From Apiospora phragmitis (taxonomy: Eukaryota; Ascomycota; Sordariomycetes; Amphisphaeriales; Apiosporaceae), in contig JAQQWL010000005.1 in the NCBI GenBank assembly GCA_038363925.1, forward strand, positions 558,001 through 622,000: a DNA stretch of 64,000 nucleotides, given 5' to 3'. The translations under genes and the position numbers were made by a program. The notes beneath the pieces were generated by a model. The model was not told the origin of the DNA and did not search any database. It worked only from the letters and a program-made list of their open reading frames with translations. Positions 1 to 64,000 of this stretch are shown here, in pieces (within the stretch, counting starts at the first letter, position 1; each line of letters begins with the position of its first letter).

Positions 1-1190
1 AAACGTATATCTAGCTTATTAATTACCTCGTCTAAATAATAAGGTATTATATTAGAGGCGCTAAATTTAAATTTAATATTATTTTTTATAAAAATAGTAA
101 AATACGCGGCCTTAAAGGCGATAAAGAACTTTAGCTTTATAATATAATTTATCGACGCTTTAATAAATAACTTAATTTCCTTCGAATATACTCGCTTTAA
201 CGGCGAATAAAGTACCACGTTTAAAAGCTGGAGTAAGTAGGAGGAGTAGGGAGGTATATTAAGTATAATAATGTCGTTATCCTTGCAGTATACCTTAAAT
301 TCGGCCGAAATATAGCTCTCGTAACCGTCTAGGATTAGGAGATAATAGGAGCCCTTTTTCCTCTCCTTCGTATACTTATTAAAATGCCGGATCCAATCTA
401 AGCCTATCTTATTATCAATCTAGCCGTTAATAATCGGTTTAATTACCTAATCACCCGGTAAGTCGTATTCGCGGGATTAATTCAAGAGGTAATATTAACT
501 TTAAACGATTAAGAACGGCGGAATGTACTAGCCCTACGAATTAATGTATTTAATAGCCGTTAACTATTCGCGATTACTAGGTTAAACCGACTTCGCCTTC
601 CCACGCCGATCGGCACGTATTATTATAAGTATCGACCCGATTATACCTATTACAAAGCTGGTTTCGTCGAAATTCTATATATCCTCGTCGAGGATACTAT
701 ATTTAGCCTTAATATTCGCGACCAACCTAAACCAACTGGAAATAATACCTAGATCCTTATAAAGAGCCCTTTAATAATTATATCGACGGTTTATTTGGGG
801 TTTAAAGTCCGGGTTACGGTCGATAAAGCGCCTAACCTAGTACTTACTAACGCGGTCGCCCCCGCGCGACGCGGTAAGGAGATTAGCTATATCTCCTATT
901 ATATTAATATTAGGAGGTATTCCTTAGGTATCCAGGTTAATTATATAATTATAAAGTACCTCCTCTTTTATTTAATTTAATTTATAGCGTGGATATCGGA
1001 TTTCGCGTCGTAGGGTTCGGCCTTAAATTCGATCGCGTAAAGTGCCTCGGGGGACGTCGTATACTCTCGTAGCAACATATACGGATAAAGGATTTATCGG
1101 ATTTCGCGTCGCTTAAATTACTAATACGATTTTATCTTCTTTTGATTAAATCGGTATTGTGGTTGTAAAGATATTATATATTAAAGTTTA
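1..1190 (-). mobile_element. RIP-degraded pogo/Fot1-like DNA transposon, cut by the window edge
   Basis: On the minus strand the block around 190-370 still reads like the catalytic core of a DDE_1 (pogo/Fot1) transposase. It has LLILDGYESY, where the family has LLILDGHGSH, followed about 25 residues later by NIPPYSSYLLQLL, where the family has MPPHSSHLLQPLD. Histidines have become tyrosines (CAC to TAC), as RIP would cause, and the frame is full of stops. Base composition is very AT-rich with abundant TA dinucleotides. The C-terminal part runs off the left edge. No terminal inverted repeat was recognised at the right, so that boundary is approximate. The 3.1-kb neighbour is a second element of the same superfamily in the same orientation. 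Confidence 0.75.
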
Positions 1191-1203
1191 ATAAAGTAGG
1201 TTA

Positions 1204-1240
1204 ACGTACTCTATAAGCGAATTAAATATATAAGCGAATT
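1204..1240 (+). repeat. Left terminal inverted repeat of the 1.9-kb pogo-like element
   Basis: It begins ACGTACTCTATAAGCGAATT and is preceded by TA. The 37 bp match the reverse complement of 3030-3066 with two differences, both transitions. Inside the TIR a 14-bp stretch starting TATAAGCGAATT occurs twice directly, which may be duplicated transposase-binding sites. Confidence 0.88.
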
Positions 1241-3029
1241 AAACACTGTCGCTACTTAATATAATAACAATATAAATTAATTCCATTATAACGTATAAAA
1301 TTAATTATAACTATTTAATATCCTCTTCTTTAGATATAATTATATTATTCTAACAGGTGCGCGCATTATGCCCAGGCTTTTTATAGTTTCTACAGCGCTA
1401 TAAGCGCGTCCTAAACGTCCTCGTACGACCACTCCTCCGACGCGATTCGTCTTATAACTGTCCATTAACGTCCCTCTAAGACTCAGGGTCTTCTCCAGCT
1501 TGTATACGAAGTGATCCTCTATCCTATAGCCGTTTCTTTTTCGTACGGCGGCGCCGGCTAAGTATCTCATTTGCCTCTCGTAATGCGGTTACCTCACCCT
1601 CTAAAAGAGCGAGCCGGTGCATAACCTGCGTTATACCTTTCGCAATCTAGTCAAGCCCAATTAAAATGGATGTCGGAGAGCTATTTTAATACCGTACGAT
1701 ACGATTCCGAACGTATTCGGTTTGGGATTGGGCCTCAATCGGGTTATTTAGGGTCTTTAATACCTAAAGGATAGGTAGGCCGGAAGACGTCCCTAGAGGT
1801 GTTAGAGTACGTAGCTTCATATCCAACCGTGAAATAACATATTCCGGATCGTACGGGGACGATTCCTGCCCCTCGAAAACCTCCCTATATATTTAAGACG
1901 GTAAAAGTTACCTAGAACGCTTTTAAAAACGCTGGTAGGAAGTCTTCCTTTAAGATATAGGTAATATACGCCCGCATAAGACCCTTAATTTCTTTCCTAT
2001 ACGACCTTTTCAACGTACGAAAATAGCCGATATCGAGAGGCTGGAGCTTGTAAAAAGAATAAGAAGGTATATAAAATATAATAATCGTATATTCTTTATA
2101 ATAAAGCTTAAAAACGGTCGAGTAATAGCTCTTATAGCCGTTAAGGATTAATAGGCGGTAAGCACCCTTCTTACGAGACTTTATATATTTATCGAAATAT
2201 CGAATCTAGTCCTCGCCTCTTTTATTCGTAGTCTAGCTATTTTTAATAACTGCGATTACCTAGTCTTTCGGTAATAAGCTATTTTCGTACTAGGAAGAGA
2301 GGTGCGTTTTCCCGGTAAAGATAATGTACGGAGGGATGGCGTAACCGTGTAATCCGACGCCCTGGATAACTATAACCCATTCCCGGTTCCCTTACTATAC
2401 TACCCTAGGCCTTCCGCGTCGATCGGAGGTGGTTACGACTATTTCGGACGAGATTTAACTTATAAAAAAGCCGGTCTTATCGAAGTTATAGATATCCTCC
2501 TCTTAGATCCCGTACTTATAAATTATATCCCGTACGAGGGGTAAACTACGCGCGATACGCGTCGGGATTTTCGTAAAGGACTCTCTAATAGTCGATTCTT
2601 CGATTAAAACGCGTCCGGAGGTCTAGTTATCGTCGTACGAAGTTCGAGGCCCAGTTAACGCCGACGCGTCCCGCGTCGCGTACGCCGAGTAATCGATTCG
2701 CTATATCTTTAACGCTACTTAACCGAGGAGGAAACGATCGCGAATCTAGCTTAATTATATATTAAATAATTAATTACTTTTTAGAATTAATAAACTTTCG
2801 AGAATTTATAATAATTTCGCGTCTTATAGGGCGACCGAGCTGTCGGTTACGGAGGGTTATATAAGGGACTTTATACGTTTCAACTGCCTTTCGGGTATTT
2901 AATTTTAGGTTATTTCGAAACGCTTAAAGAGCTAGAAGCATTTACTTCTCTTCCTAAGTATCGACTATAATATATTATAGTGGAAATGAAATATAAAGGT
3001 TATTTAGATAAAATATAACGAAAGTATTC

Positions 3030-3066
3030 AATTCGCTTATATGTTTAATTCGTTTATAGAGTACGT
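3030..3066 (-). repeat. Right terminal inverted repeat of the 1.9-kb pogo-like element
   Basis: It mirrors the left TIR, ends in AGTACGT and is followed by the TA duplication. The two mismatches to the left end are C/T and G/A, as RIP would leave. Confidence 0.88.
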
Positions 3067-3068
3067 TA

Positions 3069-5274
3069 GATAGAAAGGTGGGCGACTTAATAATACTAAT
3101 GACTTAATAGTAAACCACGTTAATTTAAATATAAAATATTTTACGTTTAAAGTAAATATTTATAAATAAATGATTATAATTAAAATTAAATTATATTTCT
3201 TTATTTTTATTAATAAACTATAAATAATATCATTATTACTTTTATTTAAGTTAATATTTACATTTTAATAAAGATAAATATTCTATCTTTTTAACGTTTA
3301 ATATATACTTAATGCTTTAAATATAATATAAAAAGCTCTATCTTAATTTTTAATTAATTTAGTATATACTTTAACTTTCAATTAATTCTATTTTACCTAT
3401 TTTCGTTATTTAAATATGAAAACTTAGAAAACGACAATTTAGGTGTGAAACGGCGGCTTATAGCTAGGGTGGATCGCGACGTGGTACCCGATCTTGTAGT
3501 GTTGAATGGGGATACTAAATGCGCTCGACCAAGAAGCTGCCTCGTTACTTGATCATCCCACATTATCCAATCATGCGAGCGAAGGAGGAGGAATCCATCA
3601 GCCTTTGAAATGCCTTGCCATTGTTACGAGCTGTCCTCTTTACTGATCCCACTGTCTTTAGGCCTCACTGACTATCCCTTGTGCTGCCTCGACTGGTCTG
3701 TCCCTATACCACCGAAAGCCTGGTCGGCTCGCTTTGCTTGAGTGTCTTATTGGGCTGCTTCACAAGTCCGTCGCGCATCGCATTTTGCTGAACGCCACTC
3801 CCGCTATGTAATGAACAGCACAGTATTGGTTTGCTGGTAGTCTTTACACCTCAATCGAGTCGGCCTTCTGATCCTGAGAATCAACTTTCAAATAATTCCA
3901 TCGGCGCATCGGAATGGCATCTTACTGGCTATTACTGCAGGTGTTGGCGTTCAGCTGAAACCTTTCGCCATATCTCATTATGTCGCATGCACTTTCCCAC
4001 ATGGCTCTTCACTTCCCGTCTCCCGGCCTTGTAAGTGTTTCTTTGCGCTGAAGATATATAGCTGTTAAGGCGCTGTAGGCAGAACTTGCCGGAGTCCACT
4101 GATGCTGAGCCCAAGTGGCCTGTGTGTGAAAGCCTGCTTTATAAGATTGCCAAATCTATACCTTAGTAATTGCCCCGCCTCGGCCAGACTTTAATCAAAA
4201 ACTTATTTTCGAGAGACGACCAAGGCAATAGATAAAGATAAAAGGTTTCTTCAGTGCATCTAGCACTGTTTCCAGCGCCATAGTACAGATTTAGGGCGTT
4301 TAGCGCTAAAACAACCCCCATCCAGTCAGCTCCAGTTGCTGTTGCCAAACTGAAATGGTTTCTCAATATGCATTCAACACGCCCACCCCTTTGGAACAAT
4401 GGCTTACCTTCGCCAGTATAACATCGCCATTTCCACTTGTGTACCCTGGACCTCCTCGCGTAGCCGATTCCCTTCCTCATTCTCTTTTTGTCTATCCGTA
4501 GCATAGATATCTATTTAGTTAACAGATAGCAGGTTTAATAGGGACGCGTTGGCGCGTATAGTGTCTAGCATTTTTAAAGCGGTGGATTGTGACAGAAGGC
4601 TGAGGCCCGAGCTTTAGTGGGTGGAAAACTTTCGCGAGCACTGAACGGAGGAAGACTGAAGTGCCGTAGCAGTGCATTATAGTAGCTAGTATATAACTAA
4701 TGTCTGTATATGGCTCAGGCCTTCGGTTGGACGATAAACTGGCATTTATTATCATGATCACCATAACGTTCCCATTTAATACAGATAGAGACCGAGACCC
4801 AACTCCATTAACCTCTACGAAACCAGACTGCCCATTATTAGGTTAACGTCTTCAGTTCTCTATATAGTATGCGATACGCTAAACGCGAACTTTTACTGTG
4901 AGCACGGTTAACGAGATCTGCTCACGACTTTTTATAGCTTATCTCGCTTAGTAATAACATTAGATTCTTATGTGGGTCGCGACTATAGTTTAACAGTGGT
5001 TATGGAACTAATTATTAAACGAGTTCCCTGGTTAGTGGATTGATTATGCACGTTGGCAGACAGGATGGTGGGAAACTGGTCGGACGAATCTCTAATAGTG
5101 TAGGTTTGAGTTCTAGATATTGGCGTGTTGTATTATATTGGTTTGAATAAGTAACTGGTAGTCGGAATCGTAGTATAATTTATCTTCGTATTAATGATTT
5201 TTTCACGGTACGCGTAGTTGAGTGTGCCCTTTTGTATTCCCTTTACTTGTCCTCCGCCGTCTATATATCCCGGA
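3069..5274. other. No gene recognised; AT-rich to normal composition boundary
   Basis: 3069-3425 continues the very AT-rich composition of the transposon block. At about 3426 the composition switches abruptly to ordinary GC content. In 3426-5274 the open frames are short (113 codons at 4163-4504 minus being the longest) and none shows a family motif I recognise. I see no RNA gene. Confidence 0.5.
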
Positions 5275-7328
5275 TCATGCCGCCGTGCTAACGAGCCCGA
5301 GCTCCCGGATAAGGATTGCCGCCGCCTTTTCACTAATTATAAGCGCCGTGTTATTGGTATTGGCACCCACGTTCTCTGGTACGATACTGAGGTCGGCAAG
5401 CTTCAGGCCCTCGACGCCATAAACGCCGAGGTACTGGTCCACCACGCTATTATTCTCCCACGGCGCCATCTTACACGTACCCAGCGAATGCCAGGTCGTA
5501 TTGACGTTCTTACGTAGGTGTTGCTCGATGGCTGCGTCATCCTCGGCCGCGTACTCGATGTTCTTCACGTCCGCGACGGGAGCCTCCTCGGTCTCGACGC
5601 ATGCCGCCTTGGACCCGGCCGGGAACTTCGGGTGGCCGGCCGCCAGCTCGCCGCGGTACATCTTGGTGCGCCGCATGAACTCACGCTACTTTTTATACGC
5701 CCACATCTGCTTTTTAAGGTCTATATCGTAGGGGTCGGTAAAGAAACTAACGTCGAAGTCGATCGGGTCGTCCACCTTGGGGCCAGTGATGTACAGGTGG
5801 CCGCGCGAATATGGGTACGCCGTATAGGTTCCTACCGTAACGTACTGTCCTACGGGGACTGTGCTCGGGTCGCCTAGGAAGCTATGCGAATATATGCTAT
5901 TAAAATACCGGAATATAAAAGATAATAGAGTCAGCGAGTGTATAAATACAACTTACCACATAATAGTAGCCATCAATATGAGTGGCCTACTAGGCGCGTT
6001 TTTGAAGTCTCGATCCCAAGCTTTCTAGAACTCGGGCCCCAGTGCGGCCAGCTCAAACTCAGACGGCCGAATCTTAGATACAAAGTTAATGCTATTCCAG
6101 CCCAGGGTCTTGTCCTTCTTCTCCAGCATCGTCGCGAAGTCGTCGGTGCGGCCTCCGAGCATCGCATCAATAGTCTCGTCGGGCCGGCACCCGGTCCGGT
6201 ACGGGTATAGAAACAAGTGATGGTCCTGGTAGTCATGGCCCACGCCGGGTACGTCCACAACCAGGGGCACGCCGGCGCGCTCCAGGACGCCGGCGTCACC
6301 TACGCCCGACCGCTCCAGCACCGAAGGTGTCCCATAGGCGCCGTAGGACACGACGACCATCTTGCGGGCCCGCACAGTGCGCGTAGGCGCTGCGGTTAGC
6401 GCGACAGTAGCCTGGAACGCCGGATTAGCGCGGTACTCGACGCCCACGGCCTTCTTGTTATCGTTAAACAGCACCCGGACCACCTGCGCCTCGATAATTA
6501 CGTGCAGGTTAGGGTATTTGTTACTATCTTTAAGCTTCGGATACAAGTACATATGCGTAGCATCCTGTCTCTTGCCCTCCTCGGAGACGGTCCGCAGGCC
6601 CGATGAGATGCCGTCGTTAGAGTCGAGGTCTTGCAGGTCTTGGATCTCGCGCATGCCCAAGTTCTTTGCGGCTGTAATAAAGTCGGCTTCGGACTCTTTA
6701 CCGCGGTAGCCTCTATTTATGACGTGGACAGGGCCCTCGTAGCCATGAACGGCCTTGTCCCTCGCGCCATAGTATATTTCTAACTGTGCTTATCGTGTCA
6801 AGTGCGAATGTTTATATAAGCGTACTTAAGACAGATCCCCCATGCCGATTCCTTACTTACTTTCTTCAAGTATAGAAGCAACTCGTCGGTTAACCACCCG
6901 GGCGTCTTCTACGAATCGAAGTCGGGCCGCTACGCTCGCGCGTATATCATAAAGTTAATAGACGAGCCGCCGCCCAAGATCCCGCCCGACGGCACAATAA
7001 GCGTGCGGTCGGCCAGCTATGGCGCCTTATTGCCTTAATAGAAAATGGCCGCTTTGTTCGATGGCTGTAGAAGTGATATAAATAGTGCCGGGTTCACCAC
7101 GAGGGGGTCATTATAATTGTCGCGCCCACCCTCGATGACGAGGATAGACAGTTTCGGGTCGGCCTCGGCTAGCCGGGCGGCGATAACGCAGCCGGCGGTA
7201 CCGCCTATTAAATTAGGATTAGTCAGTCAAAGGACTTAGTTAACGCGGTACGTAAATATTAAGTAGAGTGCGAAACTACTTCCTACAATAATAATATCGA
7301 CCTCGTCGATATCATCCGCGCTCTTCAT
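5275..7328 (-). pseudogene. GMC alcohol (methanol) oxidase-like pseudogene
   Basis: This is an FAD-dependent GMC oxidoreductase of the alcohol oxidase type, a peroxisomal class oxidising short alcohols with O2 to aldehyde and H2O2. Four exons: 7328-7280, 7204-6861, 6783-5957 and 5896-5275. The introns (75, 77 and 60 bp) have GT/AG ends, and joining them keeps phase, giving 614 codons. The first intron lies inside the FAD motif, whose second half reads GTAGCVIAARLAE. Further landmarks are LGGGSSINFMIYARA, the PGVGHDYQDHH segment, and the C-terminal WHSLGTCKMAP (active-site His region), VYGVEGLKLADLSIVP and NVGANTNNTALI. Six in-frame stops break it: TAA at 7035-7037 and TAG at 7017-7019, 6930-6932, 6909-6911, 6025-6027 and 5686-5688. 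All are explainable by C-to-T at CpA. Family assignment is confident; the alcohol substrate is inferred. Confidence 0.93.
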
Positions 7329-7587
7329 ATAAATACCCATAATAATCGATGGCAAAAGCAAATATACACTCTTTTATTATAACAATAGTAATACCAGACT
7401 AGGTTTGCTAGGATAGGGGATATTCAGATATAAAGTAGATGTCCAGCCTCGACTTCTCGGGGATATTTAGCTTTCATACGCAACCCCACATAGGATTGGT
7501 AGCTGTCATTATTTGTCAACAAGATTTCCGTAGGGCTTGCATACTAGGCGCTGACAGGTGACGCTCTACTTCAGCTCGGAACTTTTA
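7329..7587. other. Upstream flank of the alcohol oxidase pseudogene
   Basis: No gene or recognised motif. It separates the oxidase start from a dispersed repeat. Confidence 0.4.
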
Positions 7588-7860
7588 GTACATATACAGT
7601 ACGGTAAAATCCAGGTTCAGCGTCCGCCTGTTTGATGTCAAAAATCAGAACCCGAAGTACTATGGGGCACCTGCGCCGCGCGTAAGCGATATGGGAGAAG
7701 TACCGGTTATCGCTAAACAAGACTCTCGTAGGGCTGTATATTTGGTGCTGACAAGTACCGCTACCGCTAAGCCCTGTACTCCAGCTAGCTGCCTTGGTGC
7801 CAACAGTGGATCGGTGGATTACACCCTGGATAGAAGGGCATCTCTGAGCTGACTGACTGT
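7588..7860 (+). repeat. Dispersed short repeat (MITE-like), copy 1
   Basis: This copy is colinear with 44982-45264. Both start with GTACAT...ACAGTAC followed by GTAAAATCCAGGTTCAGC, and share AGAACCCGAAGTACT, TGGGAGAAGTACCGGT and GACAAGTACCGCTAC. The terminal motif recurs in inverted form at 51085-51130. There is no coding capacity. The right end is less clear here than in the 45-kb copy. Confidence 0.65.
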
Positions 7861-7910
7861 ATTAGGAGATATTCTACGCTGGTTCAAGACTCGAGTGCAT
7901 TTACTATAAT

Positions 7911-8166
7911 AATACTGTACATACAGTCGCTAGCGAAACCTGCGTCCTCTCTACACTCTCTTATAGTTGCCGTTTTAGACCCACTCTACAGGGGTAGCTA
8001 CTGACACCATGTACTCCTCCATTCTCACAAGTACCGGCCAATTCTGGCTTCGCTTACTCTTCCCTTGTGCATTCATAACTCGATCATAAAACTCATAAAT
8101 TAATTTATGCTCGATAAGGGAGCCAGAAGCTGCTAACAGCTGTACATGCACTCCTTGGCAATACAA
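7911..8166 (-). repeat. Repeat-borne gene fragment (family B), copy 1
   Basis: On the minus strand this reads HVQLLAASGSLIEHKLI, then after a gap YMVSVATPVEWV. The same segments occur at 16019-16441 (plus) and 51136-51354 (minus), for example LLAHGLVEHKVIQEYSNRF at 51 kb. The outer 45 bp, which contain AGAGAGTGTAGAGAGGACGC on the minus strand, are nearly identical to 16395-16441. I do not recognise the protein. It behaves as a dispersed repeat, truncated here. Confidence 0.6.
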
Positions 8167-8387
8167 TCGTCACTGTAAGCACCTGCAAAAAAAAAAAACC
8201 CTTTTATATGAATTCAATTATCGCCAGCTTCGACGCATATTCCATCTTCTATTATTACAGTATGAGCGAGTTCCCATCTCGTTATCGTCGTATCCTTTAT
8301 TAATTTAATCTTATAATTTTCTTTAAAAACACGACCACCATCGTTACCCTAAAATGCAGAATCCCAACACGATCGACTATTCCATAC
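8167..8387. other. 3' flank of the NLR gene
   Basis: It contains a 12-A run near 8187-8198 and AT-rich sequence downstream of the NLR stop. No terminator or gene can be assigned. Confidence 0.4.
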
Positions 8388-11215
8388 TCAACTAGCATCG
8401 GCGCCGGTATACTCCAGCTCCCAAGCACGCAATGTTTCTAGCGAAAATAGATAATGAGGATGTTGAGCGCCCAAGACAGTTAGCGCAACCCGTACACATT
8501 CCCGCATTAATCCAAGAGCTTCTGGTAGTCGGCCTTGATCCTTTAACGTACAGGCAAGGTTGTTTATGCTGGCCAGCGTGTCTGGATGATCCGGCCCGAG
8601 TTTCTGCTTGCGAGTCTCCATCACTTCCACGTCCAGCTTCTCCGCTGCCTCCCATCGGCCTTGGTTCCAAAACGTCGACGCCAGGTTGGCCATGCTGGTC
8701 AGCGTGGAAGGATGATCCGGCCCGAGTTTCTGCTTGAAAGTCTCCATCACTTCCACCTCCAGCTTCTCCGCTGCCTCCCATCGGCCTTGGTTCCTGTACG
8801 TCGACGCCAGGTTGGCCATGCTGGTCAGCGTGGAGGGATGATCCGGCCCGAGTTTCTGCTTGAAAGTCTCCATCACTTCCACCTCCAGCTTCTCCGCTGC
8901 CTCCCATCGGCCTTGGTTCCTGTACGTCGACGCCAGGTTGGCCATGCTGGTCAGCGTGGAGGGATGATCCGGCCCGAGTTTCTGCTTGCGAGTCTCCATC
9001 ACTTCCACAAACAGCTTCTCCGCTGCCTCCCATCGGCCTTGGTTCCTGTACGTCGACGCCAGGTTGGCCATGCTGGTCAGCGTGGAAGGATGATCCGGCC
9101 CGAGTTTCTGCTTGCGAGTCTCCATCACTTCCACAAACAGCTTCTCCGCTGCCTCCCATCGGCCTTGGTTCCTGTACGTCGACGCCAGGTTGGCCATGCT
9201 GGTCAGCGTGGAGGGATGATCCGGCCCGAGTTTCCGCTTGCGAGTCTCCATCACTTCCACGTCCAGCTTCTCCGCTGCCTCCCATCGGCCTTGGTTCCTG
9301 TACGTCGACGCCAGGTTGCCCATGCTGGCCAGCGTGGAAGGATGATCCGGCCCGAGTTTCTGCTTGCGAGTCTCCATCACTTCCACAAACAGCTTCTGTG
9401 CTGGGCCCCATTGACCTCTCAGCATCCTCACAGATCCTAGCATCTCTATGGCGTTCAGACTTTCCTCGTGCGCCCGCCCGAATACCTTTATTCTGTACTT
9501 CATGGCATCCTCCGCCATCCCCTGCGCCTCGGGCCCCTGACCAATCATCTCAAGGTACCATGCTGCTTTGTATAGGATGGCAGTCCATTCTATCAGCGAC
9601 GTCTCCTCCTTTGGCCGCTGTCCTGCTGCGGCGACGGTATGCGGCAGAAGCGCCTGGCAAGTTGTCCAATTCTCGTACGCCCCAGTTGGGAGCTGGTCAT
9701 TGAGGCGAGAAATAAACTCAGACATCCATCTCTCCTGCCGTCCCTCGGCTTCAAGCCATCGTCTCGTAGCCAGCTGAACCAAGCGGTGCATTTCAAAGGT
9801 CTTTTCGTCTTCAACTGTAGAGATAAACGAATAATCGCGCAAAATTGAAATATCTTTCTCGAATTGATCATCCATACTAGAGTCCATTTCGACTTCTTCA
9901 TTAATAGATTTCTTCCTTGAACGCGCCCTCCCTATTAGGATTCTCTTCCACCCCTTTATCAATTGATTTTTCATTGCTGCCCGGGCTATTCGGCTTCGAG
10001 TCTGTCCGTTTGGCCCAGAAGAAGCAGCATCGTTTCTGCCTGAAAGCCCTAAGCAGGGTTTCCGGGATACCTTGTCGGTCGCAGAAGCTCATTAGCGAAA
10101 GTAGGTCGGCTGCCGATGGTCTTGTTTGACGTATGTGGTCGAATGAGATTTGCCATGTGATGATGATTGAGTTTTTGGCTTCTCGATCGCGCCGAAGTTG
10201 CCCTTGCCTGGCTTCGTAATCTAGGAGGGTCGCTTTCTGGTCGCTCTGTTCAAACTTCTTGAGATATTCTCGTATAGAGCAACGCGGTGCAAGCTTGGAG
10301 ATGTAGGCTGTCGCTTGGACAATAGCAAGCGGCATACCTTCTAGTGAGGCGGCGAGCGCTTCAGTGTTAGTCCTGTCTTGCTCCGTTCCTAGCTTTTTCT
10401 CGATAAGTGCTATCGCTTCCGCCTCGTTTATAGGTTCGACCTGGATGATATTGTCTCGTTCGACAAAATCTTCAGCCGCGCCCTTGTTTCGACTCGTGAT
10501 CAATATGGATCCGTTCTCGCAGATCGGGAGGTAATCCACGAGCCGTGATGGACTCGATCGAATTGCACTGTCAGCTTGGTCACCCCTGATCAGGCTTGGA
10601 GGCTCAAGAAGGAAGCTTGCATCATCGACATTATCGAGAATGAGTCTCCACCTTCTGTTCCTCCCGCCACGTAGCCAGTCGCGTACCAGCTGGAAGATGT
10701 TGTTCTGAGGATCGTGACGCCCGGGTATCTTGACATGATCGGCGATTTCCCGGAAACTCTGTTCGTATCGCGTCGCGTTACTCGCGTGAACCCAGAAAAC
10801 CCAGTTGTCTGGTGTTCGCTGTCGTGTTTGGTGCGCGTATTCGATGGCTAGTTGCGATTTTCTACCACGAGTCAGCTTCTCGCCCTATTACCTGTCTAGA
10901 TCGTGCATACCCAACGCCGCCCAGGCCCACGAGCGCGATACGTGTACCGGGAATGGCGCATGCTTGATAAATACGATCAAGTATGTCGCCTCGCTGGATG
11001 AAGTCGTTATCGCGGCCAAAGGGAATGATAGACGATGGGTTTGGTGGAGTTTCTGGCCGTTCTGAGTCGGGGCCTCGTTAGCGCGTGTCTGCGTGGATCC
11101 CTGGACTGATCCTACCTTGCGGGGCATGGTGATGAAATTCGGTATTGACCGAACCGTTGATCACTCCGGCCTGAAAGCCCGAGTTGCCCGTCCTAAAGTG
11201 TACTGCGGAAGCCAT
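8388..11215 (-). CDS. NB-ARC/TPR NLR (PNT1-like) with N-terminal amyloid-type motif; frameshifted
   Basis: A fungal NOD-like receptor: it senses a ligand through its repeats and passes the signal to a cell-death effector. Start ATG 11215-11213. Exons 11215-11116, 11061-10911 and 10861-8388; introns 11062-11115 (54 bp, branch GCTAAC) and 10862-10910 (49 bp). The second intron splits the P-loop, which reads GLGGVG then KSQLAIEYAH. Order: N-terminal motif NSGFQAGVINGSV (residues 11-23), linker with RPETPP, NB-ARC with Walker B-like WRLILDNVDD and GSILITSRNK, GMPLAIVQATAYI, then MHRLVQLATRRWL, seven 42-residue TPRs and a degenerate eighth. The frame changes once between about 9974 and 9901 in a variable linker. 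I see no plausible intron there, so a 1-nt indel (or assembly error) is likely. About 907 residues otherwise. It is head-to-head with a HeLo-like gene carrying the same motif. Confidence 0.9.
8560..9430 (-). repeat. Seven near-identical 126-bp repeats encoding TPR units
   Basis: TCCGGCCCGAGTTT recurs at a strict 126-bp spacing (about 8590, 8716, 8842, 8968, 9094, 9220 and 9346). Each unit encodes one 42-residue TPR containing LGPDHPSTL and NLASTYRNQGRWEAAEKL. Copies are almost identical in DNA except at a few codons. The residue after AEKL or AQKL is F, D or E, and METRK alternates with METFK. The 3n period leaves long spurious frames open on both strands. Confidence 0.93.
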
Positions 11216-11429
11216 TAATTGCATTCGTTCAGTTCAGACTGTGGAGGCTGATTGTTGATTACAGGGCGATCTTACGAAAGAGCAGGCTATTTGGTGGACG
11301 CATCCATGGCCGTCCTGCATGGTCATCCTCAGCCCCGTCAGCTCGGCGGCTAAAACCCCGCACATCAACGGCTTCGTTGCCTAGATGTTCGTTCGTCGCA
11401 TCAGCTCGATTCTCTAACGCGAGAAAACG
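11216..11429. promoter_or_regulatory. Bidirectional intergenic region between NLR and HeLo-like gene
   Basis: These 214 bp separate the two divergent start codons, so the region must hold both promoters. No clear TATA box was seen. The head-to-head arrangement suggests co-expression of receptor and effector (inference). Confidence 0.5.
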
Positions 11430-12292
11430 ATGGCAGATCCCCTCAGTGTCGCGGCCAGCGTGGTCGGCATTACGGTTCCAGCCCTACACGCTACAAGACT
11501 ACTCATTAATGATTTGCAAGAGCTTAGGGATGCTCCCAGTACTGTGCAACGATTGCAGGAAGACCTGCGCACTGTCGACGCTGCGATCACATCGCTTCAA
11601 GCAGTCGACGACCTGGAGTGGACAGTTCTAGGCAAAGAGGTTGCTGAAAACTCCAAGACGACAATCGGCACATGCCAAACGGCATGTGCATCTTTCCGGG
11701 CCGATATCCAACGCTGGACTCGACACTCTACCGGCGGAAAACTGTCCTGGCAGGATCGAGCAAGCGTAGGCTTCTTCAAGCAAGGCCCGATCAAGTCATT
11801 GACAGAGCAGCTTCAGAGCTGTAAATCGACCATCAACTCTGTTGTAGGCGTGGCAGTCTTGTGAGCTGGTTATCTGTCCATAAAGGTCTAAATACAATTA
11901 TGCTAACTTTAGTCTATAGATACGCTTCTATTCGGAACGGACATGCTACCGAAGAGATTAGAATTGCGATTTCTACGCGATAGACAGAGATCACAGAAGC
12001 CATTGGTACGACAAAGAATCGTTTTCAAGCTGTCGAAGACAGTATGGCGAAGTTGGAACCCGATCCTAGCGAGCAAGATCAGCCGAGCCTTGAACAGGAA
12101 CAGAAAGCCTTCTCCGCTTCACTTAAACTGTTGCAGGAGCTGTTGGTCAAGCTGTAGGTAGAGACAGTAGTAAAAGCCACTGCACAAAGCCAGGGTTCTG
12201 TTGGGACAGTCACGTTTGGGAGTTAAAACTCGGGCTTTCAAGCTGGAGTGATCAATGGTAGGGTGAGCGGGATTAGCTTTGGGAAGCAGTAA
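11430..12292 (+). pseudogene. HeLo-like domain protein with C-terminal amyloid-type motif; RIP-inactivated
   Basis: This is a candidate cell-death effector partnered with the adjacent NLR. Exon 1 is 11430-11860 and exon 2 is 11920-12292. The 59-bp intron (GTGAGC...TATAG, branch GCTAAC at 11902-11907) keeps frame, giving 267 codons before the final TAA at 12290-12292. Residues 1 to about 140 match the fungal STAND N-terminal/HeLo-like family: start MADPLSVAASVVGI, then LRDAPSTVQRLQEDL and a helical LTEQLQSCKSTINSVVGVA. Residues 247-259 read NSGFQAGVINGRV, whose core equals the N-terminus of the NLR. Three premature stops lie in exon 2: TAG 11981-11983, TAG 12155-12157 and TAA 12224-12226. The last is just before the motif, so the domain and motif are no longer made as one protein. 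All three fit CAR-to-TAR RIP changes. Function is inferred from HELLP/HET-S precedents. Confidence 0.85.
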
Positions 12293-12890
12293 AACTAGCA
12301 GGTTGGGAGAGAGGCAAGAGAACTGAGGGACAACAAGTGTGGGAATCGCGTAGACCCCGAATAGTAGCATCTGTTTAAGGGATAATTGTGCAGCGTTAGC
12401 AGTAACTAAATACAATTCTTTAGAATTTCAGAACAAAAATGAGAGATAGTGGGGTAAACAGAACGAGCCCGTCCACTGACCAATAGCGTAAGCGCTTTTT
12501 CGCTGATGGCTCTGAAAAGACGCTGTCAGGGTCCTGCTAAAAGTACCGTGGACAGGGATATTGCACAATAAATCGGCTTGACCTTGCAGCACCGAAGACA
12601 TGCCACCATCCCTTGCGACAAAGCCCAGAGACAAAGCAATCGACACCATAGCCTTCGACGCCGTTTCTGGCGCCTGTTATAGGTAACTCTTGCTAGCATG
12701 GAGTCTGCGTTTCTGTCAGGGTCTAATGGACTCCTATATGCAAGTTGTTACAGGCCGTTCCACGAGGTTCCCATAGTTTAGACAACGGCAAGTTGCACCT
12801 AACATGGCACCAAGACTCCCGCAATTATAAATCGAACTGGTTGAAGTTATAGTGCTTGATATAGTATTTAACGATAACTAAAGAGTAGAG
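12293..12890. other. No gene recognised
   Basis: This is the 3' flank of the HeLo-like gene. The only open frame of note is 73 codons (12428-12649 minus), without recognisable motifs. Confidence 0.4.
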
Positions 12891-12899
12891 GCCGCAGAT

Positions 12900-13778
12900 T
12901 ACAGCACGCGCGCGGTCCGACGGGTTCGTGCGAATATGCGGTGTTTCGGGTCGGCTAGAGCACCGCCGAACGGTGGTGGACGGCCGCGTAGTATTACTTT
13001 ATCTATATTAAATGTACTCTGCGATCGATTAATTAAGAAGCCGTGTATATACTAAGACGAGATAGTTATATTTCTTTAGGACGAGTTCGAAATTTTAATT
13101 ATTATATATAGTATTAGTAGAGCATTAGCCTCGATCCGGTGGTCGAACAAGACGGCCCGACGTGTCGCGAAAGAACGAAACGTCGATTTACGGGACCTCT
13201 ACCTCTATAAGCTATCTGCCTTCCGTTCCTATCAATTAGTTTATATAAATAAGTCGGGCTGCGATAAGCGTATAGGGTTTCGCCGAACTGGCTGGTCGCC
13301 GCTAAGCGTGACACCGGTATAGATAGCTAAGTTTTATCGCGGCCGTCGCTACCAGATCCTACCGGCGTATGCGCAGGACGGCATTATATATTCCCGTATA
13401 TTCCAAGGCTCTACCGATAGCGACGTACTCGAGAGCTTCCTAGAGGAGCTTTTACTATATTATAGCCGGTGGCCCGAGCCTAAGTCGGTTTTAATTATGG
13501 ATAATGCTCGATTCTACCGATCCGACAGAATTGAGCGGATGTGCGACGAAGCCGGCGTAGTTTTATTATACCTCCCGCCGTACTCACCCGACCTTAACCC
13601 TATTAAAGAGTACTTCGCCGAGCTGAAGTAATTCATTAAGCATCACTGGCAAGAGTTTGCGGATACGCCGGAGCCAAACTTTATAGCATTCCTAGACTGG
13701 TATGTTCAGGCAGTGGGTAGTAGAGAGCGTAGTGCACAGGGTCATTTTCGACATGCTAGTATTGAGATCGAGGAGTAA
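12900..13778 (+). mobile_element. RIP-degraded Tc1/mariner-type (DDE_3) transposase remnant
   Basis: One plus-strand frame can be followed through stops from about 13110 to the TAA at 13776-13778. It reads KTARRVAKERN, then NKSGCDKRIGFRRTGW, where the family has DESGCDKRIGFRRTGW. Next come RYQILPAYAQDG, SVLIMDNARFY (second catalytic Asp) and YLPPYSPDLNPIKE, where the family has NPIEE. The first catalytic Asp is now Asn and the last Glu is now Lys, both G-to-A transitions. Stops include TAG near 13319 and TAA near 13630. TIRs were not identified, so the left boundary is approximate. It is inactive by loss of catalytic residues. Confidence 0.85.
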
Positions 13779-14033
13779 TGACCTAGGCGTTTGAAAGGGC
13801 AAAGAATTTATATAGACTTAAAGAATCTAAGAAATTGTTACATCTTCAGCCAGCCACCCATCTCCTGCGCTTGTTAAATCATCTTCTGTTGGGAGATATC
13901 TCTCCGCACTTCTCTACAAGTCTACCAGACTCCACATGTATTTAGAATATTCTATAGACACGGTGTTCACTTCTGACTAGGTCTATAAAGACCCAGCCTT
14001 CTACCAGGCTTCAGGAGTGGAAGGCCAAGGCAC
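13779..14033. other. No gene recognised
   Basis: A short spacer between the Tc1/mariner remnant and the next pseudogene, with nothing assignable. Confidence 0.4.
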
Positions 14034-15371
14034 TTAGACAATACACTCCTTCACCCCTCCAACATCTTCTGTGCTAACCAATGTAGCCCATTCTGGGATA
14101 TCACGTACGAAACGTCGTGCAGCACCCATTTTGATGCCTTTCTGTTCATACAATGTAGCGTCCTGGGCTTCGTATACCAACTCAAGACCAAGGCCTTCCT
14201 CTAAGGTGATGTCACAGATCTTCTGATATTCTAGTTTAAGATCCATCCGCGTCACCCTTGAACCAAGCCAGTTGCAATACTCCTGGACGGAGTCATCGAG
14301 AGGACCAGGAATCTTAAAGTTGGTAAGCGTCTTCGACGATAAGCCCGCACTCGACGATGGGCCACCAACAGTTATACTAGGCAGCACATTGGTGATGTTG
14401 ATAGGCGGGCACTTCCCTTGTATAGGTTTACTTTGTCGTTCCATCTTCTGTTAATCCTCCACGTAAAGCAGGTCACGCATATCTTGAGGCACATCGTCAT
14501 GCGTCTCTAATACGTTACCGTCTTGCATGTACTCAGCGAGACGCCGAAGATAAGGCGCCCTCAGTTTGTACCTCTTCTTTATTTCACTGTCCCGCCAGCA
14601 GTATGGGCCTAATAGGCAAGGGGCTCCCGGACATCGCATAAGGGTACGCACACGACGCCATGGAAGAGGTTCACCTGAAGAATCAACGTGCCCGTCAAGC
14701 TCGTGGAGCATCAAGTTGGTCGACGATCCGTTTCGATACGTCCTCGGCCGCGTGGTCTACTGTGATAGACCTGCTTCGGGTGTTGTCTCCGTATAATTGA
14801 AAGAGATAGTAATACAAAGCTGTTTCCGACGCATAAGCAGATAGCTCCAACTTCGAAGCTGTTTCTCTAAAGTAGCCTAGTCAATATCCAGTCCGTCGTA
14901 ACGTTTCTTCAGTTTTTGCTTGCCAGTCACGGACACGACCATCCTAGTATCTTCCACTTGGAAGGATCTATTAGCCGGGAGCTTCTTCTTAACGATATTC
15001 TCGAGTTTTCGCTGTGGACTGGATTCCTAAAGTTCCCGCGGCGAAAGCACAACGTCTTGCTCCGTGTCTTCGGCTTTACTTCTACGATTAAGAGTAACCT
15101 TCCATTCGACGTCATATCGGATATGATTCGATCGGCTTCGTCGGTTGGATGTATCTCTAGTCCCGTTGGATGGCGCGAATGTGAGGGTTCCTTGCTGAGA
15201 AGGCGTCGCACTCCGACTCGATCGATTGCTAGATTGGGTCTGAATCACGCCAGGTGAATCGGGTGCGGGGCTTTGGCTGTTAAAACAGTCTTGCATTTGC
15301 GAATCGGCTAATCGGGGCGATAACCAGTCGTCATCTTGGCCATGAGAGCCCTGCGAGTCGATGGGAAACAT
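14034..15371 (-). pseudogene. Uncharacterised repetitive fungal protein, four nonsense mutations
   Basis: One uninterrupted minus frame of 446 codons runs from ATG 15371 to the stop at 14034-14036, broken only by TAG 15027-15029, TAG 14877-14879, TAG 14757-14759 and TAA 14451-14453. The N-terminal part has YDVEWKVTLNRRSK followed by AEDTEQDVV. The middle has a Cys-rich patch RCPGAPCLLGPYCW followed by KKRYKLRAPYLRRL and ETHDDVPQDMRDLLY. The C-terminal part ends with a conserved-looking GAARRFVRDIPEW. I recall this layout from many unannotated multi-copy ascomycete proteins, but no function is known to me. The Cys pattern (CPGxPCxxGPYC) could bind a metal. All stops fit RIP. Confidence 0.8.
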
Positions 15372-16018
15372 GGTTGTTCGGCTGCCTGCTTCGACCGCAG
15401 AGGTGTTGAGGAAGGAAGGGAAAGAAGCAAAGGAACTAGGGGAGTCATTTTGTCGGGGAACTCATCTTTGAGAGAGCCCTGTGGCAGCCACTGTGGCCGA
15501 GCAGTTAAGTCACTATAGCGCTGCTTGGCACCAGTGCTTTGAACCCGCCAGATATTGGCAGCCTGCTAGCTTAGAAATGAAGAGCCCTATATTACAGGCG
15601 CTATCCACCGTTGCAGTAGGCTGGATCGGCCTCGACGGATCGTACCGAGCTAACTTTATAATGGTTTCAATAAAGCATTAAGTAATTCGAAGGCGATGCT
15701 AAAAGACCGCAGTCCATTAAATAGGCCAGAGTGAGCATGCCTCAACTAGTTCTAGGCCATCATGGAGAGGTGCGAAAACTGCAGTTTCGGCAGAATAACT
15801 GCTGGGTGCACCTCGTTTACGCTACAGTAGTAAGAGACCTGTACGGGATGGTCGGCCGTCTTATCGGTATTCCGCATCTTGTCGCTAGTGAATATGATCC
15901 AGAGGAAAAACCCATAAGACCGAACGAATAAAAGGTGCGAGTGTTCTCGGCTGGGAACTCGCTTATATTGTAATAATAGGGAGTGAAATGCGCGCCGAAG
16001 ACGACGCTGACCGGATTT
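15372..16018. other. No gene recognised
   Basis: The longest open frame (15817-16116 minus, 99 codons) has no recognisable motif. A tRNA-like D-arm at about 15492 was examined and rejected. Confidence 0.4.
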
Positions 16019-16441
16019 GTATCAAAAGCTCTGTTTGCGGACGCTGACAGGACGATTGCATTGCCAAGGAGAACTGTTGGGACCAAAGGCTGGAGATGCA
16101 TTGATGTTGTTGTCATCTATCTACAGCCGTTCTGGCTTGCTAGCTAAGCTCATATGGGGAAACAGGCAGCCCCAGGTGGGCTGGTGGCCTGGAGCCACAA
16201 CAAGAACATTAGCTGTCAGCGGCTTCTGGCTCTAGGTTTCGTGGAGCATAAATTAATGCAAGGACATGATAGTCGATTTATGGATGCATAAGGTAAGGAT
16301 AAGCAATGGCAGAATTTGGCTCTGTACTTGCGAGCATGGTGGGGTACATGGTGTCAGCAGCTACCCCTGCAGAGTGGGTTCAAAACGGGAACTATAAGAG
16401 AGTGTAGAGAGGACGCAGGTTTCGCTAGCGACTGTACAGTA
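16019..16441 (+). repeat. Repeat-borne gene fragment (family B), copy 2
   Basis: On the plus strand it reads KALFADADRTIALPRR, parallel to KALFTDADRGNCISKE at 51 kb. After an interruption of about 140 bp come CQRLLALGFVEHKLMQ-like and YMVSAATPAEWVQNGNYKRV-like segments shared with 7.9-8.2 kb. Stops and indels make it non-coding. It abuts the 5' side of the intact membrane-protein gene. Confidence 0.6.
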
Positions 16442-16531
16442 ACCCTAAGTTTATATGTATGCTATGCATCCTAGTAAAATTACAAGTTCTATATCAATTA
16501 TACCTATATATCTTTTCCCTCTTAACTCAAA

Positions 16532-17317
16532 ATGATAAACTTTCCGCTTGAGGCTCTTTGTTTCTTTTTCTTCGGTAGTCTTGTTTTCGCAAACCATACT
16601 CGAGCTCTGATTTACCGCTTTCTTAAGTCTTTAAAACGACGTAGTAGCATTGTTCTTCTTTTACATATTATAACGAGTACTATTGAGGTCTTACGATATT
16701 ACGAACGACTGGCTCTTTCGTTAAACCTGAAGGGGTTCTCATCTAATATTATCGATATAACACTAGCAATCATTCAAACGGTGATATCATTTCAACTAAC
16801 ACGGGATCGAGTATTCTTGGGCTACAGGCATGTGCTTAAACCGGTGTATTACTCACAAGCAATTATACGACTCCTATTTTCGGTATTTGCCTACATTTAT
16901 ATATATCTATTATTATACAAAGCGAGCATAATGATTAACTTAAGTTTCGTTTATCCAAGACTTATCACGTATATGGCCCGAAGACTTTTTACTAAGCGCA
17001 TAATATCACACGGGAATATCTATACAATTTCGGTATTACTTAGCGCGTTATTAGCTATGCATGATATAGAAGTGCCATTGGGCCCTCAGGTTTTATTGAT
17101 ATGTTCCGCAGGTTTTATCTGGCTGGAACGGTGGACGGCGCGAAAAAGAGTTCAGTATTTAAAACTTGCCAGCGTAATGAGTTCTAACTGCCCATACGGA
17201 AGCGATCGGTACACATGGTGGGGCATTATGGAAGGCTGGATTGTGCGTCTATTATGCCATCTCGGAATGGTTGAAACAGGGATACTCAAGGATGGATTGG
17301 TAGATACAAAAACATGA
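16532..17317 (+). CDS. Uncharacterised multi-spanning membrane protein (261 aa), member of a local repeat family
   Basis: An intact single-exon frame. The product is strongly hydrophobic with about six or seven candidate membrane segments: residues about 5-22, 41-56, 71-88, 106-128, 162-173 and 184-199. A basic/aromatic tail follows, with WLERWTARKRVQYLKL and DRYTWWGIMEGWIVRLL. Identity to any named family was not recognised. A same-length, RIP-broken copy lies at 51397-52185 and a truncated paralogue at 21298-21561, showing this gene is part of a dispersed family. The start follows CTTAACTCAAAATGATAAAC, which is conserved at the 51-kb copy and supports the start chosen. It is the only open copy here; expression is unknown. 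Confidence 0.6.
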   Translation: MINFPLEALCFFFFGSLVFANHTRALIYRFLKSLKRRSSIVLLLHIITSTIEVLRYYERLALSLNLKGFSSNIIDITLAIIQTVISFQLTRDRVFLGYRHVLKPVYYSQAIIRLLFSVFAYIYIYLLLYKASIMINLSFVYPRLITYMARRLFTKRIISHGNIYTISVLLSALLAMHDIEVPLGPQVLLICSAGFIWLERWTARKRVQYLKLASVMSSNCPYGSDRYTWWGIMEGWIVRLLCHLGMVETGILKDGLVDTKT

Positions 17318-17903
17318 CGCTTTATCTCAACCGATTTGCGTCGCCAGAGTTCAACCAGGGCAAAATTAGATGGAAAACCTATTTCATAACATCCCGTCAG
17401 CAAATCGATCGTCGAAGTTTGTAATCGTGCCGGACAATTAATAATATAAATCTCACACGGTGGTTGTCACATACAAGTTGGATCGAATGATGCATAAGAA
17501 AGATATTACGTAGGAGCAAATTTTCAGTCATTACTTTGAAAAACCGTCCTATATAATGCGAAACAATTTTCCACTATATCATTGCCTCCCCTACTATGAC
17601 TGTACTATAGCACACTCACCCATATTAAAAATGACGTATATAGCCCCTAGATCATGATGGAAGGACAACGCATCGTCGTGGCGGCCGTCAGAGCTTTTTA
17701 TATGTTTATAGTAAGCGCTGTCTTTTAGACTGTATTTAAATCCTCTCGGACCGCCTGCGTTTCTTTGCGGTTTTGTCCGGGCTAATTAGCTTATGATCAG
17801 CGCGCCTAAACGGACTGGCCCAGCCTTGAGCACGTAATAGCTAATTTAAAGTAAAAGGAGAGGCGCTGATACCGTAGACTTTAACTATGTGTCTATTATT
17901 AAA
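17318..17903. other. No gene recognised
   Basis: The first ~45 bp resemble the 3' flank of the 51-kb copy (CAACCGATTTGCGTCGCCAGAG against CGACCGATTTGTATCGCTAGAG). The rest is unassigned. Confidence 0.4.
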
Positions 17904-20786
17904 TTATAGAGTGATAGGAAATATATTATTGTGATCTCGAATACGGAATTTCACGTTAATTTGAAATACGTCCGTAGTGAGGCGCTGCCGTAGACGTTTT
18001 TGGATACGGATTGTGGCACCTGGGATCCGGAATACGGCTTTCCGCTGCTTTAATTCGGTAATAAAGTGCTTTATTAGCGTGCCTGGAGTAAGGTCGCAAA
18101 GTATTCGGCCTTGGTAGGAAATACCCTTTTTATTACGTATCGGCTTGTCCGTTAACTCCAGATAGAATATAGTCGTGATAAGAATATTTGCGATTTGGGC
18201 CACCTCGGAATTTTGCGTATGTTGTCGCTGAGTTTCGTATAGTAAAGGCTCTATTAGCTTAATAGTATCGAGGCGCGGCTCCGCACCTGATAGTTTCACA
18301 TCCAATCGAAACACCTGTTTTGCTATACTGTTTAAGAAGCCAGATTTCGTTAGTAAGTTGTGCAGTCGGTTGCCATTCATCACCGGGCTTGATAATATGG
18401 CCGCCAATGCGCCCTGAAACGTGTTAATGATCGAGAACATCCATTTCCTCGAGGACGGCAATTGCTGCTCTAGCGGGCTGCTCGGAGAGCCAGGTGAGGG
18501 CGGGCTATTGCGGTCTGCGCAATGGCCATTGCCTATAGAAAGTGCGAGGTCCGTCTTGAGGCCCCAAGGCCTCAATTTGGAGGCCACGGTAAGACCAAGC
18601 GCGATTGGGCTATTGACTGAGAATGCGCCGTCTATGAAACGCCTAAAGCCTTTGATGCGGTGGGGCTTGAAATACCTGCAATCGAGTCAGCCGGGCTCGG
18701 AGTTTTTCGACTATTGGTATAAACCACGGTGCGGCCGTTATTACCCGGGCGCTAGTAACCGTTAACACCTAGTCATGGGAACGCATACTGGAATGATTTA
18801 CGCGTCGTAGACCTTGATCTGGCCGGCCGTCTTGCTAGGAAGCGTTAGTCGGTAGTGAAGGATGCTATCCGGGCTCGATCTGTTAAAGTTTATAGTAATG
18901 AAATTCCCTTTTAAGATATTAGTTATAGTGACACCTATTTTAGCACCTCGAGCTGTGGCCGGGGAGTAGTTATGAAGGGTGCTTTCTCGACTAAACTGTT
19001 CTTTAAGGGCACTTTGGATATTTTCGGAGGGATACACCGAACCGGCCCAAATGGAATGAAGATAGGACACGACCTTGATGAGAAAATAAGCGTGGGGGTA
19101 TCGGTTACGAAAGGCTTTGCGTGCTAGTCGCTGGAAAATTTGGATATAATCGTTGGGTCCGAGGCCTTTTTAGAATATGGTAAGGATAGCTAGCTTACTT
19201 AATTGATTATTAGCGCGATGAACAGTATATAACTGCTGCATGCCATATTACCTGAACTTGTTCCGTATATTACGTCGAAGTAGTTTTGAATGTGATAGTT
19301 CTTTAGGAAAGGTTCCGTAACTTTCTCTATAAGCTCTAAGAGTCTTAGCGGTGCCACCGCTTTGACACCACCACTATCAATTCCGAGGACTTTGAGACTC
19401 TTCGTGTCTGGCCGAAACCTGAACTTCGCGCTATTCGTCGGGGTAGCGTAGAAGTAATAGCTCTCGATAAGCCTGAACCCGTTTGTATCTAATTCTCCGT
19501 ACCTTTTGATGCAAACCTCGCATATCGTATGCTTGCAGGGTAACGTATGCTCTGGTGGTCTTATTATACACATTAAATAGGTCCTTGTCGGCTTATACGC
19601 CTCGAAATGCTTGGTGAACAGCCGGATAGACTTCTCGTGGCTTTCTTTGATGGCAGTTACCCTCGCAGGTGGGTACTCTGTGGTAATGATGCCCTTTAGC
19701 ATTTCTGTCGAACTATTCGGAAGATACAGCTTGCTTGCGATCTTCTCCTAAGCACTTTAGTAGGAGGCCTCGAAGACAGTCCGAGGGTGGAATCTCTTAC
19801 GCAGTGTTAAACCGGAATGCTAGTTAAGGAAACTTGTTACGTACTATGCATACCAGGAGCGAATATATTGACCATAATGCTGGAGGCGGTAATTGGGAGT
19901 ATAAAAGTCGTTAGATGCTCCGAGGCTACGAAATCTCGTATAAACCTATATAGATGCAATGTTGCATCTGGCGGTATAGGGTTCGCTACCCGCGACAAGG
20001 CGACGTAATTGAAAGGTTGCGCGCCGATAAAAGTATTATAAGCGCCCTCTAAAAAGGTATAGAAATGGCGCGAATAAAAGGCCAGCCCACGAGTGCGTCG
20101 GTTTAAGAGAGCCGTAGCGGATTGTGTTGTAATGAAATCTCGGAGTTGCCCGGGAAAAGATAAATAATAGATAGTAAGGCTAGAGAAACCCTCTTAAAAG
20201 GTGTCGCACATTTTCCGTGGAGCTTATTAAAGAAATTGTCCATTGTGCTCATCGCTGACACGGAGCCCTCCGTAATAATTACCAGCGTTGGTAAAGCTGG
20301 ATCTTTGAGCTGCGGCGCGTGCTCTAACCACGCCGTCACAAAGTCTGTTAATCCCGCAAGACCACCGAAGTCCTCCAGGAATGTGCAAATAATGTCTGCC
20401 AGCGCCCCAAAGATGCCAGAATAGACGTGTAGAGCCGCAGAGGTAAGCAGTCCTCCGTATCGGGGAAGTAGGTCCCCTGATATTGGCCCCTCAGAGGGGA
20501 CTCGACCATGTAAACATGAGGGCCCATCAGCAAATAGCATACTTCTGTCACTGCATGGTTTAAGAGGAGGTTTATGTAAACGAATGCATGCCTTGTCGAC
20601 ATAGTTAGGAACACGGCCCATTAAACTTTGGAAACTTCTGGCTTTGGATGATTCGCCTATTAGAAGGACGAGACTCGGCGCGGGATCCTCGATGCCTAGG
20701 ATGTCTTCCAAACCCACTGTTCTTTGTAAACAGAGGTCTTGGCCTTTTTGGCGTATCTTCAACCAAGTTACTGATTCGCTCTTCAT
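17904..20786 (-). pseudogene. Patatin-like phospholipase domain protein, RIP-degraded
   Basis: Remains of a large fungal patatin-type protein (lipid acyl hydrolase fold). From the N-terminus: a degraded nucleotide-binding-like segment PSLVLLIGESSKARS (20.7 kb), then a Cys-rich knuckle PEHTLPCKHTICEVCIKRYG (about 19.5 kb). Next is the patatin core LGIDSGGVKAVAPLRLLELI (oxyanion DGGG now DSGG), YFDVIYGTSSG (nucleophile Ser, about 19251-19264) and IDGAFSVNSP (DGA catalytic Asp, about 18624-18632). The C-terminal domain ends at 17904. An intron probably follows GTSSG. The fragments lie in several frames with stops between them, so no protein can be made. In other fungi such proteins are often linked to NLR-type defence; that role is only inferred here. 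Confidence 0.75.
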
Positions 20787-21297
20787 GGTTGTAAGAGTAG
20801 CAAATGCTTAATACATTACGAAATATGATCGAGTAGCAGGGAGTTGAGTTTATATGCACCTAGGCAATCGTCAGAAATTCTAATTATAGCTCGCTTATCA
20901 AACTGTCTTAGAATAGCATCGAAATGTGGTGCTGCATATCGGCCTATTTTAGATTCAGGCGTGGCTTAGAATGATCCGATTTTGTGGCATTGTGCTTTTT
21001 GAACGTCCGACACTGTCAAAAATATCATGCGAGAAAATCTAGATGAGTAGATTGGGCAGTATTTAGGGTACCTACGTACCGCACAAATAGAATATGTCAT
21101 GGTCCCTGTAATGTATATAGTTCTCGGGGTGTGATGTAGTACAGAATACTACTTATAGTCTACTCTAAGAGTTTCAAAATTCAAGCTTAGGAATAGCCTA
21201 TCAACCATGGATCCGTATATCTAGGTAAGGCCACGGGATCTTGAGAAGTTCCTAAATCAATCCTACTTTCCACTACGGTATTTATAAATACTATGAA
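20787..21297. other. No gene recognised
   Basis: Upstream flank of the patatin-like pseudogene, with no motif or repeat assigned. Confidence 0.4.
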
Positions 21298-21561
21298 ATG
21301 GCTTTGCTACCCCTCGAGTCTCGTACCATCCTCTTCTTCTATACCTTTACCGTTACCTACCATACAATGATCCTGATCTGTCGGTTTCTTAAGTGTTTGA
21401 AACAACGCAGTAGCGTTGTGGTTATTGAAAACACTACAATGAACATCATTCAGACCATTATATATTACGCACGCCCAGCTCTTTCGTCCGGCATACATGA
21501 TTTCAAGTCTGATATCCTCAACTTCATACGGGCGATTATCGAAACAGTAACGTTATTGTAG
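21298..21561 (+). pseudogene. Truncated paralogue of the 261-aa membrane protein
   Basis: The 87-residue frame aligns with residues 1 to about 92 of the 16.5-kb protein. It shares PLE near the start, ICRFLKCLKQRSSVV (IYRFLKSLKRRSSIV in the intact copy), IIYYARPALSS and FIRAIIETV. It ends in TAG where the intact protein continues. Downstream DNA to about 21650 is only weakly similar. The 3' flank from 21870 matches the flank of the 51-kb copy, so the copy probably once was full length. Confidence 0.6.
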
Positions 21562-21869
21562 CCGACGCGACATCGGGTGTTCAGCTTTGGACCTGTGCTC
21601 AAGGTAGTTACAGTACGTTGTTACTTATGCATCGCTCATGTTGTCGTCACACAAGCTTTTGGCCACGTAACTCACATATTGTAGAAATCCAGTCCGTATC
21701 TGAAAAGCGACAAGGTTACCGCTAGATTGAAATGGCCGATGATGTGAAAGAACAGTATAATCAGATACTGGGAAGAAAGAATCATTCTAGAAATATGAAA
21801 CCGCTAAAAGCTTCGATATATGGAATATAAAACAGACCATGCCCTCCTTGGACATCACGCTTCTTGCAA

Positions 21870-22320
21870 GTCAGTTTGAAACCAAGCCCTGCCACTGAAA
21901 CACCGTGAGACATGCTTTAGAAGAGAATACTCCGGCAAAAACATTTCAATTGAAGAACTCCCCCAATCCGTTACGCAACGGATCCCCCCTCCCAGCCTCA
22001 AGTCATCGAAACAACGAGTGGCAGAATTTGACAAGTTCCTCACGCCATGAGGCCTCCAAACCATGAGAGGAAGCCGGTTCCTGTTTCGCACACGCCAGCG
22101 ATGATGTGTCTCTCGACAGCTCGCCGGGCCTGCTCTGGGAATTCTTCGCTGTTCCTAGCTTCGCTTTAAGCTTCCTGCCTACGATCAGTCAGACACATCA
22201 TCTACCTCCGTGACAAGACAAGAAAAAAGAAAAAGAAAGCTCACGGTGGGCCCTTTGGTTGAGACGGTTCTGGAGCCTTCGTCGCTCGGTCGGGTCAGAG
22301 ATCTTTGTCCAGTCGTCGCC
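21870..22320 (+). repeat. Conserved 3' flank of the membrane-protein family, copy at 22 kb
   Basis: Non-coding sequence colinear with 52225-52620. It shares GATGATGTGTCTCTCGACAG, TTCGCTTTAAGCTTC and GTTCTGGA..CTTCG. Similarity extends over about 400 bp, well beyond the coding part, so the duplicated unit is larger than the gene. Confidence 0.7.
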
Positions 22321-22567
22321 GCCTGCGGAAGTGCGATCCTGTTTCTGCTGTGGCATGTTGGACGAGAAGTGAAGGAAGACGTTGTGGGATACCGAAGTGT
22401 GAGAACGACGAAGGAGTCACACCTGGACATAGTACAGAGAGGAGCATAGTGTGGAAACGCCTATCGCTGACCATGCTGCCCCACTCAAGGATGTTTACAG
22501 TGATTGGAGTCGTAGGCAAAAGTTGTCATTGGTTGCTTGTCAGCAAAGAATGCGGCTCTGCATGGCG

Positions 22568-22852
22568 ACATGCTTGGCGATGACAGGCTTGGCGCTTACG
22601 GCCTAGAGTCAATCGGGACAGACTGAGAGGAATAGGCTTAGTGTTAGGCTTGGCGATGACAGGCTTGGCGCTTACGGCCTAGAGCTAATTGGGACTGAGT
22701 TGGTAGGAACAGGCTTAGGGTTAGGCTTGGCGATGACAGGCTTGGCGATGACAGGCTTGGCGATGACAGGCTTGGCGATGACAGGCTTGGCGATGACAGG
22801 CTTGGCGATGACAGGCTTGGCGATGACAGGCTTGGCGATGACAGGACAAATT
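22568..22852 (+). repeat. 15-bp minisatellite within a larger duplication
   Basis: The unit GGCTTGGCGATGACA is repeated about eight times without interruption at about 22726-22845. It is preceded by two ~75-bp copies containing GGCTTGGCGCTTACGGCCTA at 22573 and 22651. The 3n unit keeps a frame open on both strands (VIAKP repeats on minus, AMTGL on plus); neither looks like a real protein. Confidence 0.85.
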
Positions 22853-22984
22853 ACTAATTTAACCAAAACAAGCTTAGCGCCAATATGCTTCATGCTTATG
22901 TACCCCTCTACGTACGAAGGGTCAAAAGCTCCTCCCTGTGGCGCCTCTCGATCGCTTCCATGCCTACTGTGACTATACATCAGC

Positions 22985-24008
22985 GCTCCGGGCTATGTAG
23001 AGAGTGCAGGATCCTTGAATTGTGCAGGACGCGCGTACGTTACAAGTAGATATGGATGACGCCTAGCAAGCGACATGAGCTACTATTTCGGAGCAACGTA
23101 GAAAGCATAGTGGACCTAGTCAGCGCTACGATTCTAGCGAAGGACATTCACGCTAATGAAGTGATCGTAACTTCGGTAAGCCCAAGCTTTTCAACATGAA
23201 AAGAACGCAGACAGGATTTTGATGCGTCTTTCTATAATACACATACGTACTGTGACGGCCTACGGTCTGTGGACCACTCTAGAATTCGTCGCCCCAAGCC
23301 GTAGCCTGGCAATCACGATGACGAACGAAGACCAAGAAGCGCTGTACGATCATTTCGCCACACATGGCGGGGCAACAATGTGGCATGCACTAAGGGGCAT
23401 CATGGACCATTTCACGGAAGGGATCAAAGGACTTGTTACATTGCTTGAATGTCGAGGCCGGTGAGAATGGGCAAGGGGTGGCACAGCATTTCCAAGTTAG
23501 ATAGACAATCCGGACTTCTGGCCCATATCCTACGGGGGAATCTTCCTGTGTCTAATGTACGGATGGTCACGCGTCCACATCCCAATGCATTCGCGCCGTG
23601 TGCATGCATATCGTGCAGACAGTAGGGGCGAAGATCAACCATTCCTCCATGTGTAATGTCCCGATTGAGGTGGTAGGTAGATGGCATCGGGCCTCCGATC
23701 GCACCACGCAACTTCGTCAGATGACTCGGCTTGGTCAGCGCTGACATCTTTGGCCACAAGCCACAGCACCCACACCACCTACAGTAGAGGGCTTATCATC
23801 CAGGGCGAAGGCGCAATGGCATCGGTCGTATCTACCCTGGTGACGTCTCCCGGATTCCCATGGCATGCCCAGCTATGCCAACAGGACAGGGCCTGGACGA
23901 TAGATAAGAAGACGACGCAAGACTGGCCCAGTATCTTCACTGTTCCCCCGCGTACCGAGAACCCGAGCACCGAGAACCCGAGCACCGAGAACACGCAGAG
24001 AGGAAGGC
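22985..24008. other. No confident gene
   Basis: A short plus-strand frame at 23219-23464 contains a helical, acidic segment (NEDQEALYDHFATHGG), but no family is recognised. At 23955-23995 a 15-bp direct repeat CCGAGAACCCGAGCA occurs about three times. Confidence 0.3.
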
Positions 24009-24371
24009 ATGGCACAGTTCGCCGCACCACACGGACGCCGCTGCCCGCAGTGCGCCGCCTGTCGACACGGCGGTCTTTCGGAAGCGAGCCCGTACTGGCC
24101 TCGCCCCCACCCAGCGATGCAGGCGGGCTATCTTGATCCCTTCGACTATGCCGGACCGTACGCGCTACGGCCCTCGATGCTGCCAGGACCATATGCGTCG
24201 CCTCTCACGTCGCCCTTTGCGTCGCCCTTCCCGTCGCCCTTTGGCACTCCCGAGCCTGCGTACGCTATGCCGTCTTCGGAGCAGCATGTCGAGCCCGCGG
24301 CGGCTCAAGAATACCACCACACCGCCCAGCTCAGCTCGCTCGTGGAGATGCAGGCGACTCAGCCATGCTGA
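24009..24371 (+). CDS. Possible proline/serine-rich small protein
   Basis: A 120-residue open frame, rich in Pro, Ala and Ser, with a short imperfect repeat (PLTSPFASPFPSPFG) at about residues 63-77. There is no signal peptide and no known domain. A candidate intron (GTACGT at 24380, GCTGAC branch, CAG at 24427) would join a downstream coil-like segment, LEKRVEGLEGWLATQ, but the frame of the preceding exon does not fit cleanly. The gene model is uncertain and it may be spurious. Confidence 0.25.
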   Translation: MAQFAAPHGRRCPQCAACRHGGLSEASPYWPRPHPAMQAGYLDPFDYAGPYALRPSMLPGPYASPLTSPFASPFPSPFGTPEPAYAMPSSEQHVEPAAAQEYHHTAQLSSLVEMQATQPC

Positions 24372-24958
24372 CTGACCAGTACGTCTCACCGCCGGGCTGC
24401 ACAGAGGGCGCTGACCACGAAGCAGGTTGTCCATCCTCGAGAAGCGGGTCGAGGGGCTCGAAGGATGGCTTGCCACGCAGAATGCTCTGCAAGAAGCACA
24501 AGGTCTGGTGGTAGCGGGCGGTTCCTAGTGTATGTGCATTTGTGATGAGGTGCCGAGGTAGGGAGACGCTTTGGTAGAGTATGTTCACGCTTGCATTCCA
24601 ATATTCGGTTCCCGGCCACTTCGGGCTATATGTTTCCGAGAAATGAAGAGGACGCATGCCCGTCAGGTGCGATGGAGGGGAGCCGTCAAGGCCGAAACAT
24701 TACGGTTGGCGATGGAAGCCAGGAGCATCACTTCACAAATTATGCCTGGCTTGCTGCTTGCAGATGTTTACGGATCGAGGGATCCATCTCCGTATCGAAG
24801 ATATATCAAAATAATACTCATGGGCAGGCTTTTGTGCACCGAAGTGTCCCCTCTCGACTCGTCAAGACACCCCATGTCGCATCATCAAAGCAAGCCAATC
24901 AAGACTGTTCGGCGTAGTATATTGAATGCGAACCAGCTGTCTAGAACCTGCGTCTCCT

Positions 24959-25513
24959 TTAGGTCTGGTACTTCCTCACAATGAGGAGTTCCTGAATGGG
25001 CCCTTTCGAGCCCGCGCCCCTCTGCTCCTCGCGCTCCAGGATCTGCTCCCAAAGCGCCAGCTCTGCCAGCAGGTCCGGCCCCAGCTCTCCTCGCGCCACC
25101 CACGTCGGGTCCCACTCGATCACATACCGATCCTCCCCAGCCGGCCCGGTGCTGGGGTGCACTCGAAACCCCGTGTCGCCCCACGGCAAGACGTCCGCCC
25201 GGTCCATCTCGGTCTTGGACCATTGCAACAGAAGCTCCGTGTCGGCCGTACGGCGGATACCGAGGACTTCGTCAACGAAGAACACCTGGTGGACGTGATG
25301 GGCCATTGTGGTGAGTGCGCTGTCTAGCAGGAGCTTGTTTGGCGTGGCTACACTAGGTGCATCGTGGTGGGAGAGGATAGAAGTACTGTGTGCCCCAGCG
25401 TGCCCGGCTTCGGAGGCTGTGAACCGAGTGTCAGCAAAATCGCGTGCGCAGGGGCTGCTTGCTAGCCGAGATACCACGCCCAGCGGTGACGCGGCGACCA
25501 CATCGGTCAGCAT
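24959..25513 (-). CDS. Hypothetical protein, 184 aa
   Basis: An uninterrupted frame in ordinary-GC sequence between decayed genes. The C-terminal half is charged, with WDPTWVARGELGPDLLAELA and WEQILEREEQRGAG suggesting amphipathic helices; the N-terminal part is Ala/Ser-rich. No domain is recognised. Overlapping frames on both strands exist, but this is the longest and has the most protein-like composition. Confidence 0.4.
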   Translation of the reverse strand: MLTDVVAASPLGVVSRLASSPCARDFADTRFTASEAGHAGAHSTSILSHHDAPSVATPNKLLLDSALTTMAHHVHQVFFVDEVLGIRRTADTELLLQWSKTEMDRADVLPWGDTGFRVHPSTGPAGEDRYVIEWDPTWVARGELGPDLLAELALWEQILEREEQRGAGSKGPIQELLIVRKYQT

Positions 25514-25893
25514 GGATCAAAACTGTACGGGCTGATCACGCAACGTTGCGCTTTGATAGCTCCACAGCACGTATTAGGACGTACTTCACTTGTAGGCAAT
25601 GTCAGGACTTCCTTTGAAGCGACTGCAGCCAGCACTGGCTCGCATGTTCTCGTAAGCTGTGACTACTGCGGACGCTGATGGCAAATGTGGAGTTGCGACG
25701 TCGTCCGTCAGCGCCAAGGACCAGAGAGGTTACCCGAATGCACGAAGGCTGAGCCTGGGCCCGTGGACGTAGTAGGTGCTGTACTGTACAACGACCAACT
25801 TACACCTGCGTCCTGAAGGCTCAAGTCGAATTGCGGGCGCTGCCTTGCCGCCTACATCGATGTAGTACGACAGTAGGAAGTTGATCAACCATC

Positions 25894-27850
25894 ATGCGTG
25901 CCCACGACCGAAGCCCGCCGGAGCGGCCCAGCCGGTATCGATTTTCCGGGCCCATGTCCGACCTCCCCTGGCTCGAAAGGCCGCCGCCAACGAGAACGCC
26001 ACCCCTGCTCCTGCACGAGAGAGCGTTCTTGCCCTCGCCAGAGCTTCCGCCAACGAGGCTGCCGCCAACGAGGCCATCGCCAACAGGATCGCCGCCCCCG
26101 TTCCTGCACGGGAGACCGTTCTTGCCCTCGCCGGAGCCTCGAGCCCTCCACCTGCCACCCCGCCCGCCCAGCCGGAAGCGGCACCTGGTCCGCTCCTTCG
26201 CGGTCCTCTGCCTGGTCAACTTCCTCTGCGCCCTGGATGGCAGTATACTCTCGGTTGCCCTTCCTGTACGCGCGAGGACGCCCCTACAAGTTGAGTAGAC
26301 ACTGACATGGCTAGCACATCACGAAAGACCTTCGAGGCTCGGCCTTCGAGGCCTTCTGGGCCGGGACGTCCTTTCTTCTGGCGTCGGCGGTCCTGCAGCC
26401 GCTGTGGGCCGAGCTGTCGGACATCGGAGGCCAGAAGAGCACTCTCCTGGCGGCACTGCTGCTGTTCACCCTGGGGTCCGTGCTGGCGGTGGCTAGCACA
26501 AGCTTCGCGCTGCTCTTGGTAGGCCGCGTCGTGCAGGGCGTGGGAGTCGGGGGGCTCGTGGCCCTCACTTACGTGATCGTCACCCACCTGGTTTCGCTAC
26601 AAGAGCGGGGAAAGTGGTTCGGGCTGATCTCGTTCCAGTGGGCCCTCGGTAGCACCATCGCGCCGCTGATCGGGGGCGCGCTGGCGCAAAACGCCAATTG
26701 GCGCTGGATCTTCGGGATTAACTTCCCCTTCTACGCCCTAGCCCTCGTCGCGGCGCAGTTCTTTCTCCGCCTAGAGGCGAGGCCGCCAGGCGCGGCGAGG
26801 AAGCTGGCGCGTCTCGATTGGCGGGGGTTTTTCCTGATGATGAGCTCGCTGACCGTATTCCTCGTACTTCTGACCTGGGGTACGTCGGTAACCTAAGAAC
26901 TGACGCATAACAGTCTGTTAACGAAGCTTATAGGTGGCATCATGTACGATTGGACGGCCGCGGCCACGATCGTGCCCCTCGTGCTAGGCTTCGCCCTCGT
27001 TATCTGCTTCGTACTCTATAACACCTTTGTCTCCAAGCGGCCCGTCATCCGTAAGTCGCTCTTCGCGGCAGCTACCGGCAAGGCAGCGTACGCCTCGGCG
27101 CTCATCCACGGCATGCTCGTATACTGCCTTGTTTTTTACCTGCCTCTATACTTTCAAGGCGTCCAGGGGTACTCCGCCATCCTGTCGGGCGCCGCGCTCC
27201 TCCCATTCAGCCTCGCGACGGGCTCGCTCGCCATCGGCACCGGCGTGCTGATCTCTAAAGACCTCCAGTACAGAGCGCGTATCCTGATCGGGTAGAGCAT
27301 TACGACGGCGGGAACGGGGTTCCTGCTCGCGCTCGACATAGCTACTACCGCGCCGGTGTAGGTTCTGCTTAGCAGCATCGCCGGCATAGGGCTCGGCACG
27401 GTGTGGAGCGCCGGCAGCTTTACCGTGCAGGCCCCCGCGAGCACCGCCGATGCGCCCTTCGCAGCTTCCACGTTCGTCTTCATCCGCGCCCTCGGCCAGA
27501 CTCTCGGGGTCGCCGTAGGCGGGACCATCTTTCAGAACACCTTCAAGTCGAAGCTGGGAGAGGATGCCCGCTACGCGCCGTACGCGGCGTAGTGGGCGCG
27601 CGATGCGCCGGCCCTGATCGAGGCCATCCAGCGGCTGGGCGACCGAGACATCTAGCAATTCATGGCTTCTACTTACGCGGACTCGTTTAAGAACGTGTAG
27701 CTGGTGCTTTACGTGCTCTCGGGCACGGCCCTGGTTATCAGCCTCGTGTGGATCCGTGATGTTCGCCCTCGCCCACCGCCGTTGGAGGTGGAGATGACAG
27801 TACCCCGTGAAGAACTTCGTGTCCCCGAAAGCGCGAAAACCTGGATTTGA
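25894..27850 (+). pseudogene. MFS drug:H+ antiporter-type transporter pseudogene
   Basis: A 14-spanner (DHA2)-like major facilitator. Three exons, 25894-26265, 26315-26879 and 26934-27850, with introns of 49 and 54 bp, keep frame for 618 codons. Landmarks: LVNFLCALDGSILSVALP (first membrane segment with the Asp of this family), AFEAFWAGTSFLLASAVLQP, LWAELSDIGGQKS (motif A), LLVGRVVQGVGVGGLVAL, RGKWFGLISFQWALGSTIAP (motif C-like) and NWRWIFGINFP. The first ~80 residues are Pro-rich with a diverged internal repeat. Five TAG stops, all in the last exon, inactivate it: 27293-27295, 27359-27361, 27590-27592, 27653-27655 and 27698-27700. Each fits TGG-to-TAG or CAG-to-TAG. The substrate is unknown. 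Confidence 0.92.
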
Positions 27851-28434
27851 AGCGGGATCGCGTCGGTTGCTGGGTGTCGGTGCCCGCCCGCCCCGTTACT
27901 TTCTTTATCGGTCGCCTAGGGGCACGAATTATCTACGCCGTTTCATGTTAACACCCTTGGAGTCTGCATGCTTAAGATAGTAGATGGCGATCTTTATTAA
28001 TATATTTTTCAACCTTTGCTATTTCTGTGGCGTCTATCGTTGCCGTGAAGCAAACAGAGGATGATGTGTTTACCTGCATATTGGCGCTAACTCTTGGTTA
28101 TTAAAGGAATAAATGAATAAAGGTATACGGACTATCCGAAGTAGTCTTTATACTTGCAGTAAGAAAATAGCTATAAAGGGGGTTATATATTCAGTGCTTT
28201 TACGGAGTCCTCTAGTAGAAATGTGTTCGTATCGGTAATTACGTAACCGTATATGCCCCTGATATCTAAGTTTCTCAGTGAAAACAACATGCATCTTCGC
28301 AATTTCCATTTTAGCTAATTTGATCTAATTTTATCCTTCGCCCTGGCAAAGCCCAAGGACTAAATGATATGCCAACATGTGGGGAGGGGGGAAGGAGAAA
28401 GGAAATGGAGCCAGGAATAATAAAGAAATCAAAA
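27851..28434. other. No gene recognised
   Basis: The 3' flank shared by two convergent pseudogenes; nothing assignable. Confidence 0.4.
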
Positions 28435-30576
28435 TCAAATCAAATCAAGGCGAGGCAAGGCAAGCGGCACCCCTTCTTTCAGTTTATTTCCCGCCGACCT
28501 AAGCCCACTCCTGCGGCGCGACTTGCCCAAGCCGTGGTGCGCCTTTGTATCAAAATGCTCGGTTACGTCTCGAGGATAAGTGCGCTGCCGCAGTATGTCG
28601 TCTTCGCTGTTGTCACTGAGTGCGTCCTCGTTAGGTAGAAGACGCTGCATTCGACCCTGAAGGAACGCTTGCTTCCTATAGTTTTCCGGTCGTCTGCTCG
28701 GGTTGACACGGTTCTGATCCAATAGGCTCTGCTTCCCTAGAGAGACGAGCGTCGTATGCGGCGGGAACCTCGCCCTCGTACCAAGGAAGAGGGAGCCTAT
28801 TGGCGGCATAAAAGTCGATAATCATATGCATACCCTCACGGTGGCCGATTTGGCCAAGAAATTTACTCTGGCTCCAGAGGATACACTTATTGTTTTCTAT
28901 GCGGCACAGGACAAAACCGTAGCTCGGATATGTGATTGGTGGGGACCTTTCCGTTTTTACGCTTAGGTAGTGGCCGATGACTTTGGTTATACGAGTATTG
29001 GGTACCTGGATCTTTATATTTGTCTTTTTCTCTTCCGGTAACCCGAAGAAGGCGTTTTTAATGTCGGCATTTAGCGTAGAACCCGGCTGCGAGCGGATCG
29101 GGTTTCGGGGGTTATTCGATATAATGACGAAGGTGTACGTATAACGCGACAGTGGGTAGTAGCTAAGGATACGGTGTCCGCTTGGTATTTCGCCCGGTCG
29201 TAGGCTTTCTCCGTTCGTTTCTAGATTGTTGATGATTTATATCTGTCCTATTTTATAGACCAGCTGGTTTAGCATCTTGTCGCCCGTTTCCCTCCTAAAC
29301 GCTTGATTTAAATCGGGGTAGCTTACCCTGACGTCTGCCATACTGATGTCCCCTTTAAGGTCGCGGGCCATGCCCGGGCTATCCACCTGGTCTTTGGGGG
29401 GCCGCTCCTCTAAGTATTGTGGATATACCTCGGATAATGCTTTCCTCGTAATATCGGCTGACTACGCTTCAGGCTACCCGATTCCGTTGAATTCGATCTC
29501 GGTCGTTGCTAAGAAGGTCTTTGCCATTATGTCTGCGGTTTGGCGGTTTCCTTTGTCCAAATATGTCTTAATACTTTTGAGCTGCGTGTTCCACGTGTTT
29601 ATATGCTCCTCCTTCAGGACGTAGGCTTGTAAATCGATACTGTGCTTGGAATTATTCCTGCGAATCTTCTTATTCATGACTTCTAAGTCGCTTGGGGCTG
29701 TATCGCCAAGAAAGCACCTGACCACCAGTTCTGTATTCGCCTTAAGCAAGCCCCGCACGGTGGTAGACGGAGGAGGTGGGGCCGCGGGTTCGGCCTCGGA
29801 CTCGCTGTCTGGGTACTCGTCCTCGTCCCTAGCCGCGTTTTCTAAGAAGTTCGCCCTCTCCGTCGGCACGATTCCATGTTCTTTGTTGTACGCCGCGCGG
29901 GATGTTTTATCTTTAATGCTGTTGTATGCGTTTCGAGCCAGTACCGAAATATTTCGTCTGCCGGCTCTAGGAAGTAATCCAGCTCCATTTTGTACGCATG
30001 GCCTATCTCTGCGTCGGTAGCGTCCCGAGGGACGTAGAGAAGCTCGTACGCAGTAAGGTCCTCGCGTTTAAACCTCCCCTTCTTCTCCTCCTTGATTGTA
30101 GTATCGTATAGTTTACGTCTTTTCGAGTCCTTTATCTCGTCCCGGGCGGCGTTGACTGCCCCGCTATATTCGTCCGCATCTTCAACCTTGTTATGGTCTG
30201 AGTGAAGTTGTTGCATAAGGACCCACCACGCCTTTTTCATTTCCGCCGTATCGTCACAATACGCCGGAAGCTGTAATAGTCGGTATGCATCGGCCTTTAA
30301 GCCTATTAACACGTAATACGATTCGACAAGTCGCGCCTTGTCCAGAGAAGACAGCGGGTCTTTGCCAGAAGCATGGGTCGGAGCGCCAGGGTTACCGTTG
30401 GGCTTATTATCTTCCGGCTTAACGTAAGACTGATGGTTCTTTCCGTCCTTTGGGGGAGAACTGGCGCCGGAAGTACCGTTTTCAATTGCCAGCGTGCCTC
30501 CTACCGGGGCCGTAGCATTGCTCTCGACGCCTTCCATTGAATCGGGGGTATGGGTAACCTCAATAGAGGAAGCCAT
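28435..30576 (-). pseudogene. DnaJ (J-domain) protein pseudogene
   Basis: The N-terminal 245-codon frame (30576-29842) holds a J-domain: YRLLQLP, then KKAWWVLMQQLHSDHNK, AVNAARDEIKD and RRKLYDT. The HPD signature that activates Hsp70 reads HSD (CCC-to-TCC). A second J-like segment starts with YELLYVPRDATDAEI and continues after a frame change near 29970 as NAYNSIKDKTSRAAYNKEHG. Downstream frames (29869-29474 and beyond) continue through TAG/TAA stops with protein-like text such as IKIQVPNTRITKVIGHYLSV and a C-terminal part to 28435. Frameshifts and stops mean no functional chaperone. The role is inferred as an Hsp70 co-chaperone with two J-like domains. Confidence 0.7.
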
Positions 30577-31350
30577 TGCGATCGCTGTGTGGTGAGAAGC
30601 ATCCTATGCCGCGGTACCCCGCCGACAATTTATACTCGTACATTGAAGCGAAACTACCCTGCCTTAATGCTGCAGCTGGGCTAAATATAGGTTATCATTT
30701 TTAGCAATCTATGAATAGACGTGGGGCCGTACTCTTGACCTGAATCTAGTTGACTCATTCGTACTGTCTTGGCCACCCGCGGAAACGACAGGTGCCATCC
30801 TGTTATACCATGCTGCTGGGAGAACTTTTATAAGATCACTGCGGCTTCGCTTCGCATACCATTACCCTCTACTGTCCCTAGCTATAAACGCACTGTGGCT
30901 TTTGTAGAGTGCTCTTTGTACCCGAGGCGCTGCTATGACGAAGTGATCTCCACGGTAGCGTAAATTCACCCAGACTGTGGCACCGTCGTTCTTTGCACAC
31001 TATGCTGTCATGCTTCTAAACAGCAGCGCTTCTTCAGTAAGTTCTAAGCCTTCCCGTCTGCCCGTTCCTATCTTCGAGAGGCTTAACTCCCTCAATTCCT
31101 ATTAGTACTCGTGTAAATGATCTCTGCATGTCTTTACTAATCGGCGCTATAGGTTACAGTAAATTTATGAACTAGCTGTCAGTTTTATGAGGCATCGTAG
31201 CGTGAAGACAGCATATGTACATAGATCGTAAAGCGGCGCCATAGGTAGTTTACGGAAGTAGGCATGTAGGCATGTAGGCGAAATGGAAGGCAGCATCATG
31301 CTTGCTATCTAAACTCAAGACATCCCCCGCGCATCCGGATTCTACTCCTG
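30577..31350. other. No gene recognised
   Basis: Only short frames are present. A 10-bp direct repeat GCATGTAGGC occurs near 31262-31280. Confidence 0.4.
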
Positions 31351-31399
31351 CTACAGTTGCCGCAGCACGCGTCGGAAATCAAAGGGCTCCGTCTTCAGC

Positions 31400-32251
31400 T
31401 CAATATATTCTCTCGAAACACCGCCGGAGGGCTGCGTCAGAAGCAGGCATGTGACATCCTGCACCATCTCCGTCGTTTGGCGAACCGCGTGTCTGGGCTT
31501 GGGCCATCTTCCATTCCTCGGGCACACGCAGTTCCGCATCCTTCTCCACTTCAACCGGGTCAAACTCCTTCAACCAATAAGTCAATTCTTCTGGGTCTGC
31601 CGCGAGCTGGTTGGCGTCCTCGTAGGCAGGCATGGTTGACAAGATGGGCCAGGGCTCCATTGTGTGCACGTCCAGCGATCCAGCAGACACGCCGCCAGGA
31701 AATCCAAATTGGTCTGACTCCGTCCAGGTTGCAGAGTGTAAAAAGGACGGCGTGGAAAGGCCATCGCCAGCGCGAGTGACTATATGCGGTGGGTTGCCAG
31801 CCGAAGCGGGTACAGCTGACACCGCTGGTGCAGTGCCGCCCTGTTCGTAGCTGCCAGTCATGGCATCTGTAAGGTGACCCGGTGCGCTCGGCTGATCGAC
31901 CGACCCGAACGGAAGCTCGCGGTACGCTGCTCTCGTCTGTTCGATGTCGAGAAAGTTGGTCTGGCCGAACGGTGCTGATGGTGGCGGGCCTGTCGTACCC
32001 GGTCTCTCGTAGCACGGCCTCTTGGGCGGCCGGAGATCGTCATCGTGGGCCATGGGGGCCACAGTGACCGAATCAGCGATATTAACCGGTACGGAAGCCA
32101 GCCCAGTCGCCGTCTCGGTTGCCTGCTCAGTTACCTGTTCTTTCCTGGTTCTCTTGGTCTTCTCGCGGTTACGCCGCTGGTTCACCCTGTTTTGGATCCT
32201 CCTCCGCTCTTTCGGATCCTGTACGTTCCTGTAGTCCTCTTCCTTGTCCAT
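31400..32251 (-). CDS. bZIP-type basic-region protein
   Basis: Probably a nuclear transcription factor. I choose the ATG at 32251-32249 (MDKEEDYRNVQDPKE) because the basic region follows immediately. The 61 upstream codons are hydrophobic and atypical, although the frame is open to 32434. The basic region KERRRIQNRVNQRRNREKTK matches the fungal bZIP pattern R-x-x-Q-N-R-x-N-Q-R. No clear leucine zipper follows, as in several fungal bZIP-like regulators. The middle is Pro/Ser/Thr-rich and the tail is acidic (EELTYWLKEFDPVEVEKDAE). The last ~30 codons may be in the wrong frame, because another minus frame to 31351 (SREYIELKTEPFDF) looks more protein-like. An unrecognised intron or indel is possible. 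Confidence 0.6.
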   Translation of the reverse strand: MDKEEDYRNVQDPKERRRIQNRVNQRRNREKTKRTRKEQVTEQATETATGLASVPVNIADSVTVAPMAHDDDLRPPKRPCYERPGTTGPPPSAPFGQTNFLDIEQTRAAYRELPFGSVDQPSAPGHLTDAMTGSYEQGGTAPAVSAVPASAGNPPHIVTRAGDGLSTPSFLHSATWTESDQFGFPGGVSAGSLDVHTMEPWPILSTMPAYEDANQLAADPEELTYWLKEFDPVEVEKDAELRVPEEWKMAQAQTRGSPNDGDGAGCHMPASDAALRRCFERIY

Positions 32252-32434
32252 CACGGGCCGAAAATCTGAATTGGTCCGCAACGACGACAAGAGGGCGACC
32301 TGGGGTCCCTCGAAGACGGTGGGCGGGCGCTGACATTTTATGTGTTCATGTTCGGTCAGTTGCACGACGTAAACCATCATGGCCCCACAAGCCAGCGACA
32401 GGGATGCGATCATAGAAACAAGCGCGTTCCACAT

Positions 32435-32837
32435 CCACTAGCAGGTCACCAGGAAAGCAAATGCTGGACTGCTGCTGACGCTAGAGCTAGTGTCACAGGA
32501 GAGGCTAAGAAAGAGGCTAAGAAAGAGGCTAGTCAATTCGGTCTCTACATACGGTTGTATCTAAACCCCACGATACGCAAAATCCGGTCTGTGCCTCAGA
32601 CCACCAGAACCACAGGGCCCGCTAACGTGGCGGCCGCGAGTTCCTCCAACCGCTCCAGGCGGTTTTGTGCATCAACACCACCACCACGGCGCCTTGCAAG
32701 CCTTCCGGGGCCGTCGCGTCCCCCAACCCAGGGGTAGAGATGTTGAGACGCGTGTAGATGGGTGGTCGCATCTGATTGACCCACGCAACGTAGAGCGGCT
32801 TGGAACTCTGCACTTGGAAGGCCTCCTGCGTCGCATC
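32435..32837. other. Intergenic region
   Basis: It contains the short direct repeat AGAAAGAGGCTA at about 32508-32531. Otherwise nothing assignable. Confidence 0.4.
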
Positions 32838-33575
32838 CTAAGTGAATCTCGTCGGCGTGTCTGGGCCTCTCTCAGGAGGGGACACAGCGAGTTTCGGCAG
32901 GATGGGCATGGGGGGGAGGACAGGGCAGGTGCCGGGCACGGCTAGGCCCAGCGCGAGGTTGAACGCCCACGGGCCGGGGATGGGGGTTTCGAAGGCCGCC
33001 GGGTTGGGCGCGGCGCCGTTGGCGACCTCGAAGAGCGCCGCGTGCCTTGCTTCCGTGGCCGCGATGCTCGCAATCCCCGGCACCAGCTCGGGGTTGGTGG
33101 CGGAGAGAGCCCCTGCGAGGCCCACGGTAGCCCCGGCGCCGACGACGCTTAGCGTCTTGCCTACCGAGGAAAACTCGTCCGTGTTAGTGGACGGAAACAC
33201 GTATCGGCAAGGCGGTACGGCGGCCGCTCCGGCCGCGCCGAGTATGTTTACTAGTGCCTGCTGGTGCGCGACTTCTTGCTTAGGGGTCGTTAGCGGGGCG
33301 GGCATGGAGGGGACTAGCTTATGACGCACCGTGGCGGCCGCCTGCACCGTTTGGTGGAAGGACGCGCCGTGCCGCGCGTCCTGGTCGGTAAGATTAGACA
33401 CGGCGCTTCGGAAGAACTCCGCCTCGAGGTTCTCGAGGAACAAGGCGAGTTGCAGGTAAGTCACGGTGGTGGGTAGCAAGCTTAGACGTGTATCGCTGGC
33501 CCCCGTTGCGTTTCCACACAGAGGAGCGGCGAGCACGTTGGCGCCAAGGAAGGGCAAAATTGAAGCGGTTCTCAT
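32838..33575 (-). CDS. Secreted ferritin-like domain protein (Rds1-like)
   Basis: An intact 245-residue protein. Residues 1-16 form a signal peptide (MRTASILPFLGANVLAA), so it is probably secreted. The body matches the fungal ferritin-like/Rds1 family. Helix 1 is TYLQLALFLENLEAEFFRSA with the E-x-x-E pattern, and SFHQTVQAAATVRHKLV follows. Next comes CRYVFPSTNTDEF, then LVPGIASIAATEARHAALFE with the E-A-R-H metal-ligand-like motif, and a C-terminal AAFETPIPGPWAF. The family is linked to stress, nutrient and sexual development responses in fungi, but the biochemical activity is unknown. It is GC-rich and free of stops, unlike its neighbours. A candidate TATA box lies about 70 bp upstream, and the divergent neighbour is a cupredoxin pseudogene. 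Confidence 0.85.
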   Translation of the reverse strand: MRTASILPFLGANVLAAPLCGNATGASDTRLSLLPTTVTYLQLALFLENLEAEFFRSAVSNLTDQDARHGASFHQTVQAAATVRHKLVPSMPAPLTTPKQEVAHQQALVNILGAAGAAAVPPCRYVFPSTNTDEFSSVGKTLSVVGAGATVGLAGALSATNPELVPGIASIAATEARHAALFEVANGAAPNPAAFETPIPGPWAFNLALGLAVPGTCPVLPPMPILPKLAVSPPERGPDTPTRFT

Positions 33576-33645
33576 ATTGATGTGTTCGTGCTAGAGGTGA
33601 TGGGGCCCAATCTGGTGCGCGGTTCTCCGTGGACAGGCCATGCCT

Positions 33646-33653
33646 GTATATAG
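33646..33653 (-). promoter_or_regulatory. Candidate TATA box of the ferritin-like gene
   Basis: CTATATAC on the minus strand, about 70 bp upstream of the start codon at 33575. Confidence 0.45.
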
Positions 33654-33856
33654 TCCTCGCGGTATAGCCACAGTGTCTATTTCTGGACCGGTCAGCAGAG
33701 CAGAGTGGGCAAGCACCATGGGTACTGTAGCCGTATCGAATACATATGCCATAGCAGTGATGATAATTTTAGAATCCTATTTTTAGAGAGTTGGGCGAGA
33801 GTTGGGCTGGTTGCCTCCCATGTTTTCTATGCCACCTTGTAGTACTACATCCAGGC

Positions 33857-33865
33857 CTATATAAG
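33857..33865 (+). promoter_or_regulatory. Candidate TATA box of the cupredoxin gene
   Basis: CTATATAAG lies 55 bp upstream of the ATG at 33920, at a typical spacing for a strongly expressed fungal secreted-protein gene. Confidence 0.5.
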
Positions 33866-33919
33866 CGCAGCCGCCTTCCTGACCAGCAGCTTCACCAATC
33901 CAATCCTCACAACGCCAAT

Positions 33920-34674
33920 ATGAAGAATAATCTATTCGGGCTGGCTATATTTACTGCGCATGGACTATGCGCAGAGAATCTTTTCGATGTCCAATAGTGT
34001 GTACAGCAGCCTTCGGCGGGGCTCCCCGCGATGCTGTCAGAACCCGCCGCGCCTTCTGCTTCGGCAGGGCATTCCAGCCCACACGTCACACCATCCGGCA
34101 CAGCATCCGTTCAACATCCGGCTACGGCTACAGTTGTTGATACCCTTACCTTCACGGTCACCACGACCAGATCCGTTGATCCCCCCAACGCCACGACTGA
34201 TCGGCCCTCGGCCACCCACGTGGTCTTGATTAACGCTGACGGGGCCGAACTGTTCCAACCTCCCTGGATCAGCGCTGCCCATGGTGATGTGGTCCGTTTT
34301 GAGCTTCGTGGCCGGAAGCTCGCTATTGTGCAATCGTCAGGCCAAGATCCATATCGACCAAACGGCCAATTCGACTCCCGCTCGCAGGGCCACAGCGACC
34401 GAGGCGTTTATGTCAACTACACGGTCGGGGACCTCGCACCTACATATTTCTACGGGTAAAAAGCTGAAACGCTACCTGGCGGCTGACTCTTACTAACAAA
34501 CCGGTGTGCAGCATACTCGCCGATGAGCCGCAGGGCTGCCATGCAGGCTTGCGTTTCACGATCAACCCTGGGGACGACGTCCAACGCTCCCACCAAGCCA
34601 GCCAGAAGACATACGAGGAGACTAACTCCTCCTGGAACACGACTGGCGGCACCTGGCGGAGAATCCGGAGGTGA
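33920..34674 (+). pseudogene. Secreted cupredoxin-like protein with one early nonsense codon
   Basis: Start ATG 33920-33922 gives a signal peptide (MKNNLFGLAIFTAHGLCA). The same frame meets TAG at 33995-33997 and then continues open to 34455. A 56-bp intron (34456-34511, branch TACTAAC) joins a second exon ending with TGA at 34672-34674. After a Ser/Thr/Pro-rich linker the cupredoxin fold is visible: THVVLINADGAE, ISAAHGDVVRFELRG, a GQFDS segment, VGDLAPTYFY and then GCHAGLRFTINPGDD (His with neighbouring Cys). The usual Cys after the Tyr-Phe-Tyr strand is absent in the spliced reading, so copper binding would be doubtful even without the stop. The single stop fits RIP. Confidence 0.75.
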
Positions 34675-34854
34675 CTTAGTAGCGGGCGAGGACACGAAAT
34701 GTAGCTAGAGCTCGTAGACTTTCTTCCGGTTGTGCCGATAATACAGCTGTCAACCCCATGGGAAAATACGCTACGCGGTGGATTTCGTATATTGATAGGA
34801 ACTTTTCTATGCACGCTGTCAAGGTTGTCTCGGCGCTGTAGTAAACCAAGGACG

Positions 34855-36560
34855 GGTTCGTAGGCAAGTGGGGTGCGTCGTCGAGGAAAGTTGCCAAGAC
34901 TGCTGTCATCGAAGGGAATGGGGATCGAGAATGTCATTATCGAGGGGAGCATAAGCAAGTGGGGTGTTTCAGTGCTGAGCATATCGTCAAGGGAGCCGCC
35001 GATGGGTGTATCAACGAGGCGAATTCGGTCGAGTGGGATGCCACCAAGACAAGCTTCGTCGAGGAGTGTTCAAGAATGCTGTCATCAACGGGAATGGGAT
35101 CGAGCAAACTATAATCAACTAGAGTGCCATCAAGGGGATCGTGAGCAAGTGAGCTGTCACCGGGGCGCGTATGCAAGTGGGGTGTCATCAACTAGGGTGT
35201 TGCAGCAACGAGAGTGCTGCCATCGAATGGCTGTCATCGAGGGTGCCGTATGGGGAACGTAAGTAAGTGGGGTGTTCATCAGATGGCGTCGTGCAGGATA
35301 CCTTCCATGGGAGTGCCGTGTGGGGGCGTAAGCAAGTGGGGCGTCATCGAGCGCAATATCGTCGAAGGGAGCATTGCAGTCCCCTGTTTGCTGTCATCAA
35401 GGAGAGTTACCGAACGGAGGGAGTGTGGGTAGTGTCATCGAGGGGGTGTAATCAGAGAGGGCATAATCAGAGAGGGCATAATCAGAGGGGGAGCGGTTAA
35501 GAGTATAACCAAATGGCTAGCGTCGATAAGTGTGTAATCAAGGGAGTTTCATCGAAGGAGTTTCCCCGAGAGCGTAAGCAAGTGGGGGTGAGTCTGCAGT
35601 ACCGGGAGTGCTGCCATCAAGAGTGCCTTCATTAAGGGGAACGCCATCAGGTGAGGTGCCACCGAGGGGAGCGCCAGCGAGGAGACGGTCGTCGATGGAG
35701 TGCCGGAGCACCGAGAGTGTCGTCGGCGAAGGGCTGTCATCAAGGAGTGCCATCAAGGGAGTGACATCGAGTGTAAGCAAGAGTGGTACGTACCGCAGCA
35801 CCGAGAGTACTATCTTGAAGTGAGCCGTCATCGCGGGGAATATCAACTAGGGAAATGTCACCGAATGTCTGTCACCGAGGGGGTGTTGTTGAGGTAGCCT
35901 GACCATGAAGGCTGTTGTCGACGGGAGTTCCAAGTGAGTGTGATCAAGGGAGTTTCGTCAAGGAAAGCGTAAGCAAGTGGGGCACGTACCGGGCACCGAG
36001 AGCGCCGTCATCGGAAATGTCATCAAGTTGGGTGTCATCAAAGAGAATCCCGTCGGGGGGATGTCGTCGAGGAAAGTATCATCGCAAAGCCATCACCCAG
36101 TAGAGGAATGTCGATGGAAAGAAGCGTAGGTAGTGTCATCAAAAAGCGTGATTCAGTGGGTATCATGGAAGGGGGCGTAATCAAAAAGGGCGTAGTCAAC
36201 GGAAGTCTAATCAGGGAAGTTTGACTAAGTGAAGTGTAATCGAAAAGGCTGTCATCGAAGGGTGATTCGAGGGATTGCCATCTAGGGCCGTAATCAAGGA
36301 AATGCAAGCCAGTAGGGTAATGCAGCAGTGAGTGTTGCCATTGAAGGCGGTTATCAAGTGTGGCTGTCATCAAAGAAAGCAAGGGTGGTGTAATCAAAAA
36401 GGCTGTCATCGAGCAGTACGTAATCAAAGCCGCTGTTATCAAAGCCGGGGTTATCAAGAATTCCGTCATCAAAAGAAGGTCGTCCAGATGGGTGTCATCA
36501 AGAATGATGAGGGGAGGAAGGATGCCAAAGGGGTACAGTCGAATTCGATATGTATCGGTT
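34855..36560 (+). repeat. Degenerate low-complexity tandem repeat region, ~1.7 kb
   Basis: Short units built on GTGTCATCAAGGGAG and GCAAGTGGGGTGTCATC recur dozens of times with variable spacing. Examples lie near 34955, 35170, 35265, 35330, 35578 and 35970. A local 14-bp unit GGCATAATCAGAGA is tandem at about 35459-35500. The minus strand translates to repetitive DDTPL/ITPPL-like text with long open frames (205 codons at 36038-36655). I cannot tell whether this is an expressed repeat protein or decayed satellite DNA. Confidence 0.75.
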
Positions 36561-37357
36561 TTCGCGTCCAAGTCAAACTGTTTCTCAGAGTTGAGCACAT
36601 CACTGCCTTGGTGCTGACAACTACTTTGCGAGATAAGCTTGGTATTTAGGCCCATAAAAGATATGCACTAAGTAAGCAGATGCCATGAAAGAACGAATGC
36701 CCGGCTTGCTCAACTCAGTACGTGCTTTCTATGAGCCAAAAGCATCACACGTATCGGGTAACGTATCTGTTAGCACCCGGGTAGAAGTGCAGTCAAATTT
36801 GATGATAATTCGGTTGTACGTATACCAAAAAAGACGTGCGAAGAAACGAGAAGGAGAAATGTCAGCACAGGGAGCTGCTGTGGAAAATGGCTCGTCAAGA
36901 TGGCATGGTCAGGAGGGTTGCCATCAAGAGAACGTCCTCTAGAGGAAACTAGAGAGGTCGGGAGCACTGTCGCCGAGTAGACCGTTACCACAATGCCAGC
37001 CATGAGTGAGATGTTATCGATATGGAGACCTTTGTCGAAAGGTAGGAAATCTCTAGCGATGCGCGAGATTGATCTAGAGAGATCTGCAATGGGGTGCCAC
37101 CTCGGCATGCCTGGTCAGTCTGCACGGATCTCTTGGTTTTTGCCAGCGGCCCCTGTCAGAGATAACAAGGATCTGGTGCCGAACCAGCCCCTGCAAACGT
37201 TTACAACTTTCGTATACGGCGGAAATTTTGCCGGAGTCGAGCGGCACTGGAGGCCAGGGAAACACTCATATCATAGCCCCGCCCGGAGCAGCTTGCATGC
37301 ATCTACTATTACTAGAAAGGGCAGGGCCTGTCGTCACCACCAAGAAATTAGCCTATA
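36561..37357. other. No gene recognised
   Basis: Frames of at most 154 codons (36993-37457 plus) run across into the MITE and have no recognisable motifs. Confidence 0.4.
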
Positions 37358-37551
37358 CCGTATTCTGTCAATAGATTCGCCGGTTGGGCCACTTTTCTTA
37401 TGTCCTAACGGAGCTCCTATTGGCTCAGAAGGCTCGCTTTTCAATTTAAATGGATAGAATCACCTTTTGGCTTGCTACTCCACGAGAGTTGACCAATCAG
37501 CGCTTATACAATAAAAGTGGTCCAACCGGCGAATCTATTAAGAGAATACGG
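37358..37551. mobile_element. 194-bp MITE with ~39-bp TIRs and TA duplications
   Basis: The ends CCGTATTCTGTCAATAGATT (37358) and the reverse complement at 37513-37551 match over about 39 bp with three differences. They also share GCCGGTTGG.CCACTTTT. Both ends are flanked by TA (37356-37357 and 37552-37553). The ~116-bp core is non-coding. Size, long TIRs and TA duplication identify a Tc1/mariner/pogo-type MITE. Confidence 0.9.
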
Positions 37552-37694
37552 TAGCCGGCGGCCATCCAACTTCCAAATAGATTTGTGGAAATAAGATAGG
37601 TCACGTACAGGCATCTGCTATCATAGCGCTAGGAACCGATCTCGAAACATCAATACCACCCTAACCACAATGCTGCGGGGCCTAGCTAAGCGGC

Positions 37695-38085
37695 CGAATG
37701 GCAGGTAGAACACCGTCCCGACGGGACGGTACGCCCCGCTAGCCTTGCATTCGCGCGCTTGACTAAGACGGCACTGACCAACGCACCCCCATGTCCGCCG
37801 AATGGTAAATGAGTCTTCGGGTGAAGGGAGCTACTAGCTTGTCCTCTCGTGGGCTGATTAGCAAGATAACCTAGATTACAATAAGGCACAGCGCCGAGCA
37901 TGCAAACCCAACTGGGCAATAGCTGAGAAGCGTCCCGATGGGATGGTACGCTTCGCTAGCCTCGCATTGGCGCCAGGTAAGACGCTGTACTACTCACGTC
38001 CAACGGGCCGATTCGCCAGTCAATCTAAACTACAACCAGACACATGCCGAGCCATGAAAGCCTGTCTGGTGGCCTGATTTCGATC
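37695..38085. repeat. Diverged tandem duplication (~220 bp units) with palindromic cores
   Basis: Unit 1 (from ~37697) has CGTCCCGACGGGACGGTACG, CTAGCCTTGCATT and then CTAGATTACAATAAGGCAC. Unit 2 (from ~37928) has CGTCCCGATGGGATGGTACG, CTAGCCTCGCATT and CTAAACTACAACCAGACAC. The unit-1 core CGTCCCGACGGGACG is a perfect palindrome. No coding sequence is evident. Confidence 0.65.
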
Positions 38086-38303
38086 TTGAGCGAACAATCG
38101 TACGAGGTCCCTGAGTTGGGCTTATTTGAGCATCGCCGTTGGTCAGAAAGAACGACCTTGCCCCCACGGCACACATGAGTATAGCTGTATAGCTAGGGGC
38201 CACCAGGTCCCGGTCGGCGGTGCCCCGCTTGGCGAATGGCTCATATATTGGCTAGCGTATAATCCCCACCAACATGAATTTGGACTCCAACCAGTCACTA
38301 AGT

Positions 38304-39050
38304 CTACTCCAAAACTCCACTGTGCCACAGATTAATGTACTCCGCCATCGTCCTTGCCGAGCTGAGACGGGGGGGTTCCTGCAGATGAAAGAACTTGCGG
38401 TCGAAGCCCAGGTCGAATGAGATGAATGCCTCTTCCCTCCCGTCGTCACGAGGCATTCTTTTTCTCGGGTCGGCAAACAAGAACAGACCGGCTTTCGGGT
38501 CCTGGGCCGCGCGCTGGAGGTATCGCGAGTGGGCCAGCGCAAATGATGGTCTCTCCTCTAGCAGCGACGCATGCGTTTCCGGGCTAATCTGTCCCTCTGC
38601 TAGCGCTCGCATCGCCATAGACACGGCCCACTCCTGCAGAGGCAGCTGGGGGACGCCATCCGCGAAGGCGACATCCATGAAACGGCCACTCGGCATCCGC
38701 TCGCCCTGGGCCTGGTGCAGGTCCTGGAGTATGTCCATGATACGGTTTCGCACCGACACCATGTGGTCTTTGTCTGCCTCCAGGTAGAACTGCGCCCACG
38801 CTGCCGCGTCCTCTGTCTGGTTCACGCGGAGGGACCGATGATTCGCGCTGCCGCGGAGCACCATGTCGAAAATCTCTGGTCGCCTTGTCGATAGGCCCCG
38901 GCGAGGTTCGCACAGCGTTGGCGCCGGCGCAGGATATGCCGCAGGCCTGTAAATGGTAGACACAGCTGGCGCGCCTTCCTTCCCGTCGCGAGCGGCCCTG
39001 CTAGAGGCGAGACGATCAGCTTCGGCCCATCGCACCATGAAGCGGCGCAC
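38304..39050 (-). CDS. Hypothetical protein, 248 aa
   Basis: Intact frame with normal amino-acid composition. Helical segments include EDAAAWAQFYLEADKDHM, VRNRIMDILQDLHQAQGE and LQEWAVSMAMRALAEGQ, followed by ETHASLLEERPSFALAHSRY. The C-terminal part has FISFDLGFDRKFFHL. I do not recognise a family. It lies head-to-head with the 2EXR gene (about 310 bp between starts). It shows no RIP damage, so it may still be functional. Confidence 0.55.
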   Translation of the reverse strand: MRRFMVRWAEADRLASSRAARDGKEGAPAVSTIYRPAAYPAPAPTLCEPRRGLSTRRPEIFDMVLRGSANHRSLRVNQTEDAAAWAQFYLEADKDHMVSVRNRIMDILQDLHQAQGERMPSGRFMDVAFADGVPQLPLQEWAVSMAMRALAEGQISPETHASLLEERPSFALAHSRYLQRAAQDPKAGLFLFADPRKRMPRDDGREEAFISFDLGFDRKFFHLQEPPRLSSARTMAEYINLWHSGVLE

Positions 39051-39360
39051 TCACTCGTATTCGAAGACATCCAGCGTAGAGACGCTAGACGACAGCGTAG
39101 TAACACTAGACATTGCAATGCTTGCCAGCGTCAGGAATTTGGGCGCGGTAATCCTAGATTGGAATTCTATGCATAGAGGAGGTGGCAAGTGGGCGATATA
39201 TCCATCACGAGCAACCGCCCCACTCCCTTAGCAGGGCTGACCCTGCCGCGGAGCTTCGGCTTCAGCTTGTCAGCGGTCAGCGTCTTCCCACGTACTTAGG
39301 GCGGCCGAAGCTAGCGTCGGCCCCCGGTCTGATTGCTACATCTCTCGCGGCAGGGTAGCG

Positions 39361-40020
39361 ATGAGGGCATTCGAAATCCGAAGACTGCCCCTGGAGATCC
39401 AGGATGAAGTCTGGTCCTGGGCTCTGCCCGCGCCGAGGGTTCTTTGGCTCATTCGAGCCCACGACGACAACTGGCGATGGTGCGCATCCCAGGAGCCGGT
39501 GCCAAGCCTGATGCATGTTGCTGCTCGACCTCGTCACATCTGCCTCCGATTCTACCAGAGGCTGGGGACGAGCACACCGATCTTCATCGACTACGAGCGC
39601 GACATTGTCCTGATGCATCCACTGGGCCCGAAGAAGACGCAGTCCTACATCCTCGACACAGCCCATACGACGGGCCTCCAAGTCGAGTCAGTTCGCCACC
39701 TAGGCCTCGTGGAAGCCGGCTGGCAGGCTCGCATCACGCAGCTTTCGGTATCGCATTTCGCGAATCTGCAGAGCCTCACCGTCTTCCTAAGCGACCGGGT
39801 TGGCCGCAGCTTCGAGTTCCTGGATGCAGAAGCTGCCGAGGGCGGCGAAGCCGTGCAGGTCATCAAGAACTACCTGGCGTATTCGTACTGGCTCCAGTCG
39901 GGCGGCGAGAGCTATGCCAGCTGCTACTCCGCCATATGGGCTGCGATGGACCAGATGGCAGTACGGTGCGCAAGGCCCGCAGGCATGCGCCCCATCTGTT
40001 CGGAAGGGGCATCCGGATAA
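39361..40020 (+). CDS. 2EXR-domain protein
   Basis: Intact single-exon frame of 219 residues. It opens with FEIRRLPLEIQDEVWSWALP then APRVLWL, the signature of the fungal 2EXR domain (named for its two E-x-R-type motifs, LPLEI...W..AL..PR). Next come VPSLMHVAARPRHICLRFYQ and IFIDYERDIVLM, also typical of the family (ancestor-residue check then F-D/Y-x-x-D). The family is large in filamentous ascomycetes and has no established biochemical function. Divergent to the 38.3-kb gene. Confidence 0.75.
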   Translation: MRAFEIRRLPLEIQDEVWSWALPAPRVLWLIRAHDDNWRWCASQEPVPSLMHVAARPRHICLRFYQRLGTSTPIFIDYERDIVLMHPLGPKKTQSYILDTAHTTGLQVESVRHLGLVEAGWQARITQLSVSHFANLQSLTVFLSDRVGRSFEFLDAEAAEGGEAVQVIKNYLAYSYWLQSGGESYASCYSAIWAAMDQMAVRCARPAGMRPICSEGASG

Positions 40021-40575
40021 GCTCGCCGTGGCAGGCAACTTGGCGGTTGCAAGCACCGAACATTGACCAGGGTCCCTAAGACAGGCGCACTTGCCTAAAG
40101 CGCTCAGGTGCATACCCCTGATTGGCTTACGGGCGCATTTCACTATCACGTGTACCTTGTTTCATGCGGCTTGGAGATTGCTTATTCGTAAGCGAGGGAG
40201 ACTCGTACGATTCAGCTCCACAGGAATCTTCACCCTGCATGTGGGGGCCCTGGTCCCAGCAGATCCCAAATAGCGGTACGGCGAATTTGACAGGGCTAGC
40301 GACCTTGGCAGCTACGTCGAATTTGGGCCTCTGTAGAGCGTGCGTATGTGTAAGCGACAGGTCAGCAATGACGATCTGTCCCGAACCCGCATCCCACCTT
40401 GTTGCGGAAACTCCCTGCTGAAGCTTCCGCTTCCTATCCTCCTTGCTGCTTCACGGCGGACGAGGAAATCGGCCCGTAATCGCTGCCAGCCAGTCATAAA
40501 TCCAGCAGAATAACCCAGCGTTCTTTGCAGCGACCAACGTACAGCATTTTCAGTTCAAATTTCTTGCTAATAGTT
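40021..40575. other. No gene recognised
   Basis: 3' flank of the 2EXR gene and leader of the next small frame. Nothing assignable. Confidence 0.4.
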
Positions 40576-40764
40576 ATGGCCTTTAAACGAAACGAGGTAG
40601 CATTGGGTGGAAGGGGACGAGACAACTCCGAGAGTGACCTGGAAGAGCTAGAGCGCCGTCTGCAAGCAGCAGAGGATAGAACGGAGAAGATCGGGGCCAT
40701 GCTAGGGCGGGTACTCCAGACTCTGGCAGACAGCTCGTACGCATCAACGCCTTCGGGGAATTGA
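40576..40764 (+). CDS. Small coiled-coil protein, 62 aa (possible)
   Basis: The ATG at 40576 starts MAFKRNEVALGGRG. The middle is a predicted short coiled coil, SDLEELERRLQAAEDRTEKI. The frame is also open upstream to 40525, but that part is unlike the rest. No family is recognised; it may be a gene fragment or an exon of a larger gene. Confidence 0.35.
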   Translation: MAFKRNEVALGGRGRDNSESDLEELERRLQAAEDRTEKIGAMLGRVLQTLADSSYASTPSGN

Positions 40765-41451
40765 CAGGAGCTAACGCGTTATCAGGGAAGAGGCAAGAGC
40801 ATGCATCGAACGACATCGCGATAGCAATGTACGTATCTAGGAAGTTGCATCCCACTCCTGCGTTAACAACAGGACAGGGAGGAATTGCTTGGTGATGCTC
40901 TGAAGGGCGGCGAGGACAAAGGTGATGGTGTGCGGTAAAACACCGTATGTGTTATCGGCAGATGACGGAGGGTCACTGCGTGGGTGGGGATCGATCGAGC
41001 AGGGAACTTGGATAGCTACTCTGGACTCGGTCCAAGCTACGTAGAGCGGGGCAGTCACACTAGGCCCGGGGCACCTATCCGGCGCCTCCATCCGCATAAT
41101 ATATCCTCTACTAGAAGCATGGTGTCGTCGCAATCTCGCTGATGGAGTGAAGCGTAACGTATCGTCAGTGCCCCGGACCGGTCTTGGTGCGGATCGAGCG
41201 CCCAGACCCGCCCTTGACCACAGGCCTAGCGCCAACAACACCTTGGGGCAAGTCAGCGTATCCACAGCGCTCTATGGTGTTGTCAGCGAATTGAAGGCGT
41301 CTATGCCGGCTAGATGCGTCCCTTGGCTCGGCCTTGCCAATATGGAACGGGCACCTAAAAAAAGGGGAAAATGCCACAACGCCGCCGTTCTCGTGGACAC
41401 TAGCACACCTCCATCCGCCCGCAAACCCACCCACGATTCCAGACCATCATT
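40765..41451. other. No confident gene
   Basis: A 142-codon minus frame (40837-41265) has no recognisable motif. Confidence 0.3.
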
Positions 41452-41730
41452 ATGGGTAACATCTTTTTTCCCGCTCCTAAGGCTGACAGCGGCAGCGACC
41501 AGACCGACCTAGTCGACGACGGAGAAAAGACGGCCTGTGCGTTGGCGGCTCTGGTGCATTTGTCGAAGGCGGATCTGGACGCCACGATAGTGAATTATTT
41601 GGAATCCGCAGCAACTTATATAGAAAGCGCCGCGGCGTTTTTGGGTAGCGTGTGCGCCGAATTTAAGAACCTGGCTAGGGCGTTAAAGGTTATGGAAAAC
41701 AAGGATAGGCAGGTAGGCGAGTCACTTTAG
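41452..41730 (+). CDS. Small hypothetical protein, probably 5' part of a RIP-truncated gene
   Basis: A 92-residue frame beginning MGNIFFPAP (an N-terminal Gly2 as in myristoylated proteins, suggestive only). It continues with two helical stretches, TACALAALVHLSKADLDATI and FLGSVCAEFKNLARALKVME. It ends at TAG. The same frame continues downstream through repeated TAG/TAA stops with still protein-like text to about 42290 (for example NIKNALDYLLKYPSVLPNNK and KGWIYMPDYVAHRKLN) in increasingly AT-rich DNA. A longer gene eroded by RIP is therefore likely. Confidence 0.45.
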   Translation: MGNIFFPAPKADSGSDQTDLVDDGEKTACALAALVHLSKADLDATIVNYLESAATYIESAAAFLGSVCAEFKNLARALKVMENKDRQVGESL

Positions 41731-42299
41731 CGGGAAGTCTTCCCACCTAGTAACTAGCTAGAAAGCCCTTAATTGAGGAATATTAAGAATGCCCTAGATT
41801 ATTTACTTAAATATCCGTCAGTTCTGCCCAATAATAAAATTGGGCCTAGCTAACGAGTCGTAGTATCCTTAACGCGACGGTGACGAGAAGCGGTTAATAA
41901 TTGGATATAGGAGATAGGACAGGTATTAGGACGACGTGGGGGTAAAAGTTAGAAGGGATGGATTTATATGCCGGATTATGTAGCGCATCGGAAATTAAAT
42001 TAATTAAGAATCTAGTAACGATATAGACTACGCGATACGGCGCTATTTATAATAGTTTTATAATAATATCTTCTATTTATAACGAATTACTAGGGGACGT
42101 AAAGTAGACTTATATACCTTTATAAGGCTATCGTGGCTAGCTATTACCACGGAACGCTTACCTAGGATCTATTATAGCCTAAACGTCTTAAGTAGGGGCC
42201 CTCTATCCTCGCTTTCGCGGAACATGTCTTTAGGTACGCTCCTTATAACCTGCGTTAGTTTGTCCCGGATATATGTGTCTAGGTTATGGCCTTGTGGCG

Positions 42300-43249
42300 A
42301 TAAACCTAAAGGGCCGGTGGAATCCAGACCAGCTGATCGCAAGGTGCAGAACTACTAGTCTCGGGTGCTAACTCGGTAGAACCTGGCAATCTTGCATTCC
42401 TTTTGCGACCGATCCGACGTGAAGACGTTCCTCGCCATTTTCCTCCTCCACTCGTCGGGAACGTGTTCGTCCACGTCAGCGAGGAAGTGGTTGGATACTG
42501 TGCGAAACTCACTGCACTAGCATGCCTCAAACCAATTAATAGGCGTCAGTATGTCACCTTCCAGTTATTCAGCCATTTACCATTCCGATTAGAATTTTCA
42601 GATTGGAGGCATCCGGCGACCCTACAATCACGAATGTCTTGCCTTACCTGCTTCAATGGTTTGAGGGTGTACGCAGATGATTCATATATCATAAGGGTAT
42701 ACATACGTTTGCGTCAGAATCGAAAAAAGAAAAAAGAAAAAAAAAGAATACGTTTGCGTCAACAGTACATATGTGATACTAACTTGCATAATCCTAAGAA
42801 AATGATATATTTTAAAGCCCTATGTAATAACGTTCCTTATGTCCAATAATTTACTTATCACTTCACAACTTTGTGAAAGAAGCCAACTTTCTTGGATGGA
42901 GTTTGACATGATGGTTTTAAATCGTAATAACCTGAAGAACAATACGTCGAATACAGTGTTAAAATGCACGGCCAAGAAGCAAACTCTTTAAAATTGGCCT
43001 CCTGGTTATATACAATGTTTGAAGATGAGATATACAATATACATACCTTTGCGGTATGTGGATCTATTTGTGTCAGAAACCGCACACCCCCTTTATGATT
43101 GTTAACCACGAAGACCCATCAGTATTTTAACATGGAATGGCAAGATAGATAACATGTCCGCCATTAACTAGTCCTTTCTAGTAAAGGGTCTAGTTATGCT
43201 TTCAGAATTCAATGCTGCTTACATTCAGACTGCAGTTAATTTAATAAAC
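42300..43249. other. No gene recognised; A-rich microsatellite
   Basis: A purine-rich run (GAAAAAAGAAAAAAG, 42721-42748) lies between two copies of CGTTTGCGTCA. Other frames are short. Confidence 0.4.
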
Positions 43250-43620
43250 GAGTTTTCGTAGGTTGGATTCCAATTCCGTCGGTAGCGACCCTTCTTCCAT
43301 GTATTCACAGAGAGCTTTAATCATGAGCTCCATTTGAACAGGGCTCGCACATATTACCAAAGTTGGCCCTTTCCGAATGATTGGGGCTTCTGTAAGTTCT
43401 TCTCGCTTTCGACGGATATGAAGTGTCCCTATTAAATGAATGAGTATCCGCAGCCAGGTTTGATGTATACATCAAGCACCATTTTAACTGTACCTTTGTC
43501 TCCTATTGATTGGCTTTTTCGAGGGGTGAGGTTTAAGGCGATCTGCTCCTCTGTCAAATGGGAATTATACATGACAGGCACAAAGTCTAGGTTGTTTCTA
43601 TAATGGAACAGAGATTGCTA
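43250..43620 (-). pseudogene. Uncharacterised coding remnant
   Basis: The minus strand reads protein-like text in two frames. The first has FVPVMYNSHLTEEQIALNLT (about 43585-43520). After a frame change near 43450 comes LHIRRKREELTEAPIIRKGP, followed by PTLVICASPVQMELMIKAL and a short acidic tail ending at TAA near 43240. The frame change may be an indel or a missed intron. I do not recognise the family. Confidence 0.35.
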
Positions 43621-43982
43621 TGTGCCAAGCGAGTAGATAGTATCGTGTCGATGCTTCAAAAGATTATCAGCTTTGGTAGGCGCTGACACGCTCATTGGAA
43701 TCCGTAAGCGATATTAATATACATAGCCTACTGGTAAACAATTCGGTAACAAATTCGGCGCAGTGCTATACGAGAAGAATGCGTTAGCAATTACATATTA
43801 TAAGCGAACAGCTCATATCCGACTACAGATATAGGTATTCATTATATTTATATACGGTAGTCCTGAACCACCTGGCTCATATTTCCTACTTTTTTAGATT
43901 ACAATAGCATTATTCTTCTAGCACTAGAAGCTTATATTGGTATATCTACGTTCTATTTTAGAAATCTATCCTAAGCTCAAAA

Positions 43983-44300
43983 ATGCTTTTCGATTTTGTT
44001 TCAAACACAGTGCTTATTACTTTTCTATTATCAATCATATTTGCTAGCTTGCGTCGATCGATAGGTCAAAAGCTGCAAACACACCTTATTCCGAATCGTA
44101 TCATCACTTATATCGCCATTGTTATCTTGTTAGTAGGTGAGCTGGCCATGGACCGTCTCGTCGTGTTTGCAAGGGCGAGCTACTACTTCGCGAATGACCA
44201 ACTGACTACCGGATACCCGCTTGGAGACCTGTCGCAGGATGTCACCGTTGGAGCTAGTAGGAACAAGGCAAGCCAGGTAGCAAGCGAGAGTCAAGACTAG
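43983..44300 (+). CDS. Small putative membrane protein, 105 aa
   Basis: Two hydrophobic segments (residues about 7-24 TVLITFLLSIIFASL and 40-56 IITYIAIVILLVGELAM) precede a polar tail. Size and leader context (CTAAGCTCAAAAATGC before the start) recall the 261-aa family, but sequence similarity is too weak to claim homology. It may be spurious. Confidence 0.3.
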   Translation: MLFDFVSNTVLITFLLSIIFASLRRSIGQKLQTHLIPNRIITYIAIVILLVGELAMDRLVVFARASYYFANDQLTTGYPLGDLSQDVTVGASRNKASQVASESQD

Positions 44301-44981
44301 GCCTTTGTCTCGGAAAGAGGTGATGCAAACCTACCACTACATTTGTTTATAGCTATCGTCGGTCGCTAGGGTTTATTGGATATTCCTTTCGGCATGACCT
44401 CTATCATCCTGTCCGAATTCTCCCTCAAAGTATCTGTTTACGTGGACACGTCATCAAGCAATCAATTTCTGTATATGCTTTGAGCAGTACAATACTGCAC
44501 AGTATATAACTGTAAAGAACGTAGTGTGACTTATGTACTTCTTGTTACGTTATGTGGTGCCTCAGCTTCGAGGCTGACATTCTATTTTCGGGTTTTAGCC
44601 ACTATCTGGCCCACTATAAACCTACATTCCGTCGGCTAATTTGAGAAGACCAATTTGTAGCTTTTCAAAGGAAAGAAGCCTGGTGACTAGTTGAGTCTCT
44701 GTAGCTCCGGCGATGAGCGGTATCTTATGCTTCAACCGGATGACAGCAATGAAACAGCGAATATGCGCCGGGGCTCAGGCACCGGGCAATCGCTAGAAGA
44801 AATATTACTTATGGCAGAATCTAGCCAGACCTGGTCGTTGACTACAGTAAGATACTAGAGGAGCCCTCGGAGCGTTAAATGGGACGCGCGCTGATGCTCT
44901 TGTCAACGGCTTCCATTTTCCAAACAAGGGCGACTTTAGCCTTCACTGACGACTCATCTGAACATGCAGTTCTCTATTTCA
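44301..44981. other. No gene recognised
   Basis: Nothing assignable on either strand. Confidence 0.4.
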
Positions 44982-45264
44982 ACAGTACATGCATACAGTA
45001 CAGTAAAATCCAGGTTCAGCCTCCACCTGTCTGATATTAAAAATAAGAACCCGAAGTACTGTGGGGCGCCTGCGCCGCGCGTAAGCAATATGGGAGAAGT
45101 ACCGGTCCTCGCCAAGCAAGACTTTCGTAGGGCTGCAAATGCGGCGCTGACAAGTACCGCTACGGCTAAGCCCTGAACTCCCACTGATTTGGAGCCAATG
45201 ATGGATCGTTGGATTACTGTACACCCTAGGTAGAAGGGAAAATTGCGCTGACTGTATGTACTGT
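44982..45264 (+). mobile_element. Dispersed MITE-like repeat, copy 2 (best defined)
   Basis: 283 bp. The left end ACAGTACATGCATACAGT and right end ACTGTATGTACTGT form short inverted repeats (ACAGTACAT..ACAGT in each). The interior matches 7588-7860 over its length and the left ~80 bp match the inverted copy near 51.1 kb. There is no coding capacity. Three related copies in one window support a mobile origin. Confidence 0.65.
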
Positions 45265-45837
45265 GCCTCGAAAGTGACTTTATCCACAAATTCGTAAAAG
45301 AAGCGAGACAGCTTTACGCCAAGCTAGAATTGCATTGAATGTTGAAGATGATATATAATTTAAATTTAAAGGATGGAAACCCATTCTAAAATTGCGTGTA
45401 TTATAACCCGCGCACTTTACGTTTTAGTATTTGTAAACAGGAATTCAAGCTTTATGTTATCGGTAACCGCCGCAAACTCGCTATGAACGGCGATTCCTGC
45501 GAGGGTCTACTTCGAGGCTAGAACGCGTCTAAGGAGAATGCGACCGAGATACTTCTGTTACATACTTACATTAGTTGTGCCTCTAAACCTCGGAAAAAAA
45601 GAAACAGAAGCTTAGAGAATCTATTAAAGAGGGTAAAAACGATAGAAAAGATCCTTAGTCATCTCTACGACAGCTTTGGGGCTGATTATTATGTCTGGGC
45701 CTACATACCGAAAGTACGAAGGCACTACATACTCCAGTCTGTAGAAGGGGTTTCACCGCTGCTACCAGGCGACATAGTACGTTTTTAACTTACCTTGGTA
45801 TCACCGTGGCTAACTGTCGGAAGGAGAAAAGATATCC
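45265..45837. other. No gene recognised
   Basis: Unassigned sequence between the MITE and a pair of hairpins. Confidence 0.4.
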
Positions 45838-45896
45838 CCCACCTGTCCATCTAGTAGGTGGGAGTAAAACCGTAAAGTGAATTAGCTCTTTACGGT
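45838..45896. repeat. Two adjacent perfect hairpins
   Basis: Hairpin 1: CCCACCT (45838-45844) pairs with AGGTGGG (45856-45862). Hairpin 2: ACCGTAAAG (45869-45877) pairs with CTTTACGGT (45888-45896). The loops are 11 and 10 nt. Function is unknown; it could be a structured RNA or a remnant of a mobile element. Confidence 0.5.
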
Positions 45897-46503
45897 GGAT
45901 CTTAGCAGTGTGCGGTATATAATACTTTTTTCTTCTTTTTTCTTTGGCATAATAGGAACTTATGTACAAGAATTATGCGAAAGCTTATTCCACCTGGTAT
46001 TGTAGACGCAAGACAGAAACCTCAACTGTGTTATCGCACTTTTGAGATGCGTTTGGTTCACATCACGATTTCTTCGAAACCTAAAAGGTTAATTGAGAAA
46101 TCCTCCCCGCAAAGTTGCAGCCTTCGGCTCGAATTTCATTGGCTTGCTTGTGACATTGTGTAGAACTTTCATAGGGATATAAGGTCTGGAAATATTGTTA
46201 AGAAAAAAGGGGAATCTTCGACTACGATAAAGGTACAGATCGCCCAGATCCTCTACTGACGCTACACCATTATCTTTAGTAATAGTACCAAACATGCAGA
46301 AAAGTTTCGATCACGTGACTCAATTTGGTGCCAAGTCCATTCGTAGCCGCAGCTATCCGATTATAGCCAACGTGGCTGGAGGAGTCCCCCGTTTCTCGGT
46401 GCGTTTTATTGGTAGATCGTAGGCGCAAAGCGCCGGAGTGTTGCTAGTAGTCTATATAAGAAATCTAGAGGAGTAACGTCCATTCTTCGCTTTTCGCAAC
46501 AGT
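45897..46503. other. No gene recognised
   Basis: A TATA-like CTATATAAG occurs at about 46453 on the plus strand, but no plus-strand gene follows. Confidence 0.4.
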
Positions 46504-47429
46504 GTGCCACTAGGAGTTCATTTCACATGAACAATGGAATGGGCACAAGCAGCTCGCGGGTCGCACATCTCGGCGTTGGCCTGGTGGGCGGCGACCCGGA
46601 CCTGGGTGTTGCGGCCTCGGGGATCTCGGGGGTCTCGTCCTGGATGCGGTCGTCGACGGTGCCCTCGGGCGCCAGGTCGACCTGATCCAGGACGGCATTG
46701 TCCTCGCCCAGCAGCACGCCCTTCTCGTTGGTGGCCTTGAGCTCCTTGCCGATTAAGTTCTGGCTCCCGGCCAGTTTGCCAAGGATGTTGCCGTTCTGGT
46801 CCTTACGGAGACGGCGAAGGGACCTTGGAACAGGTCGACGACCTTGACCGTGACGGAGGGGCAAACTCAGTGGATCTCGAAGGGAGCCTTCTTGCCAAGC
46901 CCTTCAGCTTTGTCTTCAGCACCCTTCACTGCACCTTCGGCTCCGTCCTTGACGTCTTCAGCACCCTCAGTAGTCTCGTCGGCCTCGCCGATGATCTCGC
47001 CAACCTTGCGGGTGGCGCCACCAAGAGCATCGTCAACGGTGTCGATGGTACCCTTGACGGTACCTGTGGCTTTGCCGGCAGCCTTGTCAACAGCCCCTAG
47101 GCCGCGTTCGAGGCCACTGCCTTCCTTAGACCCACCACCTTCTTGCCTCCTGGGCAAGCTTGTTGGTCTCCTTAGTGGCCTTGGAGCGGCTCGTGTAGTC
47201 CAGCTCCTAGGCGGCTTCCTCGAGGGGCTCGGCCTTGCCGTCGAGGACGCTGCCCCCTTGGGTGGCGATGTAGCAGACGAAATCCTCCGCGTTGCCATCG
47301 TCATGATGACCTCGCCCTCGCCGCCTTCATGAGTCGAGGGGCCCAGGTAGTCCTATGAACCTCGTCGTCAATTGGTTATACGGAGTCTTTGACTTTGTCG
47401 TTGTCTTTGGTAGGTTCTGTGTCGGTCAT
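46504..47429 (-). pseudogene. DUF3659/LEA-like repeat protein pseudogene
   Basis: Start MTDTEPTKDNDKVKDS at 47429. Then GNAEDFVCYIATQGGSVLDG followed by KAEPLEEAA, a TAG, and ELDYTSRSKATKETNKLAQE. After a frame change comes a long Gly/Glu/Asp/Lys-rich LEA-like part (AVDKAAGKATGTVKGTIDTV, EGAEDVKDGAEGAVKGAEDK). A further frame change leads to KDQNGNILGKLAGSQNLIGK and GVLLGEDNAVLDQVDLAPEG, which match the DUF3659 repeat pattern (D-x-x-G-N-I-x-G-x-L). DUF3659 proteins are abundant in fungi, often with many repeats, and have no firm function. One nonsense and at least two frameshifts inactivate this one. Confidence 0.6.
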
Positions 47430-49564
47430 GCTGGACGACTCGTCGGTTGGTTTGGTCCATGGCGTCGCCGGCAGTCTTCCGTGTTCGCATGGTGGCCTTC
47501 TCTGCGCTGTCGCTTGCTTGGTTGCAACCGATGATGTATAACTAGATACAATAGTAGAGTAGGATTATTATCAATAGCGTAATGGGTGTCTTGTTCCAGC
47601 GGACATACTGACGACGGGGGTGGGGCTGTACCCGGAACCTCCGTCAGTCAGTAGATGACGCCGGCCCGGAGCCGGACATCCCTTCACGCGGACATGGTGG
47701 CCGGGTTGCAGGCGATGGGCGACCCGTGGCCCAGGAAAGGAATCGCTTCTCGCTGCGCCGCCGGGAGGTTTTTTGTCGCGTCACGTCGGCGACCGATGCG
47801 TGCGTTGGTTTGCTGTCGTGCTGGGCCTTCGTGACGTGATCGGAAACGCGGCTATGTAGAGTCGACAGCACTCACGCGCGTCCTGATGCACGCTGAGGTC
47901 TGTACACAGAGGTACAACGCAGCGGTGAGGTGTTATCCAAGCCCACAGACAGAGGTTCTAGCAGTACCTGTCGGTGCACTGTCTGCTGCACCAGGCCCGG
48001 CGGTGGGGTCATGTGCTGCGCGGCACGGACCAACTAGTCGCCTCGCCCCTCTGTCCTTGACAAAGTTTGTTGACGTTTCTTTTGGTCACCTCCGAGCCAG
48101 AGACCTCGAACTCTGAACTTGTCCAGCACACGTGCACTCTCTTGCTCGGCCCTACAGTTGAAATGCTGGCTTGCTCGTCCCAGCCGCCCGTTGCGTACCT
48201 CAGCATGCGGCCACTTGCAACAAGGCTCGAGCCAGTCTCGCCCACTACTTCAATGTGCACGCCGGTGTGAACAAGTGCAGGCCCCCAAGCTAGGACTTCG
48301 TCGAAGTTGTCCACGATATCGTCACCGCTTGAGCAGCATACACTCGATGATCTCAATGTATTGTTTCCAGGCGCAGATCTGGCGAAGCTGAGCGGTCGCA
48401 ATCCCGCTCGGCATCTTCTCACCAGCTCGTTCCCAAGATTTCGGCAAACACTCGTCCCAGACGCCTATCTCCGCCGCAGCCAACGTACGTCTTAGCTTAG
48501 TCAACCTGAAGCACATCAACTATCAGAGGGCCAACCGATGCAGAGCCTCATCCGACGGACCCGTTCGCGCATCGAAGAAGATGCGACACAAAGCCGCTCG
48601 CCCCCCCAGAATGCCGACGTGGATCCCACATCTTGGCCGTGATGATTGCGCTGGCGCAACGGCCCGGGGCGGACAAGGCGAAGATGGAAGGACGGGTCAT
48701 CACGACGTCCACAGAAGAACGGGGGTGACACATTCTGCATTCTGCATCTACAAGGCAACAGTGCCTGGCACGCTCCTGGCTATGTTTTGCAATCCTGACA
48801 AGCTCTATGATATAGGCGATGCCGGGCTTGTCGTCAGATACCATAGGGCCACTGCTTGGTGTCGCCCCTGTTACGCCTCCTGCGCCATCTCCTGCCGCGT
48901 CTCCTGCCACGCCGAAGCACAAGCACGGAGGACAGGAGATTGGTTCAATCTTCAAGAGACGGCAGGCGCGGGTAGTGGCCATATCGCGCATCATGAAAGG
49001 AAAGCCGAGGATACAGTCAGCGCCATGCCCACAGACTCCTTATTTGCGGATCGAACGGCAGGCGGCAATGGCGCGAACGGGCAGCGGGGGAGCAGGTGGG
49101 ACTTTGGGGCGTGACTGGGCACGTGTTTGGTTGCGGCCGGGAAGGAGTGCGATGCATGTGGCACGACGATTTGTAATGGAATGGCGCGGGTGACGATGGA
49201 CTTCATGGAATCAGACCCGTACGACCCCTGTCTTGCACGACACAATGCCCTGGGCTGGAAGCGTGGACTGGCAGCGACTCACCTCCACGGCCGGCGGGGC
49301 CAATAGCACTGCGTGTGCTTGGGGGCAACGAGCCATGTCAGGATCGTTATTAGCGGTGCCATCGATCCAACGCGGATGTTGTAGCAGCGGCAGTCATCAA
49401 GCCGAGGTGGTGGGACGGAATTGGCAGGCATACAGGAGCATAGAGTATACTACTGCATACCTCCAGGCATCATCCAGGTACTCAGTAAACTTTCATGATG
49501 AGTAAGAGCATTCATTACCCGTCCCTTTTTTAGATCAGGTGTCTGACATATTTCACTTGGAACC
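47430..49564. other. No confident gene
   Basis: Several overlapping frames of 100-177 codons exist on both strands (for example 48581-49114 plus, 48548-48994 minus). None shows a domain I recognise, and they contradict one another. Confidence 0.3.
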
Positions 49565-49831
49565 GTGCGGCACGTCCTATCGTCCAGAAGCAGTCCAAGC
49601 CACGAAGGCCACGTGCGAGTGGTCCAAAGCCGGCCCAAGCCTCAGTGCTGGGAACACGGGTGCAACGGTCGACAGTTCTCCACCTTCAGCAATCTGCTCC
49701 GACACCAACGCGAGAAGTCAGGTCAGGCAGCCAAGGCAATCTGCCCAAACTGCGGGGCTGAATTTACACGAACGACGGCACGAAACGGCCACCTCGCCCA
49801 CGACAAATGCAAGCAACGCAGGAACTCATAG
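49565..49831 (+). CDS. C2H2 zinc-finger protein (small, possibly 3' exon)
   Basis: The 88-residue frame carries two adjacent finger-like motifs. The first is C-W-E-H-G-C followed by [16 protein letters not shown] (C-x4-C, F, L, H; second ligand imperfect). The second is [20 protein letters not shown] followed by DKCKQRR (C-x2-C-x12-H and a C). This pattern is common in fungal C2H2 regulators. No upstream exon was identified, although the first ~25 residues are Ser/His-rich and could be non-coding. A DNA-binding role is inferred. Confidence 0.55.
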
Positions 49832-50800
49832 GAGTCCTTGCCGGCACTATTTCTCTTCTTCTACCGCCTGTACAAACCAGCATGTACTCTAGTTAATACA
49901 TCTTCAGGAATAAAGAATGACTCTCCATGAACTATAGTAATAGAGCTCACTGTGGGTCCGGTTCATTCATTCGGGTAGAGCTATGGCCGGTCCCCTGCGC
50001 ATGCAGGCCCAGGTGAAGAATCTTACTAGCCTTGCGAGACTACTGTTTTCCAAACACGGGTTCCTTGTTGCTACAGTAAGCCACATAAACTAGAGCGCGA
50101 GCGAAATCTCGTTGCTAGTGGAAAGGTAGGTAAACAACATCGAAATCGCCATTCCGAGATGCGTACATCGAGACAGCCTTGTAGATCTGGGACGGTTCAG
50201 GTTCCAATACCTTAACATATCCAAGGTATTAGATCATATACGACTAGTAGTCTGTACAGATTGTTCCAGGGGGCCTGAAACGCTTCGCGCAATCCCTCCC
50301 TTTCCTCGCCATAACAAAGAAGAGTTCGAAAATTGAGTAATTGCACAAAAGTCATACGAAATGTCTAAAATGACCGCCTTGAGGGCACACAAATGCACAG
50401 CATATTGACACCTTAATCTGCAGGCTACACTGGAGTGTTGGAATGTCAGCCTTACTCTCAGGCTGCCATCCACACTACATCACAAGGGCTTCGCCTCATA
50501 TGTGGAGTCACCCTTTCGCTATCCCTTTATCCCTTCATAGTAGAAATACGCAACAGATCGAGGGACTCTCGTGACTCTCCAAAGGAGTTTGAAAAACGCC
50601 CAAGATACACCCTAACATTCCCTCTGCCAAAGCAAATGAATGCACGATTGTGCAAATGCGGCTGTCCTGCTCGTCATGCTCGTCATGCTCGTCACGAGGA
50701 TGCCTCACGGGGGCTCCTACTTTGAGGCGTAGCCCAACCCCGCCCCCTGTCGGTCGCATTCCTCTGCCTCTTATCTGTAATAACTACTTGAGATATTTTT
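49832..50800. other. No gene recognised
   Basis: A 9-bp tandem GCTCGTCAT (three copies, about 50672-50697) and an 8-bp-stem hairpin AATACCTT...AAGGTATT (50206-50230) are present. No coding region is recognised. Confidence 0.4.
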
Positions 50801-50840
50801 GTGGAAATGGAAAGAGGAACTAGGCCTTTGAAAGAGGGGA

Positions 50841-51135
50841 TCAGGGTAGAATGCCGCTACTGCGGTTACTGCCGCCGCAGATGTATCTCGAGGTCCGCAA
50901 GGGCATCGATCGTTTATAGGCTGGCGGGCCCGTACTCGTGGGTAGAGAAGTCAATGAGTGTCCGGCAGGCACCCAGAGACGCATCGTGATCTGGGGTCTC
51001 TTCGTGACTGGGGCGGTTCCGCACGAGCAGGGCGGCGGTATCGTAGAAAGAAAATAAAGAAGCCCCATAGTACGTAGGACTGGCATTTTTCACATATCTA
51101 TCGCGGACGCTGAACCTGGATTTTATTGTACTGTA
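50841..51135 (-). repeat. Dispersed MITE-like repeat, diverged copy 3
   Basis: Read on the minus strand it begins GTACAGTACAATAAAATCCA, continues GGTTCAGCGTCCGC and, 40 bp on, GTACTATGGGGC. These are the same landmarks as the left parts of 7588-7860 and 44982-45264. The far end has diverged and could not be placed. Confidence 0.5.
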
Positions 51136-51354
51136 CTATATGCACCGTATCCATTTCGGGCTTTGCTTATCCTGACCTTGTGTATCCATAAATCGATTAC
51201 TATACTCCTGGATTACTTTATGCTCAACCAAACCATGAGCCAGAAGCTGCTGACAGTTTATATTCTCCTTGGAAATGCAGTTGCCCCTGTCAGCGTCTGT
51301 AAAAAGAGCTTTTAATATAAATCCGGCCAGCGTCGTCTTCAGCGCGTATCCCAC
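51136..51354 (-). repeat. Repeat-borne gene fragment (family B), copy 3
   Basis: The most open copy, with 72 codons: KALFTDADRGNCISKE, then QQLLAHGLVEHKVIQ and NRFMDTQGQDKQ. Related fragments lie at 16.0-16.4 kb (plus) and 7.9-8.2 kb (minus). The parent gene was not recognised. Confidence 0.6.
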
Positions 51355-51396
51355 TCTCTGTTATTTCGCCTATATACTGTTCCCCCTTAACTTAAA

Positions 51397-52185
51397 ATGA
51401 TAAACCTCCCGCTCGAAGCTTTTTATTTTTTTAACTTTAGTAGTGTTGTTGTTGCAAACTATACTCGAGCTTTGATTTATCGCTGTTTTAAGTTTCTAAA
51501 ACGGCGTAGCAGTATTGTTTTTCTTTTATATATTGCAACGAGTACTGTTGAGGTATTAAGATATTACGTATAACTAGCTCTTTCGTTAAACCTAAAGGGA
51601 TTCTAATCGAATATTATCGATATAATACTAGTAATCCTTTAAACGGCGACATTATTTCAATTAACGCGGGATCGAATTATTTTAGGCTATAGGCCTGTGC
51701 TCAGACCGATATACCACTTATAAGTAATTATACGACTTTTATTTTTAGTCTTTGCCTAAATTTATGCGTAACGATTATTATATAAAGTAAGTATAATGAT
51801 TAACTTAAGTTTCGTTTATTCAAGACTTATTACATATATAGCCCGAAGCCTTTTTATTGGGCGCACGATATTACACGGAAATATCTATACGATTTCGGTA
51901 TTACTTAATAGCGCGCTATTAGCTATGCATAATATAAAAGTGCCATTGGGCCCTTATGTTTTGGTGATATGTTCCGTAGGTTTTGTCTGGCTGGAACGGT
52001 GGACGGCGCGAAAAAGAGTTCAGTATTTGAAACTTGCAAGCGTTATGGGTTCTAACTGCCTATACGAAAGCGATCGGTACATATGGTGGGGTATTATGGA
52101 AGGCTGGATTGTGCGTTTATTATATTAGATCGGAATTGTGGAAACAGCGATACTTAGGGATGGATGGGTAGATACGAAGACGTGA
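51397..52185 (+). pseudogene. RIP-broken full-length copy of the 261-aa membrane protein
   Basis: The same start context as at 16.5 kb and the same frame for 263 codons without a single net indel. Stops are TAA 51571-51573, TAA 51604-51606, TAA 51640-51642, TAA 51721-51723, TAA 51757-51759, TAA 51769-51771 and TAG 52126-52128. C-terminal segments WLERWTARKRVQYLKL and WWGIMEGWIVRLL are unchanged. Differences from the 16.5-kb gene are mostly transitions, so the two copies differ chiefly by RIP. Confidence 0.85.
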
Positions 52186-52216
52186 TACAGTACCTCATCT
52201 CGACCGATTTGTATCG

Positions 52217-52620
52217 CTAGAGTATTGATAAATTCCCGCCATGTTCTGAAATAGTGTTAATTTCTAATGTAAGAACTCCCCCGATCATGTACGCAACACT
52301 CCCGGGCCTCGATTTATTAAAAGAACAAGTGGTAGTATTGAAAAGGTTCCTTATACCATAAGGCCTCCAAATTACGAGAGGAAGCAGCCGGTTCTTGTTT
52401 CGCACGCGACACCGATGATGTGTCTCTCGACAGCTCGTCGGGCTTGTTCTGGGAATCCCTCGCTGTCCCTCGCTTCGCTTTAAGCTTCTTGTCTGCGATC
52501 AGTTCAATAAACTATGTACCTCCGCGACGAAACGAGAACAAGGCTCACGATGTTTCCTTTGGTTGAGCCGGTTCTGGATCCTTCGACGCTCTGTCTGGTC
52601 AGATACCTTTGTCCGTGCCA
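52217..52620 (+). repeat. Conserved 3' flank of the membrane-protein family, copy at 52 kb
   Basis: Colinear with 21870-22320. Shared blocks include AGAACTCCCCC, AGGCCTCCAAA, GATGATGTGTCTCTCGACAG and CTTCGCTTTAAGCTTCTTG. It directly follows the broken gene copy. Confidence 0.7.
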
Positions 52621-53164
52621 ATAACAGCAAGCAGGTATTTCAAGCATTTCACATAATAATCCATCACAGTTCTCCCCCAACACTACTTGAAACAACTACT
52701 GGCGAAATGAAGAGCCAGCGACTGACCAATTGATGGGCACCGTGTGCTATGCAGAAAATCAATCAGTTGGTAGCGAAAGAACTTGTAGTATAGCACTGCT
52801 GCATTATGTTCTATCGAGTGTATTTTATCCTCCTAATAATTGTATAACGACATAAGATTGAATTAAAAGCGCTAGCTAAATTATGCTGTGAAACTAAAAT
52901 GTTGGACCTTGGAACCCTTCCGGGGAGAAATCTCGTATTCTACCCCCCTTTTTATTTTTAAATTATGTTAGCTTCGTTTTCGTCGCTTAAGCCCTTAAAG
53001 AATGGACTATTAGTGTGGTCCGCGGGTCGCATATCCTGTGCTGTGTTTTAAGAATAAATTGTGAAGCCCTGTTGCGATTGTAAGGTCGATTCGTAATCCC
53101 TCGTAACCTGAGCTCTATTAGCCGAGTCGAATATAGGATTCGCTTATATATTATAAGATAGGGT
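52621..53164. other. No gene recognised
   Basis: AT-rich spacer downstream of the WOPR pseudogene; nothing assignable. Confidence 0.4.
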
Positions 53165-54466
53165 TTAAAGCTGAAAATTGCTGTTATCGTAAGATGTCAC
53201 ATGTTTAGCGCTGCTGTTATACATAACCCTATACTGGGACGATGCTACTGATGCCGCCAGGGAACCGTAAATTGATTGCGCACTGAAAAGGCCGCGGCTC
53301 ATCCCGTGGCTATCGAGCAAACCACTGCTGGTTATCACGCTATTCGGGACGACCGGCGTGCTATTCATGTGGCTTATGCTAAGAGATAATATAAGCCTAT
53401 AGCTGTTGTGTCCGCTCTCGTTAGTATTATAACCGTTGTTAGTTATTGTATTATGCCGCCGCGAGGGTATTTGTATCGACGGGAAGTTCGGTGGCTGTGC
53501 TGGTAGGCGAGAGGCTTCGTAGCTATCGCCTGAGGGTGGCTAAGAGAAAGCAACCGGCGGCGGCGGTAAAGTGTGAGGATTTACCGCATACAAGTTGGCT
53601 TGCATAGGGTATCCTGCAGCCCATCCTGTTTGGTGGCCGTGATGTATATTGGGCACGAACATGGCTTGAGAACCACCGTACGCCATGTCGGGCGGAATAT
53701 GGCCCTGGGAGATGAGCACTCCCACCCGGTCGTCCATGATTGGCTCGACCGGGGCGCGGAAGTTCCTAGCCGAGATTAAGGCAGCGCGTGGCGTGATATA
53801 CTGTAACACGGGGGATTCTAGGGGGGTGCGTAGTTTATTTTGAATCACGTTTTTAATGTTATAGTACGAGATGAGGTGGTACTGCATTTTGTTGTACTTC
53901 ACACTGATCGTCTTCTTCACCAGACCGTCCGGTTTGAATCTGTAGCTGTCCACGAGAGATCCTACTAAGGCTCTATTGGTATCCTCGTTGTTACTTGACG
54001 CATCCGAATACTGGGAAGTTAAACCGCCTATGTTTATACCGCTTAAGCTAACCGAGTTCGCCTTGGAGTTTGTGGTGGGTTTTGATACTCCATTGGTGCT
54101 CTTCTTGTCCTTCTTCACGACACTCCTCTTCTCGGCCGGCTGGAATGGCTTTTCGAGTTCGCGGTACAGCAGGAATTTGCCCAATACACGGCTAGGGCTC
54201 CATAGGACGCCGTCGGTCTACCGCTTGATGCCGCTCGAGTGCTCCTCGTAGATGAAGACGTTACCGCTGCGGATTAGATTCGCTCGCTCTCGGTCATGTG
54301 GCCGATAAGGTACGTAGGATATGCGATGAGTCAAACACGCCTCGAACAGGACGAGAGCGTCCATCGTCGAGTTGATATAGCCAACAAATGATGGCTTCAA
54401 TGTGACCCCAAGCGATGTGTGGTGATGGTGGTGAGCCATCGCTCCTCCCGCCACTCTATCCGACAT
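53165..54466 (-). pseudogene. WOPR (Gti1/Pac2) transcriptional regulator, RYP1/WOR1/SGE1-like, broken
   Basis: One minus frame of 434 codons from ATG 54466 to the stop at 53165, interrupted by TAG 54218-54220 (codon 83) and TAG 53540-53542. The N-terminal WOPR box reads PSFVGYINSTMDALVLFEAC then HDRERANLIRSGNVFIYEE and SGIKR. The first stop replaces the residue that is tryptophan in this family (GIKRW). It continues TDGVLWSPSRVLGKFLLYRE. The second WOPR box has PDGLVKKTISVKYNKMQYHL and ISYYNIKNV. The C-terminal half is Pro/Asn/Ser-rich, as usual. Family members are master regulators of morphology, conidiation or effector genes in fungi. Both stops fit RIP and the length is normal. Whether an intact paralogue exists elsewhere cannot be seen here. 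Confidence 0.92.
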
Positions 54467-56179
54467 GATGGCAGTTTGGAAGGTAGGAGTCGGCTGCTAC
54501 AAAGCTTCCCGTATGAGGCTGAGCAAGAGGCGTTTCGTTTGTGGCAGTAACGAGCCGCCGAAATTAAAGTAGTGACGTGAAACGTAGGCTAAAATTGCGG
54601 AGAGAGATATATGCCAGGCCGTTTGATTGATTTTTGTTCGTGTGCCCGACCTTAACCTAACGAGCAGGTCGAAAAAGGGAGATAAGTTCTGCCTGTAACA
54701 GAGAGAGGATATGGGAATGCGGGTGATTTCCTGGTCAGATGCTGACGGGACTGATGTAGACAACAAATAGTTGTTCGTCGGTTCGTATGTGGTATTTTCT
54801 GATCTCTGCGGTGGCCCTGTCCAGCATACCGATGTGTAAGATGTTCTCTCTTCTTCTCACAAGCTATCCACCGGATAAAACTAGACGATAGGGGGTGGAA
54901 ACTGCGCAGCTACTCCACGCCCAGCGAAAACCAACCGTGTCACATTCGCTTCAAGGAGCTCTGGCGGATCGAAGGCGTAGGTAACGCGCAGGATTTTCTG
55001 GTGTAAGGCGTAAAAGCTTCGCAAGATACTTGGAAGGAATTGGAGAAGGGTTGCCACCTGTTCTGCGCGAGTGAGGGTGGGATCGTCCACTTTCTTTCAC
55101 TCGAGGGCTCTTATTCCCTGTGGGGGCCAAGATGCAAGTAAATTTGAGTGCCAAGATCAAACCAAGTGTGGTGTGACCAATGAGACTTTGGGAGGGTTCT
55201 TGGTCTATCAAAAACGTCTTCTGGTGTAGTTGTGCCCGTATGTCAGAACCCCGGAAGGTTGTGGCTGCTTTCGGTGGACCTAGGGAAGGTGAGCACGAAG
55301 CTTCCGTTCCAGCTTAAAGTGAGTGTGCTGATGTTGCACGCACGAGAGAGCGAGTGATGGTAAATAAAGGGCTACCCAAAAAGAAGAGAATGTACAAAAG
55401 AGAACAGCACCGCCGTGCTACTATATATGCACAAAAGGAACAGCCAGCTAAGCACGCTAATAGAAATAAGGGGCTTACCCCTGTCACTGCGACAGCTGTA
55501 CGCGTTACAATCGAGTAATTTCACGGTCCCGAAGTATATTGTTGGCAGGCTCCTCCATACTGTTAGTGTCGTCGATAATTTGACCACATTTAGCAACCGC
55601 CTCGTCGGGGTTCGTGTATTTCTGGATATGTTTAATGCGGCAGTGGTTGGTGAAGCCTTCATTTTATTAATTCCACCCAAATCGAAGAGCCCCGCCCACT
55701 CTCGGTCGAACCCGGCATCAAACAAACCATTCCCGCACACGGCCCCGGTTTTTGAGTTCAGCGTGGGCTCAATGCCATCTACACCAACGCCAGGCTCACG
55801 CAGACATTCACGTTCGATGAGGTCGTGGTCCGACTCGGCGCTGGGTGCGCCTACCGTACTGGCAGGCACAATCGCGGGAAGGGCTGCAGCAGGGTGGTCA
55901 ACAGCGGAGAGGAACGGCGACGAGTCAACTGCTGGAAAACCCCGGGGGCCCTAGCATCTCTCGCAACGAATAAATGGACGGGCCGGGGAGGAAAACCATC
56001 CTCATATGTAGAAATGTATTGACATAAAGTAATCGAATATGTTGCCCAGCGAGACACGTACGAAAGTGTTTTGTATAGTAGTAGTACATGATTAACTAGT
56101 ATTCGCTTGGCGGTTGAAAATGTATGAAATTGAACAGTAGCCCCATTGCTTTTTCGATCCCCCGTGGGCCCGGCTCTCA
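54467..56179. other. No confident gene; leader region of the WOPR gene
   Basis: 54467 to about 55360 would contain the promoter and long leader of the WOPR gene. Overlapping frames on both strands at 55372-55954 (166-180 codons) lack recognisable motifs. Confidence 0.35.
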
Positions 56180-56480
56180 CGTCTTCATCGACCTAGGCTC
56201 TCGATCCCTCATCGCCATCAACAATGACAATATCCGGCCGCCCTGTTTCCTTCCCCATCTCTTCCCGCCTCTCTCTCGAGCACTTTCTCCCGATAGGCCC
56301 CTTGGCTTCAGACATTGGCGGGCAGCCCGTCGCGCTGGATAATCTGCTGGACCTTCAAGGCCGTGGCGCAGCCCAGTGGGTGGTATTGGTAGTTGTGACC
56401 ATGAGTGAAGACCACGCCCCCAGAATTCGTCAGATCGGAAGCCTTGTCGCCAGCCAGGATAGCAGCTCATCACTTCAACC
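56180..56480 (-). pseudogene. Class III aminotransferase fragment
   Basis: A minus frame reads ILAGDKASDLTNSGGVVFTH then GHNYQYHPLGCATALKVQQI and QRDGLPANV before a stop, followed by GAYREKVLER. This matches the segment downstream of the PLP-binding Lys in class III aminotransferases (HGHTY..HP..CA.AL..Q....NLL.NV...G..L). The PLP Lys region, the N-terminal half and the C-terminal part are missing or unrecognisable, so this is a relic. Confidence 0.6.
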
Positions 56481-57012
56481 GCTGGATGGACACTAGAATC
56501 GCTAGTGAGCTGGAAAGTAGCCTGGGAGGCACCCGTAGCTTCTTGTTCTGGGATCGGTGTTTGGCCTCACCACCTAGGACCTCCTGGGAGCAGCGACAGA
56601 GGCGGTGTACCATTGTTCTAAACTCGTATAGCGTAGAGCCCGAAATGATGTGGTTCACTAATCGCCATCGGCGTTATTATTACTCTTCGGTTTACGATCG
56701 CTTGGCCCTTCCAGTTACATCACCATGCGAAAGGAAATACCGTAAAACTAGAACTGACACCGGATGTATATTATATGGCTGGATAACAAAAAAAGGGGAG
56801 CTTGTGTTACTTTATGGAGTAGTCGATGCCTGCTCTAGTTCCGCCGCTCCGCTCAGAGCCATCGGGGTGCATTAGTGTTGGCCCACAGTCTCCAGGATCC
56901 CGGATCGTGGGAAACGGAGATGTGTAAACAGCCTGTTCGAAGCAGAAATCGACGGGCCGATGATACTCTTGCCACGATGAAAGCAGGAAAGCGATACTCC
57001 ATACCCTTGCCA
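56481..57012. other. No gene recognised
   Basis: Short frames only. Confidence 0.4.
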
Positions 57013-57341
57013 CTATGGCTTTCTTGCATGCCATATATGCCTTTGGTAAGTGTTAGTATACAGCCTTGCTCGTGCAAGAAAACAGACAGTGGCGCTCACA
57101 TTCGACATGAAAATTGCTGAGGTCGCATACAAATCTCTTGCATGACCTCAGCGTTGAGGTTCTCGACTTGTTCTCGACTCCATCCGGCACAGTGAGTCAA
57201 AGGCGCCATGGACATCACGGGGATAGCCGATTGCATGGAAAGGTTGAACCACCGCGCAATGCTCTTCAGGTGCTCATTATCGGGCCACGGATGATACGGT
57301 ATCTCTTGTTGCTGGTGTTGAATGTCCAAGGAGGGAAGCAT
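57013..57341 (-). pseudogene. C-terminal fragment of a SAM-dependent methyltransferase (LaeA/UMTA-like)
   Basis: The minus frame from about 57340 reads PYHPWPDNEHLKSIARWFNL, then LTHCAGWSREQVENLNAEVM and QEICMR. After a probable intron with a TACTAAC branch (about 57055) comes HIWHARKP and a stop at 57013-57015. The pattern W-P-x-x-x-x-L-K-x-x-x-x-W ... G-W-S-x-E-x-V ... H-x-x-x-x-R-K-P-stop is that of the C-terminus of fungal UMTA/LaeA-like methyltransferases. The N-terminal SAM-binding part was not found upstream, so this is a remnant. Moderate certainty. Confidence 0.45.
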
Positions 57342-57388
57342 TGACGGGGTTTAGGTGAGCTACCGTCACGTTCTTCTTTGCATCATCG

Positions 57389-57500
57389 TTGCTGCTGCTA
57401 CTGCTACTGATGCTGCTGCTGATGCTGCTACTGATGCTGCTGCTGATGCTGCTGCTGATGCTGCTGCTGTTGTTGTTGTCCTGCTGCTTCTTCTTCTTCT
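57389..57500. repeat. Trinucleotide microsatellite (CTG/GAT-rich)
   Basis: Runs of GCTGCTGATGCTGCT followed by TTCTTCTTCTTCTCCTCC. On the minus strand it encodes SSISSSISSS within an open frame at 57277-57606 whose first residues (LLEGNLCRIQGQFAAALPLL) look TPR-like, so an expressed Ser-rich linker is possible. Confidence 0.7.
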
Positions 57501-57609
57501 CCTCCTGCTTGCTGGAAGGAGGAACAGCGCGCACGCAGCTGGTCAAGAGCGGTAGGGCAGCGGCGAACTGACCTTGTATACGGCACAAATTACCCTCGAG
57601 CAGCACGAT

Positions 57610-59649
57610 TTCTTGTTTCTGGGCCGTCTCAAATGCTGAGAGCCTCCAAACGGGCCTGGGTTGTGCATCGGTAGCATGTTACGCGCAGAAGCCAGGAGCC
57701 CGGCCTCAGACACTTTAGGCCAATTCGCTGGCGAAGCACCCTGTACTTCACTTATTGGTAGCTGCAACGGCCAATTGGTTGTCGCATGAACTCCCGTACA
57801 AGCGTACCACCGTCTTGTGCTGTAGCTGATTCCACATCTTCAGTAGCGCTCGGGTCTCATCGATTTCGTATTGAATGTATCCGATGCGGAACTTCAACCC
57901 CGCGCTTCTCAAGCTGGTATGTCCGTCAAAGAACTGCAAAATAAAACGAAGAGGCATCAGGTGAGTTTGTAAGACTGGTATCGGAATGGGCTTCAGTTAA
58001 CGGATAACAGGAACAAAAAGCTACGAAGGAGCAGGTGGACAACTTCCGTGCTAAAATGGCTGAATTGGGGTGCGAGGAGGCTGTACTGGCAGAATTTGAC
58101 TGGAGCTGTGAGTTTGTGGTACAGTATGAGGGTGTTACTATGGATTGACGCTGGAGGAAAGGGGTAACACCTGGTTATGATTTTTGCATCAATGAATTAT
58201 GTGCGATTGCATGGTCTCCATCTCCTGTGTATATTATTATCATAATATTCATTAGCCTCAAGGCAGAAACCAAAATAATGACCAAGATACGGGTGTTCCG
58301 GTCTACTCCCACTCGAGAGTGGTAATGTGCAATAGAACTAGTTCGCGGGGAGTCTCTACCTTGGCCGTTGGGCATGCCGGGCGTTGTCCTGCATCGAACA
58401 GCCCCGCAAGCATCCCTGGAGCTAGCCTGATGTTGATTGCCCTTCGTGCAATCGTATTATGCACGTTTAGACCTCTCACGGCGACCGCATAGAGACCGTA
58501 TATCTTTCGGGGAGCCTAGCGAGAGTGATGACGGTTAACAAGTGTAATATATTACTACCTTGGCACTTAGAGAGGCCTCTGGTCACTTCGCTCCTCCATC
58601 CCGTGACAGATGCCACGATCTTAATGCATCAAAAATGCTTCGCCGTGGTAGAGACAAGACCCTCCAGTACTAGGGGCCTAGTGGCCAGCATACCATCGAG
58701 TTACCAGGAAACCAAACCCACAAGCATCGCCGAACATTTAAAAAAGGAGGCGGTTTGCTGGTAGGCCCTGCCATGCAGTCGATGCTTAGTCGCCGAAACG
58801 CGTAACGCCCCGAGAACATCCTATCCTGATGGTTCCAATCCTTCGGGTCCCTCGTCTGATTCGGTCGCAGTTTCGTTCGACTCTAATTCGCTTGCATAAT
58901 CGGGCTCGTTATCAGAGCGTAACGCTATCCACCAGAGAGAGAAGAAGTATGCCCAAAAAACACACAGCACCAGATAGCGATGGGTTGTGCTACCTGTTGG
59001 TCCTTTGCATCCCAGATAAGGAGAGGTACGCCAATAAGGAGGATGTTTTGGGTGAGATGAAACAATTCGGAGATAAGACGTGCGAAAGTGATACTCAGAA
59101 ATCGTCTCTTTAAGAAAGGGATCGTTTCTGGCAAGGTCTCCAAATATAACGACCTTTTCGTGCGTAAAGAGTGGATTGTAGATCAGGCTAATAGCCGCAA
59201 TTGTGCATCTGGAAAACCAGGAGATGAGGAAAAGAAGTTGTAAAAGTTTCATTTTGATAGGGCTTAGATGATGCGAACCTTGAGAGTGAATCGTCGAACG
59301 GGAGACAGAGTTTCCATAACGTTATATATGCATGTAATTGTAGGTCCTTATTAGCCAGTACCCCAAGATTCTGCTTGACAGGCTCTATTAAATTGTCTGC
59401 GCGTGTATATTTGCATTGTATTAATGTTGTACAACTCTTGGCACTGGGTAACTTCGAGGCCCTGGCTCTTGGAGGACTTCCGATAGAGAAAAGAAAGGCT
59501 GAAACCCTTTCCCTGGACTTCAGGTCTGGACGCATGAGTCCGACCCCTTTGCACTCTTCGCCCATATTGTGTCAGCCGGGTGCTCCATGTAAGTGTACCT
59601 TCGACGATATATCGGAACAAATACCTATTCCAGCAGTTTTCTTCGAGTA
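57610..59649. other. No confident gene
   Basis: A 143-codon minus frame (58821-59252) starts with a hydrophobic, signal-like stretch (MKLLQLLFLISWFSRCTIAA) and has a second hydrophobic segment, LCVFWAYFFSLWWIAL, plus an acidic tail. It could be a small membrane protein, but no family is recognised. Confidence 0.3.
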
Positions 59650-59700
59650 CCATCCCCCACCACACCTCCGGACACACCAGCACTCCGGACTAGTTAAATA
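59650..59700 (+). repeat. Left TIR of the 2.46-kb pogo-like element
   Basis: Matches the reverse complement of 62061-62110 almost perfectly, including CTCCGGACACACCAGCACTC. It differs by one extra C and one or two substitutions. Confidence 0.92.
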
Positions 59701-59796
59701 AGCTAAAACACCACATGTTCACTTATAGATAAAAACAGGTTATAGTCAATCAATCAGAGTGTTATATAGCTAGTTTTAATCAGAATTTCAAGCTCT

Positions 59797-61806
59797 TTAA
59801 GACAGTCTACGCCGCTTCACCATGCGACCAGATCTAGTCATGATCTGAGGTGGCTCAATCTCCTCCTCCTCGTCCTCTTCCTCCTCCTCGTCCTCTTCCT
59901 CCTCCTCTACCACCGCAACCTCTTAAGCCCTCTTTCTATAACGAAGGGGCTCCTCTTCTATAACTATAACCTCCTCTTATTTAAGGGCCCCCAGCGCCTC
60001 TGCTAAGTCTATAAAGCGCTTATTAAGGTTTAATATAACCTGTCTAGTCTTTCCGCGCTTAGCTCGAACTAATTCTTCCTCTAGTCTTATTATAATAATA
60101 TCCTTAATTATTAACTTAATCTATTAATTCTCGTAATTAAAGGCTATTTTTCCGAATAATTAACGAATTAAGGGGCTTTTTCCTATAATTAAATCTCTAA
60201 TCTAACGGCCGTTTCTTAATATACAAGGCGAGTTAGGGGTTACGCCATCCTCCTTATTAACTAGGGGTATTGTTGAATGGGCTTTGTGTACGTACGTACG
60301 GGTTGGGTTCCGGTTTTAATTGGGGGGGTTATACTGCTGTATTCTTGTTGTTCTTTTTTTTCTTATCTATCTCCAATGCTAGCTGTGAGGGGCATCGTAT
60401 GCCCCTCTTAATGAAACAGAAAAAGGGGTTCGTGCGCGCAGGCACGTGGCACCCCTTTTGGAGTCGTATGGAAAAACCTCAGTTCCTGCTGTTCCAACAG
60501 GTATATTAACTAGGTCCGGCTATATTTCTAGGTAGCTTAAGGCCTTAATTTATAAAATTAGCTAATTCCTAATTACCCTCCACCCCGACTTTATATTCTT
60601 CTCGGTCAGACTAGCCGACCTGGCCGCCGAATAAGCTCTAATAAAGTTAACCTTATTAACTGGTACGGAATCGGTTAATATAGCTAGCTTCTCGAGCTCT
60701 CGCCTATACGCTGCCTTCAGGGCGTTGAATGGCCCATTATCCAGGGGCTGGAGGCCATGGCTAGTATGTGCCGGCAGATAACAACAGTATACGTTGTTCA
60801 GGAAGCAGGTCGCCATCCACTCATCCTGGAAAAGGGGTCAGCAACTTAGGATCGCAGAATCTAGACGTAGGAAAATCGGAAAAATAAGCTCTCACCTGTG
60901 CGTGACTCCCATGACCATCTAGTATAATCAATCGAGCTTCTCCTTCGTCGGCCGGCTTGGTTTGTGGCAGGTATACCTGGTTGAGCCACTCTATAGCAAT
61001 GTGGTGATCTATCCACCCATTGGGGCTGGTAATATAATACCAGTCTGCTATAGTCCGGAACTGCTCAACGAACCACTGCTTCTGGAGGTCCTTGCCCTTG
61101 AAAATAATTCCTGGCTTGAGTGCTCGACCATCTGCTGTTACTGCCTCGATAAAGGAGGTCCAGGCCCTGGTTTGCGCCCCTTTCAGCAAGGCCTTCTGTT
61201 TCATATCAGAAGAGCCAACAACCAAGCTATCCAGTCCTTTGAGAGAGTCAGTATAGGTTCAGAATTGGCCAGAGAATTCAGGGGCATACCAAACCCAGCC
61301 ATGATGCCTCCCTTATCGACATTGACTGTGTTCTGTGGCTTGATCCAGCCGTATTCCTTCTCTCTGATATCGAAGTACCATTTGACGGCCTTGGGGGTGA
61401 AATTATTGAACCGAACTGCCTCCTGACGCCGGCCCATCTTATTCGATATACTCTCGGTGCGATTCACGAACCTCGCCACCCAATTAACCCCCAAGGGGTG
61501 CGCCTCCAGGTCTTCCCCATTCCTGCTCAAAATCGAGACTACGTAGGCCCGGATTTGAGAGTGGGAGGGGGCATATCCGAGGCTCTCTTGGCGCAGAATC
61601 CAGTCGACTAGTCTCTTCTCTTCATTCTCCGATAGTCTCTGATCACGACTATACTCCTCCTTGCTTCCCTTGCCCCTCATCCGGTCAGAAAGGGTCTGCT
61701 TGGGAATCCCATGCTTCTGGGCCGATTTCGATAGGGAGAGGCCGTTGTCTGTAATGTCGAATATAGTATCGACTAGCTGGTCCTCGGTATAGCTGGGGGA
61801 AGGCAT
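59797..61806 (-). pseudogene. Pogo/Fot1-type transposase (psq + CENP-B HTH + DDE_1), frameshifted
   Basis: Likely start MPSPSYTEDQLVDTIFDI (61806). The N-terminal psq HTH reads LSLSKSAQKHGIPKQTLSDR. The CENP-B-type HTH reads RLVDWILRQESLGYAPSHSQ, then VNWVARFVNR. DDE_1 starts at NVDKGGIMAGFG (first catalytic Asp) and continues as SSDMKQKALLKGAQTRAWTS. Next are IIFKGKDLQKQWF, LIILDGHGSH (second Asp) and, after a 70-bp intron (60826-60895), CYLPAHTSHGLQPLDNGPFN. One frameshift lies near 61215-61230. Stops follow RVIRN at about 60560. The tail is very acidic (Glu/Asp run at 59868-59920) and ends RSGRMVKRRRLS at 59797. Defective as read, but close to intact. Confidence 0.85.
60826..60895 (-). other. 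Intron in the pogo-like transposase
   Basis: GTGAGAGC at the donor, CTGAC branch and TTCCAG acceptor. Removing it joins the DGHGSH motif to the HTSHGLQPLD motif in frame, as expected for DDE_1. Confidence 0.8.
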
Positions 61807-62060
61807 TTTGGCTGGTTCTGATACCTCGTGTATAAGGAGCAAGAGTCTCTAGTCAGGGGGCGCACACATCTCAAAATACAGAAAATTCTGCGATCGGCGC
61901 GGACTTCTAAGAGCCGAAACACCGATGCCAAGACGCTACATCTCAAAAAACTTCATGGCACTTATAGAGCAAGAGATTCTGATTAAAACTATGTAAATAA
62001 CACCTTAATTACATGGTTAGTTGGTTAATACACTTATACAGAAGTTAAAGGGGTTGTTGT

Positions 62061-62110
62061 TATTTTACTAGTCCGGAGTGCTGGTGTGTCCGGAGGTGTG
62101 GTGGGGATGG
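62061..62110 (-). repeat. Right TIR of the 2.46-kb pogo-like element
   Basis: Inverted match of 59650-59700. The outer end GTGGTGGGGATGG is followed by the TA duplication. Confidence 0.92.
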
Positions 62111-62112
62111 TA

Positions 62113-64000
62113 ATAACCATGAGCAATATCATGTTTATTCCCTTTCCCATTAAGGCAACTGGGCGGATAGCACCTTTCAAGGTATGAGAGCCTGCACATT
62201 CGTACCCGTATACCATCCCATGAAGAAAAGACGAGGGGAATTACGTTCGGCCCCGGGGCCGTAAGGGGTGGGGGTTCACCGACGCAATCGTAGGCCTCGC
62301 ATGGAGCGACTCGGTGGGTGCGGCGCATCAAGCAGGGTCGGATTCCCTGCGCGAGCGACCGCGCCAGTATCTTGCTGGCACAGATTACGAAAACGAAGTG
62401 GGTTCGCAGGGTTGTAAATCATGAGCGACCGCGATGCGTTCAGAGAGGGTTGGTCAACCTTCCGGCGAATCGGATTCTGGCCTGATCATGCTCAGGGGTT
62501 TTGACAGGATCTCCCAGGAAGGATTCATTTAACTACCTTGCTTGCTTACTGCTGTACATACCAAACACCCGTCCCAGGATGACAGTCTCCAAAATGTAAC
62601 ACCTGGTACGGTCGTAGCCTCACTGAGACTATCCGGTAGGCTATTGGTTTAAGAAACAGACCACACTGCATAGCAGCGTATCCCGGGCGCTTGTGGAGGG
62701 CACATCCTTGTTTTAATAAGTATCATACAATATACACCTCTATATATGGTTTGATTTTGTGCTGGCCGCGGGGCCGGGGAAAGCGCTTACGAGGACTCGC
62801 CAGCACAGCAGAGCCAAGGTACTGACGAAGCACATGTGCACGTAGCAAAGACGTGCCAATCTCATCTCGTTTAGGTCTGCCAATGCCGAATAGGATCTTT
62901 CGTGCTAGTCCAACACACAGATCCTATACCGGTACCCTTCTGAATTGGACCGAGACCAGGGTTTCCATGGTTCAGCCAGTAGGAACTCTTCGCGATCCGC
63001 TATATGCAGGTTGGAGCGTTGGAGCTGAAGAGAACCATCCCATTTGGACATAACTGGAAGCAAACATTTCTACCTGCCAGATAACTGTGTTATTGAGCAA
63101 TCAGACCTTCCGAATTGGTCGAGACGCATATGTCCGTTTCGTTTCAATGATTGGATGTTGTTTGTGCTGGTTATGATCTAGTGCCGCGATAGGCGTGCTC
63201 GGTCGCGAGCTCGAATTGATGTGATTTGTCATTCACTCCATGCATGCATCTCGAGATGTACTATTGACCAAACCCCGCCCCTCTTTTGAAATGAAAGGTG
63301 TCATCCAAGTTGCCCGGATCCATATCAGCCCAGGGTCTCATACGTTACCCGTTCAGGAGTCAAAGGAGGTTATGATCTAATAATAGCCCATCGACAATTT
63401 GGAGTACCTTCTCTTTCCACGCGCGGTCGGCCAAACGTGAAGCGGCAGCATGGAAGGGCTATACTGCGTAGGGCCGGTTATGTGTAGTCCACACCGTATG
63501 ATACCACCAGTTCGCGAAACTTTAAGCACTAATATGGTCAGGGTAGGAGCAAAGCCTCCCGCGCTGCGTCTTGTTGCGTAAGCGATGCTGCTCGAAACCC
63601 ACCGTGGCTTTAGTTCACACCAGCTCTAGGCATCGTCCTTCAGGGGCAGTGGAAATAGACCCGGGGGTCTCCCCTTTCCTCAGCGGCCTCAGGACACAGT
63701 GTCACGTATTAATTTAAAAAAAAACCATACAGGTTTTCTACAGGCGCCAGACACACGCTACTATGTAGTGTGACCTGTTTCCTGGACCGATAGCGTATCG
63801 GAAAGTTTTAGCGAGGTTACAGTAGTGCAAGGCGATGCGTCTTGGAGACTACTATTGTCGAAACGGTTTTGGTACAGCAGTGAGCGGGCAGTTGAACATA
63901 CCTTCCCCGGGGAACCTGTCAAAACCCCTGAGCCTGACGAGGGAAGATTCGATTCGCCGTAGAGTTGACCAACGTCTCTAAATCCACCCCGGGCGCTTTT
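62113..64000. other. No gene recognised
   Basis: Only frames below 90 codons are present, none with motifs. There is no repeat, RNA gene or telomere sequence that I can support. Confidence 0.4.

Follow-up and report, generated by a model that had tools for sequence, protein, structure and literature searches.

A probable PP-type NLR/HeLo-like amyloid signalling pair, apparently decayed, in Apiospora phragmitis

Apiospora phragmitis is a reed-associated fungus. In a 64-kb stretch of its genome (64,000 nucleotides, hereafter the window), an NLR gene and an effector gene lie head to head and carry closely similar short motifs at opposite protein ends. The question is whether these two genes form an amyloid signalling pair, to which motif class it would belong and in what state it is found. 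We put the probability of a PP-type NLR/HeLo-like amyloid signalling pair of the PNT1/HELLP kind, recently decayed in the assembly, at roughly 85%. The gene arrangement, the domains, the matched motifs, their conservation across species and the breaks in both genes are observed here. By analogy with published pairs, the NLR would sense and then oligomerise, its motif would fold as an amyloid and template the effector motif, and the templated HeLo-like effector would kill via the membrane.

Architecture of the two divergent genes

The NLR starts at 11215 on the reverse strand and the effector at 11430 on the forward strand, with 215 bases between the start codons. The divergent arrangement, the spacing and the coordinates claimed by the first-pass annotation are all present in the sequence of this genome, as are the two motifs, and the three short introns that it had proposed fit. 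NLR exon 1 (11116..11215; 33 codons and one nucleotide) contains the PP-type motif NSGFQAGVINGSV at residues 11-23 (11147..11185, reverse strand; PF17046 18.4 bits, E = 0.0021). Removal of the predicted intron 1 (11115-11062, 54 nt, GTAGGA...CAG) creates an ERPETPP linker as in the homologues. Exon 2 (10911..11061) encodes this linker and the first half of the Walker A motif, within which lies the predicted intron 2 (10910-10862, 49 nt); its removal yields an intact Walker A, GLGGVGKSQLA, matching nine homologues. The NB-ARC region is encoded by exon 3 (9907..10861), with which the uninterrupted homologue P0121 aligns at 72%. On this exon alone NB-ARC scores 20.4 bits, under the Pfam cut-off of 23.5, and in the uninterrupted homologues P0121 and P0122 it reaches 32.0 and 33.1 bits. 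The C-terminal part (8388..9905) runs to the stop codon in near-identical 42-aa TPR units (TPR_10, E = 8.7e-120), six of them consecutive with a mean pairwise identity of 93% (15 pairs). The protein has the architecture of the NLR in a PNT1/HELLP-type pair, with no more than a short motif-bearing N-terminus ahead of NB-ARC and TPR. NCBIfam gave only below-cut-off matches on the NLR parts, except for a short PPR repeat model, and a sequence search of solved structures with the NLR head found no match (E <= 10).

Effector exon 1 (11430..11860, forward strand) encodes the HeLo-like N-terminal domain that had been proposed, as identified by PF17111 (76 bits, cut-off 27.2, E = 3.5e-21), a family that we take to be Helo_like_N. 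PF17111 is now named PigL_N in Pfam, and a JGI label among the effector homologues reads 'Fungal N-terminal domain of STAND proteins'. This exon has 272 homologues at E <= 1e-3, of which 120 are listed; a 115-row alignment combines 100 of these, 14 effector matches from the later search and the window exon. Its predicted structure is a helical bundle (mean pLDDT 85.1). Foldseek found no match for the 144-aa effector model at E <= 0.001, HET-S is absent from the 50 listed matches of the fold comparison, and that comparison, which bears on an MLKL-type four-helix bundle, gave similarity no greater than helical bundles show by chance. A sequence search of solved structures with the HeLo-like exon was likewise negative (E <= 1). 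A full-length effector model, made for the homologue P0130, had a mean pLDDT of 58.8 with a tail below 50 and was left out of the fold search. Downstream follow an intron (11861..11919, 59 nt, GTGAGC...TATAG), which is absent from the deposited 164-aa model P0001, and exon 2 (11920..12292), in which three in-frame stops precede the C-terminal motif NSGFQAGVINGRV (12227..12265, forward strand; PF17046 15.5 bits, E = 0.016). This motif occupies residues 247-259 if every stop is counted as one residue.

A motif common to both proteins and to their homologues

Each motif is 13 residues long and the two differ at one position. Profiles for a cross-test were built from other species only, separately for NLR N-termini and for effectors. 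Among the 2012 open reading frames of the window, the NLR-only profile gave two significant matches, the N-terminus of the NLR itself and the C-terminus of its neighbouring effector (E = 4.9e-8; next row E = 1.2), while the effector-only profile found the NLR head with E = 1.6e-7. Shuffled controls reached E = 1.7 at best for 1000 shuffled effectors and E = 0.69 for 450 shuffled NLRs. Single proteins also cross over in tblastn: residues 4-24 of the Cadophora NLR P0124 find the effector tail (E = 6.9e-5), and residues 241-260 of the A. arundinis effector P0130 find the NLR head (E = 1.5e-4). The cross-species profiles and the shuffles rule out a chance resemblance. No third motif-bearing gene was found in the 64-kb window, as the motif profiles were significant for the NLR and the effector only (2012 open reading frames).

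Homologues were retrieved with NLR residues 1-60 (26 candidates at E <= 1, nine retrieved) and effector residues 100-267 (248 candidates, 29 retrieved). Both query regions include the motif, which favours motif-bearing matches and under-samples motif-less relatives. Orthologues lacking the motif, which the first-pass annotation had set as counter-evidence to the pair, were not encountered with these motif-containing queries: the motif is present in all nine retrieved NLR homologues and in each of the 20 effector homologues whose retrieved sequence extends to the C-terminus. The remaining nine effector matches were left out because they were taken to stop short of the C-terminus. The basis was the sequence for P0150 and P0153, the length together with the covered part for P0151 and P0152, and either sequence or length for P0001, P0002, P0022, P0069 and P0070. 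Uninterrupted effectors of 267 aa occur in A. arundinis (P0130) and Anthostomella pinea (P0132). In the latter species the retrieved effector P0132 and NLR P0122 lie on contigs that differ in length, so that these copies are not neighbours, which we count against the pair reading.

Over 33 bp, the two motif copies of the window are inverted relative to each other and share 91% identity, as would be expected if the common motif were a recent local copy (inverted repeat or gene conversion) devoid of functional meaning. This is very improbable, because the motif recurs in other genera, in the same two protein families and at the corresponding terminus of each, and the cross-species profiles largely refute it. 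Local gene conversion could nonetheless keep both copies alike, which is compatible with function.

Motif class and comparison with known systems

PF17046 is the sole family that 24736 Pfam models reported for either terminus up to E = 10, a range in which HMMER filters drop most matches above about 0.1. The literature calls this family the PP amyloid motif, 'PP (misnamed SesB)' (PMC12261475), and prints the PP core pattern as NxGxQxGxN (PMC9815663). Both window motifs score below the PF17046 cut-off of 23.2, which counts against the PP reading. For the N-termini of the nine homologous NLRs and of a paralogue, the family is again the sole Pfam match in every case (10 of 10), and so it is in 14 of 15 motif segments. 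One of the ten N-termini passes the cut-off, that of the homologue P0126 (24.8 bits). Neither the HET-s/HRAM motif (PF11558) nor the sigma motif (PF17106, NACHT_sigma) was reported for the two ends or the 15 motif segments up to E = 10, with the same proviso on filtered weak matches. The proposed profile check against HRAM, PP and sigma has thus returned PP alone, below its cut-off.

Of 29 homologues, 25 retain the core NxGxQxG. The complete NxGxQxGxN occurs in none of the 29 and in neither window copy; the last N is missing throughout and replaced mostly by I or V on both partners, followed mostly by N or H. Together with the sub-threshold scores, this loss could suggest that the motif is not PP but belongs to HET-s/HRAM, to sigma or to an amyloid class entirely of its own. 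Such an assignment is quite unlikely given the exclusive PF17046 report at both ends, the retained core and the above-cut-off score of P0126. Because the last N is absent from all 29 homologues and both window copies, the window motif is filed, on its sequence, as a PP variant rather than as standard PP. The distinct subclass suggested earlier as a possibility is partly supported by this missing N. The letters NSGFQAG were not met in the literature text searched, which says little, as alignments sit in figures.

The genome also encodes a paralogous NLR that retains the published PP pattern, so that insulation between the variants is testable. More tentatively, and with considerable doubt, the lineage may represent a separate PP specificity class, in which the replacement of the N four residues after the central Q, matched between sensor and killer across species, may have arisen to insulate two amyloid death circuits in one genome and would bring the spacing closer to RHIM. 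The latter likeness concerns the RHIM spacing beyond the core tetrad. The motif shares a Q-x-G core with the mammalian RHIM of RIPK1/RIPK3, but reads F-Q-A-G, with F and A where RHIM has V/I residues. The RHIM consensus is given as (V/I)-Q-(V/I/L/C)-G (PMC9444067), and RHIM joins kinases that act upstream of MLKL, rather than an NLR to its executioner (PMC5485727).

PF17046 as the sole family at both ends, the domains (PF17111 in the effector) and the matched motifs, found in 9/9 NLRs and 20/20 effectors, together indicate a PNT1/HELLP-type pair, in line with the PP-class pair originally proposed. The pair is a system type already published for Podospora and Chaetomium and not a new kind. As in Podospora anserina, where PNT1/HELLP are Pa_5_8060/Pa_5_8070 (PMC7885112), the genes are neighbours, the NB-ARC/TPR NLR has an N-terminal motif and the HeLo-like effector a C-terminal one (residues 214-271 in Podospora HELLP) with a G-x-Q-x-G core; the two effectors are likened by published description. 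Unlike in the Podospora pair, the A. phragmitis motif lacks the last N and both genes look broken. Prion and cell-death data are available for the published precedents (PMC7885112). The HELLP/SBP/PNT1 cluster of Chaetomium globosum likewise combines the PP motif, a HeLo-like effector and an NB-ARC/TPR NLR (PMC5485727, PMC7885112), but the motif profiles showed no third motif-bearing gene in the A. phragmitis window. The named rows of the 29 effector matches include no Podospora or Chaetomium label.

State of the genes and biological meaning

Both genes look broken in the assembly. Effector exon 2 has in-frame stops at 11981-11983, 12155-12157 and 12224-12226, all upstream of the motif. In the NLR, the tblastn alignments of P0121 and P0122 both change frame near 9914-9905 (9905..9914, reverse strand), at the NB-ARC/TPR boundary, which may be a break or a very short odd intron. 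This frame change near 9906 is absent from the first-pass annotation. Among 37 intron candidates (at least 35 nt, fitting length; four starting with GT and 33 GC-AG), none of the four with GT is convincing: GTGGAA at 9951-9912 (40 nt, in a variable linker) is a weak candidate cause, and the remaining three GT candidates extend into homologue-aligned residues. An initial, stricter intron pattern had yielded two candidates, one of which would delete a conserved GIPETLLR stretch.

The decay looks recent, since effector exon 1 of the window matches P0132 at 111/143 residues, compared with 104/143 for P0130 against P0132 over the same part. This lack of excess divergence and the well-kept NLR repeats would also fit assembly errors or strain-specific lesions in a pair that works in the species. 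We consider this unlikely, as three separate stops in one exon coincide with a frame change in the partner, and the deposited P0001 (164 aa) also ends at the first stop, though it is based on the same assembly. A-to-I editing of UAG occurs during sexual development in some Sordariomycetes. Two of the three stops are TAG, and exon 2 pieces downstream remain close to A. arundinis P0130 (45/57, 19/21 and 20/21 residues for three of four pieces), as if the stops were passed in vivo to give a stage-limited effector. The third stop is TAA, which single-site editing does not open, and recent decay explains the conservation equally well, making such read-through extremely improbable.

The stops had been ascribed to RIP. 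Their presence stands, but that cause is less clear: the RIP index is not RIP-like in effector exon 1 (-0.72) or the NLR (-0.51 and -1.05), is borderline in effector exon 2 (+0.03), and 11200-12300 has no second copy in the assembly at E <= 0.001 in a search that skips very common words. The flanks are partly RIP-like (composite index +0.48 at 7001-8000 and +0.27 at 12001-13000), and five of the 64 1-kb segments pass our own cut-offs for the dinucleotide indices (1-3000, 5001-6000 and 13001-14000). Leakage of RIP from the flanks is therefore a plausible cause of the effector stops.

Under the preferred reading, a recently decayed pair, Apiosporaceae gain a PP amyloid NLR pair, and the uninterrupted homologues extend motif-bearing sensors and effectors to several further genera of ascomycetes. 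In the A. phragmitis genome the killer arm would have decayed, with the receptor family retained alongside. Sensor and killer change the same motif position together, and these sequences offer natural material for working out which positions of the motif govern prion specificity and how near PP is to RHIM.

Layout and state of the gene pair

The head-to-head NLR/HeLo-like pair claimed by the first-pass annotation was recovered, with divergent starts at 11215 (minus strand) and 11430 (plus strand) and with NB-ARC, TPR and PF17111 domains all found. After removal of two short predicted introns, the NLR (8388..11215) comprises, in order, the motif, an ERPETPP linker, an intact Walker A, NB-ARC and TPR; the effector (11430..12292) carries a PF17111 HeLo-like domain (E = 3.5e-21) and one 59-nt intron, in line with the three short introns claimed. 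The TPR region (8391-9905, minus strand) consists of six consecutive 42-aa units with 88-100% mutual identity. Such near-identical units are typical of fast-evolving fungal NLR repeats. Near 9914-9905 the NLR frame shifts between two parts that each align well to the homologous NLRs P0121 and P0122. An intron was considered as the cause; no convincing candidate was found, though one of 40 nt may still account for the shift.

Exon 2 of the effector encodes the C-terminal motif, and three in-frame stops lie upstream of it. The deposited protein P0001 (Apiospora phragmitis; Sordariomycetes, Amphisphaeriales) is identical to exon 1; at 164 aa, this model stops where the first of the three stops lies. 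Uninterrupted homologues of 267 aa occur in Apiospora arundinis (P0130) and Anthostomella pinea (P0132). Against P0132, the exon 1 protein scores 111/143 and P0130 104/143; protein divergence is thus not elevated, so that decay of the gene pair looks recent. The three stops had been attributed to RIP: the stops are present, while RIP is a plausible cause only. A RIP-like dinucleotide signature flanks the pair (1-3000, 5001-6000 and 13001-14000). The database name 'Azaphilone pigments biosynthesis cluster protein' attached to such HeLo-like proteins (P0001, P0024, P0130, P0131 and others), and the name 'ribonuclease F1' attached to one, look carried over and misleading here. Elsewhere in the window, pieces of the ORF lists, judged by eye, resemble a patatin-type lipase (19199-19702, minus strand; GIDSGGVKAVAPLRLLE) and a GMC-type oxidoreductase (5275-6660, minus strand).

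Motif match between sensor and effector

The 13-residue motifs of the NLR (residues 11-23) and the effector (residues 247-259) are identical except at one position. Profiles were built from nine NLR N-termini, all from other species, and from 20 C-termini of effector homologues, and searched against the 2012 ORFs of the window, read from stop to stop with a minimum length of 20 aa. With the NLR profile, the NLR head reached 5.2e-22, the effector tail 4.9e-8 and everything else 1.2 at best; the effector profile matched the effector tail (3.8e-12) and the NLR head (1.6e-7), followed by the effector piece directly before the third stop (0.0076) and then 0.12. All nine homologous NLRs were matched by the effector profile (worst 4.3e-9), and all 20 homologous effectors by the NLR profile at E ≤ 10, with the 12 matches listed all at or below 1.2e-9. 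Shuffled controls reached 0.69 at best for 450 NLRs and 1.7 for 1000 effectors, and tblastn cross-matches were consistent with the profiles. At the level of sequence, this shows the claimed motif sharing to be real and common to several species; because the searches that yielded both sets of homologues started from sequences containing the motif, it does not show as much for every relative.

Related pairs at other loci

In Anthostomella pinea, the retrieved effector and NLR matches lie on two contigs of different length. A second divergent NLR/HeLo-like pair of the same A. phragmitis genome (contig C17, 398669-399668) has an NLR with NHGFQVGTN, which follows the published PP pattern, NxGxQxGxN (PMC9815663). 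Its HeLo-like gene is interrupted by a TAG in frame, and the 7 kb read turned up no C-terminus with a matching motif. Stops abound in a related pair on contig C3 (81.9-82.9 kb), with three TAG and eight TAA in the HeLo-like part. A further divergent pair exists in two copies (C17, 412276-413442; C3, 68155-69321). Its effector frame ends in NNSRAFQGQMDAASFARMFG, and an intergenic open stretch upstream of the NLR linker contains SQVFQGNASGN; these may form another amyloid-type motif pair. A Pfam search of both short pieces gave no match.

Motif class and likely mode of action

The claimed nearness to the PP class is supported: PF17046, which is the PP motif misnamed SesB (PMC12261475), is the sole Pfam family reported for either end in the window, though below the cut-off (18.4 and 15.5 vs 23.2 bits). 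It is likewise the sole family for 14 of 15 motif segments and for all ten NLR N-termini, those of nine homologues and of a paralogue, with one of the ten above the cut-off, and it matches 11 of 20 whole effectors. Compared with the printed pattern, the last N is missing alike on both partners. At the fourth residue after Q, eight of the nine NLRs have I and one has V, while of the 20 effectors 16 have I, one V and three S; N occurs in none. The fifth residue is N or H in 9/9 NLRs and 16/20 effectors. Owing to this mismatch the motif is filed as a putative PP variant, not a strict member. The missing N lends partial support to the possible distinct subclass suggested earlier.

PP was defined as a Q-centred pseudopalindrome in HeLo-type proteins and their NB-ARC/TPR neighbours (PMC3321046), and the Podospora pair PNT1/HELLP is reported to form prions and to cause cell death, with conversion brought about by the NLR head (PMC7885112). 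Given this precedent, the published PP descriptions and PF17046 as the sole match, the A. phragmitis pair would, by analogy, most likely work like PNT1/HELLP.
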